64,000 nt of DNA. It comes from Sulfitobacter alexandrii (lineage in GTDB: Bacteria > Pseudomonadota > Alphaproteobacteria > Rhodobacterales > Rhodobacteraceae). Every line of letters begins with the position of its first letter. Position 1 is the stretch's first letter. The translations under genes and the position numbers were made by a program. This document shows positions 1-64,000 of this stretch, piece by piece. The DNA lies in contig NZ_CP018076.1 in assembly GCF_001886735.1 (NCBI RefSeq), positions 3,472,001 through 3,536,000 on the forward strand, read 5' to 3'. The notes under the pieces were generated by a model. That model did not search any database and was not told the DNA's origin. It saw only the letters and a program-made list of their open reading frames with translations.

Positions 1-942
1 CGTGATCGGGAACATGATGAACAGGGCGGCGATGACCGTGCGACCGACGTAGATGCCCGCCAGCAGGTATTTCTTGGAGTACCGCTTGCCCGCCCAGCCC
101 GCCGCCAGCGTGCCGGCGATGTTCGCCAGGCCGATCAGCGAGATCGCGACGGCCCCGAGGGCAGAGGTGGTCGTGATACCGATGTTGTGCAGCACACCGC
201 CCGCAAGGATCGGGCCGCACATCTCGGTCACGAAGGCCGGGAAATGGGCGGTGATGAAGGCAAGCTGGTAGCCGCAGGAAAAGAATCCGAGGAAGATCAG
301 CGTATAGGACGGGTCGCGGAACGCCTTGACCAGGATCTGCCCCAGGCTTTCCTCCAGCTCCGCCCTGCTGGCCATGGCCGGGGCCCGCATCATGGGCAGC
401 AGAAGGATCATCGACAGGATGACGGCGGCAAAGACAAGAAACGTGCTTTGCCAGCTGAGGAAGGTCAGCATCCATTCCGCCGTCGGCGCACCGAAGACCT
501 GCCCGGCCGACCCCGCCGCGGTGACGATGGCCAGTGACATCGACCGGTTGTCATCGGACGCGGCACGGCCCACGACGGCAAGGATCACGCCGAATCCCGT
601 CCCGGCGATGCCGAAGCCGACGAGCCACGCATAGGTCTGGTGTTCCAGCGGAGTCGTGGAGTTCGCGGACAGCATCAACCCCGCCGCATAGACAATCGCA
701 CCGATGATGATGGCGCGCCTGTCACCGATCTTTTCCGCCACCGCGCCGAAAATTGGCTGCCCGATTCCCCAGGCAAGGTTCTGGATCGCGATGGCGAGCG
801 AGAATTCCGTTCTCAGCCAGGCGAATTCCTCGGCGATGGGGATCTGGAAAACGCCGAACGAGGCGCGGATTGCGAAGCTCACCATGATGATGATGCACCC
901 GACAACGAGAACGGGTGTGAAGATGGGTGTCCGTTCCTGCAT
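1..942 (-). CDS. MFS transporter, truncated at the window edge
   Basis: The first 314 residues of a major facilitator superfamily permease can be read; the C-terminus lies beyond base 1. The chain is a run of hydrophobic helices. A loop near residues 65-75 (GAVAEKIGDRR) matches MFS motif A between helices 2 and 3. Amphipathic residues around 190-210 look like the central cytoplasmic loop between the two six-helix halves. The ATG at 942 is the first Met before helix 1. It is divergent from zapE, with 150 bases between the starts that include a tandem 8-bp repeat. Substrate unknown; the general look is of the small-carboxylate (OxlT-like) permeases, which is an inference. Confidence 0.85.
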   Translation of the reverse strand, partial: MQERTPIFTPVLVVGCIIIMVSFAIRASFGVFQIPIAEEFAWLRTEFSLAIAIQNLAWGIGQPIFGAVAEKIGDRRAIIIGAIVYAAGLMLSANSTTPLEHQTYAWLVGFGIAGTGFGVILAVVGRAASDDNRSMSLAIVTAAGSAGQVFGAPTAEWMLTFLSWQSTFLVFAAVILSMILLLPMMRAPAMASRAELEESLGQILVKAFRDPSYTLIFLGFFSCGYQLAFITAHFPAFVTEMCGPILAGGVLHNIGITTTSALGAVAISLIGLANIAGTLAAGWAGKRYSKKYLLAGIYVGRTVIAALFIMFPIT

Positions 943-993
943 GTCCGGTCCGCCGATGAAATCACGGTCAACGTACCCAAACGGTATGCCGCG

Positions 994-1009
994 TCAAATG
1001 TTCAAATGT
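994..1009. repeat. Tandem 8-bp direct repeat in a divergent promoter region
   Basis: TCAAATGT occurs twice back to back between the divergent starts of the MFS permease gene and zapE. It lies 52 bases upstream of the permease start. Tandem half-sites at such a place can be a regulator site, but no regulator gene is adjacent, so this is only a positional guess. Confidence 0.3.
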
Positions 1010-1092
1010 GTCGATACAACCGCGTATCTTGCAGGTTCGGCCGCGGTCGAGGTCGCTTTCCATCGCCCGGATTGCGCTGTAAGGATTTGGTC

Positions 1093-2151
1093 ATGCCAAC
1101 GCTGGAAGACACCTACAACGATCTGATCGATCAGGGAAAGCTGGTCGCGGACCCCGCGCAGGAAGCGGTCCTGTCCGAGTTCGACCGCATTCGCAAGGCG
1201 CTGCTGCAGCCTGCAAAGAAGGGCCTGTTCCGCAAGGCGCCCGAGCCGCCGAAGGGCCTGTACCTCTGGGGAGGCGTGGGGCGGGGAAAATCCATGCTCA
1301 TGGACATGTTCGTTGCGCACCTTGACGGGATCCCGTCGCGGCGGGTTCATTTCCATGCCTTCATGCAGGAAATCCACGCCGCCATGCACGAGGCGCGAAA
1401 GACCGGCGTGGACGATGCCATCGCGCCTGTCGCCGCCGAAGTGGCCGATAGCGTGAGGCTGCTGGCGTTCGACGAAATGCAGATCACCGACATCACCGAC
1501 GCGATGATCGTCGGGCGGCTGTTCCAGGCGCTTTTCGCCGCCGGCGTCGTCGTCGTGACCACGTCGAACCGGGTGCCGGACGACCTTTACAAGGACGGGC
1601 TGAACCGCGACATTTTCCTCCCCTTCATCGAACTGATCAAGGAACGGATGGTCGTCCACGAACTGGCGAGCCCGCGGGACTATCGCCAGGACCGGCTGGC
1701 CGGCAGCCAGGTCTATTTCACGCCGGTGAACGCCGAAAGCCGTGCGGCGATGGATGCCGTCTGGAACGATCTGGCCGGTGGCCCGGGGGAGCCGCTGGTG
1801 CTCAAGGTTAAGGGCCGTGAGGTCGAGATTCCGGCCTATCGAAACGGCATGGCACGGGCGGGTTTCCACGCCTTGTGCGGCAGACCCCTGGGCGCGGCGG
1901 ATTATCTCGCGCTGGCGGAGGCAGTGCGCGTCCTGCTGCTGGACGATATCCCGACGATGGGCCGTAGCAACTTCAACGAGGCGAAGCGGTTCGTGACCCT
2001 GATCGACGCCCTGTACGAGGCGCGGGTCCGTCTGATCTGCTCGGCTGCCGCAGCGCCGGAGATGCTCTACCTCGAAGGCGAAGGCACGTTCGAGTTCGAG
2101 CGTACCGCGTCTCGTCTCAGGGAAATGCAGGCCGAGGACTGGGGCCGATAG
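1093..2151 (+). CDS. zapE: Cell division protein ZapE (AFG1-like AAA ATPase)
   Basis: A 352-residue P-loop ATPase of the AFG1/ZapE family. ZapE associates with the Z-ring in Proteobacteria and destabilises FtsZ polymers in an ATP-dependent way; it acts in the cytoplasm at the division site. Visible motifs are Walker A GGVGRGKS at residues 60-67 and Walker B LLAFDEMQ at about 123-130, followed by ITD. The end of the protein is the usual AFG1 C-terminal region. The ATG at 1093 is chosen because AAGGA lies 7 bases upstream; the open frame continues to 640, but that extension lacks family similarity and runs antisense through the permease gene. It is a single gene facing the next minus-strand cluster. 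Confidence 0.93.
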   Translation: MPTLEDTYNDLIDQGKLVADPAQEAVLSEFDRIRKALLQPAKKGLFRKAPEPPKGLYLWGGVGRGKSMLMDMFVAHLDGIPSRRVHFHAFMQEIHAAMHEARKTGVDDAIAPVAAEVADSVRLLAFDEMQITDITDAMIVGRLFQALFAAGVVVVTTSNRVPDDLYKDGLNRDIFLPFIELIKERMVVHELASPRDYRQDRLAGSQVYFTPVNAESRAAMDAVWNDLAGGPGEPLVLKVKGREVEIPAYRNGMARAGFHALCGRPLGAADYLALAEAVRVLLLDDIPTMGRSNFNEAKRFVTLIDALYEARVRLICSAAAAPEMLYLEGEGTFEFERTASRLREMQAEDWGR

Positions 2152-2166
2152 GCCCGGCCGAAGTTC

Positions 2167-2355
2167 TCAGCTGTCGGTGGACAGGTAGAGCTCACCCTCG
2201 GTGCCGGAGACGTCGGGGTGGTAAGGTGCATTGTCCTGATACAGGAACCAGAGGCCGCCGGCGATGATCGCCAGGCCCACGACGATGAAGATCGCCTGCG
2301 ACAGGGCCTTGTCGTCTTTTGGTGTCCGGTGCACGGAATTGGAATGATGTGCCAA
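2167..2355 (-). CDS. Small single-pass membrane protein, hypothetical
   Basis: A 62-residue protein if read from the TTG at 2355, which has GGAG 7 bases upstream; no ATG is available in frame near this point. A polar, His-rich N-terminus (residues 1-18) precedes one hydrophobic helix (about residues 20-39, AIFIVVGLAIIAGGLWFLYQ). A short acidic tail ends in LYLSTDS. It lies downstream of folC on the same strand, 107 bases away. Function not recognised. The helix followed by an acidic tail supports a real gene, but the non-ATG start lowers certainty. Confidence 0.6.
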   Translation of the reverse strand: MAHHSNSVHRTPKDDKALSQAIFIVVGLAIIAGGLWFLYQDNAPYHPDVSGTEGELYLSTDS

Positions 2356-2462
2356 GATACTGCTCCGAGGTCGTCCTTTTGCGTGGCGTGGGTACACACG
2401 ATATGTGCCAATCCATACCACATCTGGCCGCCAAGTGAGCAACGGTGTCGAAATATCGCCGG

Positions 2463-3737
2463 TTAGCTGTTTTCGCGCAACACCGCGCCCGCAAGGTAGA
2501 GCGATCCGCAGATCAGGATCCGCGCATGGGGATCCTGACGGACGATATCGGCCAGTGCCGTCGCCACGTCGGGGGACTCGGTCGCCTCCATCCCGACTGC
2601 GCGGGCGGCGCTGGCGGTCTCGGCCGCCGATAGGGTCGCCGCTTCGCCGGGAATGGATACTGCGTGCAGCATCTTCGCATGGGCCGCGAGGGGACGCAGG
2701 TAACCGCCGATGTCCTTGGTGTTCAGCATCCCGCATATCAGGTAGGTGGGCCGTGCGCTTCCCTCGGCCAGATGTGCCGCGATGGCTTCTCCGGCTGCGG
2801 GATTGTGGCCCCCATCCAGCCAGAGGTCCGCATCGCCTGCGATCGCGACAAGCGGCCCCTGTCTGAGCCGCTGCATCCGGGCCGGCCAATACGCGCGGGT
2901 GACGGCGGCCTCGCACGCCATTTCGTTCATCCCGAGGTGCCGCAGTACCGCCAGGGCAGCACCCGCATTCATCACCTGGTGCGCGCCGGGCAGGTTGGGC
3001 AGCGGCAGGTCCAGCAGGCCGTTCTCGTCCTGGTACACCATGCGCCCGCCTTCCCGGCCCACATGCCAGTGCTGGCCGCAAGCCAGAAGGGGGGCTCCCA
3101 GCCGGGCCGCCTGCGCCTCGATGACTTCGAGGCCAGCTTCCTCCTGGGGGCCCACGATGCAGGGCACGCGACGCTTGATGATACCTGCCTTCTCGCCGGC
3201 GATCTGTGCGAGGGTTTCACCCAGGTACTGCTGGTGATCCACCGATACCGGCGTAATGACGCAAAGCGCGGGGTCATCGATGACATTGGTCGCATCAAGA
3301 CGCCCGCCCAGCCCGACTTCGAGAAGGGTGTAATCGGCGGGGGTACGGGAGAATGCCAGCAAGGCGGCCGCGGTCGTGATCTCGAAATACGTGATGCTGC
3401 CGCCGCCGTTCGCGGCATAGCATTCGTCCAACACCTCGGTCAGCGCGTCTTCATCGATCAACGCGCCGGCCAGGCGGATACGTTCGTGAAACCGGGCGAG
3501 ATGCGGGGAGGTGTAGGCGTGCACGCGCTTTCCGGCGGCTTCCAGACCCGCGCGGATCATCGCCTGTGTCGATCCCTTGCCGTTGGTCCCGGCGATGTGA
3601 ATGACGGGGGGCAGCGCGTTTTGCGGGTTCCCCAATGCGTCGAGCAGACGCCACATCCGGTCGAGCGTAAGGTCGATGATCTTGGGGTGAAGCGCCATCA
3701 TCCGGGCAAGGATGGCGTCCGATGTGGGGCCGGTCAT
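2463..3737 (-). CDS. folC: Bifunctional dihydrofolate/folylpolyglutamate synthase
   Basis: A Mur-ligase-family enzyme of 424 residues. It adds L-glutamate to dihydropteroate, making dihydrofolate, and extends the polyglutamate tail of reduced folates using ATP. The P-loop GTNGKGS is at residues 50-56. The downstream TSPHLARFHERI segment is the folate-binding loop typical of FolC, and the length is normal. Its start overlaps the accD stop by 4 bases (ATGA), so the two are translationally coupled; accD-folC adjacency is widespread in Proteobacteria. Cytoplasmic. Confidence 0.96.
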   Translation of the reverse strand: MTGPTSDAILARMMALHPKIIDLTLDRMWRLLDALGNPQNALPPVIHIAGTNGKGSTQAMIRAGLEAAGKRVHAYTSPHLARFHERIRLAGALIDEDALTEVLDECYAANGGGSITYFEITTAAALLAFSRTPADYTLLEVGLGGRLDATNVIDDPALCVITPVSVDHQQYLGETLAQIAGEKAGIIKRRVPCIVGPQEEAGLEVIEAQAARLGAPLLACGQHWHVGREGGRMVYQDENGLLDLPLPNLPGAHQVMNAGAALAVLRHLGMNEMACEAAVTRAYWPARMQRLRQGPLVAIAGDADLWLDGGHNPAAGEAIAAHLAEGSARPTYLICGMLNTKDIGGYLRPLAAHAKMLHAVSIPGEAATLSAAETASAARAVGMEATESPDVATALADIVRQDPHARILICGSLYLAGAVLRENS

Positions 3738-4708
3738 TTCTTCTCGGCTTTGGGTGCGGCCTTCTTCGGCGCTTCCTTGGGCTGGGGCTCGGCATCGGTC
3801 AGCGCGTGGGCCAGATCGCCGCCTTCCTGCGGCGGGGGCAGGTCACCGCGTACGGCGGGTGGCAGACCCAGCAGCATCCGGGTGATGCTGATCAGTTCCT
3901 CGCGCAGTTCGGTCCGGGGTGTCACCCGATCCAGCATGCCGTGGTCCAGCAGGTATTCCGCGCGCTGGAAACCGTCGGGGAGTTTTTCGCGGATGGTCTG
4001 TTCGATGACGCGGGGGCCGGCAAAGCAGATCAGCGCGTTCGGCTCCGCGATCTGCACGTCGCCGAGCATGGCGTAGCTGGCGGTCACACCGCCCGTGGTG
4101 GGGTGGGTCAGCACGACGATATAGGGCAGCCCGGCCTCTTTCAGCATCTGGATCGCGACCGTGGTGCGCGGCATCTGCATCAGGCTCAGGATGCCCTCTT
4201 GCATGCGGGCGCCGCCCGCGGCGGAGAACAGGATCAGCGGGCGCTTCAGCTTGACCGCTTCCTGCGCCGCCGCGATGATCGCATTGCCCACGTACATGCC
4301 CATAGACCCGGCCATGAACGAAAAATCCTGACAGGCCGCGACGATGGGCGTGCGGCCGATCTCGCCGGTGGCGACAAGCATCGCCTCGGGCTCGCCGGTC
4401 TCCCGCTGTGCCGCCTTGAGCCGGTCGGGATACCGCTTCTGATCGCGGAACTGCAGCGGATCGGCCGGGGGCACCGGCACCTTGATGTCGGTGAAGACTC
4501 CGCCGTCGAACAGCGCGCGGAAGCGGTCACGCGGGCTGATCTGCATGTGGTGGCCGCAGTTGGTGCAGACGTTCAGATTGTCCGACACTTCGCGATGGAA
4601 CAGCATCGTGCCACACTCGTCGCACTTGGTCCACAGGTTGTCCGGCGTTTCGCGACGCGAAAAGATCGAATTGATCCGCGGGCGGACATAGTTCGTGATC
4701 CAGTTCAT
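3734..4708 (-). CDS. accD: Acetyl-CoA carboxylase carboxyltransferase subunit beta
   Basis: The beta subunit of the carboxyltransferase half of acetyl-CoA carboxylase, 324 residues. It transfers CO2 from carboxybiotin to acetyl-CoA in the first step of fatty acid synthesis. The N-terminal zinc ribbon has Cys29, Cys32, Cys48 and Cys51 (CDEC...CTNC), followed by a crotonase-fold domain with the GSMGMYVGNAI and GGARMQEG segments of the family. The last 45 residues are a Pro/Lys/Ala-rich tail (ending PKAEKK), as seen in other alphaproteobacterial AccD proteins. It lies upstream of and coupled to folC. Confidence 0.97.
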   Translation of the reverse strand: MNWITNYVRPRINSIFSRRETPDNLWTKCDECGTMLFHREVSDNLNVCTNCGHHMQISPRDRFRALFDGGVFTDIKVPVPPADPLQFRDQKRYPDRLKAAQRETGEPEAMLVATGEIGRTPIVAACQDFSFMAGSMGMYVGNAIIAAAQEAVKLKRPLILFSAAGGARMQEGILSLMQMPRTTVAIQMLKEAGLPYIVVLTHPTTGGVTASYAMLGDVQIAEPNALICFAGPRVIEQTIREKLPDGFQRAEYLLDHGMLDRVTPRTELREELISITRMLLGLPPAVRGDLPPPQEGGDLAHALTDAEPQPKEAPKKAAPKAEKK

Positions 4709-4766
4709 ATCAGGCCCCTGACGACGTGTTTGCCCACCAGATAAGCCCCGAACGCGGTAAATGCAA

Positions 4767-5660
4767 TCAACGGCGGATCGCGACCCGGGCGCCCAGCCAG
4801 AACACGATCATCAGGGCGAAGTCCACCGGCAGCCATGCCGCGAGCAGCTCGGCATCCTGCAGACCGAACGGGGCAAGGTAAAGGGCGAGCCCCGAGAGGT
4901 CGTCGGGCAGCGACACGATCAGAAGGGCGGAGAAGTTGTTGCAGAAGTGGACCGCGATGGCGGGGCCAAGCGACCCCGACCGCGCGGTGAGATCCGCCAT
5001 GAGCACGCCGAACACCCCTGCCCAGAGCGCGATCAAGGCGGCATTCGGCCCCGCTGCCTCCGGAAGATAGTGGCCCAGCGCAAACAGGGCCGAGGGCGCG
5101 ATCATCCAGATCAGCGGCGACCGGAACCGCGCCGCCAGTTGTTGCTGCACGTAGCCGCGAAAGATGATCTCCTCGGCGCTGACCTGCACCAGCACGGCCA
5201 GCAGCGACAACGGCAGCAGCACCAGCCATTCCGTCAGCGGAAGATTGGGAACGAGGTCGCCCCCCATGTCCCAGGGCGGCAAGAGCGCGATCGCGATGCC
5301 GAGACCGAACAGCATAACCGTCACCGCCCGGAAATCCGCCCAGGCCATCCGGATCGGACCGATCAGGCTGCGTATGGGCCTGCGGTGCAGCAGCCGCACC
5401 ACGAGCGCGGCGCTCAGGGTCATGAACAGGAAACTGGCCAGCAGCAGGTACATTGCCAGCGGTGACGACCCCGACAGCAACGCCTGGTAGAGCGCACCGC
5501 TGCGGGTGCCGGCGATCGCGTATATCGTGGCGAAATAGAGTTTATTGCAGGCGAGATAGGCGCCTAAGCCCAGGATGAGGCCGGCAGCGAAGCGCCAGAG
5601 TTCCGACCTTTGCCGCGCGGGCGCGACGAAACCGTCCAGCGGCGCATAGGCGCCGGTCAT
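4767..5660 (-). CDS. CPBP family intramembrane glutamic protease
   Basis: A 297-residue polytopic membrane protein with all three signatures of the CPBP (Abi/Rce1-like) family. These are EE with Arg at residues 163-168 (EEIIFR), FALGH at 193-197, and HFCNN with His238 and Asn241. Members cleave within membranes or process CAAX-type and bacteriocin-related substrates; the substrate here is unknown. About eight hydrophobic helices are visible. Its ATG at 5660 overlaps the stop of the upstream ABC-like gene by 4 bases, so the two are probably translated together. That coupling suggests a shared envelope role, which is an inference. Confidence 0.9.
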   Translation of the reverse strand: MTGAYAPLDGFVAPARQRSELWRFAAGLILGLGAYLACNKLYFATIYAIAGTRSGALYQALLSGSSPLAMYLLLASFLFMTLSAALVVRLLHRRPIRSLIGPIRMAWADFRAVTVMLFGLGIAIALLPPWDMGGDLVPNLPLTEWLVLLPLSLLAVLVQVSAEEIIFRGYVQQQLAARFRSPLIWMIAPSALFALGHYLPEAAGPNAALIALWAGVFGVLMADLTARSGSLGPAIAVHFCNNFSALLIVSLPDDLSGLALYLAPFGLQDAELLAAWLPVDFALMIVFWLGARVAIRR

Positions 5661-8600
5661 TGTGGCGATTCCCCCGCCAGTGCGGGTGGCGTCGGGGGGC
5701 CGTATTCGCGCGGCACGTCGAGACCTGCGGCGCGCAAGATCTCCGCCGCGCCGGTCAAATGCCCGGCAACGGTGCGCAACTGGGTCAGCAGGAGGGTCTT
5801 GTCGCTTTCCAGCACCGACCGGAACTGGTCGGCACCGATGCGCAGGAACTGGCAGGGTTCCGTCGCCACGAGGTTCATCTGCCGAGGTTCGTCGAGGATG
5901 ATCGACAGGTCACCCATAAGGCGGCCGGGCTCCACGTCCGCGACATGGTGGTTCGTGCCGTCCTCGCCGGTCAAGACGATTTCCGCCTTGCCGGAAAGAC
6001 ACAGATAGGCCGCATCCGCCCGCTCTCCGGTCGAGAAGATCACCTGCCCCTTGTCGGCGCTGTACCATTGGGCCGCGAAAGCCAGCAGGCGCTGTTGTCT
6101 TGGATCCAGCGTACTGAACAGGCCATTGCGCGCGATGATCCGCAACTTGCGCCTCAGGTCGTCCGACGCATCCTCGTTGATCTCGGTCTCCTCGGTCTCC
6201 GATGTGCCGTTGAGGCGGCCGTGATGAATTTCCACATGCATGTCGTAGGCTTCGACATCCGCGAAGCTGTCGTTCAGGAAGATCTGGGTGGTATGGGGCA
6301 GCAGGTCGCTCAGCCGGTCGCTGATCTGTTTCTGCGTTTCCGCGTCCGCCCCGGCGAGAACCTGATTGAAAACCAGCACGTCCGGCTGCTTGATCACGGC
6401 ACGGCCGAAGGCGGCCCGTTCCTGAAATTGGGCGGGCAGGTTCGGCCCGCCGATGTCGGTCGGCACGTCGAACAGGTTCACCGATACCATCTGCTTGAGG
6501 TCATGCGCCTCCATCACCTCGACCACCGCATCGCGCACGAGGTCCGCCTGCAGTCCGGCCATACCCGAGAACCGGCCGTAGATCACATTTTCCAGGATGG
6601 TCAGCCGCGGAAGGTAGTTTTCCGGCGCGATCTCGATGAACAGATCGTTCGCCTGTTCTCGAAGCTGCGCCCCGCGTGACTTGCGGATGGAGAGAATCTC
6701 GCGCTTGAAGCTCTCCGGAAAACCGGGCCCGATCTGCTCGGCGGTAAAGGCGAAGGGAACCGTCAGCAACAGCGCGAATTCTTCGGCCGTGAGGGCGGCA
6801 TCGCCCTTGTCCCGCCGGCGCTGGGCGATATCCACCAGTTGATCGTAGAGTGTCTCCTCGATCCCGAGCGCGGTGAATAGCGGATGATCCGTTCCGTCCC
6901 GACCGAACGTGTCGTGCAGGGTTTCGATCAGTGTCTGGGAAATCGCGATGCCCTGCTCGGCCAGTCCCTGATCTATGATCATGCTCAGGAACCCGCCTTC
7001 CTCCACCAGTCCCTTCTGGCTGATCACCCGGCGCGGCGCGGCGAACATCAGGTTTCCCCCCAGCGGCACGGCGGGGTTGAACACCTCCGGGTCGAAACGG
7101 TGAATCGCCTTGTCCAGCCCATCGGCCTTGAGACGCTGGTGGACCTCGTCACGCAACCCCACGATACGGCGGGCAAGCTCGGGATGCTTGTCCGGATCCA
7201 TCCGGGAATCCAGCATGCTGAGAAAGATGACGTCCGCCGTACCCAGCGCCGAGGTGATCTTGTACCAGAAATCGAAAACCTCTTCGCGGGTCCTTAGATC
7301 CGCCACGGTAGGGTCGAGCCATTCCGCCTTGGTACTGTCGGCGCTGTTGCCGGAGCGCCGTGCCTCTATCGTGGCCCGGTCGAGCTTCTTGGGATCCCAC
7401 AGAACCGTGGCGGGCCGGGTCATCAGCGGCATCAGCAGGTTGTTCCCGACCGTCCCCTGGAACAGGTAGGGCTGCGCCCCGGCATAGCCGACCCGCGCGG
7501 CGATGACCGATTGGTGCAACTCCGTCAGATCGTGACCCGCCATCCTGATCTGTCCGCGCGTCGGCAGGACCTCCCGCGTGAGAAGGTCGGCCAGCGCCAT
7601 CCGCTCGGACTGGTTCTTGACCTCGACCGCCACGCGACTGCCGGCGGGCATGGTAAAACTGAGATCCTGCAACACGGTCGATCCATCCTCGTCGCGCAGG
7701 GTGACCCTGTCGAACTCGATGTCTCCGCGCAGATGCGGGATCTCTTCGGGTGTGCCGGTGAACAGCCGCTCGTCGATCATTTTCGGCGGGTTGAACCGTT
7801 CGAGAACGACTTCCCAGCGGACGGCCATGTCCTGCGTCTGGTTGTAGTAGGTGAGCAGTTCCTTCCAGGGACTGGAAAGGTCCTTGTAGGCCGCAAGCGC
7901 CGCGACCAGCGCGCCGACCGTGATCTGCCCCTGTATCGCCAGATAGCCGCCGACGGCATAGAAGAAAAAGGGCGTGAGCTGGGTGATGAAGTTGTTGAGG
8001 AACTTCATGAAGAATTTCTTTTGGTAGATGCGGAAGCGCACGTCGAAAAGACGGCCCAGACGATCGGTGAAGGCCGACAGCCGGTACCGCCAGCCGCCGT
8101 TGGTGCGCAGATCACCGATGCCCGCCGCCGTTTCGCCGATCTCGGCCGAGAACTGGCGCACTTCCTTGATCCGGACCTTGTTCAGTTCGTTGATCTGCCT
8201 CTGCAGCATCGGGATGATCCAGGCCTGTAGCGGGATCAGGGCCACCCCCGCCAATCCGAACCAGAAACTCTGCAGGAAGAGAAAGATCACGATGATCAGC
8301 ATCTGCCCCGCCTGGAAGACCGGCTGGGCGATGAAGTCACCCATCAGGCCGCCCATCGGCTCCGCTTCGGACGTGACCATGCTGACAAGCTCGCCCTGCG
8401 ATGTCTTGCGGAAATAGCTGCGCGGAAACAGCATCATGCGGCTGATGAGCTGGTAGCGGAAGCGTCTCAGCAGACGCTCGGCCAAGACACCTTTCATCGT
8501 GTTGAGCCGCATCTTGAGCAGGCCATGCACGATCACCGCGGCGAGATAGGCAAAGCACAGCGCCAGCAGAAACTGAACCTGCGTGATTTCGAAACCGAAG

Positions 8601-8764
8601 ACGCGGACGGTGTCGCTCTCGGCGCCGATGGCATCGTTGATGATGCGCTTTGGCAGTTCAAGCGTGGCGTAGAGAAACGGAAATGTGAAAAGCGTAAAGG
8701 CCAGCAGATAGAGCTGATCACGGCGGGAAAACTTCCAGATGAACGAGAAAATGCTGGGTTCCAT
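5657..8764 (-). CDS. ABC-exporter-like protein with degenerate ATPase motifs and cyclic nucleotide-binding domain
   Basis: A 1035-residue protein. Residues 1-330 form a six-helix ABC-exporter transmembrane domain. Residues about 350-850 are an ABC ATPase fold split by roughly 275 extra residues (about 440-715). Residues about 883-1000 form a cNMP-binding (CAP-ED) domain. Catalytic motifs are missing. The Walker A position (378-388) reads VAVEVKNQSER. The signature position reads LPAQF (776-780). The Walker B end reads VFNQ, with Asn800 and Gln801 where Asp and Glu belong. The H-loop His is Asn831. The Q-loop Gln431 is kept. Such a protein should not hydrolyse ATP normally and may be a regulatory or scaffolding relative. 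Start: ATG 8764 precedes the first conserved helix; an ATG at 8812 is possible. Coupled to the CPBP protease gene. Confidence 0.85.
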   Translation of the reverse strand: MEPSIFSFIWKFSRRDQLYLLAFTLFTFPFLYATLELPKRIINDAIGAESDTVRVFGFEITQVQFLLALCFAYLAAVIVHGLLKMRLNTMKGVLAERLLRRFRYQLISRMMLFPRSYFRKTSQGELVSMVTSEAEPMGGLMGDFIAQPVFQAGQMLIIVIFLFLQSFWFGLAGVALIPLQAWIIPMLQRQINELNKVRIKEVRQFSAEIGETAAGIGDLRTNGGWRYRLSAFTDRLGRLFDVRFRIYQKKFFMKFLNNFITQLTPFFFYAVGGYLAIQGQITVGALVAALAAYKDLSSPWKELLTYYNQTQDMAVRWEVVLERFNPPKMIDERLFTGTPEEIPHLRGDIEFDRVTLRDEDGSTVLQDLSFTMPAGSRVAVEVKNQSERMALADLLTREVLPTRGQIRMAGHDLTELHQSVIAARVGYAGAQPYLFQGTVGNNLLMPLMTRPATVLWDPKKLDRATIEARRSGNSADSTKAEWLDPTVADLRTREEVFDFWYKITSALGTADVIFLSMLDSRMDPDKHPELARRIVGLRDEVHQRLKADGLDKAIHRFDPEVFNPAVPLGGNLMFAAPRRVISQKGLVEEGGFLSMIIDQGLAEQGIAISQTLIETLHDTFGRDGTDHPLFTALGIEETLYDQLVDIAQRRRDKGDAALTAEEFALLLTVPFAFTAEQIGPGFPESFKREILSIRKSRGAQLREQANDLFIEIAPENYLPRLTILENVIYGRFSGMAGLQADLVRDAVVEVMEAHDLKQMVSVNLFDVPTDIGGPNLPAQFQERAAFGRAVIKQPDVLVFNQVLAGADAETQKQISDRLSDLLPHTTQIFLNDSFADVEAYDMHVEIHHGRLNGTSETEETEINEDASDDLRRKLRIIARNGLFSTLDPRQQRLLAFAAQWYSADKGQVIFSTGERADAAYLCLSGKAEIVLTGEDGTNHHVADVEPGRLMGDLSIILDEPRQMNLVATEPCQFLRIGADQFRSVLESDKTLLLTQLRTVAGHLTGAAEILRAAGLDVPREYGPPTPPALAGESPQ

Positions 8765-8864
8765 GCACCGGACTTTCGCTGGGGACCCATCGCGCCGACG
8801 GGGTCGCCGCAACTTATGCCCCAGACCCGGTCATTACAACATCGCCGGCGTCTGTTCACCGCGC

Positions 8865-8882
8865 TGTCACCGGCCAGTGACA
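8865..8882. promoter_or_regulatory. 18-bp palindrome upstream of the ABC-like gene
   Basis: TGTCAC-CGGCCA-GTGACA is a perfect inverted repeat about 100 bases upstream of the start of the ABC-like gene, in the gap after ridA. The position and symmetry fit a dimeric repressor or activator site. No T-run follows on either strand, so it is not an intrinsic terminator. The binding factor is unknown. Confidence 0.4.
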
Positions 8883-8910
8883 GGGCGGCGCGGACCGGGG
8901 ATTAAGCGAT

Positions 8911-8941
8911 GCGGTCGCGGACATTGAGCGTGCGCGACCGC
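8911..8941 (-). terminator. Hairpin just downstream of ridA, possible terminator
   Basis: GCGGTCGCG (8911-8919) pairs with CGCGACCGC (8933-8941) around a 13-base loop, 15 bases after the ridA stop. The sequence that follows in the ridA direction (ATCGCTTAAT) has no clear T-run, so it is at best a weak or Rho-assisted 3' end. Confidence 0.35.
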
Positions 8942-8955
8942 TCCTGGTGTCTTTC

Positions 8956-9354
8956 TCAGTCCGCTGCCGTCGCCTCGATCTCGAACAACATGCCGGGAAG
9001 GGCTAGCCGCGTGACGCCCAGCAGGGTCATCGGCGGCGCGACGTCATGGCCGCCGAAGCGTGCCCCGAGCAGGTCGAAGTTCTGCAGCGCCGCATCGACA
9101 TCCGTGGCATAGATGCCCAATCGGATCACGTTGGCGAGCGTCATCCCGGCCCCTTTCACCACCGTTTCCAGATTGTCGAGCGCGAGGCCGATCTGCGCCC
9201 GCATGTCGCCCTCGTGCCGGAGGTTTCCGGCGTCGTCCACAGAGGTCTGACCCGAACAGATAAACTGGCGGGTCATGCCCCCGATCAGTTCTGCTTGATT
9301 GTATCCCAGTTTCACCGACCAATCGCTGGGGTTCACGGCCTGTCGTTGCATCAT
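8956..9354 (-). CDS. RidA family protein (reactive imine/enamine deaminase-like)
   Basis: A 132-residue YjgF/YER057c/UK114-fold protein. Members hydrolyse reactive enamine/imine intermediates released by PLP enzymes or act in catabolic pathways. The RQFICSGQTSVD segment near residues 30-40 and the PPMTLLGVTRLALPG stretch, where Arg is the expected carboxylate-binding residue, fit the family. The start is ATG 9354 with AAGGA 8 bases upstream; a second ATG follows directly at 9351. It is divergent from a WYL-domain regulator gene, which probably controls it through the palindrome at 9404-9418. The subfamily and substrate are not clear, so no gene symbol is given. Confidence 0.88.
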   Translation of the reverse strand: MMQRQAVNPSDWSVKLGYNQAELIGGMTRQFICSGQTSVDDAGNLRHEGDMRAQIGLALDNLETVVKGAGMTLANVIRLGIYATDVDAALQNFDLLGARFGGHDVAPPMTLLGVTRLALPGMLFEIEATAAD

Positions 9355-9403
9355 CCTGAATTCCTTTATCGCGGGTTGATGTGATCGGTATGAAACGAAA
9401 TAG

Positions 9404-9418
9404 TGCCAAGTCCTGTCA
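9404..9418. promoter_or_regulatory. Imperfect palindrome between ridA and its divergent regulator (candidate operator)
   Basis: TGCCAAG-T-CCTGTCA has half-sites of the form TGnCAnG, with 10 of 14 paired positions symmetric. It is the only clear palindrome I found in the 86-base gap between the divergent starts of ridA and the WYL regulator gene. Position and symmetry fit autoregulation by that regulator. Confidence 0.45.
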
Positions 9419-9440
9419 CCATTCATGCTATGCTCGTCCC

Positions 9441-10160
9441 ATGACAGCCCGAGCCAGACAGGAAAACATCGTCCGCAGTTTGCGGCGCAGTGGCGCGACA
9501 ACCGTGGATGCACTGGCTGCGGAGGTCGGTGCCTCCCGCCGGACCGTGCTGCGCGACCTGTGTGCCTTGCGGGACGAGGGATTCGTCATTCATTCGGATG
9601 TGGGGCGCGGTGGCGGGCTGCGGCTTGACCCCCGGTCGATGCAGACCACCGCACGGCTTTCCGTGCCCGAGGTGTTCGCCCTGCTGATCAGCGTCGCGTC
9701 GATGCGGGCGGCGGGACGTCTGCCGTTCTCGGCACTGGCCGACTCGGGCCTTGCCCGGATCGAAAGAGCATTGCCGGCGGACAAGCTGCGCGACTTGCGC
9801 CAGTTTCTCGATTGTCTGCATGTGGGCAAGCTGTCCCCTCTGCAGGATCTGACCGACATGGGGCCGATGGACCCCGGGTTGCTGCCGGCTTTCGAGACCG
9901 CCTTTCTGGAACGGCGGCTGATCCGGTTCGACTACCGTGACGCCAAGGGCAACGCGACCCGGCGACAGGTGGAGCCTCAGGCCATGTTGATCCTGCCGCC
10001 GCTTTGGTACCTGGTGGCATGGGATCCGACGCGCGAGGATTTCCGCCATTTCCGCATGGACCGCATCGGCGGTCCGGAGGCCATCGAGGGCACGCGGTTC
10101 GACCGCCGCCGTGTGCCGTTCGAGGACGATGTCTGCCCCTATCGGGAGCTGGCGCGATAG
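9441..10160 (+). CDS. HTH-WYL (YafY-type) transcriptional regulator
   Basis: A 239-residue one-component regulator. The N-terminal helix-turn-helix of the HTH_11/DeoR-like type (about residues 5-55) includes TVDALAAEVGASRRTVLRDL. The C-terminal WYL domain (about 130-225) contains IRFDYRDAKG and a WYL-like strand read as LWYLVAWD. WYL domains sense ligands, often small anionic or nucleic acid effectors. ATG 9441 is preferred to 9381, because the earlier frame would run through the divergent promoter. It is divergent from ridA, which is the likely target. Confidence 0.9.
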   Translation: MTARARQENIVRSLRRSGATTVDALAAEVGASRRTVLRDLCALRDEGFVIHSDVGRGGGLRLDPRSMQTTARLSVPEVFALLISVASMRAAGRLPFSALADSGLARIERALPADKLRDLRQFLDCLHVGKLSPLQDLTDMGPMDPGLLPAFETAFLERRLIRFDYRDAKGNATRRQVEPQAMLILPPLWYLVAWDPTREDFRHFRMDRIGGPEAIEGTRFDRRRVPFEDDVCPYRELAR

Positions 10161-10249
10161 CCGCATCGGCTGGCTGATGGCGTTCGATGCTTGCAGGGCT
10201 GACTTTGCAGGACTATTCCGGTTGCGAATGTGTTTCAGGGAGCCACCAG

Positions 10250-12016
10250 ATGTCCAGCAACCAGCGCTTTGACAAATCCAAACTGCCGAGCCGCCACGTG
10301 ACCGAAGGGCCGGCGCGCGCGCCACACCGGTCCTACTACTACGCCATGGGCATGACGGACGAGGAGATCCATCAGCCGCTGGTCGGTGTCGCGACCTGCT
10401 GGAACGAGGCAGCCCCCTGCAACATCGCGCTGAACCGCCAGGCACAGGCCGTCAAGCTGGGCGTGAAGGCCGAACAGGGCACGCCGCGCGAGTTCACCAC
10501 CATCACGGTGACCGACGGTATCGCCATGGGTCACGAGGGCATGCGGTCCTCTCTCGCCTCCCGCGAGGCGATTGCCGATACCGTGGAACTGACCATGCGC
10601 GGCCATTGCTACGACGCGATCGTCGGCCTCGCGGGGTGTGACAAGTCGCTGCCCGGCATGATGATGGCCATGCTGCGTCTGAACGTGCCGTCGGTGTTCC
10701 TGTACGGGGGGTCGATCCTGCCGGGCAAGGTGCCCAGCGGGGCAAAGGTGCCCGAAAGCTTCGCCTCGCGTGACCTGACGGTGCAGGACATGTTCGAGGC
10801 CGTCGGCAATTTCCAGAACGGCACCATGACCGAGGCCGAGCTGGAAATCCTCGAGCGGGTCGCCTGCCCTTCCGCCGGGGCTTGCGGTGGTCAGTTCACC
10901 GCCAACACCATGGCCTGCGTGTCCGAGGCGATCGGCCTTGCGCTGCCCAACTCCTCCGGCATGCCGGCGCCCTACGAGTCCCGCGACGAGTACGGCAAGG
11001 CATCCGGCGCGGCGGTGATGAACCTGATCGAGAAGAACATCCGGGCGCGCGACATCTGCACGCGTCAGGCCTTCGAGAACGCGGCACGCATCGTGGCCTG
11101 CACAGGGGGATCGACGAATGCCGGCCTTCACCTGCCCGCAATGGCCCACGAAGCGGGGATCGAATTCTACCTCGATGACGTCTGCGAGATCTTCCGCGAC
11201 ACACCCTATTTCGTCGACATGAAGCCCGGCGGCTCGCATGTGGCCAAAGACCTCTACGAGGCAGGCGGCGTTCCCGTCGTCATGAACGAGCTCCGCAAGG
11301 CCGGGCTGATCCACGAGGATTGCATGACCGCCACCGGCTACTCCATGGGCGAGGTGCTGGATCAGGTGACACGCGAGGCGGACGGCAAGGTGATCCATTC
11401 CGTCGCCAATCCGATCAGCAAGACCGGCGGCGTCGTGGGCCTCAAGGGCAACCTCGCCCCGGAAGGCGCCATCGTGAAGATCGCGGGAATGGGCGAGGAC
11501 GACATCGTTTTCACCGGGCCGGCGCTGGTGTTCGAATGCGAGCAGGATGCCTTCGAGGCCGTCCAGAACCGGACCTATTCAGAGGGCGACGTGTTCGTGA
11601 TCCGCAACGAGGGTCCGGCCGGCGGCCCCGGCATGCGCGAGATGCTTGCCACCACCGCAGCCCTGTCCGGACAGGGCATGGGCAAGAAAGTGGCCCTGAT
11701 CACCGATGGCCGTTTCTCGGGCGCCACGCGGGGCTTCTGCGTGGGTCACGTGGGACCGGAAGCGGCCCATGGCGGACCGATTGCGTTGCTCGAGAACGGC
11801 GACAAGATCACCATCAACGCCATCGAGGGGACGATCTCCGTCGATCTGACCGACGAGGAACTGGCACAGCGCAAGGCCAAGTGGAAAGGCCCGAGGCCGA
11901 CGAACTACGCGTCCGGCGCGCTGTGGAAATATGCGCAGCTGGTGGGGCCGACCTACCTCGGGGCGGTGACGCACCCGGGGGCCAAGGCGGAAACCCATGA
12001 ATACATGGAGCTTTAA
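10250..12016 (+). CDS. ilvD: Dihydroxy-acid dehydratase
   Basis: A 588-residue IlvD/Edd family iron-sulfur enzyme. It dehydrates 2,3-dihydroxy-isovalerate and 2,3-dihydroxy-3-methylvalerate to the 2-keto acids of valine, leucine and isoleucine synthesis. The cluster ligands are visible as Cys50 ([11 protein letters not shown]), the Cys in GCDKSLPG, and the Cys in [14 protein letters not shown]. The C-terminal catalytic Ser region reads [12 protein letters not shown]. The start is ATG 10250, with AGGGAG 7 bases upstream. The last 20 bases overlap the lipoprotein gene that follows. Cytoplasmic and sensitive to oxygen damage, as is usual for the family. Confidence 0.96.
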
Positions 12017-12575
12017 GGCCCCGCTTGCCGCGATCTCGCTGACCGTCCTGGCCGCCTGCGAAGGCGGTCCGGGCGGCAACCCTTTCGCGGCGGCGCTGGG
12101 GTCCGAGCCGAAACCGCTGTCGCAGGCCGACATGGCAAGGGGCAAGGTGACACTGGTGGCCCCTAGGGGCTTCTGCATCGACAGCGCCAGCCTGAAGGAC
12201 CGCTTTGCCCTCATGGCACGGTGCGACCGTCTGGGCGCCCCCTCGGCCGCGGGGGCGGCCCCGCTGGGTGTCATCACGGTCAGCGTGTCCGATGCCAGTC
12301 CCGGCGGGGCGTTGCCCGATCCGCAAACCATTGGCGCGGCGCACGGTCTCACGGCGGTGTCAGCCGTAACGCGTGAAGACGACAGCGTGATCTTCCGCGC
12401 CACCGGGCCGGCGCCCACCGACGAACTGGACGGCACGCACTGGCGCGCAACGGCGCTGGTCAATGGCCAGATGCTGGGCGTGGCGCTTTACGGCCCCAAG
12501 GGCGCTGCCGACGTGCAGGACGAGGGGCGCGACGTGATCTCTGCCCTGATCGCACGCACCCGCGGGGGCGCCTGA
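11997..12575 (+). CDS. Putative lipoprotein downstream of ilvD
   Basis: A 192-residue protein with a type II signal sequence. A short polar N-terminus and hydrophobic stretch end in LAAC, with the lipidated Cys at about residue 21. The mature part is small, with two internal Cys (GFCID and ARCDR) that could form a disulfide, and no domain I can name. ATG 11997 lies inside the 3' end of ilvD in another frame, implying coupled translation. Its neighbour is an amino-acid enzyme, but a secreted lipoprotein has no obvious link to it. Function unknown. Confidence 0.8.
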
Positions 12576-12684
12576 TTGTCGCCGGATCGACAACATCCGG
12601 ACCGCTGGCGCATGATTGTGGCCAATTCGTTTGAACGAACCAGTGCCTCTGGGTAAGGTGCCAGAAAAACAAAGGCTTCGGCAG

Positions 12685-13458
12685 ATGTCCAAACTCGGAT
12701 TCGGCTTTCTGGATGGAAAGGTGTTCTCGCGCAATATCCAGCGCTGGGCGCGCGCGGCGCGGCTTGCCGGCAAGACGGAACTGCCGCAACTGCGCCGCCA
12801 ACGGAACCGGGCGCGGATGCTGAAATTCCACCTCGACAAGCTGATCCATACCGCGGACGAGCGACTGGCACTGCCGATGATCGGCTCGACCAGCTTTCCC
12901 AAGCCGCACAATGCCGACTGGGCGTGGCGACCGGAGCTTTGGCGCGGGCCGCTTTCGACGCCGGGATTGAGTTCGGTACAGACAAAGAGCCTGCTCGGGA
13001 ACGAGGTCACGCTGTTTCATGATTGCGACTATTCAGAACTGACCCTGCGACAGCTGCGCAACCTGCGGGAGGCGGACCTGGCCCCCTATGGCCTGCGGCT
13101 GGACGTCTTCAAGTTCGACGGATCGTTCCTGTCGCTGGTCATCGACCTGCCCGAGGAAGGCGTGATCGGGCTGAAGCGCACCCATCTTCTGCGCATGGAC
13201 GCCATCGTCGAACTGGAGATGCCGCTGGAGATCTTTGCCCGGCTGAACATCCGGCACGGGCCGAACACCGAACAGATCGTCCGCGAACTGCCGCTGAACG
13301 AGGAAAACCACCGCGTCGAATTCGACCTGGCCTATTCCAATCTGAACGAGAAGCGGGTGGAACGGGCGTGGGTCGACGTGATCTTCGAAGGACCGCAGAT
13401 GAATCAGGTGATCCTGCGCGACCTCACGTTCTCCCGCCGCCCCCGCGCGCAGCTTTGA
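12685..13458 (+). CDS. Conserved Rhodobacterales protein (DUF6478-like)
   Basis: A 257-residue soluble protein that I match, from memory and with moderate confidence, to the DUF6478 family of Rhodobacterales. It opens with a basic stretch rich in Arg and Lys (residues 8-45). Then come a WAWRPELW motif, an FHDCDYSEL segment and a predicted beta-rich region ending in basic residues. No signal peptide or helix. ATG 12685 starts MSKLGFGFLDG; an earlier in-frame ATG at 12616 is less likely. The next gene follows after 11 bases with its own strong ribosome site. Function unknown. Confidence 0.75.
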   Translation: MSKLGFGFLDGKVFSRNIQRWARAARLAGKTELPQLRRQRNRARMLKFHLDKLIHTADERLALPMIGSTSFPKPHNADWAWRPELWRGPLSTPGLSSVQTKSLLGNEVTLFHDCDYSELTLRQLRNLREADLAPYGLRLDVFKFDGSFLSLVIDLPEEGVIGLKRTHLLRMDAIVELEMPLEIFARLNIRHGPNTEQIVRELPLNEENHRVEFDLAYSNLNEKRVERAWVDVIFEGPQMNQVILRDLTFSRRPRAQL

Positions 13459-13469
13459 GGAGCCTAGAC

Positions 13470-13841
13470 ATGCCTACCCTGGAACTGACCAAGACGAAGA
13501 TGCGGCAGGGCGTCTGGCAGGGCGTCATCACCGGTGCCGGCGACGACATGCCAAAAGTACAGATTACCCACCAGAACCGGAACGTCGAAAGCTTCGAGCT
13601 TGTGCACAACGAAAAGGCGGACCACTGGTTGCTGTCCGTGACGATCCCTCCGGAAGCGATATCGGACGGGGTGCAGACGCTGATGATCCGCGATGCCACG
13701 GCCGAAACCGATATCGGTCACATCACGCTGATGGCAGGCGAGGTGCTTGGCGATGATATTCGGGCCGAGGTGGACCTGCTGCGGGCGGAACTCGACATGT
13801 TGAAGCGCGCGTTTCGGCGGCACTGCGTCGAGACCGCCTGA
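13470..13841 (+). CDS. Conserved hypothetical protein, beta domain with C-terminal helix
   Basis: A 123-residue protein, preceded by GAGGAG 7 bases before ATG 13470. Residues 1-90 look like alternating beta strands (for example RQGVWQGVITG and HWLLSVTIPP). Residues about 95-118 form a charged amphipathic helix (IRAEVDLLRAELDMLKRAF) that could mediate oligomerisation. It follows the DUF6478-like gene by 11 bases and probably shares its operon. I do not recognise the family; the pairing suggests a joint role. Confidence 0.7.
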   Translation: MPTLELTKTKMRQGVWQGVITGAGDDMPKVQITHQNRNVESFELVHNEKADHWLLSVTIPPEAISDGVQTLMIRDATAETDIGHITLMAGEVLGDDIRAEVDLLRAELDMLKRAFRRHCVETA

Positions 13842-13872
13842 CCCCGGACACCTCTGCAACCTTACAATAAAA

Positions 13873-13897
13873 AAGGCCCGCCGTCGGGGCGGGCCTT
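13873..13897 (-). terminator. Intrinsic terminator of the gpmI-envC-ctpA operon
   Basis: A 10-bp GC-rich stem (13873-13882 with 13888-13897, loop of 5) is followed on the minus strand by a T-rich tract (TTTTTTATTG, counting the stem base Ts). It sits 24 bases after the ctpA stop. The same stem also lies after the plus-strand 123-residue gene, but the plus-strand side lacks a T-run. Confidence 0.88.
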
Positions 13898-13920
13898 GAA
13901 GACGTTCAGATGGGCCGGGA

Positions 13921-15258
13921 TCAGTCGTTCGGACCGAGCGCCGACAGGCCCTTCAGAATGTCGATGGCATAAGCCAGCTGGTAATCCTCGTCCCGGAGTT
14001 CGGCGGATTTCTCGGCCTTGGCGCGGTCTTCCTCGATCTGCTTGATCTGGTCCTCGGTCAGGCTGTCGTTGTTCAGGCTGCCGCGCAGGTCCGCCTCGGA
14101 CCGAAGCAGGCGGCGCGGTGTGTCCTCCTCCTCTTCGGATTCAGGCCGGATCGGGGGTTGGGCCACGATGATGTCGGGCGAGACGCCAAGGGCCTGAATG
14201 GACCGGCCAGAAGGGGTATAATACCGCGCGGTCGTCAGGCGCATCGCGCCATCGCCCCGCAGCGGCATGACCGTCTGCACCGACCCCTTGCCGAAACTCT
14301 TTGTGCCGATAACCACGGCGCGGCGGTGATCCTGAAGCGCGCCGGCCACGATCTCGGATGCAGAGGCGGACCCGCCGTTGATCAGCACCACCAGTGGCTT
14401 GCCCATGCTCAGATCGCCGGGCGTCGCGTTGACCCTGTCGCCATCGTCGGCATCCCGGCCCCGCGTGCTGACGATCTCGCCCTCTTCGAGAAATGCGTCG
14501 GACACGGCAATGGCCTGGTTCAGAAGCCCGCCGGGATTGTTGCGCAGATCGATCACGAAGCCGTTCACGTTCTCGATGCCGCCGGCTTTCTCCACCTGCT
14601 CCTCGATGGCTTCCTTCATCTTCGGATAAGTTTGCTCGTTGAAAGTCGAAAGCCTCAGCACAACCGTGTCGCCCTCGATCCGGGACCGCACGACCGTCAG
14701 TTCGATGGTGTCCCGGACGATGGAAACGTCGAACGGCTCCTGTTCGCCTTCGCGCACCACCGTGATCACGATCTCCGATCCGACGGGCCCGCGCATCAGC
14801 TCGACCGCATCATCCAGCGCGAGACCTAGCAGGCTTTCGCCGTCGACGTGCGTGATGAAGTCTCCGGCTTCGACCCCGGCCTCGTCGGCAGGGGTACCGT
14901 CGATGGGCGAGACCACCTTGACGAAACCATCCTCCTGCGTGACCTCGATCCCGAGACCGCCGAACTCGCCGCGGGTCTGCTCCCGCATCTTGAGGGCATC
15001 CTTCGGAGAGAGGTAGCTCGAATGCGGATCAAGCGACGTGAGCATGCCGTTGATGGCCGCTTCGATCAGGTCGCTGCTGTCCACTTCCTCCACGTACTGT
15101 GCGCGAATACGTTCGAAGATGTCACCGAACAGGTCCAGTTGCTCGTAGACGTTTTCGGTCTTGGCCGCTTCCTGCGCAAGCAGGGGGGCCGCGATCTGGG
15201 TCGTGGCGACCACGCCAGCGACCGTGCCGCCCAGGGCGACCATCAAGAACTTCTTCAT
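13921..15258 (-). CDS. ctpA: S41 family carboxyl-terminal processing peptidase
   Basis: A 445-residue periplasmic protease. A signal sequence (about residues 1-28) is followed by the N-terminal helical region and a PDZ domain (about 85-170, EFGGLGIEV to REGEQEPF). The S41 catalytic core has the GGSASASEI motif near residues 294-302, which supplies the Ser, and GTKSFGKGSVQ around 320-330, which supplies the Lys. A charged, Glu-rich C-terminal tail follows. Such proteases trim envelope proteins and control peptidoglycan hydrolases. It lies directly downstream of the EnvC-like gene (3-base gap), a pairing that suggests control of cell-wall cleavage. Confidence 0.93.
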   Translation of the reverse strand: MKKFLMVALGGTVAGVVATTQIAAPLLAQEAAKTENVYEQLDLFGDIFERIRAQYVEEVDSSDLIEAAINGMLTSLDPHSSYLSPKDALKMREQTRGEFGGLGIEVTQEDGFVKVVSPIDGTPADEAGVEAGDFITHVDGESLLGLALDDAVELMRGPVGSEIVITVVREGEQEPFDVSIVRDTIELTVVRSRIEGDTVVLRLSTFNEQTYPKMKEAIEEQVEKAGGIENVNGFVIDLRNNPGGLLNQAIAVSDAFLEEGEIVSTRGRDADDGDRVNATPGDLSMGKPLVVLINGGSASASEIVAGALQDHRRAVVIGTKSFGKGSVQTVMPLRGDGAMRLTTARYYTPSGRSIQALGVSPDIIVAQPPIRPESEEEEDTPRRLLRSEADLRGSLNNDSLTEDQIKQIEEDRAKAEKSAELRDEDYQLAYAIDILKGLSALGPND

Positions 15259-15261
15259 TGC

Positions 15262-16404
15262 CTATTCATCCTTCTCGGTCCGGAACCACCCTTCTGGGTC
15301 CTGTGGAATGTTGTCTCTTCTTACTTCTATATAGAGCGTTTCTGTGCGGTCAGTGCCAGAGCCATCACGATCAGGTGACAATCTCGCGCCGCTTTCTGCC
15401 GGGTCCGGCGATGGTCTTTCTCCCATCAGACCGATCGGCGTGCCGCCCGCGATGACCTGTCCCGCCTCACCGTAGACCACATCGAGGCCCGCGAAAACGA
15501 AGAGCGTGCGTGCCTCGGGTTCGAGAATCACGACGTTGCCGAAGTCGAGAAGCGGGCCGGTGTAGCGGATGGTCGCCGCGGTGGGGCTGGTGACGATCGC
15601 GCGGGCCCGTGTGGCCATGATGATTCCGGGGCGCTCCACGCCTGCGGCGTCGGCCTGCCCGGCCCGCCGCAGGACCACTCCCTGCACCGGAAGATCCAGA
15701 TCGCCGATCTGGCCCTGCAGGGTGACGGGCGCCGGTTCGACCTCGTCCGTCACGATTTCGGACAGACCCGAAGCGAACCCGTCCAGCGTTTCGGTGGACG
15801 CGATGAGGATCGCGGTTCGTACAGGATCGGCCGTGAACCGCGTCGGCAGGTCTGTGCGGTTGGCCATCGCCTGGTTCAGGGCGGTCCGCGCCGCCTGCAC
15901 CTGGGTCAGCCCGTCCTGAAGACGTTCCGCGGCATCGACCTGCAACAGGCGCAGGGTCTTCACGTCCTCGAGGTCGCGGCGCAGGGCATCGGCCTGGCGG
16001 TTCAATGCCGGGGTCAGCTCGGCCAGCAGCATCCCGGCGCGCGCGGTCCCCACCGGACCATCGGGATGCAGGAAGGCCGTGGGCGATGGGGTGCCTCCGA
16101 TGGTTTGCAGGACGCCGAACAGCTGCGCAACCTCACCGTCGCGGGATTGAAGCTTTTTCGACAGCTGCGCTTCGTTGATGGCCGCCTGGCGAAGACCGTC
16201 GCGCATGGCGCCCAGCCCCTTCTCGAAGGCCTGAATCGTTTCGGTCAGCGCCTGTACCCGGTCACGCGCCCCTTCCGCCTTGTCCAGCATCCCCGCGGCG
16301 GCCTCGAGCTCCTTTGCTGCCGCGCGCGCCTCCGTCATCGCAGCGGTCTGCGCCAGACCGCCAAGCGGCCACACCAGCAGCAGAAGGGCAAGGATCCGCA
16401 TCAT
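15262..16404 (-). CDS. EnvC-like murein hydrolase activator (LytM/M23 domain)
   Basis: A 380-residue exported protein. A signal peptide (about 1-18, ending GLAQ) is followed by long coiled coils (about 22-190, with repeated EL, RD and QA heptads). A C-terminal LytM/M23-like domain spans about 255-380 (GIIMATRARAIVTSPTAATIRYTGPLLDFGNVVIL). The metal-binding His and Asp residues of active M23 peptidases are not evident, as in EnvC, which activates amidases rather than cutting murein itself. Its ATG overlaps the gpmI stop by 4 bases. The gpmI-envC-ctpA order is common in alphaproteobacteria. Confidence 0.88.
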   Translation of the reverse strand: MMRILALLLLVWPLGGLAQTAAMTEARAAAKELEAAAGMLDKAEGARDRVQALTETIQAFEKGLGAMRDGLRQAAINEAQLSKKLQSRDGEVAQLFGVLQTIGGTPSPTAFLHPDGPVGTARAGMLLAELTPALNRQADALRRDLEDVKTLRLLQVDAAERLQDGLTQVQAARTALNQAMANRTDLPTRFTADPVRTAILIASTETLDGFASGLSEIVTDEVEPAPVTLQGQIGDLDLPVQGVVLRRAGQADAAGVERPGIIMATRARAIVTSPTAATIRYTGPLLDFGNVVILEPEARTLFVFAGLDVVYGEAGQVIAGGTPIGLMGERPSPDPAESGARLSPDRDGSGTDRTETLYIEVRRDNIPQDPEGWFRTEKDE

Positions 16405-17918
16405 GACAACAGGCTTTTCCCGGTCATTTCCTCGGGCTGCGGCAGCCCCATGAGGTCGAGCACCGTCGGGGCCAGATCAGCAAGGCGGCCATCGGACACA
16501 TGCGCATCGGGTTGCGCGCCGATCACCGCGACGGGCACCGGGTTCAGCGTGTGCGCCGTGTGAGCGCCGCCGGTTTCGGGGTCGATCATGGTTTCGCAGT
16601 TGCCGTGATCCGCCGTCAGGATCATCGCGCCGCCCGCAGCCTGCAAAGCCTCCATCACGCGCGCAAGGCCCGCGTCCACGGCTTCGCAGGCGGCGATTGC
16701 AGCGTCCAGATCGCCGGTGTGGCCGACCATGTCGGGATTGGCGTAGTTCACCACGATCAGGTCATAGCCATCCTCGATCGCCTGCACGAACCGATCCGTC
16801 ACTTCGTCGGCCGACATCTCGGGCTTCTGGTCATAGGTCGCCACGTCCGGAGATTTCGGCATGTACCGGTCCTCGCCCTGCGAGACCGCTTCCTCGCCGC
16901 CGTTGAGGAAGAATGTCACGTGGGGGTATTTCTCCGTCTCGGCCAGGCGGAACTGGCGCTTGCCATGCTGCGCGACCCAGGCACCCAGCGTGTTGGGCAG
17001 CTCGGGCTTGTGATACATCGTCGTCAAGTAGGCTGCGTGCGCATCGGAATATTTTGCCATGCCCATGCAAGCCGCCCAGTCGGGCCGCGCGCCCGTCTTG
17101 AACGCGTCGAACGCGGGATCGGCAATGGCCGCCATGATCTCGCGCGCACGGTCTGCGCGGAAGTTCAGGCAGAAGAACCCGTCACCGTCCGAGGCCCCTG
17201 CGTAGTCGCCGATGATCGTGGGCAGGATGAACTCGTCGTCGGTACCGTTGTCGTAGGCTGCCTCGACCGCTGCCTGCGAGCTTTCCGCTTGGGCGCCCTT
17301 TCCGCGCGTGATCGCGTCAAAGGCAGCCTGCACCCGATCCCAGCGGTTATCCCTGTCCATGGCGTAGTAGCGGCCCGTGACCGTCCCGATGCGCGCACCC
17401 TGCGGCAGGTGCGCGATCAGGGTTTCGAAGTAGGTCAGCGCCGACCGCGGCGCAACGTCCCGTCCGTCGGTCAAGGCGTGGATCATCACCGGAACACCGG
17501 CCGCGCAAAGCGCACCCGCCGCCGCGATCATATGGGTCACGTGGCCGTGCACGCCACCATCCGACACCACGCCCATGACATGGGCCGTGCCGCCGGTCTT
17601 CTTCATCGCGGCGATGAAATCGAGCAGTGGCGGGTTCTTGGAAAAGTCCCCCTTTTCGATCGCAAGGTCGATCTGGCCGAGATCCATCGCCACCACCCGG
17701 CCCGCGCCGATATTCGTATGGCCGACCTCCGAATTGCCCATCTGGCCGCTTGGCAGCCCGACGTCGGGGCCATGGGTAATCAGCGTGGCATTCGGGCAGC
17801 CGGACATGATGCGATCATAGGTCGGCGTCCGTGCCAGGGCCGGCGCGTTGCCCTCGCGTTCCTCGCGCAAACCCCAACCGTCGAGGATACACAGAACCAC
17901 GGGTTTAGGGCTGGTCAT
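16401..17918 (-). CDS. gpmI: 2,3-bisphosphoglycerate-independent phosphoglycerate mutase
   Basis: A 505-residue metalloenzyme of the alkaline phosphatase superfamily that interconverts 3- and 2-phosphoglycerate in glycolysis and gluconeogenesis. The N-terminal metal site reads ILDGWG. The phosphorylated Ser is Ser63 in MGNSEVGHTNIGAG. The C-terminal metal residues are in LTADHGNCE and GGAHTAHT. ATG 17918 (MTSPKPVVL), with GGAG 9 bases upstream, gives the standard family length. The open frame up to 18179 is an extension without homology. It leads the envC-ctpA operon. Confidence 0.96.
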   Translation of the reverse strand: MTSPKPVVLCILDGWGLREEREGNAPALARTPTYDRIMSGCPNATLITHGPDVGLPSGQMGNSEVGHTNIGAGRVVAMDLGQIDLAIEKGDFSKNPPLLDFIAAMKKTGGTAHVMGVVSDGGVHGHVTHMIAAAGALCAAGVPVMIHALTDGRDVAPRSALTYFETLIAHLPQGARIGTVTGRYYAMDRDNRWDRVQAAFDAITRGKGAQAESSQAAVEAAYDNGTDDEFILPTIIGDYAGASDGDGFFCLNFRADRAREIMAAIADPAFDAFKTGARPDWAACMGMAKYSDAHAAYLTTMYHKPELPNTLGAWVAQHGKRQFRLAETEKYPHVTFFLNGGEEAVSQGEDRYMPKSPDVATYDQKPEMSADEVTDRFVQAIEDGYDLIVVNYANPDMVGHTGDLDAAIAACEAVDAGLARVMEALQAAGGAMILTADHGNCETMIDPETGGAHTAHTLNPVPVAVIGAQPDAHVSDGRLADLAPTVLDLMGLPQPEEMTGKSLLS

Positions 17919-18220
17919 CTGGGGGCTGCTCCATCTTTGTTTTGAGGGCCTTTTAGCCTTTGTGGCGGCTGCCGTGAACCTCTTTCCTGTCACATTCGCA
18001 GGATGCGAGGCAACCGGATCGCCGCTGGCAAGGCGGATTGGCCAGGGCGACCGACGTTGCCGTCGCGGCGCGGTGACCTGCGTGCCGCCCGCGCCCGCCC
18101 CGTATGAGCGGCCTGTTACGCATCCGGAGCCGCAGCTATCGCGGTGGCAGGTCTTGTTCATGTTCCGCGCTTTGGGCATAACGGCCTCAGCAACAGCCCC
18201 TTGATCGAGGACCGCCCCAG
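17919..18220. other. Gene-free divergent region between gpmI and the zf-CHCC gene
   Basis: About 300 bases between divergent genes. It holds the gpmI ribosome site at its left end and a plausible plus-strand promoter at 18154-18182. Open frames here on both strands look like chance GC-rich reading frames with low-complexity Arg/Pro/Ala content, and I see no RNA gene or repeat. Confidence 0.6.
18154..18182 (+). promoter_or_regulatory. Candidate sigma-70 promoter for the zf-CHCC gene
   Basis: TTGTTC (18154-18159) and CATAAC (18177-18182) are separated by 17 bases, 39 bases before the start codon. The boxes are close to the TTGACA/TATAAT pattern as used in alphaproteobacteria. There is no direct evidence of activity. 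Confidence 0.4.
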
Positions 18221-18400
18221 ATGAGCCAGCCTGCGCCCGAGACCCGGATCGTGAACACCTATCGGATCGCCTGCGACGGCGGCGAGGGAGGGCTCGGTCA
18301 TCCGCGTGTCTGGCTGCAGATCCCGCGCGATACCGGTTGGGTCGAATGCGGCTACTGCGACTGCAAGTTCATTCACAGCGATTTCGAAGGCAAGGTCTGA
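18221..18400 (+). CDS. zf-CHCC zinc-finger mini-protein (NDUFS6-like)
   Basis: A 59-residue protein with the zinc-finger pattern of the zf-CHCC family, related to the Zn-binding subunit of mitochondrial complex I (NDUFS6). The pattern reads [20 protein letters not shown], then [10 protein letters not shown]. The Zn ligands expected are Cys (residue 18), His (27) and the two Cys of CGYC. In alphaproteobacteria such proteins are often short stand-alone genes and may associate with complex I. It ends 27 bases before the next gene on the same strand. Confidence 0.85.
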
Positions 18401-18427
18401 CAGATTTTCGACCGGTCGGGACAGAAT

Positions 18428-18922
18428 GTGACTGAATTCGAGAAGGCATCGTCATTCTACGACCGGATCCGGGAGCAGGTTCGGTCGGAAGACACGCTCT
18501 ACAATCAGAGAATCATCTGGCTCATTTCCATGCAGGCGTTTCTCTTTGCAACGCTCGGCCTCATCCTGCAGGCTTACCTGTCGAATGAGATCAACCAGTC
18601 CAGCCCCCTGCTCACCGGCAGCTTTGTCCTGATTTCGATCACGGGAATCCTTGTCGCCATGGTATCGAACCGGGTTCTTTCCAATGGCCGCGTGGCTCTC
18701 AACGGGTTGCGCGACGCCTGGGACGACTTTGCCGAAGGCCTCGGCCCTGAGACCCTCGCGCTCCTTCCCCACCCGCGGGGGAAGCATGAAAAATCGGCGC
18801 GCCAGAACATCTGGTCGCGCGGTATCAGCTCCGGCAACCTGCCTGCGATCTTTGCGTTCGTCTGGCTGTGTTTCCTCGCATTCCTGATCGTGGAACGTCT
18901 GGATTTGACGCGCTTTCCCTGA
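18428..18922 (+). CDS. Small membrane protein, hypothetical
   Basis: A 164-residue protein with a charged N-terminal helix (1-25). Two hydrophobic helices follow (about 28-50 IIWLISMQAFLFATLGLILQ, and 62-82 TGSFVLISITGILVAMVSN), then a soluble acidic/basic middle. A third helix lies near the end (about 138-158, IFAFVWLCFLAFLIV). The first helix-loop region resembles small SLATT-like or RipA-type membrane proteins, but I cannot assign a family. No clear ribosome site is visible before ATG 18428. It lies between the zf-CHCC gene and polA. Confidence 0.65.
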   Translation: MTEFEKASSFYDRIREQVRSEDTLYNQRIIWLISMQAFLFATLGLILQAYLSNEINQSSPLLTGSFVLISITGILVAMVSNRVLSNGRVALNGLRDAWDDFAEGLGPETLALLPHPRGKHEKSARQNIWSRGISSGNLPAIFAFVWLCFLAFLIVERLDLTRFP

Positions 18923-19076
18923 CGGGCGTTGTCCCGTCCCGCACTGCGCCATGCCTTGATCGTGGGATCGGAGCCCTACGATACACAGCGCCGGCTGCGC
19001 CCGTGCGACACATCCACACTGGCAGCAGGCTGCAGGGCGCGGTACTAGGTTTGAGCGGAAGAAGAGGAGCGCATCC

Positions 19077-21890
19077 ATGTCCGGTACATTCGGCAAAGGC
19101 CATCACCTGCATCTGATCGACGGCTCGGCTTTCATCTTTCGTGCATACCACGCGCTGCCACCGCTGACCCGCAAGTCCGACGGGCTGCCGATCGGAGCCG
19201 TGTCAGGCTTCTGCAACATGATCTTCAAGATGGTCGAGGACAACACCGGCCCCGACGCGCCGACCCATGTGGCCGTCATCTTCGACAAGGGCAGCCACAC
19301 CTTCCGCAACGACATGTACGACCTCTACAAGGCCAATCGCGAGGCGATGCCCGAGGATCTGCGCCCGCAAATCCCCCTCACCCGGCAGGCGACCGAGGCC
19401 TTCAACATCGCGTGCAAGGAACTGGAGGGTTTCGAGGCCGACGACATCATCGCGACCCTGGCACGGCAGGCCCGCGAGGCCGGCGGACGCTGCACCATCA
19501 TAAGCTCGGACAAGGACCTGATGCAGCTGGTGGGCGACGGCGTCGAGATGCTGGACGCGATGAAGAATACGCGCATCGACCGCGACGGCGTCTTCGACAA
19601 GTTCGGCGTCTACCCGGACCGCGTGGTGGACGTGCAGGCGCTGGCAGGCGACAGCGTGGACAACGTTCCGGGCGCGCCCGGTATCGGGATCAAGACCGCG
19701 GCATTGCTGATAAATGAATACGGCGACCTCGATGCCCTGCTCGAGCGTGCCGAAGAGATCAAGCAGCCCAAGCGGCGTCAGACGCTGATCGAACACGCCG
19801 ATCAGATCCGGTTGAGCCGCAAGCTGGTGCTGCTGGACGACCGGACCCCGCTGGACTTCACCCTCGACGATCTCGAAGTGCGCGAACCCGATTCCGACAA
19901 GCTGTTGGCCTTCCTCGCCGAGATGGAGTTCCGCACGCTGACCAAGCGGGTGGCCGAGAAGATGGGCGCCGAGATGCCCACCATCGAGGATACCCCCGCC
20001 CTGCCCGACGCGCCGCAGGTGGACGACGTCCCCTTCGACACCGACAACTACGAACAGGTCGGCGATGCCGGGACGCTGGAGAAATGGCTCGACGCGATCT
20101 ACGAGGCCGGCCATGTGGCCATCGACACGGAAACAACCGGCCTGAACGAGATGACAGCCGACCTGGTGGGCATCTCGCTCGCCGTGGAGCCCGGCAAGGC
20201 CTGCTACATCCCGCTGATCCACAAGGCCAACAGGGGCGACGACCTGTTCGGGTCGGACGACCTTGCCGAGGGGCAGATGGATCTGGACACCTGCCTTGGT
20301 ATGCTCAAGCCCGTTCTGGAGGATCCCAGCATCCTGAAGATCGGCCAGAACATGAAGTACGACGTCAAGATACTGGCCCAGGTGGGTATCGCCATGGCCC
20401 CCATCGACGACACGATGCTGATGTCCTACGCACAGCACGCGGGGCTGCATGGCCACGGGATGGACGCGCTGTCGGAACGTTACCTCGACCATACGCCGAT
20501 CCCGATCAAGCCTTTGCTGGGGTCCGGCAAATCGGCGATCACCTTTGACAAGGTGCCCCTGGAAGACGCGGTCAAATATGCGGCGGAAGATGCCGACATC
20601 ACCCTTCGACTGTGGAAGCTGCTGAAACCCCAGTTGCACGCGGCACAGGTCACCAAGGTATACGAGACCCTGGAACGCCCGCTGGTTCCAGTCCTTGCCG
20701 ACATGGAACGTGCCGGCATCAAGGTGGACCGCGATACGCTGTCCCGGATGTCCAACGCCTTTTCACAGAAGATGGCGGGGCTGGAGGACGAGATATTCGG
20801 GCTGGCGGGCCGAAAGTTCAGCGTGGGCTCGCCCAAGCAGATCGGTGAAATCCTCTTCGACGAAATGAGCCTCGATCTCCCGGACGGCAAGAAGCCCGCC
20901 AAGGGCAAATCGGGCGCCTGGAGTACCGGGGCCGATGTGCTGGAGGATCTGGCAACGGTGCATGACCTGCCGCGCCGCATCCTCGACTGGCGCCAGCTGG
21001 ACAAGCTGAAGTCGACCTATACGGACGCGCTCCAGAACCACATCAACAAGGACACCGGGCGCGTTCACACCTCCTATTCCATCGCGGGCGCCTCCACGGG
21101 GCGGCTCGCTTCGACCGATCCGAACCTGCAGAACATTCCGATCCGATCCGAGGAAGGCCGCCGCATCCGCGAGGCCTTCGTGGCCGAGGAGGGCAAGACG
21201 CTCGTCGCGCTCGATTATTCCCAGATCGAACTGCGGATCCTTGCCCATATCGCGGACATCCCGGAACTGAAGCAGGCCTTTGCGGACGACATCGACATTC
21301 ACGCCCTTACCGCGTCCGAGATGTTCAACGTTCCCCTGCCCGAGATGACCCCGGACATCCGCCGGCAGGCAAAGGCCATCAACTTCGGTGTGATCTACGG
21401 CATCTCGGGGTTCGGGCTTGCCCGGAACCTGCGGATTCCCCGTGCCGAGGCCCAGGGTTTCATCGACCGGTACTTCGAACGTTTCCCCGGCATCCGGACT
21501 TACATGGACGACACCAAGGCCTTCGCCAAGAAGCACGGCTACGTGCAGACGCTTTTCGGGCGCAGGATCCATACGCCCGAAATCGGAGCGAAAGGTCCGC
21601 GCGCCGGGTTCGCCGCCCGTGCGGCGATCAACGCACCGATCCAGGGCACCGCGGCTGACGTGATCCGCCGCGCGATGATCCGCATGCCCGACGCCATCCG
21701 CAACCTGCCAGCCCGAATGCTGCTGCAGGTCCACGACGAACTTCTGTTCGAGGTGGAGCAGGGCGCAGAGGAAGAATTGATCTCGACCGCCCGCAAGGTC
21801 ATGGAAGATGCAAACGAACCGGTGGTCCGGCTGGACGTGAAACTGACGGTCGATGCCGGTCAGGGCAGCAACTGGGCCGAAGCCCACTAG
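19077..21890 (+). CDS. polA: DNA polymerase I
   Basis: A 937-residue family A polymerase for Okazaki fragment maturation and repair synthesis. The N-terminal 5'-3' exonuclease (about 1-290) includes LIDGSAFIFRAYHALPP and the helix-3-turn region VPGAPGIGIKTA. The central 3'-5' exonuclease (about 325-520) keeps the DTETTGL acidic motif, so proofreading is probably active. In the C-terminal polymerase, motif A reads VALDYSQIELRILAH, the O-helix region RRQAKAINFGVIYG, and motif C QVHDELLFE. The start has AGGAG 7 bases upstream. It is monocistronic or followed closely by the spermidine-synthase-like gene. Confidence 0.98.
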   Translation: MSGTFGKGHHLHLIDGSAFIFRAYHALPPLTRKSDGLPIGAVSGFCNMIFKMVEDNTGPDAPTHVAVIFDKGSHTFRNDMYDLYKANREAMPEDLRPQIPLTRQATEAFNIACKELEGFEADDIIATLARQAREAGGRCTIISSDKDLMQLVGDGVEMLDAMKNTRIDRDGVFDKFGVYPDRVVDVQALAGDSVDNVPGAPGIGIKTAALLINEYGDLDALLERAEEIKQPKRRQTLIEHADQIRLSRKLVLLDDRTPLDFTLDDLEVREPDSDKLLAFLAEMEFRTLTKRVAEKMGAEMPTIEDTPALPDAPQVDDVPFDTDNYEQVGDAGTLEKWLDAIYEAGHVAIDTETTGLNEMTADLVGISLAVEPGKACYIPLIHKANRGDDLFGSDDLAEGQMDLDTCLGMLKPVLEDPSILKIGQNMKYDVKILAQVGIAMAPIDDTMLMSYAQHAGLHGHGMDALSERYLDHTPIPIKPLLGSGKSAITFDKVPLEDAVKYAAEDADITLRLWKLLKPQLHAAQVTKVYETLERPLVPVLADMERAGIKVDRDTLSRMSNAFSQKMAGLEDEIFGLAGRKFSVGSPKQIGEILFDEMSLDLPDGKKPAKGKSGAWSTGADVLEDLATVHDLPRRILDWRQLDKLKSTYTDALQNHINKDTGRVHTSYSIAGASTGRLASTDPNLQNIPIRSEEGRRIREAFVAEEGKTLVALDYSQIELRILAHIADIPELKQAFADDIDIHALTASEMFNVPLPEMTPDIRRQAKAINFGVIYGISGFGLARNLRIPRAEAQGFIDRYFERFPGIRTYMDDTKAFAKKHGYVQTLFGRRIHTPEIGAKGPRAGFAARAAINAPIQGTAADVIRRAMIRMPDAIRNLPARMLLQVHDELLFEVEQGAEEELISTARKVMEDANEPVVRLDVKLTVDAGQGSNWAEAH

Positions 21891-21904
21891 GCCCTCCATG
21901 ATCT

Positions 21905-23422
21905 ATGGGCGGCGGTTGCACGCGCCGTTCCCTGCCGCCCCGGCCAATACGCCCCGACCTGCCACAGGAGCCCGTCATCCGCTTTTCAGTCACAATCGTT
22001 CTGATCCTCGTCCTGTCCGCGGTAGGACTGACCTACGAGATCGCCGCGGGCCGCGTGCTGGCGCCGTTTTTCGGCACGTCACTGCTGACCTGGACAACGG
22101 TGATCGCAACCGTATTGGGCGGGTTCTCTCTGGGCAGCGCGTTGGGGGGGATCGTCGCGGAACGGCCCCGCGCCAAGGCCCTGCGGGATGTCCGCACGGC
22201 GCTTGTGGCAACGGCGGTCCTGATGGCCGTGTCCCCAACCCTGCTGGGGATCGTGCATGCCTCGGGCGCACGGGGCACGGGCGGCATGATGCTGAGCGTG
22301 ATCCTGGTTTTCTTTCCCGCGTCCGTCTGCGTCACCATCCCTTCCCCGCTGCTGGCGAAGCTGGCGATAGAGGCCCGTCCGGGGCGCGAGGGGTCGTCGC
22401 TTGGCTTCGTGCTGGCCGCCGGTTCGGTCGGCGCGATCCTTGGCGCTGTGCTCGCCGGGTTCGTGACACTGCCGCTGATCGGGGCCACGGCCACCTTCGC
22501 GGTCTGCGGTGCCGCAGCTCTGCTGTGCCTGCCCTTCCTGCGCGGCGCGGACAGGGGCACGCCCGGGGTGACCATCGCCGCAGCCGGCTTCGTCGCTTTC
22601 GCCGGAATCGCCGGCAATCCGGCCTGCCAGTACGAATCCGGTCTGTCGTGCCTTCATGTGTCCCAGCGGGGCCCCGAAGTGCGGCTGATCTCGGACGGGA
22701 CGATCCAGGCCGCGGAAATCGTCGGGCCGGAAACGGAGGGCGTTGACCAGGTCGACCTCGCCCTCAGCTATACCGACTGGCTCTGGGCACGCATGAACCG
22801 CGACCTCGCGCAGGATGCGTCGGTTCTGTTCATCGGCGGCGGGGGCTACAGCCTGCCGACAAAGCTGCTGTCCTCGCGGCCTGCCGCGCGCGCGGTGGCG
22901 GTGGAGATCGACCCGCTGGTGACCGAGGTGGTCAGGCGGCACATGCCCCGCGCCTCGGAGATGATCGAGCGCACCGGTTTCGTCGCACCGGCTGACGCGG
23001 ACGAGGACGGCCGGCTTCGGATTGTCCACGCGGACGGTCGCGTGTTTCTGAACGAAACCGAAGGCCGTTTCGACGCTGCGGTGATGGATGCGTTTTCGTC
23101 GGGTTCCGTTCCGGCGCACCTTGTCACCGTCGAAACCTTTGCCAGGCTGCGGCAGATCGTGGATGGGCCGGTCTACGTCAATCTGCTGGACGCGCCCGAC
23201 GGGCCCCTGGCGCGCGGCGTGCAGGCCATCCTGCGCGACGTCTATCCTCATGTTCTGGCCGTTCGAGGCGAAGTGAACGCGCGAGGACGCACCAACGTCC
23301 TGTTTGCAGCCTCTCCGTCACCGCTGGCGACGCTGCCCCCCGGCCCAGACGGATATGCTCCGGCGCAAATCGCGGATGCCCGCGCCTTCACCGACGACCG
23401 GGGATGGGTCGGGCACCGGTAA
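21905..23422 (+). CDS. Membrane-anchored spermidine synthase-like protein
   Basis: A protein of about 505 residues. The N-terminal half holds six or seven hydrophobic helices (from IRFSVTIVLILVLSAVGLTY on). The C-terminal half (about 265-490) is a Rossmann-type aminopropyltransferase/methyltransferase fold with LFIGGGGYSLP, AVEIDPLV, IVHADGRVFL and VMDAFSSGSVPAHLVT. These match the fused-MFS/spermidine-synthase family, where the aminopropyl transfer role is often unproven. The start is uncertain: ATG 21905 lies 14 bases after polA and gives a 25-residue polar lead before helix 1. Polyamine or SAM-related work is inferred. Confidence 0.8.
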   Translation: MGGGCTRRSLPPRPIRPDLPQEPVIRFSVTIVLILVLSAVGLTYEIAAGRVLAPFFGTSLLTWTTVIATVLGGFSLGSALGGIVAERPRAKALRDVRTALVATAVLMAVSPTLLGIVHASGARGTGGMMLSVILVFFPASVCVTIPSPLLAKLAIEARPGREGSSLGFVLAAGSVGAILGAVLAGFVTLPLIGATATFAVCGAAALLCLPFLRGADRGTPGVTIAAAGFVAFAGIAGNPACQYESGLSCLHVSQRGPEVRLISDGTIQAAEIVGPETEGVDQVDLALSYTDWLWARMNRDLAQDASVLFIGGGGYSLPTKLLSSRPAARAVAVEIDPLVTEVVRRHMPRASEMIERTGFVAPADADEDGRLRIVHADGRVFLNETEGRFDAAVMDAFSSGSVPAHLVTVETFARLRQIVDGPVYVNLLDAPDGPLARGVQAILRDVYPHVLAVRGEVNARGRTNVLFAASPSPLATLPPGPDGYAPAQIADARAFTDDRGWVGHR

Positions 23423-23436
23423 GGCGCGTTCCCGGC

Positions 23437-23664
23437 CTATCCCTCGCGCACCAGCCGGGCCACGAGCCGCCGCGTCAGCGGCGCCACGACCAGCACGGCC
23501 GGAAAGGCGATGGCCCAGCTTGTCATCCATGCGCCCATCCAGAGCAGGAAAACGCCGTCGCCCAAGCCCGTCGCCCGCAAGGTCGCGATGCCCGAGACCA
23601 TGCAGGACATCAGTCCCGACAGTATCAGGCCAAACAGGATCGAGGCGTATCTCGCGGGGATCAT
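23437..23664 (-). CDS. DUF2798 family small membrane protein
   Basis: A 75-residue protein with two hydrophobic helices (about residues 5-27 and 38-62), separated by a short loop and ending in Arg-rich sequence. The pattern FGLILSGLMSCMVSGIAT followed by WMGAWMTSWAIAFP matches the DUF2798 family of two-helix inner-membrane proteins. Its ATG overlaps the end of the hydroxypyruvate isomerase gene by 4 bases, so they share a transcript. Function unknown. Confidence 0.8.
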   Translation of the reverse strand: MIPARYASILFGLILSGLMSCMVSGIATLRATGLGDGVFLLWMGAWMTSWAIAFPAVLVVAPLTRRLVARLVREG

Positions 23665-24416
23665 GAACGGTTCATCCAGCTGAGCGTTTTTTCCGTGGGG
23701 CCACCCGGGTGGTATTCCGCGCTGACATATCCCCGATACCCGGTGGCCTCAAGACGCGCGAAGAGCTTTGCGAAATCGACCTGACCGCTTCCCGGCGCAC
23801 TGCGGTCAGGGCTGTCGCCGATCTGCACGTGAACGACGAAATCGCGATAGGCGTCAAGGACCGCCACCGCATCGCCGTGGATCATCTGGGCGTGATAACT
23901 GTCGTATTGCAGCGCCACGTTGGGCAACGCCAGTTCGGTCAGGATGTCCGAGGCAACTGCGTAATCATTCAGGAAATACCCCGGCATCGCGACCGGGTTC
24001 AGCGGCTCGATCGTCAGTGTCATGCCGCTTGGTGCTTCTGCGGCAGCCCACCGCAGATTATCGATGAATGTGGCACGCGCCGTGTCGCCCTCGGCCTCTC
24101 CCGCCATGACGTGGATCATCGGTACGCCCAGTGCCCCGGCATAGCGGAAAGCCCGGCGCATGTCGTGCCGGAACCTGTCGACCATGTCCGGTTGCGCCGC
24201 GAACCCCCGGGCGCCGCCGGTGTAATTCGGCGGCGGGGCGTTGATGAGGATCAGCGACAGACCGTTCCTGCCAAGCGCCGCCTGAGTCTCCGGCGCCGGG
24301 GTGTCATACGGAAACAGGATCTCCACCGCATCGAATCCTGCCTGTGCCGCGGCATCGAAACGGTCGAGAAACGGCAGCTCTGGCCACAGAAGGCTCAGGT
24401 TGGCGGCAAATTTCAT
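23661..24416 (-). CDS. hyi: Hydroxypyruvate isomerase family TIM-barrel protein
   Basis: A 251-residue xylose-isomerase-like TIM barrel. Hydroxypyruvate isomerase converts hydroxypyruvate to tartronate semialdehyde in glyoxylate metabolism; OtnI-type relatives act on other 3-oxo acids. Family motifs include MKFAANLSLLW at the start, the metal Glu in TIEPLN, the QYDSYHAQ strand with Asp and His, and VHVQIGDSPDR followed by SAEYHPGG. The metal ligands expected are Glu, Asp, Gln/His and Glu. It is followed by a coupled DUF2798 gene. The exact substrate within the family is not settled. Confidence 0.88.
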   Translation of the reverse strand: MKFAANLSLLWPELPFLDRFDAAAQAGFDAVEILFPYDTPAPETQAALGRNGLSLILINAPPPNYTGGARGFAAQPDMVDRFRHDMRRAFRYAGALGVPMIHVMAGEAEGDTARATFIDNLRWAAAEAPSGMTLTIEPLNPVAMPGYFLNDYAVASDILTELALPNVALQYDSYHAQMIHGDAVAVLDAYRDFVVHVQIGDSPDRSAPGSGQVDFAKLFARLEATGYRGYVSAEYHPGGPTEKTLSWMNRS

Positions 24417-24425
24417 GTCACTGTG

Positions 24426-25022
24426 TCACTGCCCCTGTGGCAACTCCTCAGAGGGGATGATGCCAAAGAACTTGCCGCCTGACCACAGGCCAAACCAGCC
24501 GTCGCGATGCTCGCCCATGTCCACCAGCCGGTAAAAGCTCTTGCGGTCGATCAGCGCTTCGAGGTTGCGGCGCACGAGGACGTAAGGGGAAGGTTCGCCG
24601 GTCTCGTGGTCCCGTGCCACACGGATGGGATGGTCCGGGCCTGCCGTCACGTGGTCCTCGACGTTCGTGACGAAATGGAGCGCTTGATCTTCGCCCTGTC
24701 CCTCGGCCTCGAAATCGATGGCGACGAAGGGCGCGTCCTCGACCGTGATCCCGACCTTTTCAACGGGCGTCTTCAGGAAATAGTCGTCGTTTTCCCGCCA
24801 GAGAATCGAGGCGAACAGCTTGACCAGTCCCGGTCGGTTGATCGGCGTTCCCTCGTGCATCCATGTCCCATCCCGAAGAATCTGCATGTCCATGTCGCCG
24901 GTGAAGGGCGGATCCCATTTCTCCAGCGGTGGCTGTCCGCGCGTTTTTGCCGCTTTTGCAGACTCTGCGAGGCTTTCCGCCGAGGGGGTCACGGTTTTTT
25001 GTCCACTCATTGCTTTTGCCAT
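24426..25022 (-). CDS. DUF1285 domain-containing protein
   Basis: A 198-residue soluble protein. The segment from about residue 35 (WDPPFTGDMDMQILRDGTW) with HEGTPINRPGLVKLFASIL matches DUF1285, a family of two beta-barrel-like domains in Proteobacteria with no set function. The end is a glycine-rich, Leu-poor region (GWFGLWSGGKFFGIIP). The start could be ATG 25022 or 25010; neither has a strong ribosome site. It is divergent from the MoxR operon by 58 bases, which suggests that the two share control, but this is only positional. Confidence 0.85.
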   Translation of the reverse strand: MAKAMSGQKTVTPSAESLAESAKAAKTRGQPPLEKWDPPFTGDMDMQILRDGTWMHEGTPINRPGLVKLFASILWRENDDYFLKTPVEKVGITVEDAPFVAIDFEAEGQGEDQALHFVTNVEDHVTAGPDHPIRVARDHETGEPSPYVLVRRNLEALIDRKSFYRLVDMGEHRDGWFGLWSGGKFFGIIPSEELPQGQ

Positions 25023-25080
25023 TCCCGGTTTGAGAGATACACTTAGACTCAACCGATATAATTCAGGGAACGCGAATGTC

Positions 25081-26088
25081 ATGAGTGATGCGGAAGACAT
25101 GGTCGGCGAGATCGAAACGCTCGGCATCAAGCTTGCAGAGGCGAAGGACTCCATCACCCGGCGGTTCATCGGCCAGGAACGCGTTGTCGAACTGACCCTG
25201 ACCGCACTTTTGTGCGGCGGTCACGGGCTGCTGATCGGCCTGCCCGGCCTCGGCAAGACCCGGCTGGTGGAAACGCTGAGCACGGTGATGGGGCTGGATG
25301 GCAACCGGGTTCAGTTCACGCCGGACCTGATGCCGGCCGATATTCTGGGGTCGGAGGTGCTGGACACCGCAGAGGACGGATCACGGCGTTTCCGCTTCAT
25401 CGAAGGGCCGGTGTTCTGCCAGCTTCTGATGGCAGACGAGATCAACCGCGCCAGTCCGCGCACGCAATCCGCCCTGCTGCAGGCGATGCAGGAGAAGACC
25501 GTTACCGTCGCGGGCCAAAGCCGCCCTCTGGGCGTTCCCTTCCACGTTCTGGCCACGCAGAACCCGATCGAGCAGGAAGGCACCTATCCCCTGCCCGAAG
25601 CCCAGCTGGACCGTTTCCTTGTGCAGATCGACGTCGCCTATCCGGACCGGGCGACCGAACGTGACATCCTGCTGGCCACCACGGGAGAGACCGAGGCGCA
25701 GTCAACGGCGGTGTTCACCTCCGCTGAACTGCTGGCGGCGCAGCGTCTGCTGCGGCGGATGCCGATCGGCGAATCCGTGGTCGAGCTCATTCTCGACCTC
25801 GTCCGCGCCTTCCGTCCGGAAGAGGACGGGGCCAGCACCCGCGTGCGTGAAACGGTCGCCTGGGGGCCGGGACCGCGCGCCGCACAATCCCTGATGCTCG
25901 CGGTGCGGGCGCGCGCCCTGCTGCAGGGCAGGCTCGCCCCTTCGGCAGAAGACGTGATCGACATGGCGCGCCCCGTTCTGACGCACCGCATGGCGCTCAA
26001 CTTTGCGGCGCGCGCGCGGGGCGACAGCCTCAGGAGTCTGATCGAGGAAACGGCGGCCACCCTGTCCGGGACCAAGGCGGCAGCGTGA
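25081..26088 (+). CDS. MoxR family AAA+ ATPase
   Basis: A 335-residue AAA+ chaperone-like ATPase. Walker A GLPGLGKT is at residues 53-60 and Walker B LLMADEIN at about 119-126. The insert and sensor regions are typical of MoxR (RTQSALLQAMQEKTV, HVLATQNPIEQEGTYPLPEAQLDRF). MoxR proteins usually act with VWA-domain partners encoded beside them to assemble or activate enzyme or envelope complexes. ATG 25081 is the start; AGGGA lies about 12 bases upstream. It overlaps the DUF58 gene by 4 bases (GTGA). Confidence 0.93.
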   Translation: MSDAEDMVGEIETLGIKLAEAKDSITRRFIGQERVVELTLTALLCGGHGLLIGLPGLGKTRLVETLSTVMGLDGNRVQFTPDLMPADILGSEVLDTAEDGSRRFRFIEGPVFCQLLMADEINRASPRTQSALLQAMQEKTVTVAGQSRPLGVPFHVLATQNPIEQEGTYPLPEAQLDRFLVQIDVAYPDRATERDILLATTGETEAQSTAVFTSAELLAAQRLLRRMPIGESVVELILDLVRAFRPEEDGASTRVRETVAWGPGPRAAQSLMLAVRARALLQGRLAPSAEDVIDMARPVLTHRMALNFAARARGDSLRSLIEETAATLSGTKAAA

Positions 26089-26993
26089 CGGAACCCCGCA
26101 TCTCCGGGGCCTATTCACCCGCGACCCTGCGGGCAGGTGCCGAGGAGGAAGCCGCGCGCCTGCCGGCCCTGCTCGCGCGCGCGGAGCATCTGGCGGGTGC
26201 GGTTCTGCTGGGTGCCCACGGGCGCCGGCGGGCCGGGACAGGCGATGATTTCTGGCAGTACCGCCCTGCGCAGATCGGCGACAGCCGCCGGATGATCGAC
26301 TATCGGCGCAGCGCTATGGGCGACCATGAGTTCGTGCGCGAGCGTGAGTGGCAGATCGCGCAATCCGTCATGCTGTGGGTCGATCAGGGCGCGTCAATGC
26401 GGTTTGCCAGCGACCCCAAGCTTCCGCAAAAATCCGATCGTGTGCGGCTTCTGGGCCTGGCGCTGGCCATCATGTTGCTCAGGGGCGGCGAGCGCGTCGG
26501 CCTGACCGGCACCCGGCTGCCGCCCCGCAGCGGCAACCCGCAGCTTCTGCGCCTTGCACAGGTGTTCTGCGAGGACGAAGAGGTGGACTACAGCCCGCCG
26601 GAGCATCGCGCGATGATACCCCACGCCCGTGCCGTTTTCATTTCTGACTTCATGGGCGACATGGCCGGTGTCCAGCTTGCCCTGACCAAGGCAGCGGACC
26701 GGGGTGTGCGCGGCGTGCTCTACCATGTGCTCGATCCGTCGGAAGAAGCCTTTCCCTTCCGCGGTCGCACCATCTTCGAAAGCGTGGGCGGCACGCTGCG
26801 GCATGAAACGCTCAAGGCGAATGACCTGCGCGACAGATACCTCGCGCGGCTGGCCGAGCGGAAGGCAGAACTCCAACGCCTGTGCGCCCTGACCGGCTGG
26901 CGCTACGGGATCCATCATACGGACGCGTCCGCCCAATCGGCGCTTCTGTGGCTTTATTCGGCGCTGGACGCCCGTGCCGGGATGGCGGCATGA
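26085..26993 (+). CDS. DUF58 domain-containing protein
   Basis: A 302-residue protein starting at GTG 26085, overlapping the MoxR gene stop (GTGA). The DUF58 signature is visible as GDDFWQYRPAQIGDSRRMIDYRRSA, with ALLARAEHLAG before it. DUF58 proteins form part of MoxR operons and are von Willebrand factor A-like in fold. The segment MLWVDQGASMRFAS keeps a D-x-x-x-S version of the metal-ion-dependent adhesion site. No membrane helices. Its stop overlaps the start of the DUF4159 gene. Confidence 0.92.
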   Translation: MTEPRISGAYSPATLRAGAEEEAARLPALLARAEHLAGAVLLGAHGRRRAGTGDDFWQYRPAQIGDSRRMIDYRRSAMGDHEFVREREWQIAQSVMLWVDQGASMRFASDPKLPQKSDRVRLLGLALAIMLLRGGERVGLTGTRLPPRSGNPQLLRLAQVFCEDEEVDYSPPEHRAMIPHARAVFISDFMGDMAGVQLALTKAADRGVRGVLYHVLDPSEEAFPFRGRTIFESVGGTLRHETLKANDLRDRYLARLAERKAELQRLCALTGWRYGIHHTDASAQSALLWLYSALDARAGMAA

Positions 26994-29764
26994 CGGTTCT
27001 GGGTGGAATAGGGTTCACGGCTCCCTGGCTGCTGGTCGCTCTGGCGGCGCTGCCGATCCTCTGGCTGATCCTGCGCGCCGTTCCGCCCGCCCCGATCCGC
27101 CGGCGGTTTCCCGGCGTGGCGCTGCTGCTGGGGCTGAAGGACGACGAAAGCGTATCCGACCGGACGCCATGGTGGTTGCTGCTGCTTCGGATGCTGGCCG
27201 TCGCGGCGATCATCCTTGGCCTTGCCGGGCCGGTCCTGAACCCGCAGGAAGACCGGGCCCAGGGCGACGGGCCGTTGCTGATCGTGCTCGACGGCACTTG
27301 GGCGGGGGCAACCCGCTGGCCCCAGCAGATGGAGGCGGTGGAGGCACAGCTTTCCCGCGCGGCGCGGTCAGGCCGGACGGTCGCGATGCTCGCGCTGACC
27401 CGACCGGATGAACCCGCTTTCCAGGCCGCTGACGTGTGGCGCAGCCGTCTGCCGGGATTCACTCCCGCCCCGTGGCAGCCATCCGCCGCGGACATCGAAA
27501 GGGCGATGGCGATCATCGACGGGATGGATGGGTTCGACACGCTTTGGTTCAGCGATGCGCTGGACTACGAAGGCCGGGACGACGTGCTCGAGGCGCTGCG
27601 CGCCCAGGGCGACGTGGAAGTGTACCAGACGGCGGCCAACGTGCTGGCGATCAGCCCGGCGACCTACGCCGACAACGTGGTCAGCCTGCAAGTGACCCGC
27701 GCGGCGGCCGGCCCTGCACGGGACGTCACGATACAGGCCGAGGGACGCGACCCCGCCGGAAACGCCCGCATCCTCGCGACCGCGACAGGCACCTTCGCAG
27801 ACGGTGAAACCACCGGGACCGCGGAAATTTCGCTCCCCGCAGAGCTGAGATCTCGCATCACCGGCTTCGTCATTGCCGGGCAGCGCTCCGCGGGGGCGGT
27901 GACACTGGTGGACGACGCCCTGCGCCGGAGAGAGGTCGCACTCATCGGTGGGCGCAACGACCGCGAGGCGCTGCAACTGCTTTCCCCGCTGCATTATATC
28001 GAACAGGCGCTGGCCCCGTCGGCAGACCTGATCGACGGGTCGATCTCCGATGTGCTTCCGGCGAACCCCGACGTGATCGTGCTGGCAGATATCGCGACGC
28101 TGTCCGCCGCCGAAGCGGAGCCCCTGACCGAGTGGATCGAGAACGGGGGCATGCTGGTCCGTTTTGCGGGGCCGCGCATCGCCGCCAGCGATGTCAGCCG
28201 CATCGACGAGGATCCGCTGATGCCGGTACGGCTGCGCGCCGGCGGGCGCAGCGTGGGGGGCGCGATGAGCTGGGGCGAGCCAAAGTCGCTGGCGCCCTTC
28301 CGCGACACATCCCCATTCTTCGGTCTGCCGGTCCCTGACGACGTCACCGTGACGGCCCAAGTGGTCGCGCAGCCCGATCCGACTCTCGCAGACCGGGTCA
28401 TCGCCTCGTTGAGCGACGGCACGCCGCTGGTCACGCGCAAGACCGTGGGTCAGGGCCAGATCGTGCTGTTCCACGTGACCGCGACAGCGGAATGGTCCAC
28501 CCTGCCCCTGTCCGGGCTCTTCGTGCAGATGATGGAACGGCTGGCGGTTGCGTCGTCCGCCGCCCAGCCGGAAGCGGGCGATCTCGAAGGCACCACCTGG
28601 ACACCGTTGCGGATCATGGACGGTTACGGTGTGCTGTCGGACGCGGGCACGCTGCCCGGCGTGGACGGTCCCGAACTGGTCAGCGGCACGGCCGGCCCCG
28701 ATTTGCAGCCGGGCATCTACGCCAACGCCGACCGGCGGCTGGCGCGGAACGTCTTTACCGCCGACAGCACCCTGACCCCTGCGGGCTGGCCCGCGGACGT
28801 GCCCCTGCGCGGGCTTGCCGTTCCCCCGGAACAGCCGGTGGCGGGTTGGCTGCTGAGTCTCGCGATCCTTCTGCTGCTGGCCGATGTCGTCGCGTCGCTG
28901 GCCCTGTCGGGGCGCCTGCTGGGCCGTCGCAGCGGCGCCATCGCGGGCGCCCTGCTGCTGAGCCTGTGCCTGCCGTTGCACCCGGCGGACGCACAAACCA
29001 CCGAGGAAGACGCATTCGCGCTTGCGGCCACCAACGAAGTGACACTGGCACATGTCGTCACCGGCGACGACGAGGCGGACGAGATCGCCGCCGCCGGCTT
29101 GCAGGGATTGTCGGATGTCCTGTTCTTCCGCACCTCCGTCGAGCCGGCGCCGCCCACTGCCGTGAACCTCGAAACGGACGAGCTTGCGTTCTTTCCGATC
29201 CTCTACTGGCCGATCACCCCGAACCAGCCCCGCCCATCGTCCGAGGCCTATTCCAAGCTGAACACCTACCTGCGCTCCGGCGGGATGATCCTGTTCGACA
29301 CGCGCGATGCCGACATCGCGGGTCTGAGCGGCACCAGTCAGAACGGGCGCAAGCTGCAGGAACTGGCAGCACCGCTGGACATTCCGCCGCTGGAACCTCT
29401 GCCGGCCGATCATGTGCTCACCCGAACCTTCTACCTGCTGCAGGACTTTCCGGGCCGGTACAACAGCAGGGACGTCTGGGTGGAGGCATCACCGCCGGAC
29501 GCCGAACAGATCGAGGGCATGCCGTTCCGCAACCTGAACGACGGGGTGACTCCGGTCGTGATCGGCGGCAACGACTGGGCAGCCGCCTGGGCCGTGCGCA
29601 GCGACGGCGCGCCGCTGCTGCCCATCGGACGCGGCTACGCCGGTGAACGCCAGCGCGAACTGGCGAACCGGTTCGGGGTCAACCTCATCATGCACGTGCT
29701 GACCGGAAACTATAAGTCGGATCAGGTCCATGTGCCTGCCCTGCTGGATCGGCTGGGCCAATGA
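26990..29764 (+). CDS. BatA-like N-terminal domain / DUF4159 membrane protein
   Basis: A 924-residue protein. A BatA_N-type module (residues about 1-90) has two hydrophobic helices around PWLLVALAALPILWLILRA and LLLLRMLAVAAIILGLAGP. Next comes a long extracytoplasmic region with a VWA-like part (GPLLIVLDGTWAGA). A helix near residue 620 (GWLLSLAILLLLADVVASLA) precedes a C-terminal DUF4159 domain from about 700 (FFRTSVEPAPP onward, GGMILFDTRDAD). This is the classic third gene after MoxR and DUF58. Role unknown, probably envelope assembly or stress. ATG 26990 overlaps the DUF58 stop (ATGA). Confidence 0.88.
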   Translation: MTVLGGIGFTAPWLLVALAALPILWLILRAVPPAPIRRRFPGVALLLGLKDDESVSDRTPWWLLLLRMLAVAAIILGLAGPVLNPQEDRAQGDGPLLIVLDGTWAGATRWPQQMEAVEAQLSRAARSGRTVAMLALTRPDEPAFQAADVWRSRLPGFTPAPWQPSAADIERAMAIIDGMDGFDTLWFSDALDYEGRDDVLEALRAQGDVEVYQTAANVLAISPATYADNVVSLQVTRAAAGPARDVTIQAEGRDPAGNARILATATGTFADGETTGTAEISLPAELRSRITGFVIAGQRSAGAVTLVDDALRRREVALIGGRNDREALQLLSPLHYIEQALAPSADLIDGSISDVLPANPDVIVLADIATLSAAEAEPLTEWIENGGMLVRFAGPRIAASDVSRIDEDPLMPVRLRAGGRSVGGAMSWGEPKSLAPFRDTSPFFGLPVPDDVTVTAQVVAQPDPTLADRVIASLSDGTPLVTRKTVGQGQIVLFHVTATAEWSTLPLSGLFVQMMERLAVASSAAQPEAGDLEGTTWTPLRIMDGYGVLSDAGTLPGVDGPELVSGTAGPDLQPGIYANADRRLARNVFTADSTLTPAGWPADVPLRGLAVPPEQPVAGWLLSLAILLLLADVVASLALSGRLLGRRSGAIAGALLLSLCLPLHPADAQTTEEDAFALAATNEVTLAHVVTGDDEADEIAAAGLQGLSDVLFFRTSVEPAPPTAVNLETDELAFFPILYWPITPNQPRPSSEAYSKLNTYLRSGGMILFDTRDADIAGLSGTSQNGRKLQELAAPLDIPPLEPLPADHVLTRTFYLLQDFPGRYNSRDVWVEASPPDAEQIEGMPFRNLNDGVTPVVIGGNDWAAAWAVRSDGAPLLPIGRGYAGERQRELANRFGVNLIMHVLTGNYKSDQVHVPALLDRLGQ

Positions 29765-31806
29765 CCGCCTCCGTCGTGTTCGACCCCCTCGTGCCGCTGG
29801 CACTTCTGCTCGTGGTGGCGATCATCGCGGCGATTTCCGTTGTACTCGCGATCCTGAGGGGTCTGAACGGATGGGGTCTTCGCGCGGCGGCGGCTCTGGT
29901 TGTGCTGGGGGCGCTGGCCAATCCTTCCTACCAGCAGGAAGACCGCGCGCCGCTGACCGATATCGTCTTTCTGGTAGAGGACGAGAGTGCCAGCCAGGAT
30001 CTGGGCGACCGTGCCGCCCAGTCGGGCGCGGCGGCCAACGCGCTTGCCGCACAGATTGCCGCGCGGCCCAACACCGAGCTGAGACGTATCGCCGTGCCTG
30101 ACGGGGCCGGCGATGCCGGTACGGAGCTGGTCACCGCGCTGTCCAACGCGATGGCGGAGGAACCGCGCGCACGCATCGCCGGCATCCTCGCCATTTCGGA
30201 TGGTCGCATCCATGACGCCGATGTGCCGATCGACCTGCCCGCCCCGCTGCACCTGCTGATGAGCGGCGAACAGACCGACTGGGACCGCCGCCTGACCGTC
30301 CGCAACGCACCGGCCTTCGCGATCATCGGTGAACCGGTGACCCTGACCCTTCGGATCGACGACCTGGGCGCCGCCCCCGAGAACGACACCCTGGTGCAGC
30401 TCGACATCTCCGTCGACGGGGATGAACCCCAAAGCTTTCAGGTGCCGATCGGCGAAGACCTGGAACTGCCGATCACCCTGCCCCACGGCGGCCGCAACGT
30501 GATCCAGTTCACCCTGCCCGAAGCCGAAGGCGAGTTGACGGATCGCAACAACACCGCGCTAATCCAGATGAACGGCGTGCGCGACCGGCTGCGGGTGCTT
30601 CTGGTGTCCGGCGAACCCCATCCCGGCGGCCGCACCTGGCGGAACCTGCTGAAGTCCGACAGCTCGGTGGACCTCGTGCACTTCACCATCCTTCGGCCAC
30701 CGGAGAAACAGGACGGGGTGCCGGTGAACGAATTGTCGCTGATCGCCTTCCCGACCCGTGAACTGTTCATGGAGAAGATCGAGGATTTCGACCTCATCAT
30801 CTTCGATCGCTACAAGCGCCGGGGCATCCTTCCGTCCCTGTATCTCGAGAACGTCGCGAACTACATTCGCCAGGGGGGTGCCGTGCTGGTGGCCGCCGGG
30901 CCGGATTTCGCCACAGCCGACAGCCTTTTCCGTTCGCCGCTGGGGGCTGTTCTCCCCGCGACGCCGACGACCGCACGGGTGATAGAGGAACCTTACCTGC
31001 CCAAGGTGACGGATGTCGGCAAGCGCCACCCCGTCACCGCAGACCTGCCGTCCTCTGGTGACTGGGGCCGCTGGTTGCGCCAGATCGACGTGACCGATCC
31101 GCAGGGCAACGTGGTGATGGAAGGTGTCGATGAACGTCCGCTGCTGGTATTAAACCGGGTCGAGGAAGGCCGGGTGGCCCTTCTGGCATCCGACCATGCC
31201 TGGCTCTGGAATCGCGGATACGAAGGCGGCGGTCCGCAGCTTGAATTGCTCAGGCGCCTCGCGCACTGGATGATGAAGGAGCCGGAGCTCGAAGAAGAAG
31301 CCCTGACCGCCACCGCCGAAGGCCAGACCATGCGGATCCGCCGCCGGACGCTGGACGAGACGGTGCCGCCGGTCACGGTCACCGCGCCCGATGGCAGCAC
31401 CATGGAGCTGACGCTGGAAGAAACGTCGCCCGGCGTGTTCGAAACGGTTTTCGAGGGGCCGGAGATCGGGCTCTACCGACTGTCCAATGGCGACCAGAAC
31501 GCGGTCATCGGCCTTGGGCCCGCCGCGCCGCGCGAGTTCGTCGAGACGATTGCCAGTGACGAAACCATGCGCCCGCTCGTGGACAGCCTGCGCGGCGGCG
31601 TTGCCCGCCTTGAGGATGGTCTGCCGCGCCTGCGTGACGTGCGCCCGGGCCGGCCGGCCGCCGGGCGCGGCTGGCTGGGGCTGACCCCACGCGATGCCTT
31701 CGAGACACGCGACGTGACCCAGACGCCGCTGTTGCCGGGTTGGCTGGTTCTGCTGCTGTCCGCGGCCCTGATCACGGGCGCGTGGCTGCGCGAGGGGCGG
31801 CGCTAG
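29761..31806 (+). CDS. VWA-like / glutamine-amidotransferase-like membrane protein, fourth gene of the MoxR operon
   Basis: A 681-residue protein with two N-terminal helices (about 8-32 and 38-55) and one C-terminal helix (about 655-675). Between them lies a large extracytoplasmic part. Near residue 75 the sequence DESAS fits the D-x-S-x-S metal site of VWA domains. Around 270-400 the LRVLLVSGEPHPGG and GGAVLVAAGPDF segments resemble class I glutamine amidotransferase-like folds without an obvious nucleophile. ATG 29761 overlaps the previous stop (ATGA), so all four genes are coupled. Function unknown; partner of the MoxR ATPase by context. Confidence 0.8.
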   Translation: MTASVVFDPLVPLALLLVVAIIAAISVVLAILRGLNGWGLRAAAALVVLGALANPSYQQEDRAPLTDIVFLVEDESASQDLGDRAAQSGAAANALAAQIAARPNTELRRIAVPDGAGDAGTELVTALSNAMAEEPRARIAGILAISDGRIHDADVPIDLPAPLHLLMSGEQTDWDRRLTVRNAPAFAIIGEPVTLTLRIDDLGAAPENDTLVQLDISVDGDEPQSFQVPIGEDLELPITLPHGGRNVIQFTLPEAEGELTDRNNTALIQMNGVRDRLRVLLVSGEPHPGGRTWRNLLKSDSSVDLVHFTILRPPEKQDGVPVNELSLIAFPTRELFMEKIEDFDLIIFDRYKRRGILPSLYLENVANYIRQGGAVLVAAGPDFATADSLFRSPLGAVLPATPTTARVIEEPYLPKVTDVGKRHPVTADLPSSGDWGRWLRQIDVTDPQGNVVMEGVDERPLLVLNRVEEGRVALLASDHAWLWNRGYEGGGPQLELLRRLAHWMMKEPELEEEALTATAEGQTMRIRRRTLDETVPPVTVTAPDGSTMELTLEETSPGVFETVFEGPEIGLYRLSNGDQNAVIGLGPAAPREFVETIASDETMRPLVDSLRGGVARLEDGLPRLRDVRPGRPAAGRGWLGLTPRDAFETRDVTQTPLLPGWLVLLLSAALITGAWLREGRR

Positions 31807-32732
31807 AGCGCGCGGAGCAGCAGGCCACCTGCGAGGAATACCACGATCGTACCGGCCAGCACCTCGAGCAGGGCGGAAACCCGCGCCAGCCGGGTGGACC
31901 CGGTGATGCCTGCCAGAAGGCCGCCGCGCAGGCCGCCGGCCGCCATGCCCACACCCACCGTGACAATGGCCGTCCCAAGCGCCATCGCGAACGTCCCGCC
32001 GATTCCGAGGCCACCGATGCCCATCTGCCAGGTGATCACCAGGACGAACAGGGCCCCGGTGCAGGGACGGATGGCAATGCCCGCGATCAGGCCCAGTGCC
32101 GCGCGCAGGGAATGGGCTTGGCGCACCTGGTCAAGTGTCGGGCCATGCGCATGCCCGCATTCCTTGCAGATCTCGCCGCCCTCGGCATGGGGATGGTGCC
32201 GATGATCGTGGTCATGCCCGTGGCCTTCGGATGCCTGCAGGGCCGTCGGGAGCTTTCGCCCGCCGCGCCACACAAGCCACAGGCCGATGGCGGTGATCGC
32301 GGCATAGCTGGCCGGGGCCATGATGTCCTCGGTCACGCCCACCAGCGTTTCGCGTCCGAGATCCAGCAGCAACACGCCCGCGTAAACCAGGGCGATGGCC
32401 GTTACCGCCTGACCCAATGACGACAGCAGGGCGATGATCGAAAGACGCAGGACCGGCACGTCGCTGCCCATGCCATAGCCACCGATCAGGACCTTGCCGT
32501 GACCCGGGCCCGCCGCATGCGCCAGCCCGTAGGCGAAGCAGGCACCAAGAAGGGCCAGCACCGCCCCGTCATCGCCCGCCCGCGCGCCGCGCAGGGCCCC
32601 CGCAATGGTGTTCTGGAACGAGCGCTGCATCTGCGCCGCCCAGAAAGCAAGCTGGTCGAACCCGCCGGTGAACCAGATCGCCGCGAGTGTCAGCAGCGTT
32701 CCGATTGCGGCAATGGTCAGGACTCGCCGCAT
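31803..32732 (-). CDS. NicO-family nickel/cobalt exporter
   Basis: A 309-residue polytopic membrane protein of the NicO/RcnA type. Family features are FAYGLAHAAGPGHGKVLIGGY near residue 65-85, the His/Asp-rich cytosolic loop GHGHDHDHRHHPHAEGG around 170-186, and IRPCTGALFVLVI near 222-234. Such proteins export or import nickel and cobalt; the His-rich loop binds metal. Its start lies within the end of the DUF1007 gene (16-base overlap), and it converges with the MoxR operon by a 4-base overlap. Metal specificity is not visible from the sequence. Confidence 0.9.
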   Translation of the reverse strand: MRRVLTIAAIGTLLTLAAIWFTGGFDQLAFWAAQMQRSFQNTIAGALRGARAGDDGAVLALLGACFAYGLAHAAGPGHGKVLIGGYGMGSDVPVLRLSIIALLSSLGQAVTAIALVYAGVLLLDLGRETLVGVTEDIMAPASYAAITAIGLWLVWRGGRKLPTALQASEGHGHDHDHRHHPHAEGGEICKECGHAHGPTLDQVRQAHSLRAALGLIAGIAIRPCTGALFVLVITWQMGIGGLGIGGTFAMALGTAIVTVGVGMAAGGLRGGLLAGITGSTRLARVSALLEVLAGTIVVFLAGGLLLRAL

Positions 32733-33367
32733 GTCACGATCACGATCGAGGCGAGATCCTCGCCGATGTTCGGCAGGCCGGCTTCATCGGGGTTGGTATC
32801 GGCGTCCAGCTCCGCCAGTTGGTCGCGGACGGCCATCAGGCCCTTGGTGAGGTCGGGCATCCTGACCCGGCTGCGGCATCCCTCGCGCCCGCTGACGGTG
32901 ACCGGCAGCGTGACGTCGTAGGCGGTATAATACGTTCTGTCGTAGGGTTTCGCCTCGTAAGCCGGATTCTCGGCCGACGCCCCTTCGACATCGCGGAAAT
33001 GGGTGGTGATGATGCGACCGTCCCGCAGCACTGCCGAATAGTCGCGCGGCCCGGACAGCCGCAGATCGGTGTCGCCCTGCACGATTTCCAGATCCCCGTT
33101 GAATCCCTCGATCCACTGCATGTCGAAGCCGGTCAGCCGGGCCTGTTCGGCTTCGGTGAGCTTGCCATCGAAATCCTGATCGAGCTCCATGTCCTCGGTC
33201 ACCAGCAGGGAATAGAATTCGTCGTAGGCCCATGTCACCTCGACCTGAGCCAACCGCCCTTCCGCGTCGAAGTGGAACGCCAGCCCGGTGTCCGCGAAGA
33301 TATGCGGATGGGCGATTGCCCGCGTCGCGGACAGGCAGAGCAAGACAAGGGCAAGAAGGCGTTTCAT
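32717..33367 (-). CDS. DUF1007 family periplasmic protein
   Basis: A 216-residue exported protein. A signal peptide (about 1-19, ending TRAIAH) is followed by the DUF1007 region (HPHIFADTGLAFHFDAEGRLAQ, with WAYDEFYSLL). An EF-hand-like acidic loop reads DQDFDGKLTEAE. Cys in SGREGCRSR and VTCGES could form a disulfide. DUF1007 proteins are typically encoded just before NicO-type metal transporters and may deliver or sense metal in the periplasm. The reading overlaps the transporter start by 16 bases, supporting coupling. Confidence 0.9.
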   Translation of the reverse strand: MKRLLALVLLCLSATRAIAHPHIFADTGLAFHFDAEGRLAQVEVTWAYDEFYSLLVTEDMELDQDFDGKLTEAEQARLTGFDMQWIEGFNGDLEIVQGDTDLRLSGPRDYSAVLRDGRIITTHFRDVEGASAENPAYEAKPYDRTYYTAYDVTLPVTVSGREGCRSRVRMPDLTKGLMAVRDQLAELDADTNPDEAGLPNIGEDLASIVIVTCGES

Positions 33368-33448
33368 CGCTGCAAGTCCTAGCGCAAGCTGAAACGGCCA
33401 GCAATGCCGCGGGCGGGCCCGTGGCGGGCTTTGGCCGGGCCTTCACAT

Positions 33449-35473
33449 TCAGTCCAGCCGCACCTCGACCTCGGCGCCGCGGCCCCGTGCGTCGATCACG
33501 CTGATGCGGGAATATCCCGGCCCCAGTCCCGGCAGGATCGCATCGCGCCGCCGGAGTTGGGTGAGTACCGGGGCACCGTTCACGAGCACCGTCATCGGCA
33601 GCACCCCCGACCGCCATTTCAGCGGAATGCCGTCGCCGCTTCGCCGCAGGGTCGCGCCATCGGGCGGGAAGGTTACCGTCGGCGCATGCTGATCGCCGCT
33701 GAACACGGCGTCGCGGGTCCGAAACCGTTGCAATGGCTTCGGCAAGGCTGACGTGCTGACGATCAGCGTCTCCGGCGGCGGCGGCGGGAGCGGAGTGCGC
33801 GCGGTGGCGATCCTGCCGAAGGTCTCGAACAGGATCGGCGCCGCAAGATCCCCCCCGAAGGCCCCCGGCACCGACGTGCCGTCCGGCCGTCCCAGCCAGA
33901 CGCCGACCACATGCGCCCCGTCATAGCCGATGGCCCAGGCGTCCCGGTGCCCATAGGATGTCCCCGTCTTGTAGGCGATCTGGCCCGGCCCCGCCGCAGT
34001 ACCCGCCGGGGGCGTGACGCCGGACAGGATGTGCCCCACCTGCCATGCCGCCGCCCGGGACATGAAGCGATGCCGCGACAATGGTTCGGCCTCCTGCCGC
34101 CAGATCAGCCCGCGCGCCTCGCCGCCAGCCGCCAGTCCGGCGTAAAGCTGCACTAGATCGTTGAGCGTCAGACCGACGCCGCCCAGCGCAACGGCCAGGC
34201 CGGGTTTGCCCGAAACCCGGGGTGTCGCCCCGCCCTGCCGCAGGCTCGCCATCAGGCGGGCCGGGCCCAGTTCGTGGGTCAGCAGGACCGGTGGGATGTT
34301 CAGCGACAGCCGCAGCGCCTCGCGCACCGTCACCTCGCCGCGGAAGAAGCCATCGAAGTTCTGCGGCGCGTAATTGCCGAAAGCCACCGGCGAATCGTCG
34401 ATCAGCGTGTCGGGATGTGCCAACCCCTGGTCGAACGCGAGGCCGTAGATGAAAGGTTTGAGCGTCGAGCCGGGCGAGCGGACGGCACGGGTCATGTCGA
34501 CAAAGCCCAGCGCACCGTCTGCCGCCTCGTAGGCAGGCGAGCCGACCGAGGCCAGGACTTCGCCGCTGCGGTGATCGGCAACGACAATGGCAGCAGAGAC
34601 GCCACGCGGCTGCCCTTCGACCGACCGGCGGGCGAGCGCGGCGACATGGCGTTGCAACGTCGCATCCAGCGTCAGGTCGTGGCGCGGGGCCAACGGGTCT
34701 TCCTGACGCAGCGCGTCGGTCAGATGCGGGGCGAGGCGAACCATCGGTTTCATCGCGGCGGGGATCGCGGCGTTCAGATCGCGCTCGGGCGCGTCGACGC
34801 GCGCCAGAACCCGGTCGCGCGCGGCACGCGCGGCTTTCGGGTGGCGATCCGGGCGGCGGGTTTCCGGCGACTGCGGCAAGGCCACCATCAGCGCCGCTTC
34901 TGCCTGGTTCAGGCGCGCGGGCGCCTTGCCGAACCAAGCGAGGGTCCCCGCCCGGAGACCTTCGAGCGGGCCGCCATAGGGCGCATGGTTGAGATAGAGT
35001 TCGAGTATCTGCGCCTTTGTCAGCCGCCTTTCCAAGGCAAGGGCAACCCGGATTTGCCGCAGCTTGCCGGGCCAGCGCCCGGTCCCCGAGTTTTCGAGCA
35101 GGCGCGCCACCTGCATCGTCAGGGTCGAGCCGCCCGAGCGGACTTCGCCGGTGCGCACGGCCTGCATCGCGGCCCGCACCAAGGCAATCGGATCCACGCC
35201 GCGATGCCGAAAGAACCTCTTGTCTTCGTAGGCGATCAGCATGTCGAGAAAGTCACGGTCCACGCGATCGATCGTGAGCGCCAGACGGATGCGGCCGTTC
35301 TCGACGGGGAACACGCGCATCAATGTGCCGTGCCGGTCGTGAACTTCGACCGAACTCTCTGCCAGGACGGGCGGGAGCACCGCCGTCGCCACCCAGCGGT
35401 CGAACGCGTCACGCAGACCGGCTGCCGTTCCGAGAACGACAACCAGCGCGAACAGGCCATAGCGCCCGATCAT
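33449..35473 (-). CDS. pbpC: Penicillin-binding protein 1C
   Basis: A 674-residue bifunctional peptidoglycan synthase. An N-terminal membrane anchor (about 5-22) precedes a GT51 transglycosylase domain (AYEDKRFFRHRGVDP, GGSTLTMQVAR). The transpeptidase has SxxK in SPGSTLKPFIYGL, SLN in LSLNIPPVLL and KTGTSYG. A C-terminal BiPBP_C domain ends the protein. ATG 35473 overlaps the stop of the alpha-2-macroglobulin gene by 4 bases. The pair is common in Gram-negative bacteria and is thought to couple protease trapping in the periplasm to wall repair. Confidence 0.95.
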   Translation of the reverse strand: MIGRYGLFALVVVLGTAAGLRDAFDRWVATAVLPPVLAESSVEVHDRHGTLMRVFPVENGRIRLALTIDRVDRDFLDMLIAYEDKRFFRHRGVDPIALVRAAMQAVRTGEVRSGGSTLTMQVARLLENSGTGRWPGKLRQIRVALALERRLTKAQILELYLNHAPYGGPLEGLRAGTLAWFGKAPARLNQAEAALMVALPQSPETRRPDRHPKAARAARDRVLARVDAPERDLNAAIPAAMKPMVRLAPHLTDALRQEDPLAPRHDLTLDATLQRHVAALARRSVEGQPRGVSAAIVVADHRSGEVLASVGSPAYEAADGALGFVDMTRAVRSPGSTLKPFIYGLAFDQGLAHPDTLIDDSPVAFGNYAPQNFDGFFRGEVTVREALRLSLNIPPVLLTHELGPARLMASLRQGGATPRVSGKPGLAVALGGVGLTLNDLVQLYAGLAAGGEARGLIWRQEAEPLSRHRFMSRAAAWQVGHILSGVTPPAGTAAGPGQIAYKTGTSYGHRDAWAIGYDGAHVVGVWLGRPDGTSVPGAFGGDLAAPILFETFGRIATARTPLPPPPPETLIVSTSALPKPLQRFRTRDAVFSGDQHAPTVTFPPDGATLRRSGDGIPLKWRSGVLPMTVLVNGAPVLTQLRRRDAILPGLGPGYSRISVIDARGRGAEVEVRLD

Positions 35474-38400
35474 GGCGTGACCGTCACCTCGCCGGTATTC
35501 GTGTTGGCGCGATATTCGGGCCGGTACATGTCCTCGACCGTGGCCGCAGGGTGGTGATAGGTGCCCGGCGTTACCGCACGCACCATGTAGGCCAGCCTGA
35601 ACGGTTCCGTGCTGCCGTAGTTGACCGCCCCGATGAACCGGTCGCTGCGGAACTCGGCGTTTTCGGCTTCTGCGGTTTCCAGCCAGTCGATCCCGCCGAT
35701 CTCGCCGCCGCGCAGCAGATTGGGGTTGTCGATCTCGAACCCGGCGGGCAACGGATCGTCCACGATCAGCCGCGCGCCAACGTCCTCGAACGGCGTCACA
35801 GTTATCACCGCGACCATTCTTGTCCCCGACGCCACGGGAAAGCTGACCGGCGCGCCATCGGGGGTGAAGTAACTGCGCTCGATCGCGTAGCCGTATCCGT
35901 CCGCGGATGGCGGAACTTCGGGCACGCCGAAGGCCGTCATCGTGATGTCCACGGGTGTGCTGCTGATGTTTTCGATCACGGACAGGCCGGACTGCCGGTC
36001 GCTCAACCGCTTGATGACCGGACCGCGGGCTTCCTGGCCATCGACCCGAAGGCTCGGCACCGCATCGGGAGAGGCGAGCGCATGGGCAGCCATCACGATC
36101 TGTGCCGCTTCCTGCGTGGACAGGCGACGTTCGCCGTTCTGTACCCACGAGATCAGCGTGGCGGGCTCCACCGCGTTGCTGCCGGCCTCCGCGCTCAGCT
36201 TGAGCACGGCAGCCGTGTCGCGCAGATTGGTCCCGAAGTCGGCGCGATAGGTCCGCTCCCGATCCCGGTCGCGCAGCAGCAGCATCCCCGCGCGGCGGAA
36301 CATGGCATCGGCGCGCACCGGGTCACCGTAGGCGGCAAGCGCCGCGCCCAGCTGTGCCGCCGCCAGAGGGGTGGCAAAGTCGTTCATCTTGGTATCGGCA
36401 TAATAGCGCAGGTCGCCCATGTTCGCAGCACCTTCGCGGGCGAGCACCAACAGCGCATAAGCCACGTCCTCGCCCCCGCTGTCGAAATCCGGGGCATAGG
36501 AAATGCGGTTGCGCAAGTTGTCCATGGCAAGGCCGAACGCCTCATCGGGCACGGCGTACCCCTCGGCCCGCGCACGCGACAGGAAATCGGTGACATAGGC
36601 ATCGAGCCAGAATTCACCCGAGGCCGCCTGCCAAAGGCCGAACGCCCCGTTGCTTGCCTGACGTGTCAGCACGCGCGCGATGGCCTTGTCGATCTTGGCG
36701 CGGATACGCTCCGGCTCTCCCAGACCCGCGGCCTCGGCCATGGAGGAAAGGTACAGTAGCGGCATGGTGGAAGAGGTCACCTGTTCCGTGCAGCCGTAGG
36801 GGTAGCTGTCGAGCTGTCGCAGCAATCCCGGCACGTCGAAACGCGCCAGCGGTCCTGCCGTCAGTGTCGCCTCTCCCGTTCCGGGGCGAAGACCCGAAAA
36901 GACGTTGCCATCGAAGGTGAAGGTCTCCCCCACCCCAAGCGCGAACTTGCGGGTGATCGAGGTTTCAGGATCGTTGTCGCGCACCGGCATCGTCAGCACC
37001 TTGCGCAAGGTTGCACCATCCGGTGTCTGCAGGCTGACCGTGATCAGCGGATCGCCGATCTCCCTGCCGGTGACGGGGATCTCCACGCGCGTGGTCCCGT
37101 CGCGGGACAGGGCGATGGTGCGGGGCACCTCGCCCAACGCCACGGCTGCATCTGCCAGGACGGTCAGGGGCATGTCGCCCGGCTGCCCTTCGGCATGCAC
37201 GAATTCGAGCAACAGCCGGCTTTCGTCGCCCGGCGCGAGGAACCGGGGCAACGACGCCGTGACCACGACCGGATCGCGGGCGATCACCTCGGCGTCCGCA
37301 TCGCCTACCGCGGTGTCGGACCAGGCCACGGCCATCAGGCGGATCGTGCCGTTGAAGGACGGTTTGATGATTTCAACCTCGGCCCGGCCATCGGGCCCCA
37401 CCTGCACCGGACCGGCGAAATAGGCCATCAGCTTTTCGGTCGGCGGGGGGGATTGTATCTGCGCCCCGCCCGACGCGTCCCCGCCCGACCTGACGACGCC
37501 CATCGCGCCGTTCATGCCGTCGATCAGCCGCCCGTAGACATCGCGCATCTCGACCCCAAGCCGCCGCTGGCCGAAATAATGCCCCTCCACATCCGGCGGA
37601 TCGAAACGGGTGAGGTTCAGGATACCCTGATCCACCGCTGCAAGCGTGACGTAGGCCGTCTCTCCCGGCTGCACGCCGTCCACGAGAACCGCCGCCCGCA
37701 GGGTACCCGCCTGTCCGTCCGTCATTTCCGGCGCGTCCAGGGAGACCTGAAGTTTCTTCTTGCCCGGCACAACCGCAGCGTAGGCCAGCCCGAGACTGCG
37801 CGCGGGGTTCAATCCCGCCGACACATCCATGCCGCGAAGGACCGAGGCCGACACGTAGGCACCGCTGCCCCAGTCTTCGGTCACGGTCAGGCGCGTGGTG
37901 TTCTCCCCTGCTGTCACCGGCACGACCTTCCGTTCGATCACCCGGTTGGAAAGCACCGTCACCAGCGCGACCCCGCTGCCCTCTGCCACGAGCCTGACGT
38001 CGACAGGGTCGCCGACGGCGAATGTCTCAGCGTTCAGCGACATCCGGAGCCGGTCGGGCGTGTCCGTCTCGCCCCCGTCGCCGTACCAGCCCGAACTGAA
38101 CTTTACCGACGAGACAGCGTAGTTCGCACTGGCGTGTTCGACGATCAGTTCATACTCGCCCCATTCCGTCGGAGCGCTGATCTGAACGGGTTCGGCACCC
38201 AGGCTGGCCTCTCCCGTCTCGGTGCGGATGCGGCGGACCGTGGGCTCCCACTGCCAGTCGCCGTACTGCTGGTACCACTGGTAGCGCGTTTCGATCCTGT
38301 TCACCGTCCAGCGGATCTGCATCGGCGTGGCATCGCCCGCTGGCGTGACGGCGACCAGATCGAAGCTGGCATCGGCCCCTTCCGGCAACGTGCCTTCGAA

Positions 38401-40908
38401 ACGCGGCCTGATGCCGATCATGGTCGCCTCTGGTGCGATCGCCTGCGTCAGGCGCCGCTCCACCGGGCGGCCCGACCCTTCGGAGACCTGTACGATGATC
38501 TCGGCTTCCAGCGGCAGGCCCGGGTCTTCTTCCAGCGGGGGGAAGCTCAGTGGCAGCACCGCCTTACCCGCGGCGTCGGTCACGGCATCGTCGAGCGCTG
38601 ACGTCCGGGTGCCGAAGGACAGATCGTGAGGACCGAAGAGGTAGCCGTCCCAGCCCGGCAAGGACCGCTTGGCACGCAGACGCAGGTCGCCGCGCACCGG
38701 CAGATCGGCACCCGGGGCGCCGAACAGGTAACGAACGCCGACCTGCAGGGGTGGCGTGCTGCCTAGGCGCAGGGGCGCGTCGGGGAGCGTCAGCTCGAAA
38801 TCCAGCCTCTCCGGCAGGAAATCCTCTACCAGCACGGTCTGACTGGCCAGCGGGGGGGCGTCGACGTCCGACATGATATCGATCCGCCAGACTCCGCGCG
38901 GGACGTCTGCGCCAAGCGGGAGGGCGAAGACATGCCCACCTGCCTTCGGATCCTGGCTGAGCGTGCGGCTGTATTCCACGCCATCGGGCCGCCTCAGAAT
39001 CGCCGTGACGGGCAGGCCGGTCACCGCAGCGGCCTTGCCATCCCGGGTGAGCGCCGTGGCGTAGATCGTCTCTCCCACTCTGTAGGCACCCCGGTCCGTT
39101 GTCAGGAAAGTATCGATGGGCGGCGCGGGCGGATTGCCCTCGACCCCCCGGTCGGAAAGGTCGAAAGCCGGGTCCGTCAGCGGAAGAAAAGCGATGTCGT
39201 CCGTGCCGTCCTCGGCCATCAGCAAAGCCGGGGCGGCGGCACCCGATCCGCGCGTCAGCCCCGCCGGAAAGGTCACGAAACCCTGATCGTCGGTTGTCGC
39301 CGTGCCCAGAACCGCGTTGGCGCGGGAGACGAGGCTGAGGGTCACACCGGCGCGCGGGGCAGCGTCGGCCAGGCGGCGCACGGCGACCTGCATCCCGTCC
39401 ACACCCGACCAGCTCGACAGCCCGAGATCGGACAGAACGAACCATTGGGTTGCCGCCGGATCATCGTAGGGATCAGCCCCCGGCACGGAGGCACTGAGCG
39501 TGTAGATGCCGGCGGGCTGATCGACGAGAACGTCACCCAACGGCAGACGCGTGGTCATGTCCTCGTTCAGCTCGCTTCGCGTCTCCCCCGTACCGCGCCA
39601 GACCTCCTGCGCAAGTTCGGTGGTGAATTGCTCGGCCTCGTACTGGCTGAGCGGTCGGCCGAAATAGTTCTCGCGGATGGTTCGTACGAGATTGCGGTCG
39701 CTCACCCGATGCAGGACAAGGTCCAGCTTGGTCACGTTGACGGTTTCGACCGGAAGCGCCGCATCGGCAGCGCGGGGCAGCACGTAGGCGCGGCCCGGAA
39801 AACGGACAAGGGGATCGCGGTCACGCACGTAAAGCGCGAGGCGCACATCCTTGTGCAGTGTCTCGCCGCTTTGCGCCGGCAGCCCCGCGCGAAACGTCAT
39901 GTCGTAGCGGGCACCGTGTTCCACACCGTCGATGCACAGCTGGTTGTCGTCCGCCTGCACCACGAGCCCGCGCCCGTCCGTACGGACAAAGGGTTCGTAA
40001 TCCTGTCCAGCCTGGATCAGCGGCTCCGAGAACTCGGCACAGATGCGCGGAGCGGCGGCGTTGTTGTCGATCCGGTGCTCGGTGATGCGGAACCCGTACT
40101 TGCCGATTGCCTCGTCCAACGCGATTTCCAGGTCGTCCCGCGGCGCCTTTTCCAGCGCAAGGCGCAGCGCCGGGATCATGTCGCGACCACGTCGGTTTTC
40201 CTCAAGCGCCTCTGCCAGCACGCTCAGGGACTCCGCTTGCAGCGCGGGGGAGCCGGCCCTCAGGTAGGCATTGGTCGCGGCCCGAAGGGCGACACGCTTG
40301 CGCTCGACCTCTTCGGTGCCGCGCACCTGCCCAGCCCGGTCGAGCGACAGCCGCGCCATCCGTACCCAAAGATCAGCCCGGTCCGTCGCCGCGACCGCTT
40401 TGCCGGCCCAGCCCAGCGCGCGTTCCGTGTCGCCGGACTGCTCGGCGGCCGTCATCGCGGCAATCAGGTCATCGACCGTCTCCGACCCGAAAGAGAAACG
40501 CCGGGCATTGCTGGAAACAAGGGCCGCGGCATTGTTGAGGTCGCGTTCATCCAGGAATGACAGTTCGGCGGCCCGAGACGCCGCCGCCGCGCGCACGGCA
40601 GGATCGGTCGCGATCTTGCGCGCCGACATCGCACCTTCATAGGGCTGACGGTCGGACACCGCGGACTTGGGAAAGCACGAATTGGACCGCGCGTTATAGG
40701 TAAAGGCGACACAGGCCTCCTGTGCCGAACAGGCGCGCTGGCACGCATCCTGGGTGGTGTCGAAAAGGTTGGTCAGGTCGGAGCCGTAGAAATCCACGTC
40801 GCGCGAGAACAGGAACCGGTGGTCCGGCACGGCGGATTGTGCCGACGCCTGTCCGGCCAGCACGAAGAGCATCAACAGCGACAGTCGAACGGCGCGGAAA
40901 AACGGCAT
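35470..40908 (-). CDS. Alpha-2-macroglobulin family protein (YfhM-like) with PAN domain
   Basis: A protein of 1812 residues. A signal peptide (1-25, ending QASAQ) has a plain signal peptidase I site and no lipobox Cys. An apple/PAN-like domain of four Cys follows (about 38-85, from DVDFYG to SCFPKS). Then come the MG1/MG2 macroglobulin repeats and the thioester motif CTEQ with Cys1373 in PYGCTEQVTSS, intact and thus able to trap proteases covalently. The receptor-binding-like C-terminal region ends at NTGEVTVTP. ATG 40908 has AAGGAG 6 bases upstream. It is coupled to pbpC and divergent from a hybrid kinase gene. Confidence 0.95.
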   Translation of the reverse strand: MPFFRAVRLSLLMLFVLAGQASAQSAVPDHRFLFSRDVDFYGSDLTNLFDTTQDACQRACSAQEACVAFTYNARSNSCFPKSAVSDRQPYEGAMSARKIATDPAVRAAAASRAAELSFLDERDLNNAAALVSSNARRFSFGSETVDDLIAAMTAAEQSGDTERALGWAGKAVAATDRADLWVRMARLSLDRAGQVRGTEEVERKRVALRAATNAYLRAGSPALQAESLSVLAEALEENRRGRDMIPALRLALEKAPRDDLEIALDEAIGKYGFRITEHRIDNNAAAPRICAEFSEPLIQAGQDYEPFVRTDGRGLVVQADDNQLCIDGVEHGARYDMTFRAGLPAQSGETLHKDVRLALYVRDRDPLVRFPGRAYVLPRAADAALPVETVNVTKLDLVLHRVSDRNLVRTIRENYFGRPLSQYEAEQFTTELAQEVWRGTGETRSELNEDMTTRLPLGDVLVDQPAGIYTLSASVPGADPYDDPAATQWFVLSDLGLSSWSGVDGMQVAVRRLADAAPRAGVTLSLVSRANAVLGTATTDDQGFVTFPAGLTRGSGAAAPALLMAEDGTDDIAFLPLTDPAFDLSDRGVEGNPPAPPIDTFLTTDRGAYRVGETIYATALTRDGKAAAVTGLPVTAILRRPDGVEYSRTLSQDPKAGGHVFALPLGADVPRGVWRIDIMSDVDAPPLASQTVLVEDFLPERLDFELTLPDAPLRLGSTPPLQVGVRYLFGAPGADLPVRGDLRLRAKRSLPGWDGYLFGPHDLSFGTRTSALDDAVTDAAGKAVLPLSFPPLEEDPGLPLEAEIIVQVSEGSGRPVERRLTQAIAPEATMIGIRPRFEGTLPEGADASFDLVAVTPAGDATPMQIRWTVNRIETRYQWYQQYGDWQWEPTVRRIRTETGEASLGAEPVQISAPTEWGEYELIVEHASANYAVSSVKFSSGWYGDGGETDTPDRLRMSLNAETFAVGDPVDVRLVAEGSGVALVTVLSNRVIERKVVPVTAGENTTRLTVTEDWGSGAYVSASVLRGMDVSAGLNPARSLGLAYAAVVPGKKKLQVSLDAPEMTDGQAGTLRAAVLVDGVQPGETAYVTLAAVDQGILNLTRFDPPDVEGHYFGQRRLGVEMRDVYGRLIDGMNGAMGVVRSGGDASGGAQIQSPPPTEKLMAYFAGPVQVGPDGRAEVEIIKPSFNGTIRLMAVAWSDTAVGDADAEVIARDPVVVTASLPRFLAPGDESRLLLEFVHAEGQPGDMPLTVLADAAVALGEVPRTIALSRDGTTRVEIPVTGREIGDPLITVSLQTPDGATLRKVLTMPVRDNDPETSITRKFALGVGETFTFDGNVFSGLRPGTGEATLTAGPLARFDVPGLLRQLDSYPYGCTEQVTSSTMPLLYLSSMAEAAGLGEPERIRAKIDKAIARVLTRQASNGAFGLWQAASGEFWLDAYVTDFLSRARAEGYAVPDEAFGLAMDNLRNRISYAPDFDSGGEDVAYALLVLAREGAANMGDLRYYADTKMNDFATPLAAAQLGAALAAYGDPVRADAMFRRAGMLLLRDRDRERTYRADFGTNLRDTAAVLKLSAEAGSNAVEPATLISWVQNGERRLSTQEAAQIVMAAHALASPDAVPSLRVDGQEARGPVIKRLSDRQSGLSVIENISSTPVDITMTAFGVPEVPPSADGYGYAIERSYFTPDGAPVSFPVASGTRMVAVITVTPFEDVGARLIVDDPLPAGFEIDNPNLLRGGEIGGIDWLETAEAENAEFRSDRFIGAVNYGSTEPFRLAYMVRAVTPGTYHHPAATVEDMYRPEYRANTNTGEVTVTP

Positions 40909-40931
40909 GGCAAACTCCTTTTCGAAATGCC

Positions 40932-40947
40932 GCCATGCTTGCATGGC
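40932..40947. promoter_or_regulatory. 16-bp palindrome in the A2M/kinase divergent region
   Basis: GCCATGC-TT-GCATGGC is a perfect inverted repeat 24 bases upstream of the alpha-2-macroglobulin start codon, in a 134-base divergent region. The symmetry and distance fit an operator for the A2M-pbpC operon or for the kinase gene on the other side. The factor is unknown. Confidence 0.4.
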
Positions 40948-41042
40948 ATCCGATTCCCGGCAAGGCTGCGCGTCCGTTAGCGGGATGTTCACCAAGCCCT
41001 CCCAGATTGCTCCGGACCCCAGCATTGCTCACCGGATCGCAG

Positions 41043-43208
41043 ATGAATCTTGCCAGCAAACTGACCGAGGAACGGCGGAACCGCCTCGCAGCGGAGCGGA
41101 TGCTCGAACTCAAGCAGGCCGAACTGTTCGCCGCCAACCGCAAGCTCGGACTTCACGCCCAGCAACTGTCCGAAAAGATCGTCGAGACCCGGGCGGAGGT
41201 CGAGACCATGCGCGGTGAAAACCAGCGCGTCAAATCGGATCTCTTTGCGGCCAATCGCAAGATCGCCCTGACGGAGCGGCGGCTGTGGCAATCCATCGAG
41301 ACCATCAGCGACGGGTTCGCCCTGTTCAACGGCGACAATGAACTGATCATGGCGAACCGGTCTTTCCTGTCGATCTTCGACGGGTTGGAGAGCATCGCGC
41401 CCGGCGTGAACTATGTCTCCATCCTGCAGGCCCTCACCGACGAAGGTATCGTCAACACCGAGGGTCTCTCGCCGGTCGAATGGCGGCGGATGATGACCGA
41501 GCGCCTGAACGACCCCGCACCCCGGCCCAAGGTGATCCGCCTGTGGAACGATCAGTATTTCAAGCTGGTCGACCAAAGGGGCGCCGGTGGTGATCTGGTG
41601 ACGCTCGGGCTCAACATTACGACGACGGTGAACTACGAAAGGCAGCTTGAGGAGGCCCGCGTGCGGGCGGAAAGCGCGACACGGACCAAGTCTTCGTTTC
41701 TCGCCAACATGAGCCATGAAATCCGCACGCCGATGAACGGTGTCGTGGGAATGGCGGAGGTGCTGGCCGATACCGATCTCACCGAGGAACAGCGGCTCTA
41801 TGTCGAGACGATCAGGAACTCGGGCGAAGCGTTGCTGATCATCATCAACGATGTTCTGGATTATTCGAAGATCGAGGCCATGAAGCTCGAGCTTCACCCC
41901 GAACCGTTCGACCTGGAGCGCGCGATTCACGAAGTGATGATGCTGCTTCAGCTTCAGGCACGCGAGAAGGAGCTGGATCTTCTTCTGGACTACGACATCT
42001 TCATGCCCACCCAGTTGATTGGCGATCCGGGTCGCATCCGGCAGGTGATGACGAACCTGATCGGCAATGCGGTCAAGTTCACCGCCAGCGGCCATGTCCT
42101 GATCCGGGTGACGGGCGTGCCGGGCTCGGAGGGAATGGAGAACCGGGTACACATTACCGTGGAAGATACCGGCATAGGTATTCCGAGAGACCAGCTTGCC
42201 CATGTCTTCGGTGAATTCAACCAAGTCGAGAACGAGCGCAACCGCCAATTCGACGGCACCGGTCTGGGCCTCGCCATCTGCCAGCGGCTGGTCGGCATGA
42301 TGGGAGGCCGGATATGGGTCATGTCCGACGAAGGCGCGGGCGCCTGTTTCGGCTTCGAATTGACTTTGCCGACCGGCGCAACGGGTCCGCAGGAGCCGCC
42401 GATCGCGTCACCGGCGATCAGACACGTGATGGTGGTGGACGACATTGCGACGAACCGCAACATCCTTGACCGGCAGCTCGGGCAGCTGGGCATTACCGTC
42501 ACCGCCTGCAGCAGCGGGGCGGAGGCGCTGGAGACAGTCAATGCCGGAATGGATCTGGTCCTGACCGATCACAACATGCCGGGAATGGATGGGCTTGAAC
42601 TGGCCCGCGCCTTGCGGGCGGGCGGCCATACCATGCCCATACTCATGCTCAGTTCGAACCCCGATCACGCAGAGCAGGATCCCGCCTGCGGGCTGATACA
42701 GGGCTTGCTGCAGAAGCCCGTGCCACGGGCCGAGCTGTTTGCGCGAATGGCCGAGATCGCGGGAGCAGGTCAGCGCCTGTCGGCCCCGTCCGGCCTGCGC
42801 CCTATGCGCATTCTCGCGGCGGAAGACAATCGCACGAACCAGCTTGTCTTCAGCAAGATGGTGGGGAACCTCGAGGTCGATCTCACTTTTGCCAACAACG
42901 GCGAAGAGGCCGTTCGCCTGTTCCGCGAAATCAGGCCGGACCTGATCTTCATGGATATCTCCATGCCCGGCATGGACGGCAAAGACGCTACGCAGGAGAT
43001 CCGGCGCATCGAGGAAGCCGAGGGCGGCCACGTACCGATCATCGCAATGACCGCGCACGCCATGGAAGGGGACGACAGGGGAATACTGGCCGCAGGGCTG
43101 GACCACTACCTGACCAAACCGCTGCGCAAGAGCGATATCATCGCACGTATAGAGGGAGCGATCAGGCCCGGGATGCTACCGCCGCTTTCGGGTCAGGACG
43201 TGGGATAA
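41043..43208 (+). CDS. Soluble hybrid sensor histidine kinase with two receiver domains
   Basis: A 721-residue cytoplasmic hybrid kinase. A coiled-coil N-terminus (1-75) is followed by a PAS-like region (about 78-190, ETISDGFALFNGDNELIMANR). HisKA has His225 in SHEIRTPMNGV. The HATPase domain has NLIGNAVKFT, EDTGIGIP and GTGLGLAI. Receiver 1 (about 460-575) has Asp509 in LTDHNMPGMDG, and receiver 2 (about 595-710) has Asp638 in FMDISMPGMDG; both keep the conserved Lys. No membrane helix or HPt domain is visible, so the output partner is elsewhere. It is divergent from the A2M gene and converges with yaaA (16-base overlap). Confidence 0.92.
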   Translation: MNLASKLTEERRNRLAAERMLELKQAELFAANRKLGLHAQQLSEKIVETRAEVETMRGENQRVKSDLFAANRKIALTERRLWQSIETISDGFALFNGDNELIMANRSFLSIFDGLESIAPGVNYVSILQALTDEGIVNTEGLSPVEWRRMMTERLNDPAPRPKVIRLWNDQYFKLVDQRGAGGDLVTLGLNITTTVNYERQLEEARVRAESATRTKSSFLANMSHEIRTPMNGVVGMAEVLADTDLTEEQRLYVETIRNSGEALLIIINDVLDYSKIEAMKLELHPEPFDLERAIHEVMMLLQLQAREKELDLLLDYDIFMPTQLIGDPGRIRQVMTNLIGNAVKFTASGHVLIRVTGVPGSEGMENRVHITVEDTGIGIPRDQLAHVFGEFNQVENERNRQFDGTGLGLAICQRLVGMMGGRIWVMSDEGAGACFGFELTLPTGATGPQEPPIASPAIRHVMVVDDIATNRNILDRQLGQLGITVTACSSGAEALETVNAGMDLVLTDHNMPGMDGLELARALRAGGHTMPILMLSSNPDHAEQDPACGLIQGLLQKPVPRAELFARMAEIAGAGQRLSAPSGLRPMRILAAEDNRTNQLVFSKMVGNLEVDLTFANNGEEAVRLFREIRPDLIFMDISMPGMDGKDATQEIRRIEEAEGGHVPIIAMTAHAMEGDDRGILAAGLDHYLTKPLRKSDIIARIEGAIRPGMLPPLSGQDVG

Positions 43209-43978
43209 GGCCGCACGAATACGGGCTTGTCCGGCGTCGACGCATCAGGCTGCCACGCGTAGCCACCGGTATCGAAATCGCGGATTGCCTCGGGGTCAGT
43301 GATACGCTTCTGCACGATGAAACGCGCCATGGCTCCACGTGCTTTCTTGGCGAAGAAGCTGACGATTTTCGGACCCTTGCCGTCGCCCTTGTCCTCCATG
43401 AACTGCGGCGTGATCACCCTCAGCTTCAACGCGCCGGGAGCGACCGCGCCGAAGTATTCCTGGCTGGCGCAATTCACCAGCACATCGGTGCCGATGACCT
43501 CCGCCTGGGCGTTCAACGCCTTCGACAGACCATCCCGCCAGTAGTCGTAAAGGGAGTTCCCCCTTCGTGTCTTCAGCTTGCTGCCCATTTCAAGGCGATA
43601 GGGCTGGATGGCGTCCAGCGGGCGCAACAACCCGTAAAGGCCGGAAAGGATGCGCAGGTGGTCCTGTGCCCAGGCCAGTTCGTCAGCGTCGAGACTTCCG
43701 GCCTCCAATCCCTGGTAGGTGTCGCCGGCAAAGGCCAGCGCGGCCGGACGGGTTGCTTCCGCTGCCGGTGTATCCTCAAAGGCCTGGAAACGGTCCCGGT
43801 TCAGACGGGCGAGGTCGTCGGACAGATCCATCAGGTCCTTCAACTTGCTCAACGTCAGATTGCGCGCGGTCTTTGCCAGCCGCACGGCGTCCTCCTGGAA
43901 ATCCGGCGCGGTCGTCTGCACCTCACGCGCGTCCCAGTCGAGTCTCTTTGCAGGCGAAATAACAACAAGCATCGGCAT
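43193..43978 (-). CDS. yaaA: Peroxide stress protein YaaA (UPF0246)
   Basis: A 261-residue YaaA family protein. In E. coli it lowers free intracellular iron under peroxide stress. The family marks are the N-terminal VISPAKRLDWD, FAGDTYQGLEA, LSGLYGLLRPLD, the strand NCASQEYF, and the basic patch FAKKARGAMARFI. The length is typical. The last 16 bases overlap the end of the kinase gene. It is divergent from the GST gene; a palindrome lies in the gap. Confidence 0.93.
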   Translation of the reverse strand: MPMLVVISPAKRLDWDAREVQTTAPDFQEDAVRLAKTARNLTLSKLKDLMDLSDDLARLNRDRFQAFEDTPAAEATRPAALAFAGDTYQGLEAGSLDADELAWAQDHLRILSGLYGLLRPLDAIQPYRLEMGSKLKTRRGNSLYDYWRDGLSKALNAQAEVIGTDVLVNCASQEYFGAVAPGALKLRVITPQFMEDKGDGKGPKIVSFFAKKARGAMARFIVQKRITDPEAIRDFDTGGYAWQPDASTPDKPVFVRPYPTS

Positions 43979-44069
43979 TCCTTCGTTTTCGCGCTGGACC
44001 TAGCCCGGCCTGCCCGGAAGGTCCAGAAACCGCAGGGCGTTTTTTGCGGGATGCGCCTGGGCCCTGCTG

Positions 44070-44082
44070 ACAGAAACTGTCG
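44070..44082. promoter_or_regulatory. GACAG-AAA-CTGTC inverted repeat between yaaA and the GST gene
   Basis: A perfect 5-bp inverted repeat with a 3-base centre in the 151-base divergent gap. Short sites of this shape can be regulator boxes, but it may be chance given the high GC content. Confidence 0.25.
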
Positions 44083-44129
44083 CGACCACGCGGTATCAGC
44101 GGGCATCACGCCAGCGAAAGGAAATCGGC

Positions 44130-44747
44130 ATGCTTACCTTTTACCACGGACCCCACACACGGTCCTCCCGCATCGTTCGACTACTGATCGAGATGGATAT
44201 TCTCGAGCAGGTCGATGTGCGCGTCGTCGGACTTGTCAGGCGCGGTGGCGAGGGCGCCCCGGACCCGGCGAACCCGCATCCGGAAGGCAAGGTGCCATTG
44301 CTTGTCCACGACGGCGAGATGATCCGCGAAAGCAACGCGATCATCCTGTATCTCACCGACCTGTTCGACAGTCCTCTCGGCGTACCCGTGGGTGATCCCC
44401 TGCGCGGCCCCTACCTCAGCTGGCTTGCGTACTATGGCAATGTCATGGAGCCGGTTCTGTTCTGCAGCTTTGCCGGAATCGATCATCCTGCGATGCAGGC
44501 GACCTTTCGCGGTCTCGACGAAATGTACGCGCGTCTTGCCGAGGCGCTGACCGACCGGCCCTACCTGCTGGGGGACCGGTTCAGCGCAGCGGACCTCCTG
44601 CTTGTCTCCGCCTTCACCTTCGCACCGCAACTCGTGCCAGACATTCCGGCAATCCGGAACTGGGTCGATCGGTGCGGTGACCGGCCTTCCACCGCGAAGC
44701 TCGAGCACTTCGAGAGCAGGCTGACCGGGAACAGCGCCGCGGAATAG
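44130..44747 (+). CDS. Glutathione S-transferase family protein
   Basis: A 205-residue GST-fold protein. The thioredoxin-like N-terminal domain starts LTFYHGPHTRSSRIV, with a Ser near position 12-13 in the usual catalytic place. The cis-Pro and ES motif appear as KVPLLVHDGEMIRESNAI. The C-terminal helical domain ends near residue 195, with the YLLGDRFSAADLLL capping motif. The function is probably conjugation or isomerisation of electrophiles; the class is not assigned. ATG 44130 has AAAGGA 8 bases upstream. It faces recQ tail to tail (6-base gap). Confidence 0.9.
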   Translation: MLTFYHGPHTRSSRIVRLLIEMDILEQVDVRVVGLVRRGGEGAPDPANPHPEGKVPLLVHDGEMIRESNAIILYLTDLFDSPLGVPVGDPLRGPYLSWLAYYGNVMEPVLFCSFAGIDHPAMQATFRGLDEMYARLAEALTDRPYLLGDRFSAADLLLVSAFTFAPQLVPDIPAIRNWVDRCGDRPSTAKLEHFESRLTGNSAAE

Positions 44748-44753
44748 GGGGGC

Positions 44754-46808
44754 CTACCGCTCCGACAGGATGTCGAGAAACGCCGCGCCGAACCGTTCGG
44801 CGCGGCGTTCGCCGATCAGGCGGGCCAATGCGGCATCATCGGGGTTGTGCAACCGGGCGACCTTGGCAAGTTGGGACGCCGAGCAGCTGAGCGGCTTGTC
44901 GGTACCGCCTTCGCCCCGCGCCAGATCGGCCTGGACCTGCAACAGCTTGTCATAGACGGACCCTTCGGTGCGCCCGGCAAGCTTGCGCCGCGTGGGGTGC
45001 ATCCGTTCGGCATCGCCGTTGATGACTCGCAGGAATTCCGCGCCGTAGGTCTCGAGCTTCTTGGCGCCAACACCCCCGATCCGTGCCATCCCGTCCAGAT
45101 TGCCGGGGCGAGTCTCGGCCATTTCGATCAGCGTCCGGTCGGTAAAGATGATATACGCGGGCACCTTGGCCGCTTCGGCCAGCGCGCGGCGTTTCGCCTT
45201 GAGCGCGGACAGCAGGGGGGCGTCCTCTTCGCTGACCATCGCCTTGACCGCGGGGCGGCGCGGACCCCCCGCTGCCGCGATGGTATCGCGGCGAAGCTCG
45301 ATCTCGGCCTCTCCCCGCAGGATCGGCAGCGCCGCATCGGTCATCCGCAGGGCGCCATGCCGTTCCGGGTCCGGCCGGATCAGATCGTGACCCATCATCT
45401 GGCGAAACACGGCCTGCCACTGGCGCCGGTCGTATTCACCACCGACACCGAAAGTCGGCAGGTCATCGTGTCCCCGCGCCTTCACCTTGTCGGTCCCTAT
45501 CCCCAGCAGGATGTCGATCAGGTGGCCCGAACCGAACCATTCATCTGTCCGCAGAATGGCGGACAGCGCCTTGCGCACCGCCGTGGTGCCGTCGAATACC
45601 TCCGGTGGCGTGTCGCACAAGTCGCAGTTGCCGCAGGCGACGTCATGTTCGTCGAAGTAGGACAACAACTTCTTTCGGCGGCAGGTCAGCGCCTCGGCCA
45701 GGCCAAGCAGGGCGTTGAGCCTGGCATGATCCGCCGCACGGCGTTCCGGCGGGGCCAGCCCTTCGTCGATCTGGGACCGGCGCAGGCGAATGTCGTCCGG
45801 GCCGAAAAGCGTCAGGGTCTCCGCAGGCGCGCCGTCGCGCCCCGCGCGTCCGATTTCCTGATAATAGGCCTCGATCGACTTGGGCAGGTCCGCGTGGGCC
45901 ACCCAGCGGATATCGGGCTTGTCCACGCCCATCCCGAAGGCCACCGTGGCGCAGACGATCAAGCCGTCCTCCTGCTGGAACTGCCGTTCGGCGATACGAC
46001 GGTCCTCCGCATCCATGCCGCCGTGGTAGTGGATTGCCCGCCGGCCGGCCTGACCGAGGGCGCGCGCGATGCCCTCGGTCTTGGCGCGGGTGCCGCAGTA
46101 GACGATACCGGACTGTCCGGGCCGCGCGGCGGCGAAATTCAGGATCTGGTCGCGCGGCTTGTTCTTGGCGGCAAAGGCAAGGTGGATATTCGGCCGATCG
46201 AAACCGCGCAGGAAGGCGCGGGGGGGCTTGCCGTCGAACAGCTTCTGCACGATTTCCGTGCGGGTTTCCGCATCCGCCGTGGCCGTAAAGGCGGCCAGCG
46301 GCACGTCCAGCGCACGCCGCAGTTCACCGATGCGCAGGTAGTCGGGCCGGAAATCGTGGCCCCACTGGCTGACGCAATGCGCCTCGTCCACGGCGATCAG
46401 GTTCACGCCCACCCGTCGCAGCATGCTGGTGACGGATCCCGCGGCAAGCCGTTCCGGCGCCATGTAGAGCAGCCGCAGCGTGCCCGCTTCGAGGCCCTGC
46501 CACACGGCATCCGTTTCTTCGGGCGTGTTGCCGCTTGTCAGGGCGCCGGCGCCGACGCCTGCCTCCTGCAGCGCGCGGACCTGATCCCGCATCAGCGCGA
46601 TCAGGGGCGAAATCACCACGGTCACCCCTTCGCGCATCAGCGCGGGAAGCTGGAAGCACAAGGACTTTCCGCCGCCCGTCGGCATGATCGCCAGCACGTT
46701 CTCGCCCTGTGTCACCGCTTCCACGATTTCTTCCTGACCCGGACGAAAGCCATCGAAGCCGAATACGTCGCGAAGCAGGCGAGTGGCGGGGTGATCTTGC
46801 GTTTTCAT
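44754..46808 (-). CDS. recQ: ATP-dependent DNA helicase RecQ
   Basis: A 684-residue RecQ helicase for recombination and replication repair. The SF2 core has Walker A TGGGKS at residues 44-49, VDEAHC (near 137), SGIVYC and QEIGRAGRDG. The RecQ-Ct zinc site is CRRKKLLSYF followed by CGNCDLC. A C-terminal HRDC domain spans about 525-600. Past it lies another helical end of about 80 residues (LSCSASQLAKVARLHNPDDA). ATG 46808 (MKTQDHPATR) is preferred to the longer frame to 46850. The single gene lies between the GST and a glycosyltransferase-like gene. Confidence 0.95.
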   Translation of the reverse strand: MKTQDHPATRLLRDVFGFDGFRPGQEEIVEAVTQGENVLAIMPTGGGKSLCFQLPALMREGVTVVISPLIALMRDQVRALQEAGVGAGALTSGNTPEETDAVWQGLEAGTLRLLYMAPERLAAGSVTSMLRRVGVNLIAVDEAHCVSQWGHDFRPDYLRIGELRRALDVPLAAFTATADAETRTEIVQKLFDGKPPRAFLRGFDRPNIHLAFAAKNKPRDQILNFAAARPGQSGIVYCGTRAKTEGIARALGQAGRRAIHYHGGMDAEDRRIAERQFQQEDGLIVCATVAFGMGVDKPDIRWVAHADLPKSIEAYYQEIGRAGRDGAPAETLTLFGPDDIRLRRSQIDEGLAPPERRAADHARLNALLGLAEALTCRRKKLLSYFDEHDVACGNCDLCDTPPEVFDGTTAVRKALSAILRTDEWFGSGHLIDILLGIGTDKVKARGHDDLPTFGVGGEYDRRQWQAVFRQMMGHDLIRPDPERHGALRMTDAALPILRGEAEIELRRDTIAAAGGPRRPAVKAMVSEEDAPLLSALKAKRRALAEAAKVPAYIIFTDRTLIEMAETRPGNLDGMARIGGVGAKKLETYGAEFLRVINGDAERMHPTRRKLAGRTEGSVYDKLLQVQADLARGEGGTDKPLSCSASQLAKVARLHNPDDAALARLIGERRAERFGAAFLDILSER

Positions 46809-46883
46809 GGGGGTCACCGGCGGTCCTGAGGCATGGCCGCAAAATTTCACAGACGGGAATCGGGGACAAGGCCTGTGGGGCGA

Positions 46884-47897
46884 TTATCGGGCCCCGCGGC
46901 GCTCTTCGAGGATCATGGCCATCACCGCGTCGAGGTCGTACGCCCGGATGAGATCGGCGGTCTCAGCCATGATGGCGCGCACGGTGTCTGTCGCTTCGGC
47001 GAAAGCGCGCGGTCCGTGGGCAGTTTCAAGAAGGGTTAGCTTGTCCATCACCCGCGTTTGCCAATACCCCGCGACATAGGCGGAGACATGACTGTCCGGC
47101 GGGAAATCACCTTCCGTGGCGGGACCACCGGTCATGTGCAGAATATCGATTTCTTCCAGGGGCAGCACATTCAGCAGCAGCGAACGGTGGCGACAGTTCA
47201 TCCCGTCGGGCAGCCATTGGAAGTCGCCGTGCGCCCCGATGGCGGTTGCCAGTCCGGCCATGTTGGATTCGAGCACCGCCTTGCTGCGTAGGGGATGGCC
47301 CCGGAAATGCGCCGCGATGCGAAGCAGGTGGTCGCGCCAGGTCGCCACGAACGCGTCATCCTGCGGTAGCAGCAGCACACCCCCGTTCACGTATGTGTGG
47401 GTGTTCTGCCGGATTTCGACATCGTCGGATTGCAACGCGGCCATCTGGCTTTGCGTCTCTGTCCAGAGATGCCGCAGCGGCGCGAGATCGAGGGCGCTTT
47501 CGATCTCCGCCCATTGTGCCTCCGTGACCCGCACATTGCCCGCAGGCGCCCCGGCCATGCGGTTTGGCGGGATCGCCAGGAGCGGCTTCACATCGCTCAG
47601 GAAACAGATGTCGTTGTCGACCAGAAGGATCCGCTCTTCCTCGCCGCGGGCCTCCGCGCCGAGAAGAGTGTTTCCGGTGGGGACGAAGGCGAGCTCCGGA
47701 TCCGGATTCACCATCTGCCAGCGCACGCCCATTTTGGCGAAAAAGCCGAGAAGCGTCTCGGGCGGGTCGCCGATCAGCAAAACCTCCAACGGAGCGGTCG
47801 GCGCCACGCGCCGCGCCCAGGACGCACTGAGAAGAAGGACCCCGCAAAGATACTTGGGACTGTCGGGCCGGCAATCGAGAACGGTCCGTATCAGCAT
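46884..47897 (-). CDS. Glycosyltransferase-like protein, function unknown
   Basis: A 337-residue protein. Central features are a DND motif in ERILLVDNDICFLSD (like the DxD metal site of nucleotide-sugar transferases) and YVNGGVLLLPQDD, as found in GT8-like folds. The N-terminal region (PDSPKYLCGVLLLSASWARRV) and a WLPDGMNCRHR segment fit such a fold. I do not see a named family. ATG 47897 has AAGG 8 bases upstream; an in-frame extension to 47999 would overlap the sulfotransferase gene and is less likely. It follows that gene by 31 bases, so the pair may modify a surface polysaccharide or glycolipid (inference). Confidence 0.7.
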   Translation of the reverse strand: MLIRTVLDCRPDSPKYLCGVLLLSASWARRVAPTAPLEVLLIGDPPETLLGFFAKMGVRWQMVNPDPELAFVPTGNTLLGAEARGEEERILLVDNDICFLSDVKPLLAIPPNRMAGAPAGNVRVTEAQWAEIESALDLAPLRHLWTETQSQMAALQSDDVEIRQNTHTYVNGGVLLLPQDDAFVATWRDHLLRIAAHFRGHPLRSKAVLESNMAGLATAIGAHGDFQWLPDGMNCRHRSLLLNVLPLEEIDILHMTGGPATEGDFPPDSHVSAYVAGYWQTRVMDKLTLLETAHGPRAFAEATDTVRAIMAETADLIRAYDLDAVMAMILEERRGAR

Positions 47898-47928
47898 GAG
47901 AGCAGCCTTCGCATGTTCATAGCGCCCG

Positions 47929-48591
47929 TCAGGAATCGAGCTCGAAAATCTGGTCGAGATAGGCGATGTCGCGATCGGGCAGGCTGTCGGCAAAGCCACC
48001 CACGATGCCCCTGCGCACCTTCGCCGAACCGTTTTTCGGGCGCAGCCAATTCTTCGGAAACGTTCCGGATTGCTCCACCTTCCTCATGTTGTCGAAGCAC
48101 GCGGCTTCTTCCGCGCGGGCAAGCTCTTCTGGCGTGAGCGCGATGTCAAGATGAGAGGTCAGGCGCGACAGGACCCCCCCGAAATCCCGGTGCGCCTCTT
48201 CGTAGGTCACCTTGAGGGCGATATCGCGCGCGCAGAGGGTTGCCCATATCTGTCTGAACCGATGCAATGGCTCGGCTCCGAACCAGGGGTGCCGGATGAA
48301 GTCGCTGATGCTGCCGTCGAAGTCGAAGGCGTGGCCGTAGCGGCCGGTCACCTGATGGTAGAGGCTGACCATCACGTCGCGCGGATCACGCTCCAGATAG
48401 ACGATCGGTCCGGCTTGGCGATACCGTTCCACACGCGCATCGAGCGAAAAATCATGGGGTGCCATTGCGCTGCTGTTGAATTCGAAACCATCGTGGTGGA
48501 ACGCGATGCTGTCCGCCTTCCCCACTGCCGTCAGCGCATAGCGCAACCACGATCGCCCGGACTTGGGATAGGAGATGAAGGTTCTGGCCAC
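47929..48591 (-). CDS. Sulfotransferase family protein
   Basis: A 220-residue P-loop sulfotransferase that would use PAPS as the sulfuryl donor. The 5'-phosphosulfate loop SYPKSGRSW is at residues 7-15, and the 3'-phosphate site reads YLERDPRDVMVSLYHQ at about 62-77. The start is the GTG at 48591, which has GGAG 6 bases upstream and places the P-loop at the usual distance. An ATG at 48630 is possible but poorer. The acceptor is unknown. A glycosyltransferase-like gene lies just downstream, consistent with a sulfated surface glycan (inference). Confidence 0.85.
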   Translation of the reverse strand: MARTFISYPKSGRSWLRYALTAVGKADSIAFHHDGFEFNSSAMAPHDFSLDARVERYRQAGPIVYLERDPRDVMVSLYHQVTGRYGHAFDFDGSISDFIRHPWFGAEPLHRFRQIWATLCARDIALKVTYEEAHRDFGGVLSRLTSHLDIALTPEELARAEEAACFDNMRKVEQSGTFPKNWLRPKNGSAKVRRGIVGGFADSLPDRDIAYLDQIFELDS

Positions 48592-48684
48592 TGCCGGCTC
48601 CAAGTAACGACACAGACCTGTTGAAACCACAGTTGCGTCCGGCAGTCCAACCCTTTGCGTCGCGGCCGACGCCCTGCGGATGCC

Positions 48685-48972
48685 CTAGTAGAAGGCCGCA
48701 GCGTTGTTGATGAGCACGATGCGGATCACGGCCACGCCGATCAGAACGATCAACGGGGCAAGGTCCAGTCCGCCCATCGGCGGAATGATCCGGCGCACCC
48801 GGGAATAGACGGGTTCCAGCAGCCGGTTCAGGCCATCCCAGATCTGCGCGACGAGCGGTTGCCGCAGGTTCAGGACCTGGAAGTTGATCAGCCATGACAT
48901 GATGACATGCGCGATCACGACGAAATAGACGATGTTCAGCAACAACATCAGGATTTGGAACAGCGACGTCAT
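48685..48972 (-). CDS. YggT family membrane protein
   Basis: A 95-residue protein with the two-helix pattern of the YggT/YlmG family. Helix 1 is about residues 5-28, ending SWLINF, and helix 2 about 68-90. The central VYSRVRRIIPPMGGLDLAPLIVLI, split here across the loop, is the typical YggT segment. Members affect osmotic or cell-division processes in some bacteria, but the molecular role is unsettled. It is divergent from the thioesterase gene by 123 bases. ATG 48972 has AAGGG 7 bases upstream. Confidence 0.88.
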   Translation of the reverse strand: MTSLFQILMLLLNIVYFVVIAHVIMSWLINFQVLNLRQPLVAQIWDGLNRLLEPVYSRVRRIIPPMGGLDLAPLIVLIGVAVIRIVLINNAAAFY

Positions 48973-49095
48973 CTCGGGCCCTTTCTTGCGGTGAAGGCAG
49001 AGGTAAGCGCAGACGGTCCGAGACTCAAGAGTGCCGCGAGGTCGCGGTTGACGGGCGGCGCAGATGTTGCACTTCGGAAGCAAAGGAGTCCGCCC

Positions 49096-49668
49096 ATGTT
49101 CCCGTTCGCCCGCGTCGTCTGGCATGTGATCAAGGCTACCCGCCAGCCGCCGCTCTCCAGCCTGACCGATACGCACGTCAGCCGGCACATGTGCTGGCCC
49201 CATGACCTCGATTTCTGGCTGGAGCTGAACAATGGCCGTGCGCTGTCGCTCTACGATATCGGCCGCAGCGCCATGGCGCAGCGCGCCGGGCTGATCGGGG
49301 TTCTGCGGCGCAAGCGCTGGGGTCTGACCATGGCCGGGTCATCCACACGCTTTCGCAGGCGGATCCACGGTTTCGAACGGTTCGAAATGCGCAGCCGAGC
49401 CGTCTGCTGGGACGACCGGTTCATCTATCTGGAACAATCGATGTGGAAGGCGAACGGCGAGTGCGCCAGCCACGTGCTGTACCGCGCGGCGGTGACGGAC
49501 AGCAACGGCATCGTCCCGCCACATGACCTGCTGGACGCGATGGGACTGCAAGAGGTATCGCCCGCCATGCCGCCGTGGATCGTCGAATGGTGCAAGACCG
49601 AAGCCCTGCGCCCCTGGCCCCCGATGCAAGATCAGGACCTAGACATTCATCGCATTGATGACGCTTGA
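49096..49668 (+). CDS. Acyl-CoA thioesterase, hotdog fold (4HBT/THEM6-like)
   Basis: A 190-residue hotdog-fold protein of the THEM6-like thioesterase group. The N-terminal region reads HVSRHMCWPHDLDFWLELNN, where the DLDFWLELNNGR stretch is the family signature. A central helix and strands follow (GRSAMAQRAGLIGVLRRKRW and FIYLEQSMWK). Such enzymes hydrolyse acyl-CoA or aryl-CoA thioesters; the substrate is not predictable here. ATG 49096 has AAAGGAG 7 bases upstream. Its last 30 bases overlap the end of the BLUF gene on the other strand. Confidence 0.87.
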   Translation: MFPFARVVWHVIKATRQPPLSSLTDTHVSRHMCWPHDLDFWLELNNGRALSLYDIGRSAMAQRAGLIGVLRRKRWGLTMAGSSTRFRRRIHGFERFEMRSRAVCWDDRFIYLEQSMWKANGECASHVLYRAAVTDSNGIVPPHDLLDAMGLQEVSPAMPPWIVEWCKTEALRPWPPMQDQDLDIHRIDDA

Positions 49669-49965
49669 AAAATCGAGATTCTCGACCCGCTTCATCGACC
49701 AGTCCCGAAAGGCTCGGGCATCGATCCGTTTTTCGTCGATGATCTTGAAACCGCTATGGCGAGGGTCGCTCTGGATCGCCGCCACGAGATCGCGGACGGC
49801 AATCTCCTCGCCTTCCAGCAGCTGACAGAAGTTCCGTCCGTTGTAGGTGAGCGCGCCCGTGATGTCCCGTTCGGCGTTTCTGGTCCGGGAAGTTTCCACG
49901 ATGCTGTCGATTTCAGCCGGGTCGAGATTGGGTTGCGCAGTGCTGAAATAGAGCAGTCGGAGCAT
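49639..49965 (-). CDS. BLUF-domain blue-light photoreceptor protein
   Basis: A 108-residue single-domain BLUF protein that would bind FAD and sense blue light. All functional positions line up with AppA by spacing: Tyr6, Asn30 (24 on) and Gln48 (42 on). Trp89 and Met91 match AppA Trp104 and Met106. The core ITGALTYNGRNFCQLLEGE is typical. With no effector domain attached, it must signal through another protein, as short BLUF proteins do. It starts at ATG 49965, after a divergent region with TTGCAA repeats, and overlaps the thioesterase end by 30 bases. Confidence 0.93.
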   Translation of the reverse strand: MLRLLYFSTAQPNLDPAEIDSIVETSRTRNAERDITGALTYNGRNFCQLLEGEEIAVRDLVAAIQSDPRHSGFKIIDEKRIDARAFRDWSMKRVENLDFSSVINAMNV

Positions 49966-50017
49966 GTAGGGTCTTTCGCAAATTCTAACGTGTCGGGAGA
50001 CATAAGCCGCGCCTTTC

Positions 50018-50050
50018 GCATTGCAAACCGATTGTTGCAACAGGCAATGC
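50018..50050. promoter_or_regulatory. Nested TTGCAA repeats in an inverted GCATTGC frame
   Basis: GCATTGC (50018-50024) and GCAATGC (50044-50050) form an inverted repeat that encloses two TTGCAA palindromes (50021-50026 and 50035-50040), with 8 bases between them. It lies in the 167-base divergent region between the BLUF gene and the UMF1-type permease gene. This arrangement resembles a regulator site with two half-operators. The factor and target are unknown. Confidence 0.4.
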
Positions 50051-50132
50051 TCCGATCGGTAAACGGCAAAGCATTTCTTGCGGTGCGAGCGCCTTCCTGC
50101 TCTACCCTTCGGCAAGGGAACGGGGAACGGGC

Positions 50133-51506
50133 ATGGCGACAATCACACCGCGCAAGCGCATCTGGGGCTGGTATTTCTTCGACTGGGCAAGCCAGCCCTA
50201 CAACACGCTGATGCTGACTTTCATCTTCGGCCCCTATTTCGCCCAGACCGCCACCGCGGCGCTGGTCGCCGACGGCATGGCCGTCGAGGTGGCCAAGGCG
50301 CAGGCGCAGGCCTATTGGGGTTATGGATTGACCGTGACCGGCATCCTGATCGCCGTGCTGGCGCCGGTCCTCGGCGCCATCGCGGACAGTTCGGGCAAGC
50401 GGATGCCCTGGATCTGGGTGTTCTCCGCGCTTTACGTCATTGGTGCAGGCGCGCTCTGGTGGACCGCGCCGCAGGACTTCTCGATCCTCTGGGCGCTGTT
50501 TTTCTTCGGCATCGGGCTGATCGGGATGGAGTTCGCCACCATCTTCACCAATTCCTACCTTCCCGAGCTCGACCCCGATCCCGGCGAACGCGGACGCATT
50601 TCAGGATCGGGTTGGGCGTTCGGCTATGTCGGCGGCGTGGTGGCGTTGATCCTGATGATCGGCCTGTTCCAGGCGGGCGACACCGGCAGGACGATGGCGG
50701 GCCTCACGCCGCTGTTCGGACTGGACACCGCGACCGAGGCGGATACCCGCGTCGTCGGCCCGCTGACCGCCGTCTGGTACGCCGTGTTCATGATCCCCTT
50801 CTTTCTCTACACCCGCGACCTGCCCAAGGCGGACGCGAAGCGGTATCAGCTTGGCAAAGGATTGTCCGACCTCGTCCGCACGCTTCGAAACCTGCCCCGG
50901 CACCCGTCGCTGATGGCCTACCTCGGGTCGTCGATGTTCTACCGTGACGGTCTGAACGGGATGTACACATTCGGCGGCATCTACGCCTTGGGCGTCCTGA
51001 ACTGGAGCATCATCGACATCGGTATCTTCGGTATCCTGGCCGCCATCTCCGGGGCGGTCTTCTGCTGGGTCGGCGGCCGCGTCGACCGGCGCGTGGGACC
51101 GATGCCGGTCATCATCTTCTGCTGTGTGACCCTGATCCTGACCGCTGTCCTGATCATCTCGCTCACGCCGACCTCGGTGCTGGGGATCGACGTTGGCGAC
51201 AACTCGGCCCTGCCCGACATCTGCTTCTATCTCGCGGGGGCGCTGATCGGCGCCGCCGGGGGCGCGCTTCAGGCTTCTTCGCGCAACATGCTGACCCGGC
51301 AGGGCAACCCCGATCGCATGACCGAAAGCTTCGGGCTCTATGCCCTCTCGGGCAAGGCGACCTCCTTTCTCGCGCCTGCCATGATCGCGGTCACCAGCGA
51401 CCTGACCGGCAGCCAAAGATTGGGCATCACCCCCGTGGTGGGGCTGTTCATTCTCGGGCTGATCCTGTTAGCATGGGTCAGGCCAAACGGAGATTTCGCA
51501 AAATGA
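50133..51506 (+). CDS. UMF1-family MFS transporter
   Basis: A 457-residue permease of the UMF1 (Atg22-like) branch of the MFS. The N-terminal FFDWASQPYNTLMLTFIFGPYF is the family start. Segments such as APVLGAIADSSGKRMPWIWVF (motif A-like) and NMLTRQGNPDRMTESFGLYALSGKATSF in the second half fit the family. About twelve helices are visible. Substrate unknown. Its stop overlaps the start of the MepA-like gene by 4 bases (ATGA), so the two are coupled; a link to peptidoglycan turnover is possible but is only context. Confidence 0.9.
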   Translation: MATITPRKRIWGWYFFDWASQPYNTLMLTFIFGPYFAQTATAALVADGMAVEVAKAQAQAYWGYGLTVTGILIAVLAPVLGAIADSSGKRMPWIWVFSALYVIGAGALWWTAPQDFSILWALFFFGIGLIGMEFATIFTNSYLPELDPDPGERGRISGSGWAFGYVGGVVALILMIGLFQAGDTGRTMAGLTPLFGLDTATEADTRVVGPLTAVWYAVFMIPFFLYTRDLPKADAKRYQLGKGLSDLVRTLRNLPRHPSLMAYLGSSMFYRDGLNGMYTFGGIYALGVLNWSIIDIGIFGILAAISGAVFCWVGGRVDRRVGPMPVIIFCCVTLILTAVLIISLTPTSVLGIDVGDNSALPDICFYLAGALIGAAGGALQASSRNMLTRQGNPDRMTESFGLYALSGKATSFLAPAMIAVTSDLTGSQRLGITPVVGLFILGLILLAWVRPNGDFAK

Positions 51507-52441
51507 TCCTGACCCGAACCCTCGGTATCGTGGCGCTCGCCCTTACCCTCGCGTCCTGCGGGGGCGGTTCGCGCGACATCAGCGGCGCACCCGAGGTGCT
51601 GCCCACCATAGGATCTTCCGGAGGCGCCCTTTCCAACGTCGAGGCGAAGCGCCTGTTCGGCGCCAAGAGCTTTGCATCTTCGCAATCGCCCGCCGCTTAC
51701 GGCAGCTACGCCAAGGGATGCATGGCCGGCGGCGCGCAGCTGCCTGAAACCGGGCCGACCTGGCAGGCAATGCGCCTGTCGCGCAACCGGAACTGGGCCC
51801 ATCCCGAAACCATCGACATGGTCAAGAAGCTGTCGGCCTATGCCGCGACCCAACCGGGTTGGGCCGGGCTTTACGTCGGTGACATGAGCCAACCGCGTGG
51901 TGGACCGATGCTGACCGGGCACGCCAGCCACCAGATCGGGCTGGATGCCGATATCTGGATGCTTCCGCCGAAGTCTCTGTCGCTCAGCCGCCAGCAGCGC
52001 GAGAGCATTTCCTCGATCTCCATGCGCCGGGCGAACGGCGCCTACGTGAACAGTTCGTGGACACAGGCGCACCACAACATTCTCAAGGCAGCGGCCAAGG
52101 ATCCGCGCGTCGAACGCATCTTTGTCTTTCCGGGGGCCAAGGTGCAGATGTGCGCGGACGAGAAGGGCGACCGCAGCTACCTGCGCAAGATCCGCCCCTG
52201 GTACGGTCACCATTATCATTTTCACGTCCGGCTGGCCTGTCCCAAGGGCGCGCGCGGATGCGTGAACCAGGCCCCGCCGCCGCCGGGCGATGGCTGTGCC
52301 GACGCCGTTCAGTGGCAGCAGAACATCCTGAATCCGCCGCTGCCAAAAAAGCGCGACCCGAATGCGCCTGCCCCCAAGCCGAAGCGTGAACTGGTGCTGG
52401 CGGACCTGCCGGCGCAATGCAAATCCGTCCTCGAAGACTGA
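51503..52441 (+). CDS. mepA: MepA-like penicillin-insensitive murein endopeptidase, lipoprotein
   Basis: A 312-residue LAS-fold D,D-endopeptidase that cuts 4,3 (and 3,3) cross-links in murein. Lipoprotein signal: a hydrophobic N-terminus with LASC, Cys19. The metal-site motif has His143 and Asp150, spaced as His113 and Asp120 in E. coli MepA. The other ligand pattern, GHHYHFHVRL, sits near residue 238-247. Cys pairs lie in the C-terminal part (CPKGARGC). ATG 51503 (ATGA overlap with the permease gene) is preferred to 51473, because it places the signal at the start. Its last 25 bases overlap the phytase-like gene. Confidence 0.9.
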   Translation: MILTRTLGIVALALTLASCGGGSRDISGAPEVLPTIGSSGGALSNVEAKRLFGAKSFASSQSPAAYGSYAKGCMAGGAQLPETGPTWQAMRLSRNRNWAHPETIDMVKKLSAYAATQPGWAGLYVGDMSQPRGGPMLTGHASHQIGLDADIWMLPPKSLSLSRQQRESISSISMRRANGAYVNSSWTQAHHNILKAAAKDPRVERIFVFPGAKVQMCADEKGDRSYLRKIRPWYGHHYHFHVRLACPKGARGCVNQAPPPPGDGCADAVQWQQNILNPPLPKKRDPNAPAPKPKRELVLADLPAQCKSVLED

Positions 52442-53301
52442 TCCCGCTGACCATCGCAATGGTCCTGGCCTCCGCGCTCCTTGCGCGGGCGGATACGCTG
52501 ACCCTTGTATCGGAAACCGTGTGGCGCGAGCCAGGTAAGTGGTTCGGCGGTTTTTCCGGCCTCGAGACCAGCGCCGACGGCCAGACGGCAGATCTGGTTA
52601 CCGACAGGGCAACGCTGGTCCGGATCCGCCTGACCCGCGAGGCGGGCCGCATCGTCGCTATCACCACCCTGCGGCATACGCCGATCACCTATCTAGACGG
52701 CACGCCCGCCAAGGGCGACGCGGCGGATGTCGAAGGGCTGGCAATCACCGACGACGGCGCCGCCTATGTGTCGTTCGAACACGATCATCGTGTCGGGCGA
52801 TTGAACCTCGACACCGGGGCGGCGGGGCGCCTCCCCGACCATCCGGACTTCGCGGGGTTTCCAGACAACGGGGGGCTGGAGGCTCTGGCGGTTCACACCG
52901 ACGGACGGGTGTTTGCCGTACCCGAAAGCCGCGGGGGACGTAACGGCGGGTATCCCGTCTATGTTTTCGACGGCCGCGAGTGGAACATCGGCACCGTGAT
53001 CCCCGGCCGCGGCCCCTTCCGTCCGGTCGGGGCCGACTTCGGCCCGGACGGTTTGTTGTATCTGCTGGAACGGGCGGTGACGCCGCTGGGTTTCCGCAGC
53101 CGCATCCGCCGCTTCGACCCCGCCGCGGAAAATCTTGCAGAAGTCACGCTGCTGACCTCGGCGCCCGGCAGGTTCGACAACCTCGAATCCATCAGCCTCT
53201 GGCAGGACGCCGACGGGAAGACACGGATCACCGCGATCTCGGACGACAACTTCTTTCCCATCCAGCGAACGCAGATCGTCGAATTCATGCTGACCGAATA
53301 G
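52417..53301 (+). CDS. Phytase-like / esterase-like exported protein
   Basis: A 294-residue protein with a signal peptide (about 1-25, ending LARA). It has repeated beta-propeller-like blades: FSGLETSADGQTADLVTD, VEGLAITDDGAAYVSFE, LEALAVHTDGRVFAVPE, GADFGPDGLLYLLER and ESISLWQDADG. The spacing matches the 'esterase-like activity of phytase' family, whose members are exported and of uncertain substrate. Its start lies inside the mepA 3' end. The DADG and DNN parts could bind metal. Together with MepA it forms part of an exported-enzyme operon. Confidence 0.85.
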   Translation: MQIRPRRLIPLTIAMVLASALLARADTLTLVSETVWREPGKWFGGFSGLETSADGQTADLVTDRATLVRIRLTREAGRIVAITTLRHTPITYLDGTPAKGDAADVEGLAITDDGAAYVSFEHDHRVGRLNLDTGAAGRLPDHPDFAGFPDNGGLEALAVHTDGRVFAVPESRGGRNGGYPVYVFDGREWNIGTVIPGRGPFRPVGADFGPDGLLYLLERAVTPLGFRSRIRRFDPAAENLAEVTLLTSAPGRFDNLESISLWQDADGKTRITAISDDNFFPIQRTQIVEFMLTE

Positions 53302-53394
53302 CTTGCAACATCGCCGCTTTGGCACTAGAGGGCCCCTGTCCGGGTGACCTTATCCGGACCAAGTCGCCGCACCCTTGCAAAAAACGGTTCAAAC

Positions 53395-54015
53395 ATGACA
53401 CGCACACATCTTCCCGGCATCATTGCCATGGCCGCCATCGTCGTGGCCTCGAACATTCTCGTCCAGTTCCTGTTCGGCCAATGGCTGACCTGGGGCGCCT
53501 TCACCTATCCGCTGGCCTTTTTCGTTACCGACATCATGAACCGGGTCTACGGCGCCAGCGCCGCCCGTCGCGTGGTTATGGTAGGCTTTGTCGTCGGCCT
53601 GGCCTGCTCGCTCGTCGGGACACAGATCATGGGCGAATTCGGGCCGCTGGTCACACTGCGCGTTGCCATCGGCTCCGCCGTCGCGTTTCTGGCAGCGCAG
53701 ATGATTGATGTTTCGATCTTCGCGGCCCTGCGCGGCGGCACCTGGTGGCGGGCCCCGCTGGTCAGCACCCTGATCGGAAGCAGCATCGACACCGCGCTGT
53801 TCTTTACCATCGCCTTTTCGACCAGCCTCAGCTTCCTTCACCCGGCCACGAATGTGTCCTGGGCGTCGGAACCGCTTCCCCTGCTGGGCGCGGGGCCGGT
53901 CGTACCGCTCTGGGTGTCACTGGCAGTCGCGGATTGGGCGGTGAAACTGTCCATCGCGCTTGTCGCCCTGATCCCCTTCCGCATCGTCACGGCAAGGCTG
54001 ATGCGGTCGGCCTGA
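53395..54015 (+). CDS. yhhQ: Queuosine precursor transporter (YhhQ family)
   Basis: A 206-residue polytopic membrane protein of the VUT_1/YhhQ family, which imports preQ0 or preQ1 for queuosine synthesis. Family features are the ASNILVQF start, TWGAFTYPLAFFVTDIMNRVYGASAAR (read across helices 1 and 2), and the GSSIDTALFFTIAF segment in the last third. Six helices are visible. ATG 53395 has no strong ribosome site; a hairpin and A-rich tract lie upstream. Placed after the phytase-like gene with a 93-base gap. Confidence 0.9.
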   Translation: MTRTHLPGIIAMAAIVVASNILVQFLFGQWLTWGAFTYPLAFFVTDIMNRVYGASAARRVVMVGFVVGLACSLVGTQIMGEFGPLVTLRVAIGSAVAFLAAQMIDVSIFAALRGGTWWRAPLVSTLIGSSIDTALFFTIAFSTSLSFLHPATNVSWASEPLPLLGAGPVVPLWVSLAVADWAVKLSIALVALIPFRIVTARLMRSA

Positions 54016-54176
54016 CCCGGCGGCTTGAGGTAGGCCGTCCGAAAAACCCGGCGCGACGGCCCCCATGTATAAAAATGAAGCCCGTGTGGCGGGGCCGCGC
54101 GGGCGGATCACACGCTCCGCAAGAAATCGCTTTGCGTTTGCAGAAACCTGTGCAACCCTCAAGGTGAGTTCAACAA

Positions 54177-54191
54177 ATGAAAAGGAGGTGA
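54177..54191 (+). CDS. Possible 4-codon upstream ORF overlapping the super-Shine-Dalgarno
   Basis: ATG AAA AGG AGG TGA reads Met-Lys-Arg-Arg-stop and includes the whole AGGAGG core. Tandem AGG codons are rare codons and known to slow ribosomes in E. coli. Four codons can occur by chance, and no ribosome site is evident before it, so this is weakly supported. Confidence 0.2.
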   Translation: MKRR

Positions 54192-54196
54192 TCCAG
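54181..54196 (+). promoter_or_regulatory. Extended Shine-Dalgarno, 16-base complement of the 16S rRNA 3' end
   Basis: AAAGGAGGTGATCCAG is the exact complement of the conserved 16S tail CTGGATCACCTCCTTT, well beyond the usual 4-7 base match. Its AGGAGG core ends 7 bases before the GTG at 54196, the usual spacing. The last base is shared with that start codon. Confidence 0.8.
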
Positions 54197-54252
54197 TGTC
54201 AAGAAAGGTATTGGAGCGAGGTGTCGGAACAGCTCGGAGAACCTCCTGCTAG
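54196..54252 (+). CDS. 18-residue leader peptide
   Basis: Translation from GTG 54196 gives MSRKVLERGVGTARRTSC and a TAG stop. Codon use (AGA, AAG, GTA, TTG, CGA, AGA) is unlike the GC3-rich neighbouring genes and includes Arg codons that are rare in this genome type. The last codons overlap the first anti-Shine-Dalgarno tract (54242-54247), so a ribosome on the ORF would occupy it. No homolog is recognised. It could be a regulatory leader peptide or only the footprint of ribosome binding. Confidence 0.5.
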   Translation: MSRKVLERGVGTARRTSC

Positions 54253-54335
54253 GGCAGCCCCTGACAGAAGAGATTCCGAGTGGACTGATGGTCTAACCGA
54301 CCCACCTCCTCAATCCATTCGCCAAAGCTACGATT

Positions 54336-54363
54336 GGGCCGCTCCTGCCGGGGCGGCCCTTTT
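54336..54363 (+). terminator. Intrinsic terminator between the leader RNA and arfB
   Basis: GGGCCGC (54336-54342) pairs with GCGGCCC (54353-54359), extended by T-G and C-G pairs inside. TTTT follows at 54360-54363. It ends 40 bases before the arfB start, so it would be an attenuator unless arfB has its own promoter in the last 40 bases. Confidence 0.8.
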
Positions 54364-54403
54364 CGATGTTCAAATCCCGCCCGCCAGATGCGAGAATGCG
54401 AAA

Positions 54404-54826
54404 ATGCTCAGGATCACCGACAAGGTCGCCATTCAGGACTGGGAAATCACCGAAAGCTTCGTACGCTCCTCGGGGCCCGGCGGGCAGAACGTGAACAAGG
54501 TCGCCACCGCGGTCGAACTGAGGTTCGAGGCCGCGACGTCCCCGTCCCTCACCGGCCCCGTCAAGACACGCCTGCGTCGGCTGGCGGGCCGACGCTGGAC
54601 GAACGAAGGTGCCCTGATCCTGCAATGCGACGAAACCCGCAGCCAGGCGCGCAACCGCGACATCGCGCGGGACCGCCTGGCAGAGCTGATCAGGAAGGCT
54701 CTCACGCCTCCCAAGCGCCGGATCCCGACCCGCCCGACGCTGGGATCAAAGAAGCGGCGGCTGAAGTCAAAGAAGGTGCGAGGCGAGGTGAAAGCCCTGC
54801 GCGGGAAGGTCGATCCGAACGACTAA
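54404..54826 (+). CDS. arfB: Alternative ribosome-rescue factor ArfB (YaeJ)
   Basis: A 140-residue release-factor-like peptidyl-tRNA hydrolase that frees ribosomes stalled without a stop codon. The catalytic GGQ is at residues 26-28 (SSGPGGQNVNKVATAVELRF, the class I RF domain 3 pattern). The C-terminal basic tail (about 112-132, KKRRLKSKKVRGEVKALRGK) would sit in the empty mRNA channel. Normal family length from ATG 54404; a longer in-frame ATG at 54065 is rejected. The ribosome site is weak, and an attenuator-like leader precedes it, so tight control is likely. It converges with cobF by a 4-base overlap. Confidence 0.94.
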   Translation: MLRITDKVAIQDWEITESFVRSSGPGGQNVNKVATAVELRFEAATSPSLTGPVKTRLRRLAGRRWTNEGALILQCDETRSQARNRDIARDRLAELIRKALTPPKRRIPTRPTLGSKKRRLKSKKVRGEVKALRGKVDPND

Positions 54827-55572
54827 TGTCGGCGCAGGATGTAGATGTCCATGATCCATCCGTGCCGCTCTCGTGCTTCGGCCCGCATCCGCACGATCCG
54901 TTCAGACACGTCGGCCAACGGCCCCGCACACGTAATCTCCTCGGCCATGCCGACGTAAGCCCCCCACCAGATGTGCAGGCCGGCCGGATCAAGAGCTGTG
55001 AAGGCGCAATCGCCGTCCAGCATCACGGCGAGCGTGTCGACGCCAACGGGCCAGCCTTCGTTGCGCAACCTCCGCCCAGTCGTCACCAGAAAGGGTGCCC
55101 CGATTTCGTTGATCGGGATGGCATGGGTCGCCGTGAGCGCCTGAAGCGAGGTGATACCGGGGATTACCGCGACCCGCGGCGCGGGTCGCAACCGGGCGGC
55201 GATCCGCAGCGTGCTGTCATAGAGCGAAGGATCGCCCCAGACCAACAGCGCAATGCGGGAAGCCTCCGGGTATTCCGCCATTGCAGCTTTCCAGGCGCCC
55301 GCGATCTCGTCATGCCAGTCATCCACCCTCTGCCGGTAGTCCGCGGTGCGTTCGTCCCGCACCGGCAGATCGAATTCGACGATGCGCGTGCCCTTTCCTG
55401 TGAGCACCTCGTCGCAAATCGCGCGCCGCAACTCCGCCAGGTCGGCCTTTCCGGGCCCCTTCCTCGGGATCAGGATCATGTCCTGAGCATTCATCGCGCG
55501 GATGGCTTGCAGCGTCAGGTGCTCCGGGTTGCCGGTGCCGATGCCGATCAGGGTCAGGTCGATTGCACTCAT
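54823..55572 (-). CDS. cobF: Precorrin-6A synthase (deacetylating)
   Basis: A 249-residue SAM-dependent methyltransferase of the cobalamin pathway. It methylates C-1 of precorrin-5 with loss of acetate to give precorrin-6A. The N-terminal LTLIGIGTGNPEHLTLQA is the methylase nucleotide loop, and VWGDPSLYDSTLR and VIPGITSLQALTA are typical of the tetrapyrrole methylase fold. ATG 55572 overlaps the stop of the DUF1636 gene by 4 bases. This is the last gene of the minus-strand cob run. Aerobic (late cobalt insertion) pathway. Confidence 0.95.
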   Translation of the reverse strand: MSAIDLTLIGIGTGNPEHLTLQAIRAMNAQDMILIPRKGPGKADLAELRRAICDEVLTGKGTRIVEFDLPVRDERTADYRQRVDDWHDEIAGAWKAAMAEYPEASRIALLVWGDPSLYDSTLRIAARLRPAPRVAVIPGITSLQALTATHAIPINEIGAPFLVTTGRRLRNEGWPVGVDTLAVMLDGDCAFTALDPAGLHIWWGAYVGMAEEITCAGPLADVSERIVRMRAEARERHGWIMDIYILRRH

Positions 55573-55871
55573 CCCGGTATCCGCGCGATGGCTTTCATCC
55601 GCAGATCGCCCAGAACACGCGCGTCGGCAAACGTCCCGTCGGCGGAATCGGCGTATAGCGCGGCAAAGCGGCGAAGGTCGCCGATGTCTTCTGTCGTGAT
55701 ATCGCCGAACAGGTAGGCGACCTTGCCCGCGTCCCGGAAGGCGACGGTCTGCGGCCGGGTGCAGCCCGACATGCAATCGATCCGCCGCACGGTCTCGGAA
55801 GGCAGATCCCGTCGCACCGCCTCGAGCAGCGCAGGACCATCGGGGCATGATCCGCAGACGTACACCGTCAT
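55569..55871 (-). CDS. DUF1636 family protein in the cob cluster
   Basis: A 100-residue protein with Cys6, Cys9, Cys33 and Cys37 (VCGSC and DCMSGC). This CX2C-CX3C pattern is like thioredoxin-fold [2Fe-2S] ferredoxins. DUF1636 genes are often found in cobalamin clusters; the role is not known, and electron transfer to a cob enzyme such as CobG or a cobalt reductase is a reasonable inference. Coupled on both sides by 4-base overlaps to cobA (upstream) and cobF (downstream). ATG 55871 is the only suitable start. Confidence 0.85.
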   Translation of the reverse strand: MTVYVCGSCPDGPALLEAVRRDLPSETVRRIDCMSGCTRPQTVAFRDAGKVAYLFGDITTEDIGDLRRFAALYADSADGTFADARVLGDLRMKAIARIPG

Positions 55872-56596
55872 GTGCCCGGCTCCGCGAGTGCCCCGTAGAA
55901 GATCAGCGCCGGCGTCGTGCTGGTCGTCGTCTCGAGGTAGGTGGCAAGCGTGGACAGGGTGAACCACTGAACCTTCTCCGCAGGGGTCGAGACCGCTTCG
56001 GCCAGAAGCGCGGGGGTGTCCGGCGACATGCCATGTTCCAGCAGGCGCGTGGCGAGGCCGGGAAAGGTCCGCTTGCCCATGTAGATTACCGTCGTGGCGA
56101 GAGGATCGGCGAGAGCCGCCATGTTCACGTCCGCTGGAAGCTCACCCGTCACGTCCGCGCCGGTGATGAATTGAACGCGCCGCGCCGTCAGTCGCCGGGT
56201 CAGCGGAATGCCCGCGGCGGCGGCCGCAGCGGAGGCGGACGTGACGCCGGGAATGATCTCGAATGGGATGCCCGCGGCACGCAGGGCCGTGATCTCTTCC
56301 TCCAGTCGGCCAAACATGCCGCTGTCGCCGGATTTCAGCCGGACAACACGCATTCCCGCTGCCGCGTGATCGACCAAGACCCGGCTCACGTGATCCTGCT
56401 TGGGGGACGCGCGACCGGCGCGTTTTCCCACGCCGATCAAGTCGGCATCGGCATTTGCATGCTCAAGGATCGGGCCGGAGCTGAGGTCGTCGAACAGGAT
56501 CACTTCCGCCGTCCGAAGCCGGTCCACCGCCTTGACGGTCAGAAGCTCAGGATCACCGGGCCCGGACGACACGAAGGAAACGAAGCCGCTCATCAT
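55868..56596 (-). CDS. cobA: Uroporphyrinogen-III C-methyltransferase
   Basis: A 242-residue SUMT that uses two SAM to convert uroporphyrinogen III to precorrin-2, the branch point to cobalamin and siroheme. The SAM-binding start is FVSSGPGDPELLTVKAV. Family motifs are RLKSGDSGMFGR and EIIPGVTSASAAAAAAGIPLT, with the PLTRR Arg and the VIYMGKRT segment. The catalytic and binding residues look intact. It is coupled to DUF1636 by a 4-base overlap, and its ATG overlaps the cobB stop region. Confidence 0.95.
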   Translation of the reverse strand: MMSGFVSFVSSGPGDPELLTVKAVDRLRTAEVILFDDLSSGPILEHANADADLIGVGKRAGRASPKQDHVSRVLVDHAAAGMRVVRLKSGDSGMFGRLEEEITALRAAGIPFEIIPGVTSASAAAAAAGIPLTRRLTARRVQFITGADVTGELPADVNMAALADPLATTVIYMGKRTFPGLATRLLEHGMSPDTPALLAEAVSTPAEKVQWFTLSTLATYLETTTSTTPALIFYGALAEPGT

Positions 56597-57915
56597 CCAT
56601 CCCCGATCATGTGAAAGAACGTGCCGGTGGCAACGCCGCCCCCATCGAAACGGCGCACTGAACCGGTTTCGGGCACCTCCAGATCGTTGCTGTCGGTGAT
56701 CCGCGCCAGCGGTTCATCCGGTTCATCGAGAATGGTCGCATAATGGAACTCGTGGCCGCGCAGACGGCCCCGTATGGTTTGCCCGGGGATGGCGGCATTC
56801 AGATCCGCCTTGCGGTATCCCAGGTGCATCTTTCGCTTGGCAAAGGAGGTTTCAAGGCCCAGGAGCCCCGCCATTTCGTGCCGCGTGCCGTCCTTGTCCA
56901 CCAAGCCGGCGCCCATCGCCATGTACCCGCCACACTCTCCATGAACCGGGCGCGTCTTCGCGAACGACTGCAGGCTGTGACGGAACCGATCCGCCGCCGC
57001 CAGCGCGCCGGCATGCAGTTCGGGATAGCCTCCCGGCAACCAGCAGACATCGGCGTCCGGGTCCGGCCCCTCGTCCGCCAAGGGCGAGAACGGCACGACC
57101 TCGGCCCCGGCAGTACGCCACCCGGCGAGCAGATGCGGATAGACAAAGGCGAAGGCATTGTCCTGCGCCAGCGCGATCCGTTGGCCGGGCGGCTGGATGG
57201 CCGCAGGGGGCGGTGCGCTGTGAAGGGTTCCTGCCGCCGCCGCGCGCAACGCATCGAGGTCCACATGGCCCGCGATGAACTCCGCCGCTTCCGACAGGAT
57301 CTGCGGCAGATTTTCCTGCTCGCCCGCCTGCACGAGGCCAAGGTGACGCTCTGGCAACTCGATTCCGTTCTGCCTTGGCAGAGAGCCGAGCACCCTTATG
57401 CCGACCTCGTCCATGCCCGCGCGTACCAGCGTTTCGTGCCGGGGCGAGGCCACGCGGTTCAACACGACCCCGGCCAGTGACACGTCCGGGCGCATGTCGC
57501 GGAATCCCCGCGCGGTCGCGGCCACTGATTGCGCCGCGCCGGAAACGTCCAGCACCAGCACCACCGGCCAGCCCATGTGCGCCGCGATGTCGGCGCTCGC
57601 GCCGTTGCCGCAGGCGCCCGGAACCGCGACACCGTCGAACAGGCCCATCGATCCTTCGGCGAGGACCAGATCGGCACCACGCGCGTTGCCCACCAGACCG
57701 TCGATGACCGCGCGGTCCATTGACCAGCTGTCGAGATTGAAGGACGCCAGACCAGACGCGGCCGTATGGAACGCAGGATCAATATAGTCCGGGCCGCTCT
57801 TGAAGGGCTGCACGTTCACCCCCCGCGCGCGGAAGGCTGCCAGCAGCCCCAGCATCAGCGTCGTCTTGCCGGTACCCGACGACGGAGCGGATATCATCAG
57901 GCCGGGTGGAATCAT
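56593..57915 (-). CDS. cobB: Cobyrinate a,c-diamide synthase (hydrogenobyrinate type)
   Basis: A 440-residue ATP- and glutamine-dependent amidase acting on the a and c carboxylates of hydrogenobyrinic acid. The N-terminal dethiobiotin-synthetase-like P-loop is at residues 12-19 (SSGTGKTT). The C-terminal class I glutamine amidotransferase domain has Cys328 in [12 protein letters not shown] and His in [13 protein letters not shown] 57915 ([11 protein letters not shown]) is the start; the longer frame to 58146 is rejected. It overlaps cobM by 4 bases. Confidence 0.94.
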
Positions 57916-58697
57916 TCCGCCGTCTCCGGGAAACGGGGGTCCGTGCCCACTGGCCTGAAGCGACGATCGTAATCTTCCGCGTAGAGCCGGCTCTCTGCAA
58001 AATCCTCGGCCCCGATGGCATGGCCGACAAGGATGAGGGCAGTGCGCTCCATCTCTTCTCCGATGGCGGTCTGCAACGTGGCGAGTGTCGCCCGCACGAC
58101 CCGTTGATCCGGCCAGCTGGCGCGCCAGACGACAGCCACGGGGCAATCCGCGCCATAATGCGGCGTCAGCTCGGTCACGACCCGGTCCAGCACATGGACC
58201 GACAGGTGGATCGCGAGCGTCGCCCCGGTACGGGCAAAGTTTTCCAGTGTCTCTCCTTCGGGCATGGCCGTCGCGCGGCCGGAAGTGCGGGTCAGCACAA
58301 CCGATTGCACGACGCCCGGAAGGGTCAGTTCAGCGTTCAGCGCCGCGGCAGCGGCGGCAAAGGAAGGTACCCCCGGGGTCACGTCGTAGGGGATGTCCAG
58401 CGCGCGCAAACGGCGCAGCTGTTCCCCCATCGCCGACCAGACCGACAGGTCGCCGGAGTGCAGACGCGCCACATCGTGCCCTGCGGCATGAGCGCGGGCG
58501 ATTTCCTCCATGATGTCGTCCAACGACATCCGGGCGGTGTTGACGATACGCGCACCTTCGGGGCAATGGGCCAGCAGCGCTTCGGGCACCAGCGACCCCG
58601 CGTACAGGCATACCGGACACGCCGCGATCAGGTCGCGCCCCCGCAAGGTGATCAGGTCGGCGGCCCCCGGCCCTGCCCCGATGAAATGAACCGTCAT
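57912..58697 (-). CDS. cobM: Precorrin-4 C11-methyltransferase
   Basis: A 261-residue SAM-dependent enzyme that methylates C-11 of precorrin-4 to precorrin-5. The start [17 protein letters not shown] is the methylase loop. [17 protein letters not shown] and [20 protein letters not shown] are typical of CobM. Start ATG 58697 has GAGAGGA about 5 bases upstream; the frame extends to 58766 but without family similarity. It follows cobE by 10 bases and overlaps cobB. Confidence 0.95.
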
Positions 58698-58707
58698 GCT
58701 ATTCCTC

Positions 58708-59076
58708 TCAACTTTCCGCCAACGCAGCCGTGGCCATACCATCGCGTGACACGACACGCGGTGCAACCAGACGGGCCTGTGGACCGGCGGCGGCCAGCGC
58801 AGCCGCTTCTGCCAGAGACCCTGTGCCGAACCTGTCCTGTATCCGCTCTGACTGGGTGGGCGTTATCATCTGGCCCAGGTCTTCGACAGTCACCCCGAGG
58901 CCCGGCACGCCAAGAACCTGGGCGAACTCGCGAAAAACGGCCTCCCGAGCCTTGGCGGCTTCCGTTACCACCGCGTCGATCCGGACGTCATCTGACACGT
59001 CCAGCACCTGCTGCAGCGCATCCTGAAGGCTGGCCAGATCGGCCGCCGCGCGAAATCCGATACCCACGACCTTCAT
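58708..59076 (-). CDS. cobE: Cobalamin biosynthesis protein CobE (CbiG C-terminal type)
   Basis: A 122-residue protein matching the C-terminal domain of CbiG. The N-terminal [19 protein letters not shown] is the family start, and the C-terminal [21 protein letters not shown] is the other conserved part. CobE binds hydrogenobyrinic-type intermediates, and its exact step is still debated. ATG 59076 overlaps the cobL stop by 4 bases. Confidence 0.92.
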
Positions 59077-60254
59077 AGCGTCACGCTCCATTGAACCACC
59101 GGGCGCAGCGGTTGCCAGCCGCGCATCCGCCCCAGCGGAGCGGCCTCGGCCAGTTCGATGCGAAGCAGGCTCCCGCCTTTCTCGGCCTGAAGCCGGGCGA
59201 ACCGCGCTTCGGTTTCCAGCGTGACACCGTTGGCAACCAACCGGGTGCCACCCGGCAACTGCGAGAACAGGCTGTCGAAAAGCGCATCGCTGCCGCCCCC
59301 TCCCACAAAGACGGCGTCGGGCGCGGTTCGGTCCCCGATCATGCCTGCCGCATCCCCGTGATGCACCGCAAGACGGTGAGCGATGCCGAAACGATCCGCG
59401 TTGGACGCGATGTTTTCGACCCGCGCCGCGTGCTTTTCAAACGCCTCTGCGCGGCCGCCCGCCAGACACCACTCCACCGAAATGGAGCCGGAGCCGGCCC
59501 CGATGTCCCACAGTGTTTCACCGGGGCGCGGGCCAAGCGCGGACAGGGTCAGCGCGCGCACGGGGCGCTTCGTGATCTGCCCATCATTCGCAAAGAGATC
59601 GTCCGGCAGGCCGGAACTGCGCGGCAGGCCGACATCTTCGGGCAGTGCCACTGCCACCGCGACCGGAGCGGAAATATCGGCAATGTCGAACATAGCTGCC
59701 GTCGTCTCGCGCATCCGCTGCTCTGCGCCGCCCATGCGTTCGCAGACCGTGAGCCGCGCCGCACCCGCACCTTCGGCGGTCAACCATCGTGCCAGCTCCG
59801 CGGGTGCCGCGCCATCCCGCACAAGGCAAATCATACGGCGGCGCGGCGCGAGGACGCCCCGCAACTGGGCGATCGGCGCGGCGTGCAGACCGTGGCACGT
59901 CACGTCTTCCAAGCGCCAGCCAAGGGCGCCCGCCACAAGCGAAAAGGTAGAGGCGGCGGGCAGCACGCGCCACTCACCCGGCGCCAGATGCGACGACAAG
60001 CTGCCACCGGCACCGAACCAGAACGGATCCCCGGAAGCCAGCACCACGACCTGTCGCCCCCGGACCTCGAGCACGGGGTCGATCGCGAAAGGTACGGGCC
60101 ACGCCCGGCCCCGCTCACGCGCGCCGGCGAGTTCGAGGTGCCTCGGACCGCCAAAGATGACCTCGGCGGCGTCGATCGCAGCCCGACTTGCGGGGGGCAG
60201 TTGCGCTGCGCTATCGTGCGGCATCCCCACGATACTGAGCCACGGATCACCCAT
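59073..60254 (-). CDS. cobL: Precorrin-6Y C5,15-methyltransferase (decarboxylating)
   Basis: A 393-residue fusion. Residues 1-200 are the CbiE-like methylase (GDPWLSIVGMPHD, VLASGDPFWFGAGG). Residues about 205-393 are the CbiT-like decarboxylating methylase (LWDIGAGSGSISVEWCLAGGRAEAFE split over motif I and II; FVGGGGSDALFDSL). It methylates C-5 and C-15 of precorrin-6B and removes the acetate carboxyl. The start is ATG 60254 or 60257; AAGGA lies 8 or 5 bases upstream. Both overlap the start of the divergent cobK at 60256. Confidence 0.94.
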   Translation of the reverse strand: MGDPWLSIVGMPHDSAAQLPPASRAAIDAAEVIFGGPRHLELAGARERGRAWPVPFAIDPVLEVRGRQVVVLASGDPFWFGAGGSLSSHLAPGEWRVLPAASTFSLVAGALGWRLEDVTCHGLHAAPIAQLRGVLAPRRRMICLVRDGAAPAELARWLTAEGAGAARLTVCERMGGAEQRMRETTAAMFDIADISAPVAVAVALPEDVGLPRSSGLPDDLFANDGQITKRPVRALTLSALGPRPGETLWDIGAGSGSISVEWCLAGGRAEAFEKHAARVENIASNADRFGIAHRLAVHHGDAAGMIGDRTAPDAVFVGGGGSDALFDSLFSQLPGGTRLVANGVTLETEARFARLQAEKGGSLLRIELAEAAPLGRMRGWQPLRPVVQWSVTL

Positions 60255-60255
60255 C

Positions 60256-61002
60256 ATGAACATCCTTCTGCTGGGCGGCACGACCGAGGCAAGCGAGATG
60301 GCCCTGACGCTGGCGCGGGCCGGGATCGACGCGACGTTCTCCTACGCCGGAAGAACCAAGGCGCCCGTGGCCCAGCCCCTGCCCCAACGGACGGGCGGCT
60401 TTGGCGGCGTGGCGGGGTTGGAAAGCTATCTGCACGATCACGCCATCACGCACGTGATCGACGCGACCCATCCTTTTGCCGCGGGCATGAGCCGGAATGC
60501 CCACGCGGCCTGCGTCAGCACGGGCACCCCCCTGATGCGGCTGGAGCGACCTGCCTGGCAGCCCGGTCCCGGAGACGACTGGCGGTTCGTCCCGACCGTG
60601 GAGGATCTGCCCGGCGCGCTGCCGGACGCACCCTGCCGGGCGTTTCTTGCCATCGGCAAGCAACAGATCGGCCTGTTCGCAGGCCGCCCGCAACATCATT
60701 ACATGCTGCGGCTCGTCGACCCGCCAGACGCACCGTTGCCGTTGCCCGACACCACGATCGTCATCGCGCGCGGCCCCTTCACGGCACAGGGCGATACCGC
60801 CCTGATGCAAGAACACCGTATCACGCATGTTCTTTGCAAGAATGCCGGGGGCAGCGGCGCCCGTGCCAAACTGGATGCCGCGCGCGCGCTCGGGTTGCCG
60901 GTGATCATGGCGCACCGGCCCCTTCTTCCCGGCGACACCGTCGCGCATGACGTGGAAAAGGTGATGAACTGGCTGGGTCACGACGCGGAGCGCGGCGTGT
61001 AG
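60256..61002 (+). CDS. cobK: Precorrin-6A reductase
   Basis: A 248-residue NADPH-dependent reductase that makes precorrin-6B from precorrin-6A. It starts with MNILLLGGTTEASEMALTLA, the nucleotide-binding loop. HVIDATHPFAAGMSRNAHAAC and LCKNAGGSGARAKLDAAR are the family's conserved parts. It is the only plus-strand gene in the cob region. Its start overlaps the cobL start, and its last 25 bases overlap the end of cobJ. It therefore needs a promoter inside cobL, and transcripts of the cobG-J genes would be antisense to it if they read through. Confidence 0.94.
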   Translation: MNILLLGGTTEASEMALTLARAGIDATFSYAGRTKAPVAQPLPQRTGGFGGVAGLESYLHDHAITHVIDATHPFAAGMSRNAHAACVSTGTPLMRLERPAWQPGPGDDWRFVPTVEDLPGALPDAPCRAFLAIGKQQIGLFAGRPQHHYMLRLVDPPDAPLPLPDTTIVIARGPFTAQGDTALMQEHRITHVLCKNAGGSGARAKLDAARALGLPVIMAHRPLLPGDTVAHDVEKVMNWLGHDAERGV

Positions 61003-61712
61003 ACGTACCGTCCTACCATCCGGGTTTCCGAATTTCCGACCAGGACCACCGTTTGCATATCTGCCATCTCGGCCGTCGCTTCGGCCAGTGTGACGGTTTT
61101 CAGCGCCTCGTCCGGGCGGCTGATGGCGCGGGCGAACGTGACCAGACGCTCAGGCGCGCATTCTTCACGCAGGATCGCCAGCGCGTCGCCGAACTGGTGC
61201 GGGCGGGATCTGGATCGGGGGTTGTAGAAGGCCATGGCGAAATCCGCCTGCGCGGCGAGCCTCAGCCGACGTTCGATCACCGCCCAGGGCTTGAGGTTGT
61301 CGCTGAGGTTGATCGCGCAGAAATCGTGGCCCAAGGGTGCACCCGCGCGCGCCGCGGCGGCCAGCATCGCGGTGATGCCGGGCAGCACCCGAATATCCGA
61401 CCCCGCGAATTCCGGCTTTGCCTCCAAGGCCTCGAACACGGCGGAGGCCATGGCGAAAACGCCCGGATCGCCACCGGATACCACCGCCACCCGTCGTCCC
61501 TCGGCGGCCAGCCGCAGCGCGTGGGTCGCGCGGTCGATCTCGACCCGGTTGTCACTGGGGTGCAGGGTCAGACCGTCGCGCGGGGCGACACGTTTGACAT
61601 ACGGAATATAGCCTATGACGTCCGTCGCCTCGGCCAGCATGGCCGAGACCTCGGGCGTTACCAGATCCTCGCGCCCCGGCCCCAGCCCCGCGATGGCGAC
61701 CCAGCCGCTCAT
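60978..61712 (-). CDS. cobJ: Precorrin-3B C17-methyltransferase
   Basis: A 244-residue enzyme that methylates C-17 of precorrin-3B and contracts the ring to precorrin-4. Features are WVAIAGLGPGREDLVTPEV at the start, VAVVSGGDPGVFAMASAVFE, VLPGITAMLAAAARAGAPLGHDF and FYNPRSRSRPHQ. All are typical of CobJ/CbiH. ATG 61712 overlaps the cobI stop by 4 bases. It is the last gene of the cobG-H-I-J run before cobK. Confidence 0.95.
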   Translation of the reverse strand: MSGWVAIAGLGPGREDLVTPEVSAMLAEATDVIGYIPYVKRVAPRDGLTLHPSDNRVEIDRATHALRLAAEGRRVAVVSGGDPGVFAMASAVFEALEAKPEFAGSDIRVLPGITAMLAAAARAGAPLGHDFCAINLSDNLKPWAVIERRLRLAAQADFAMAFYNPRSRSRPHQFGDALAILREECAPERLVTFARAISRPDEALKTVTLAEATAEMADMQTVVLVGNSETRMVGRYVYTPRSAS

Positions 61713-62452
61713 GCGTCCAGCTCCGCCTCCGGACGACGGCCCTGTCCGTGCACAAGCACGATCGCGAAATATGGGCAATCGTCGTCGTCCACCTCTGCCA
61801 GACGCGCGACACGCTGGCCGGGCATCGTGCCTTTCTCGACAAGCCACGCGTCCTCAAGCCGACCGGTCCGCTCGAGCGCGGCGCGCACGCGGGGCATGTT
61901 GCGCCCCGTCTTCATGATGACCAGCGCATCCGCGCGTTCCATGTGGGCGACGAGATCGGCGTCGGGCAGTGTCCCCATGAGGACCGACATCACGTCGTCT
62001 CCCCAGGTGAAAGGCATGTCGAGCGCGTTCCAGCACCCCACCATACCGGGTATCGCCGGCAGAACCTCCACCTCGGCCCGACCCTGCAACCGGGTGTGCA
62101 GATGCATGAAGGAGCCGTAGAAGAAGGGGTCGCCCTCGCAAAGCACGACGACCTCGTGTTTCCGTGCGAGGTCCGCCAGACGGTCGGCCCACTCTGCATA
62201 GAAATCCACGAGCAGCTTTCGATACTCCGCACTGTCAAAGCGCAGCTCGGTCGTGACCGGATACTCCATCGGATACTCGATGACGTCGTCTCGCAGCATG
62301 TCCCGGACGATGGTCCGCGCCTGTCCCGCACGGCCCTTCTTGCGAAAGAACGCCAGGTGACGCGCGCCGCGGATCACGCGGTCCGACTTGACGCTCATGA
62401 GTTCGGGGTCGCCGGGGCCGAGCCCGGCACAGATGATCCTGCCCATCGTCAT
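61709..62452 (-). CDS. cobI: Precorrin-2 C20-methyltransferase
   Basis: A 247-residue enzyme that methylates C-20 of precorrin-2 to precorrin-3A. IICAGLGPGDPELMSVKSDRV (read across the start) is the methylase loop. VVLCEGDPFFYGSFMHLHTRL and VLPAIPGMVGCWNALDMPF are CobI features. The start is either ATG 62452 (overlaps the cobH stop by 4 bases) or ATG 62446, which sits better behind a TGGA ribosome site; I list the first. Coupled to cobH and cobJ. Confidence 0.94.
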   Translation of the reverse strand: MTMGRIICAGLGPGDPELMSVKSDRVIRGARHLAFFRKKGRAGQARTIVRDMLRDDVIEYPMEYPVTTELRFDSAEYRKLLVDFYAEWADRLADLARKHEVVVLCEGDPFFYGSFMHLHTRLQGRAEVEVLPAIPGMVGCWNALDMPFTWGDDVMSVLMGTLPDADLVAHMERADALVIMKTGRNMPRVRAALERTGRLEDAWLVEKGTMPGQRVARLAEVDDDDCPYFAIVLVHGQGRRPEAELDA

Positions 62453-63078
62453 TCCACCCTGCTGGCAAGCGCGTTGACCGCCGCCACCGTGATCGCCGAG
62501 CCTCCCAGCCGGCCCTCCACGATCATTGACGGGACCGGAAGATCGGCCATCAGGGCGTCCTTGCTTTCCGCCGCGCCGATGAACCCCACGGGGCAGCCGA
62601 TGATCGCGGCCGGCCGCGGGCACGCCGGATCTTCGAGCATGTTCAGCAGGTGGAACAGCGCGGTCGGCGCGTTCCCGATGGCGACCAGCGCGCCGGCCAG
62701 ATGGGGCCGCCACAGTTCCAGCGCCGCGGCAGAACGGGTGTTCGCCATATCGGCGGCCAGGTCCGGCACGCGCGGATCGCGCAGGGTGCAGATCACCTCG
62801 TTTTCACGCGGCAGCCGTTTGCGGGTGATGCCCTCGCTCACCATGTAGGCATCGCAGAGGATGGGGGCACCGTCCTCCAGCGCGGCCCGTGCCGCAATCG
62901 CCATCCCCGGCGAGAAGCGCACGAACTGTTCCAGACCGACCATCCCGGCCGCATGAATCATCCGGACCGCGACGATCTCCTCCTCGGGCGTGAAGCGGGA
63001 CAGCGCGGCCTCGGACCGGATCGTGGCAAAGGACTGGCGGTAAATCTCCGCACCGTCTGTGATGTAGCTATGGGGCAT
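62449..63078 (-). CDS. cobH: Precorrin-8X methylmutase
   Basis: A 209-residue isomerase that moves the C-11 methyl group to C-12, making hydrogenobyrinic acid. The catalytic His is His42 in VRMIHAAGMVGLEQF. Family motifs IYRQSFATIR and GAPILCDAYMVSEGI, and the C-terminal GCPVGFIGAAESKDAL, are present. The start directly abuts the cobG stop. Coupled to cobI by a 4-base overlap. Confidence 0.95.
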   Translation of the reverse strand: MPHSYITDGAEIYRQSFATIRSEAALSRFTPEEEIVAVRMIHAAGMVGLEQFVRFSPGMAIAARAALEDGAPILCDAYMVSEGITRKRLPRENEVICTLRDPRVPDLAADMANTRSAAALELWRPHLAGALVAIGNAPTALFHLLNMLEDPACPRPAAIIGCPVGFIGAAESKDALMADLPVPSMIVEGRLGGSAITVAAVNALASRVE

Positions 63079-64000
63079 TCAAATCGCCTTGATGATGTCT
63101 TCCGGGGAGAGCGCTCGGGCATCCGGTGCGTCTCCGGCGCAGCCCCGGCGAACCAGGTCGAACCCTTCCTTTGTCGCCGTCACGGTCAAAGGGGCGGGGC
63201 CGGCGTGCGCGCACCCCTTGGCACAACCCGACATGTGCAGGAAGCTGCCCGGGGGCACATGAGGCGCAAGCGTACGTGCCGTGGCGCGGGTGCGGGCCAG
63301 CCCCTGGGAACAGCGCGGTGCGCCGGTGCAGGCCACGACCCGCAGCAGCGGATCGTCCGGATCGGTGATCAGACCCCGGACTTTTGGCAGCCTGCGCGCG
63401 CTTTCGACCAGCAGCATGCGCCAGGGCGTCATCCGCAGACCGCCTTGCTTGGCAAGGCTGGCCAGCGTCTTGACCTCCAGTTGTCCGAAGGCGAGGCCGA
63501 CCATCGCACCCAGCGGCGTGAAACCCGGCCGCGGCGCATAGACCTGCCGCTGGCGCGGTACGATGAAACCGCCCGGCAGCGTGACACCCGAAGCCAGCAA
63601 CGCGGCCATTCGCTTGTGATCGCCACGGTTCTGCATGAACCATTCGACGAGGGCCATCGCTTCGGCCACCACCGTTTCCGACGCGACAGGCTTGCCCTTG
63701 TCGAAACCGTCGGCAACCAAAATCAATCCCCCGCCCGCGTCACGCTCCATCCTGACATCGGCCGACGCGGTCTGCAGGACCGGCACACGGCCCGTGTCGA
63801 CTGCGAACCCGAACTTGCCCGGTATCGGCGGCGCATCGGGCGAGGACAGCGCCACAGTCAGATCGGCGGCGAAACCGTCGGTCTCCTCTCCGGTCTGCCA
63901 GAACGGGGTCACCATCACGTTGCGACGGCCTTCGATCTCGGCGTCGGCATCCACGAGCGACATCGCCGCGAGGCCCCGGATCAATGGCTCGTGCATGTCT
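63079..64000 (-). CDS. cobG: Precorrin-3B synthase CobG, N-terminus beyond the window
   Basis: The visible 307 residues cover all but the start of this sulfite/nitrite reductase-like enzyme. It hydroxylates precorrin-3A at C-20 with oxygen to give precorrin-3B and is the mark of the aerobic pathway. The [4Fe-4S]-siroheme-type cysteines are in CTGAPRCSQG and MSGCAKGCAHAG. The frame is open to base 64000, so an upstream portion, probably the N-terminal ferredoxin-like part of about 80 residues, is missing. It precedes cobH with no gap. The operon promoter lies outside the window. Confidence 0.93.
   Translation of the reverse strand, partial: DMHEPLIRGLAAMSLVDADAEIEGRRNVMVTPFWQTGEETDGFAADLTVALSSPDAPPIPGKFGFAVDTGRVPVLQTASADVRMERDAGGGLILVADGFDKGKPVASETVVAEAMALVEWFMQNRGDHKRMAALLASGVTLPGGFIVPRQRQVYAPRPGFTPLGAMVGLAFGQLEVKTLASLAKQGGLRMTPWRMLLVESARRLPKVRGLITDPDDPLLRVVACTGAPRCSQGLARTRATARTLAPHVPPGSFLHMSGCAKGCAHAGPAPLTVTATKEGFDLVRRGCAGDAPDARALSPEDIIKAI

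Follow-up and report, generated by a model that had tools for sequence, protein, structure and literature searches.

A strong Shine-Dalgarno sequence and a mini-ORF lie upstream of arfB

On the plus strand of the window, by which we mean the whole 64-kb stretch of DNA analyzed here, an extended Shine-Dalgarno (SD) sequence, a mini-ORF, an anti-SD block and an intrinsic terminator precede a gene that we take to be arfB, a name adopted from the sequence-only reading together with the family motif (GGQ). The features are as follows.

54131–54156 (+): upstream block TTTGCG ... TGTGCAAC, a candidate promoter region of the RNA, kept in the 30-locus genus alignment
54171–54359 (+): the whole RNA as compared with Rfam family RF01867 (CC2171), a divergent match to model positions 1–159 of 159
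54171–54176 (+): CAACAA leader box, 5' of the SD, recurring in relatives from other orders; the Rfam consensus begins cAAcaA
54181–54196 (+): extended SD, complement of the 16S 3' tail, with the core AAGGAGGTG as its most constant part
54192–54215 (+): predicted start-codon hairpin, arms 54192–54199 and 54208–54215, 98.0% of cells paired (n = 44), one-sided changes
54196–54252 (+): mini-ORF of 18 codons, GTG start, TAG stop, VSRKVLERGVGTARRTSC; its length, stops and starts were compared among relatives
54220–54227 (+): GGUGUCGG in the ORF, predicted to pair with CCGAccC at 54297–54302, and with the anti-SD when the SD is covered
54247–54266 (+): predicted stop-codon hairpin, 88.2% of cells paired, 5 of 6 pairs changed on both sides
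54297–54309 (+): cis anti-SD block CCGACCCACCTCC, of which CACCTCC (54303–54309) is predicted to pair with the SD core, one-sided changes
54336–54363 (+): intrinsic terminator, 10-bp stem plus TTTT, 8 of 10 pairs changed on both sides
54392–54397 (+): GAGAAT, a -10-like hexamer that precedes the arfB start by 6 nt and lies outside the RNA, a candidate leaderless arfB promoter
54404–54826 (+): neighbour gene, presumably arfB

The sequence-only reading had described AAAGGAGGTGATCCAG at 54181–54196 (plus strand) as an exact 16-base complement of the typical 16S rRNA 3' end, and comparison with the genome's own 16S genes verified both the match and its position: both genes end in ...GGCTGGATCACCTCCTTTCT, so that the 16-mer complements the tail of this organism's own 16S rRNA. 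Allowing up to one mismatch, the 16-mer occurs at 3 sites in the 4.69 Mb genome, all of them exact, namely this locus and the sites antisense to the two 16S genes; the 11-base core AGGAGGTGATC occurs at 15 sites, including the 2 antisense 16S copies. A 16S gene fragment was ruled out, the 16-mer alone being common to both and the ORF and terminator being non-ribosomal. The duplex between the SD and the 16S tail has a predicted energy of -28.4 kcal/mol, stronger than the threshold of -13 kcal/mol given in the accessible part of the work on Flavobacterium rpsU, with the reservation that the energy models may differ. A check of close homologs, which the sequence-only reading had proposed, found the SD core in 30 of 30 same-genus loci. 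No sigma-70-type promoter consensus was found in 53950–54450.

The element is widespread in Alphaproteobacteria and falls into types

With blastn, the segment was recovered from 35 of the 36 genomes of the genus, the window's own included, and the genus alignment comprises 30 loci. The expectation that the arrangement would be conserved in relatives was borne out for the super-SD, the mini-ORF, the 3' anti-SD and the terminator, with the SD/anti-SD pairing as the consensus fold of the lineage. Chance was ruled out by this same-genus conservation together with shuffles, and spread by plasmids was likewise ruled out, the plasmid collection being without a match; identity with tRNA or tmRNA was rejected.

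The exact pattern AAAGGAGGTGATCYAGTGTC occurs in at least 119 stretches of the GTDB contig collection, 80 of which were listed. Among the matches listed are Ruegeria (Rhodobacterales), Brevundimonas (Caulobacterales) and Falsiroseomonas (Acetobacterales), and also Bosea, Methylobacterium, Bradyrhizobium and Devosia, which we place in Hyphomicrobiales; GTG-TC and the SD are constant in these loci because the loci were picked by an exact 20-mer. Two gammaproteobacterial loci (L075, SAR92; L103, Cellvibrionales) carry the same 20-mer, followed about 30 nt on by a GGGAGCC..GGCTCCC hairpin and T's, and look like another short element. The exact pattern was found in 11 of 289 class genomes and, with 2 mismatches allowed, in 65 of 289, and the reversed-pattern control gave 0 matches among the genomes listed.

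The loci fall into type A, the window's kind, with 18 codons and the peptide MSRxxLERGVGT; type B, mostly with 20–26 codons and the opening MSHC...; type C, with 14 codons and the peptide MSxxKRCHLAGIAR; and a remainder of other kinds. By these comparisons, several orders of Alphaproteobacteria contain relatives of the RNA. What stays constant from type to type is the set of a strong SD, an NTG start, a short ORF and a terminator, which points to a translated, self-contained RNA. The motif CACCUCC is absent from the 3' part of the type B relatives looked at, so that anti-SD action in trans cannot be the common role of the family.

The RNA is a divergent match to the CC2171 family

No Rfam family reaches its gathering threshold anywhere in the 64-kb window. 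The RF01867 (CC2171) model matches the RNA with 34.1 bits, below the gathering cutoff of 75, with E-values of 1.3e-5 and 8.5e-6 here and of 2.9e-5 genome-wide, where it is the single match. The Rfam search that had been proposed thus returned an end-to-end match below cutoff, and the statement of the sequence-only reading that it knew of no description of such an arrangement has to be revised, since the RNA divergently matches a catalogued family.

The same model matches 31 of 144 Alphaproteobacteria genomes, 4 of them above cutoff, and Caulobacter vibrioides is the sole match among 14 control genomes. When 20 loci were scanned with all of Rfam, 19 matched RF01867 at E ≤0.01 and 6 passed its cutoff; the type B loci that pass have the layout of SD, start and terminator in common with type A, and their middle is unalignable. 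Six places were found by the model only, having been missed by the 2-mismatch pattern, and 5 of them have an SD core and a start, which L193 lacks. Three genomes (G047, G074, G194) contain two RF01867 matches each at E ≤0.001. The likeness of the window's RNA to the family consists in the consensus start cAAcaA..GAAAGGAGGUGAUCCAGUGUC, the full-length match and the terminator-like end, whereas the ORF and the middle of the RNA at 54171–54359 are wholly unlike type B. By these matches the RNA, of about 190 bases, appears to be a divergent relative of the catalogued small RNA CC2171.

The original Caulobacter paper for CC2171 is reportedly Landt 2008. Rfam types RF01867 as an sRNA gene, and the passages available on it mention neither an ORF nor 16S complementarity. 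In the published text available, CC2171 appears in the Rfam 15 table with one added covarying pair (PMC11701678), and MH_s33 of Mesorhizobium huakuii, 215 nt, is a CC2171 RNA detected by RNA-seq (PMC5596092). Literature searches by sequence, by peptides and by family name or number yielded nothing beyond the tables in these two papers, within the accessible text, and the accessible parts of PMC4117421, PMC5521070 and PMC5082802 contain nothing on CC2171.

The mini-ORF evolves as a reading frame

The mini-ORF, GTG TCA AGA ... TAG, lies where the sequence-only reading had placed it. Its 18-codon length is kept in 29 of 30 same-genus loci, the exception (L016) having lost the stop and running to 22 codons, and exactly 18 codons are present in 70 of 71 type A loci, which end in TAG (49), TAA (12) or TGA (10). 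The codon count covers these 71 loci with 68 distinct ORFs, duplicates L159 and L111 having been dropped. Several positions vary solely among synonymous codons in the 68 distinct ORFs; codons for Leu6 are TTG (56) and CTG (11), those for Arg8 AGA (32), CGA (27) and CGG (1), and those for Gly11 GGA (44), GGG (21) and GGT (1). Ser2 is encoded by TCN in all 68, TC being part of the search pattern for most of them, and by TCA (28) or TCT (2) in the genus set of 30 blastn loci.

Start codons in the class-wide 2-mismatch scan are ATG (32), GTG (27) and TTG (7) at 66 sites, which include two, L168 and L179, that are perhaps ordinary genes fitting the pattern by chance. In 39 of the 66 the first base of the start codon differs, being A or T without exception, and the T and G after it are invariant. 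Type B loci contain a TGG codon that shifts by whole codons and is in frame in 56 of the 63 loci with the motif. The NTG starts, the three stops, the synonymous codons and the fixed length are marks of frame-level selection on the ORF, and this selection on frame and stop, together with the varied valid start codons, points to real translation.

The sequence-only reading had also called the ORF rich in uncommon Arg codons, and this holds: its Arg codons are AGA, CGA, CGG and AGA, and AGA makes up 3 and CGA 10 of the 146 Arg codons in seven window genes. Arg3 is AGA in 64 of 64 type A ORFs, and 59 of 60 have AGA or CGA at Arg8; pairing or loop needs may be behind the kept rare codons AGA and CGA.

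Frame-level selection is also what speaks for a micropeptide gene, that is, a short mRNA whose SD is very strong, whose product is the peptide and whose structures stabilize the mRNA or tune synthesis, as do the near-constancy of residues 6–12 (LERGVGT) in the 68 distinct type A ORFs and the MSHC start and in-frame Trp of many type B loci. However, the peptides are wholly different between orders, codons 13–18 are free to vary, and the constant residues overlap paired RNA segments, RNA pairing being a possible source of part of the type A codon pattern. Third positions show no excess of diversity (0.243 vs 0.300 and 0.245 at the other two in type A), so that the peptide itself need not be selected. 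We consider a micropeptide gene rather unlikely.

The SD is predicted to be closed in cis in type A

The RNA at 54160–54363 is more stable than its shuffles (z = -3.96, with 0 of 200 equally stable). In the computed fold of the window RNA, the 3' CACCTCC takes up the SD core, and a hairpin encloses the start codon; opening the SD would cost 7.0 kcal/mol, and the best cis duplex is computed at -15.1 kcal/mol. The type A fold, a consensus of 44 of the type A sequences, has 95.7% of its cells paired, as against at most 55.4% when slid, the fold having been derived from the same alignment, which favours it. Across the 44 sequences, paired cells amount to 97.7% for the SD core (GGAGGUG/CACCUCC), 97.0% for GG..UCGG of the ORF with CCGA..CC, and 96.4% for the terminator.

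Several structural claims of the sequence-only reading could be followed through these alignments. The GC-rich hairpin with TTTT ending at 54363 was confirmed as a terminator with a covarying stem, present in 30 of 30 genus loci and one of two terminator-like sites in 501 bases, where 0.6 were expected; the simple terminator rule called none for 36 loci. Covariation, proposed for both the terminator and the SD/anti-SD stems, was found as changes on both sides in the former, while the latter is conserved with one-sided changes only, as is the start helix, because the SD is invariant. In the start hairpin, a C to T change in the SD accompanies a T to C change in Leu6 in 10 of 10 loci, vs 1 of 60 without, a linkage behind which few events may lie because the loci are related. 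Two tracts had been named as able to pair with the SD. The 3' one, CACCTCC at 54303–54309, is conserved, with CCTCC kept in 29 of 30 genus loci and with CATCTCC or CGCCTCC also occurring in the wider group; the first, CCTCCT at 54242–54247, is present in 2 of 30 same-genus loci and is therefore incidental. Folding with the SD covered produced, on paper, an alternative fold, as had been envisaged, the 3' CACCUC re-pairing with GAGGUG inside the ORF, but not a switch between terminator and antiterminator: the terminator stem persisted in both states folded, SD free and SD covered, and no antiterminator was seen in either.

Pairing of the SD with the rest of its own RNA reached z < -2 in 52 of 69 type A loci and in 8 of 68 downstream controls. 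With a 12-base SD, the same threshold was passed by 11 of 76 type B loci (controls 3/72), 4 of 12 type C loci (controls 1/12) and 1 of 15 loci of the remaining types (controls 2/15), and with a 15-base SD by 18 of 36 type B loci under mononucleotide shuffles; the groups compared with controls exclude L145, L168, L179, L184, L075, L162 and L103. By this measure, cis shutting of the SD is clear in type A alone, weak in type B, equivocal in type C and absent for the remaining types. The type B fold, from an alignment of 36 of the 79 type B loci, has 91.7% of cells paired vs 54.8% when slid. It includes a long-range helix (CAUUGUC/GACAAUG plus CCGCGG/CCGCGG) that would join the early ORF to the pre-terminator segment in the 36 sequences and in which 8 of 13 pairs are changed on both sides, the helix having been read by eye from single folds and then counted, hence chosen after the data were seen; RNAalifold on type B returned just a spurious small hairpin and the terminator. 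Within type B, pairing is also possible between GAUCCAG of the SD and CUGGAUC of the ORF (88.1%, one-sided changes).

A 30S decoy would account for a 16-nt complement of the whole tail, at -28.4 kcal/mol, and for an SD core that is the most constant part: the RNA would tie up the 16S tail and lower SD-dependent initiation, and translation of the ORF would be a by-product or serve subunit release. Yet frame and stop selection and the varied valid starts point to real translation, and an SD paired in cis, as in type A, is odd for a decoy. We regard a decoy as quite unlikely.

Neighbouring genes differ between types

Neighbours were counted for 69 type A loci, after duplicates L159, L160 and L090 (and L111) had been dropped. 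Downstream, arfB lies within 335 nt in 54 of the 69 and further off (>600 nt) in 9, and was not found in 6 (L067 offers just 241 nt); in some loci a gene is inserted between the element and arfB, and the element is still intact. Upstream, a yhhQ-like gene lies within 230 nt in 66 of the 69. Among the 112 loci of other types, arfB was found downstream in 0. For 105 loci classed as non-A, a count that includes the type A locus L028, a simple rule placed the nearest downstream gene on the plus strand in 58 and on the minus strand in 47, and no family is shared among 103 proteins flanking type B and other loci, the commonest being DUF188 (5) and RF3 (3). There is thus no fixed neighbour across orders. 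Cis control as the general role of the family was rejected because the neighbours differ.

Before arfB itself, 17 of 63 loci have a -10-like hexamer, against an expectation of 5.4, and no more than 13 of the 63 have an SD-like word, so that arfB resembles a leaderless mRNA under a promoter of its own. The gap between the terminator stem and arfB has a median of 52 nt and a minimum of 14 in 49 loci. Where it measures 14–34 nt, there is little room for a whole arfB promoter, the -35 of which would lie in the terminator, a point in favour of coupling, and a gap down to 14 nt would permit read-through into arfB.

These data bear on the proposal, made in the sequence-only reading, that ribosomes on the leader tie arfB output to ribosome state. 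The distance was right, arfB starting at 54404, 40 bases after 54363, and proximity in type A weakly suggests control by the RNA; the element recurs in the other types with no arfB downstream, and arfB looks to have a -10 of its own. As a leader-peptide attenuator of arfB in Rhodobacterales, in which ribosomes on the ORF would choose between terminator and antiterminator, the RNA would draw on arfB lying within 335 nt in those 54 loci, on the shortest gaps and on the alternative fold with the SD covered. Nevertheless, both computed folds keep the terminator stem and show no antiterminator, arfB looks leaderless, it is distant or was not found in 9 and 6 type A loci, respectively, and in other orders the nearest downstream gene lies on either strand. 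An attenuator is therefore, in our estimation, very improbable.

Some neighbourhoods show features of their own. In five loci (L077, L092, L099, L112, L137), a release-factor-3-like gene (prfC) adjoins the element on the other strand, with RF3_C in 3 of the members scanned, and in four (L039, L040, L057, L093) there is a downstream RNase R-like gene in the same orientation, with an RNB domain in L039. At L184, in another lineage, an arfB homologue lies 85 bp upstream of a possible element, on the other strand, and the contig ends 63 nt later. In the window, the minus strand of 54823–58766 contains open frames resembling cobalamin-biosynthesis genes, presumably precorrin methyltransferase-like and cobyrinate synthase-like.

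A putatively translated RNA that may respond to 30S subunits

The pattern of change suggests a translated RNA that forms a separate gene rather than a switch for arfB. We give about an even chance to a standalone translated minigene, or dual-function sRNA, whose translation hinges on competition between the 30S tail and cis structure. The segment would yield a separate transcript that stops at its own terminator and gives rise to a short peptide, with the SD able to pair with the whole single-stranded 16S 3' tail. In type A, the finished RNA would shut itself, the SD core being paired with CACCUCC and the start codon held in a hairpin; since what shuts the SD is a copy of the 16S tail, the SD would be the point of competition between ribosome and RNA, and a 30S subunit would have to win it from the cis copy. 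Once it did, the cis copy would re-pair with the ORF or go free, and mini-ORF translation, the shape of the RNA and probably its lifetime would vary with the number of 30S subunits whose tail is free. The likely actor would be the RNA itself rather than arfB in cis, and the freed CCACCUCC could, as a guess, act against the SDs of other mRNAs in the type A lineage alone.

Known systems offer partial parallels. The CcsR/Cuckoo RNAs of Rhodobacter, which are tandem RNAs following a DUF1127 gene and have CCUCCUCCC in their loops, are like the present RNA in having a CCUCC-type anti-SD motif in an alphaproteobacterial small RNA, but here there is one copy, paired with the RNA's own SD; an unpaired CCUCC loop motif, as in those RNAs, was not found, CACCUCC being paired with the SD core in the consensus fold. 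With leader-peptide attenuators such as trpL/rnTrpL (peTrpL; PMC7298713), likeness extends to a short ORF, alternative folds, a terminator and a possible trans-acting terminated RNA, whereas the present element has no regulatory codon run, no fixed downstream operon across orders and no antiterminator that we could see. Extended SD pairing and unannotated small ORFs are described, in the part of the report available, for Staphylococcus aureus (PMC13009471), which belongs to another phylum; the likeness is one of description, with no sequence relation claimed. The extended SD of rpsU in Flavobacterium is the closest working analogue: according to the accessible part of that study, bS21 autoregulates its synthesis there, ribosomes lacking bS21 reading rpsU (PMC9976891). 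An exceptionally strong SD and translation dependent on the state of the 16S tail would be common to both, a likeness in working only, but rpsU is a ribosomal protein gene, while here there are a mini-ORF, a short terminated RNA and a cis anti-SD.

A wider version of the competition model, in which the RNA would be a class-wide ribosome-state sensor, setting the free tail of the 30S against the RNA's own tail copy, with the freed anti-SD acting on other Rhodobacterales mRNAs, seems to us doubtful. If it were true, translation of the mini-ORF would report free, mature 30S subunits, and CC2171, at present catalogued as a small RNA, would turn out to be a ribosome gauge that is translated. Many alphaproteobacterial mRNAs have a weak SD or none, so that a conserved RNA with an SD covering the whole 16S tail is unexpected. 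The RNA may offer a direct handle on how Alphaproteobacteria sense or allot 30S subunits, and through it a catalogued family with no known function would become a translated gene open to testing. It occurs in Caulobacter and in a genus whose species are named.
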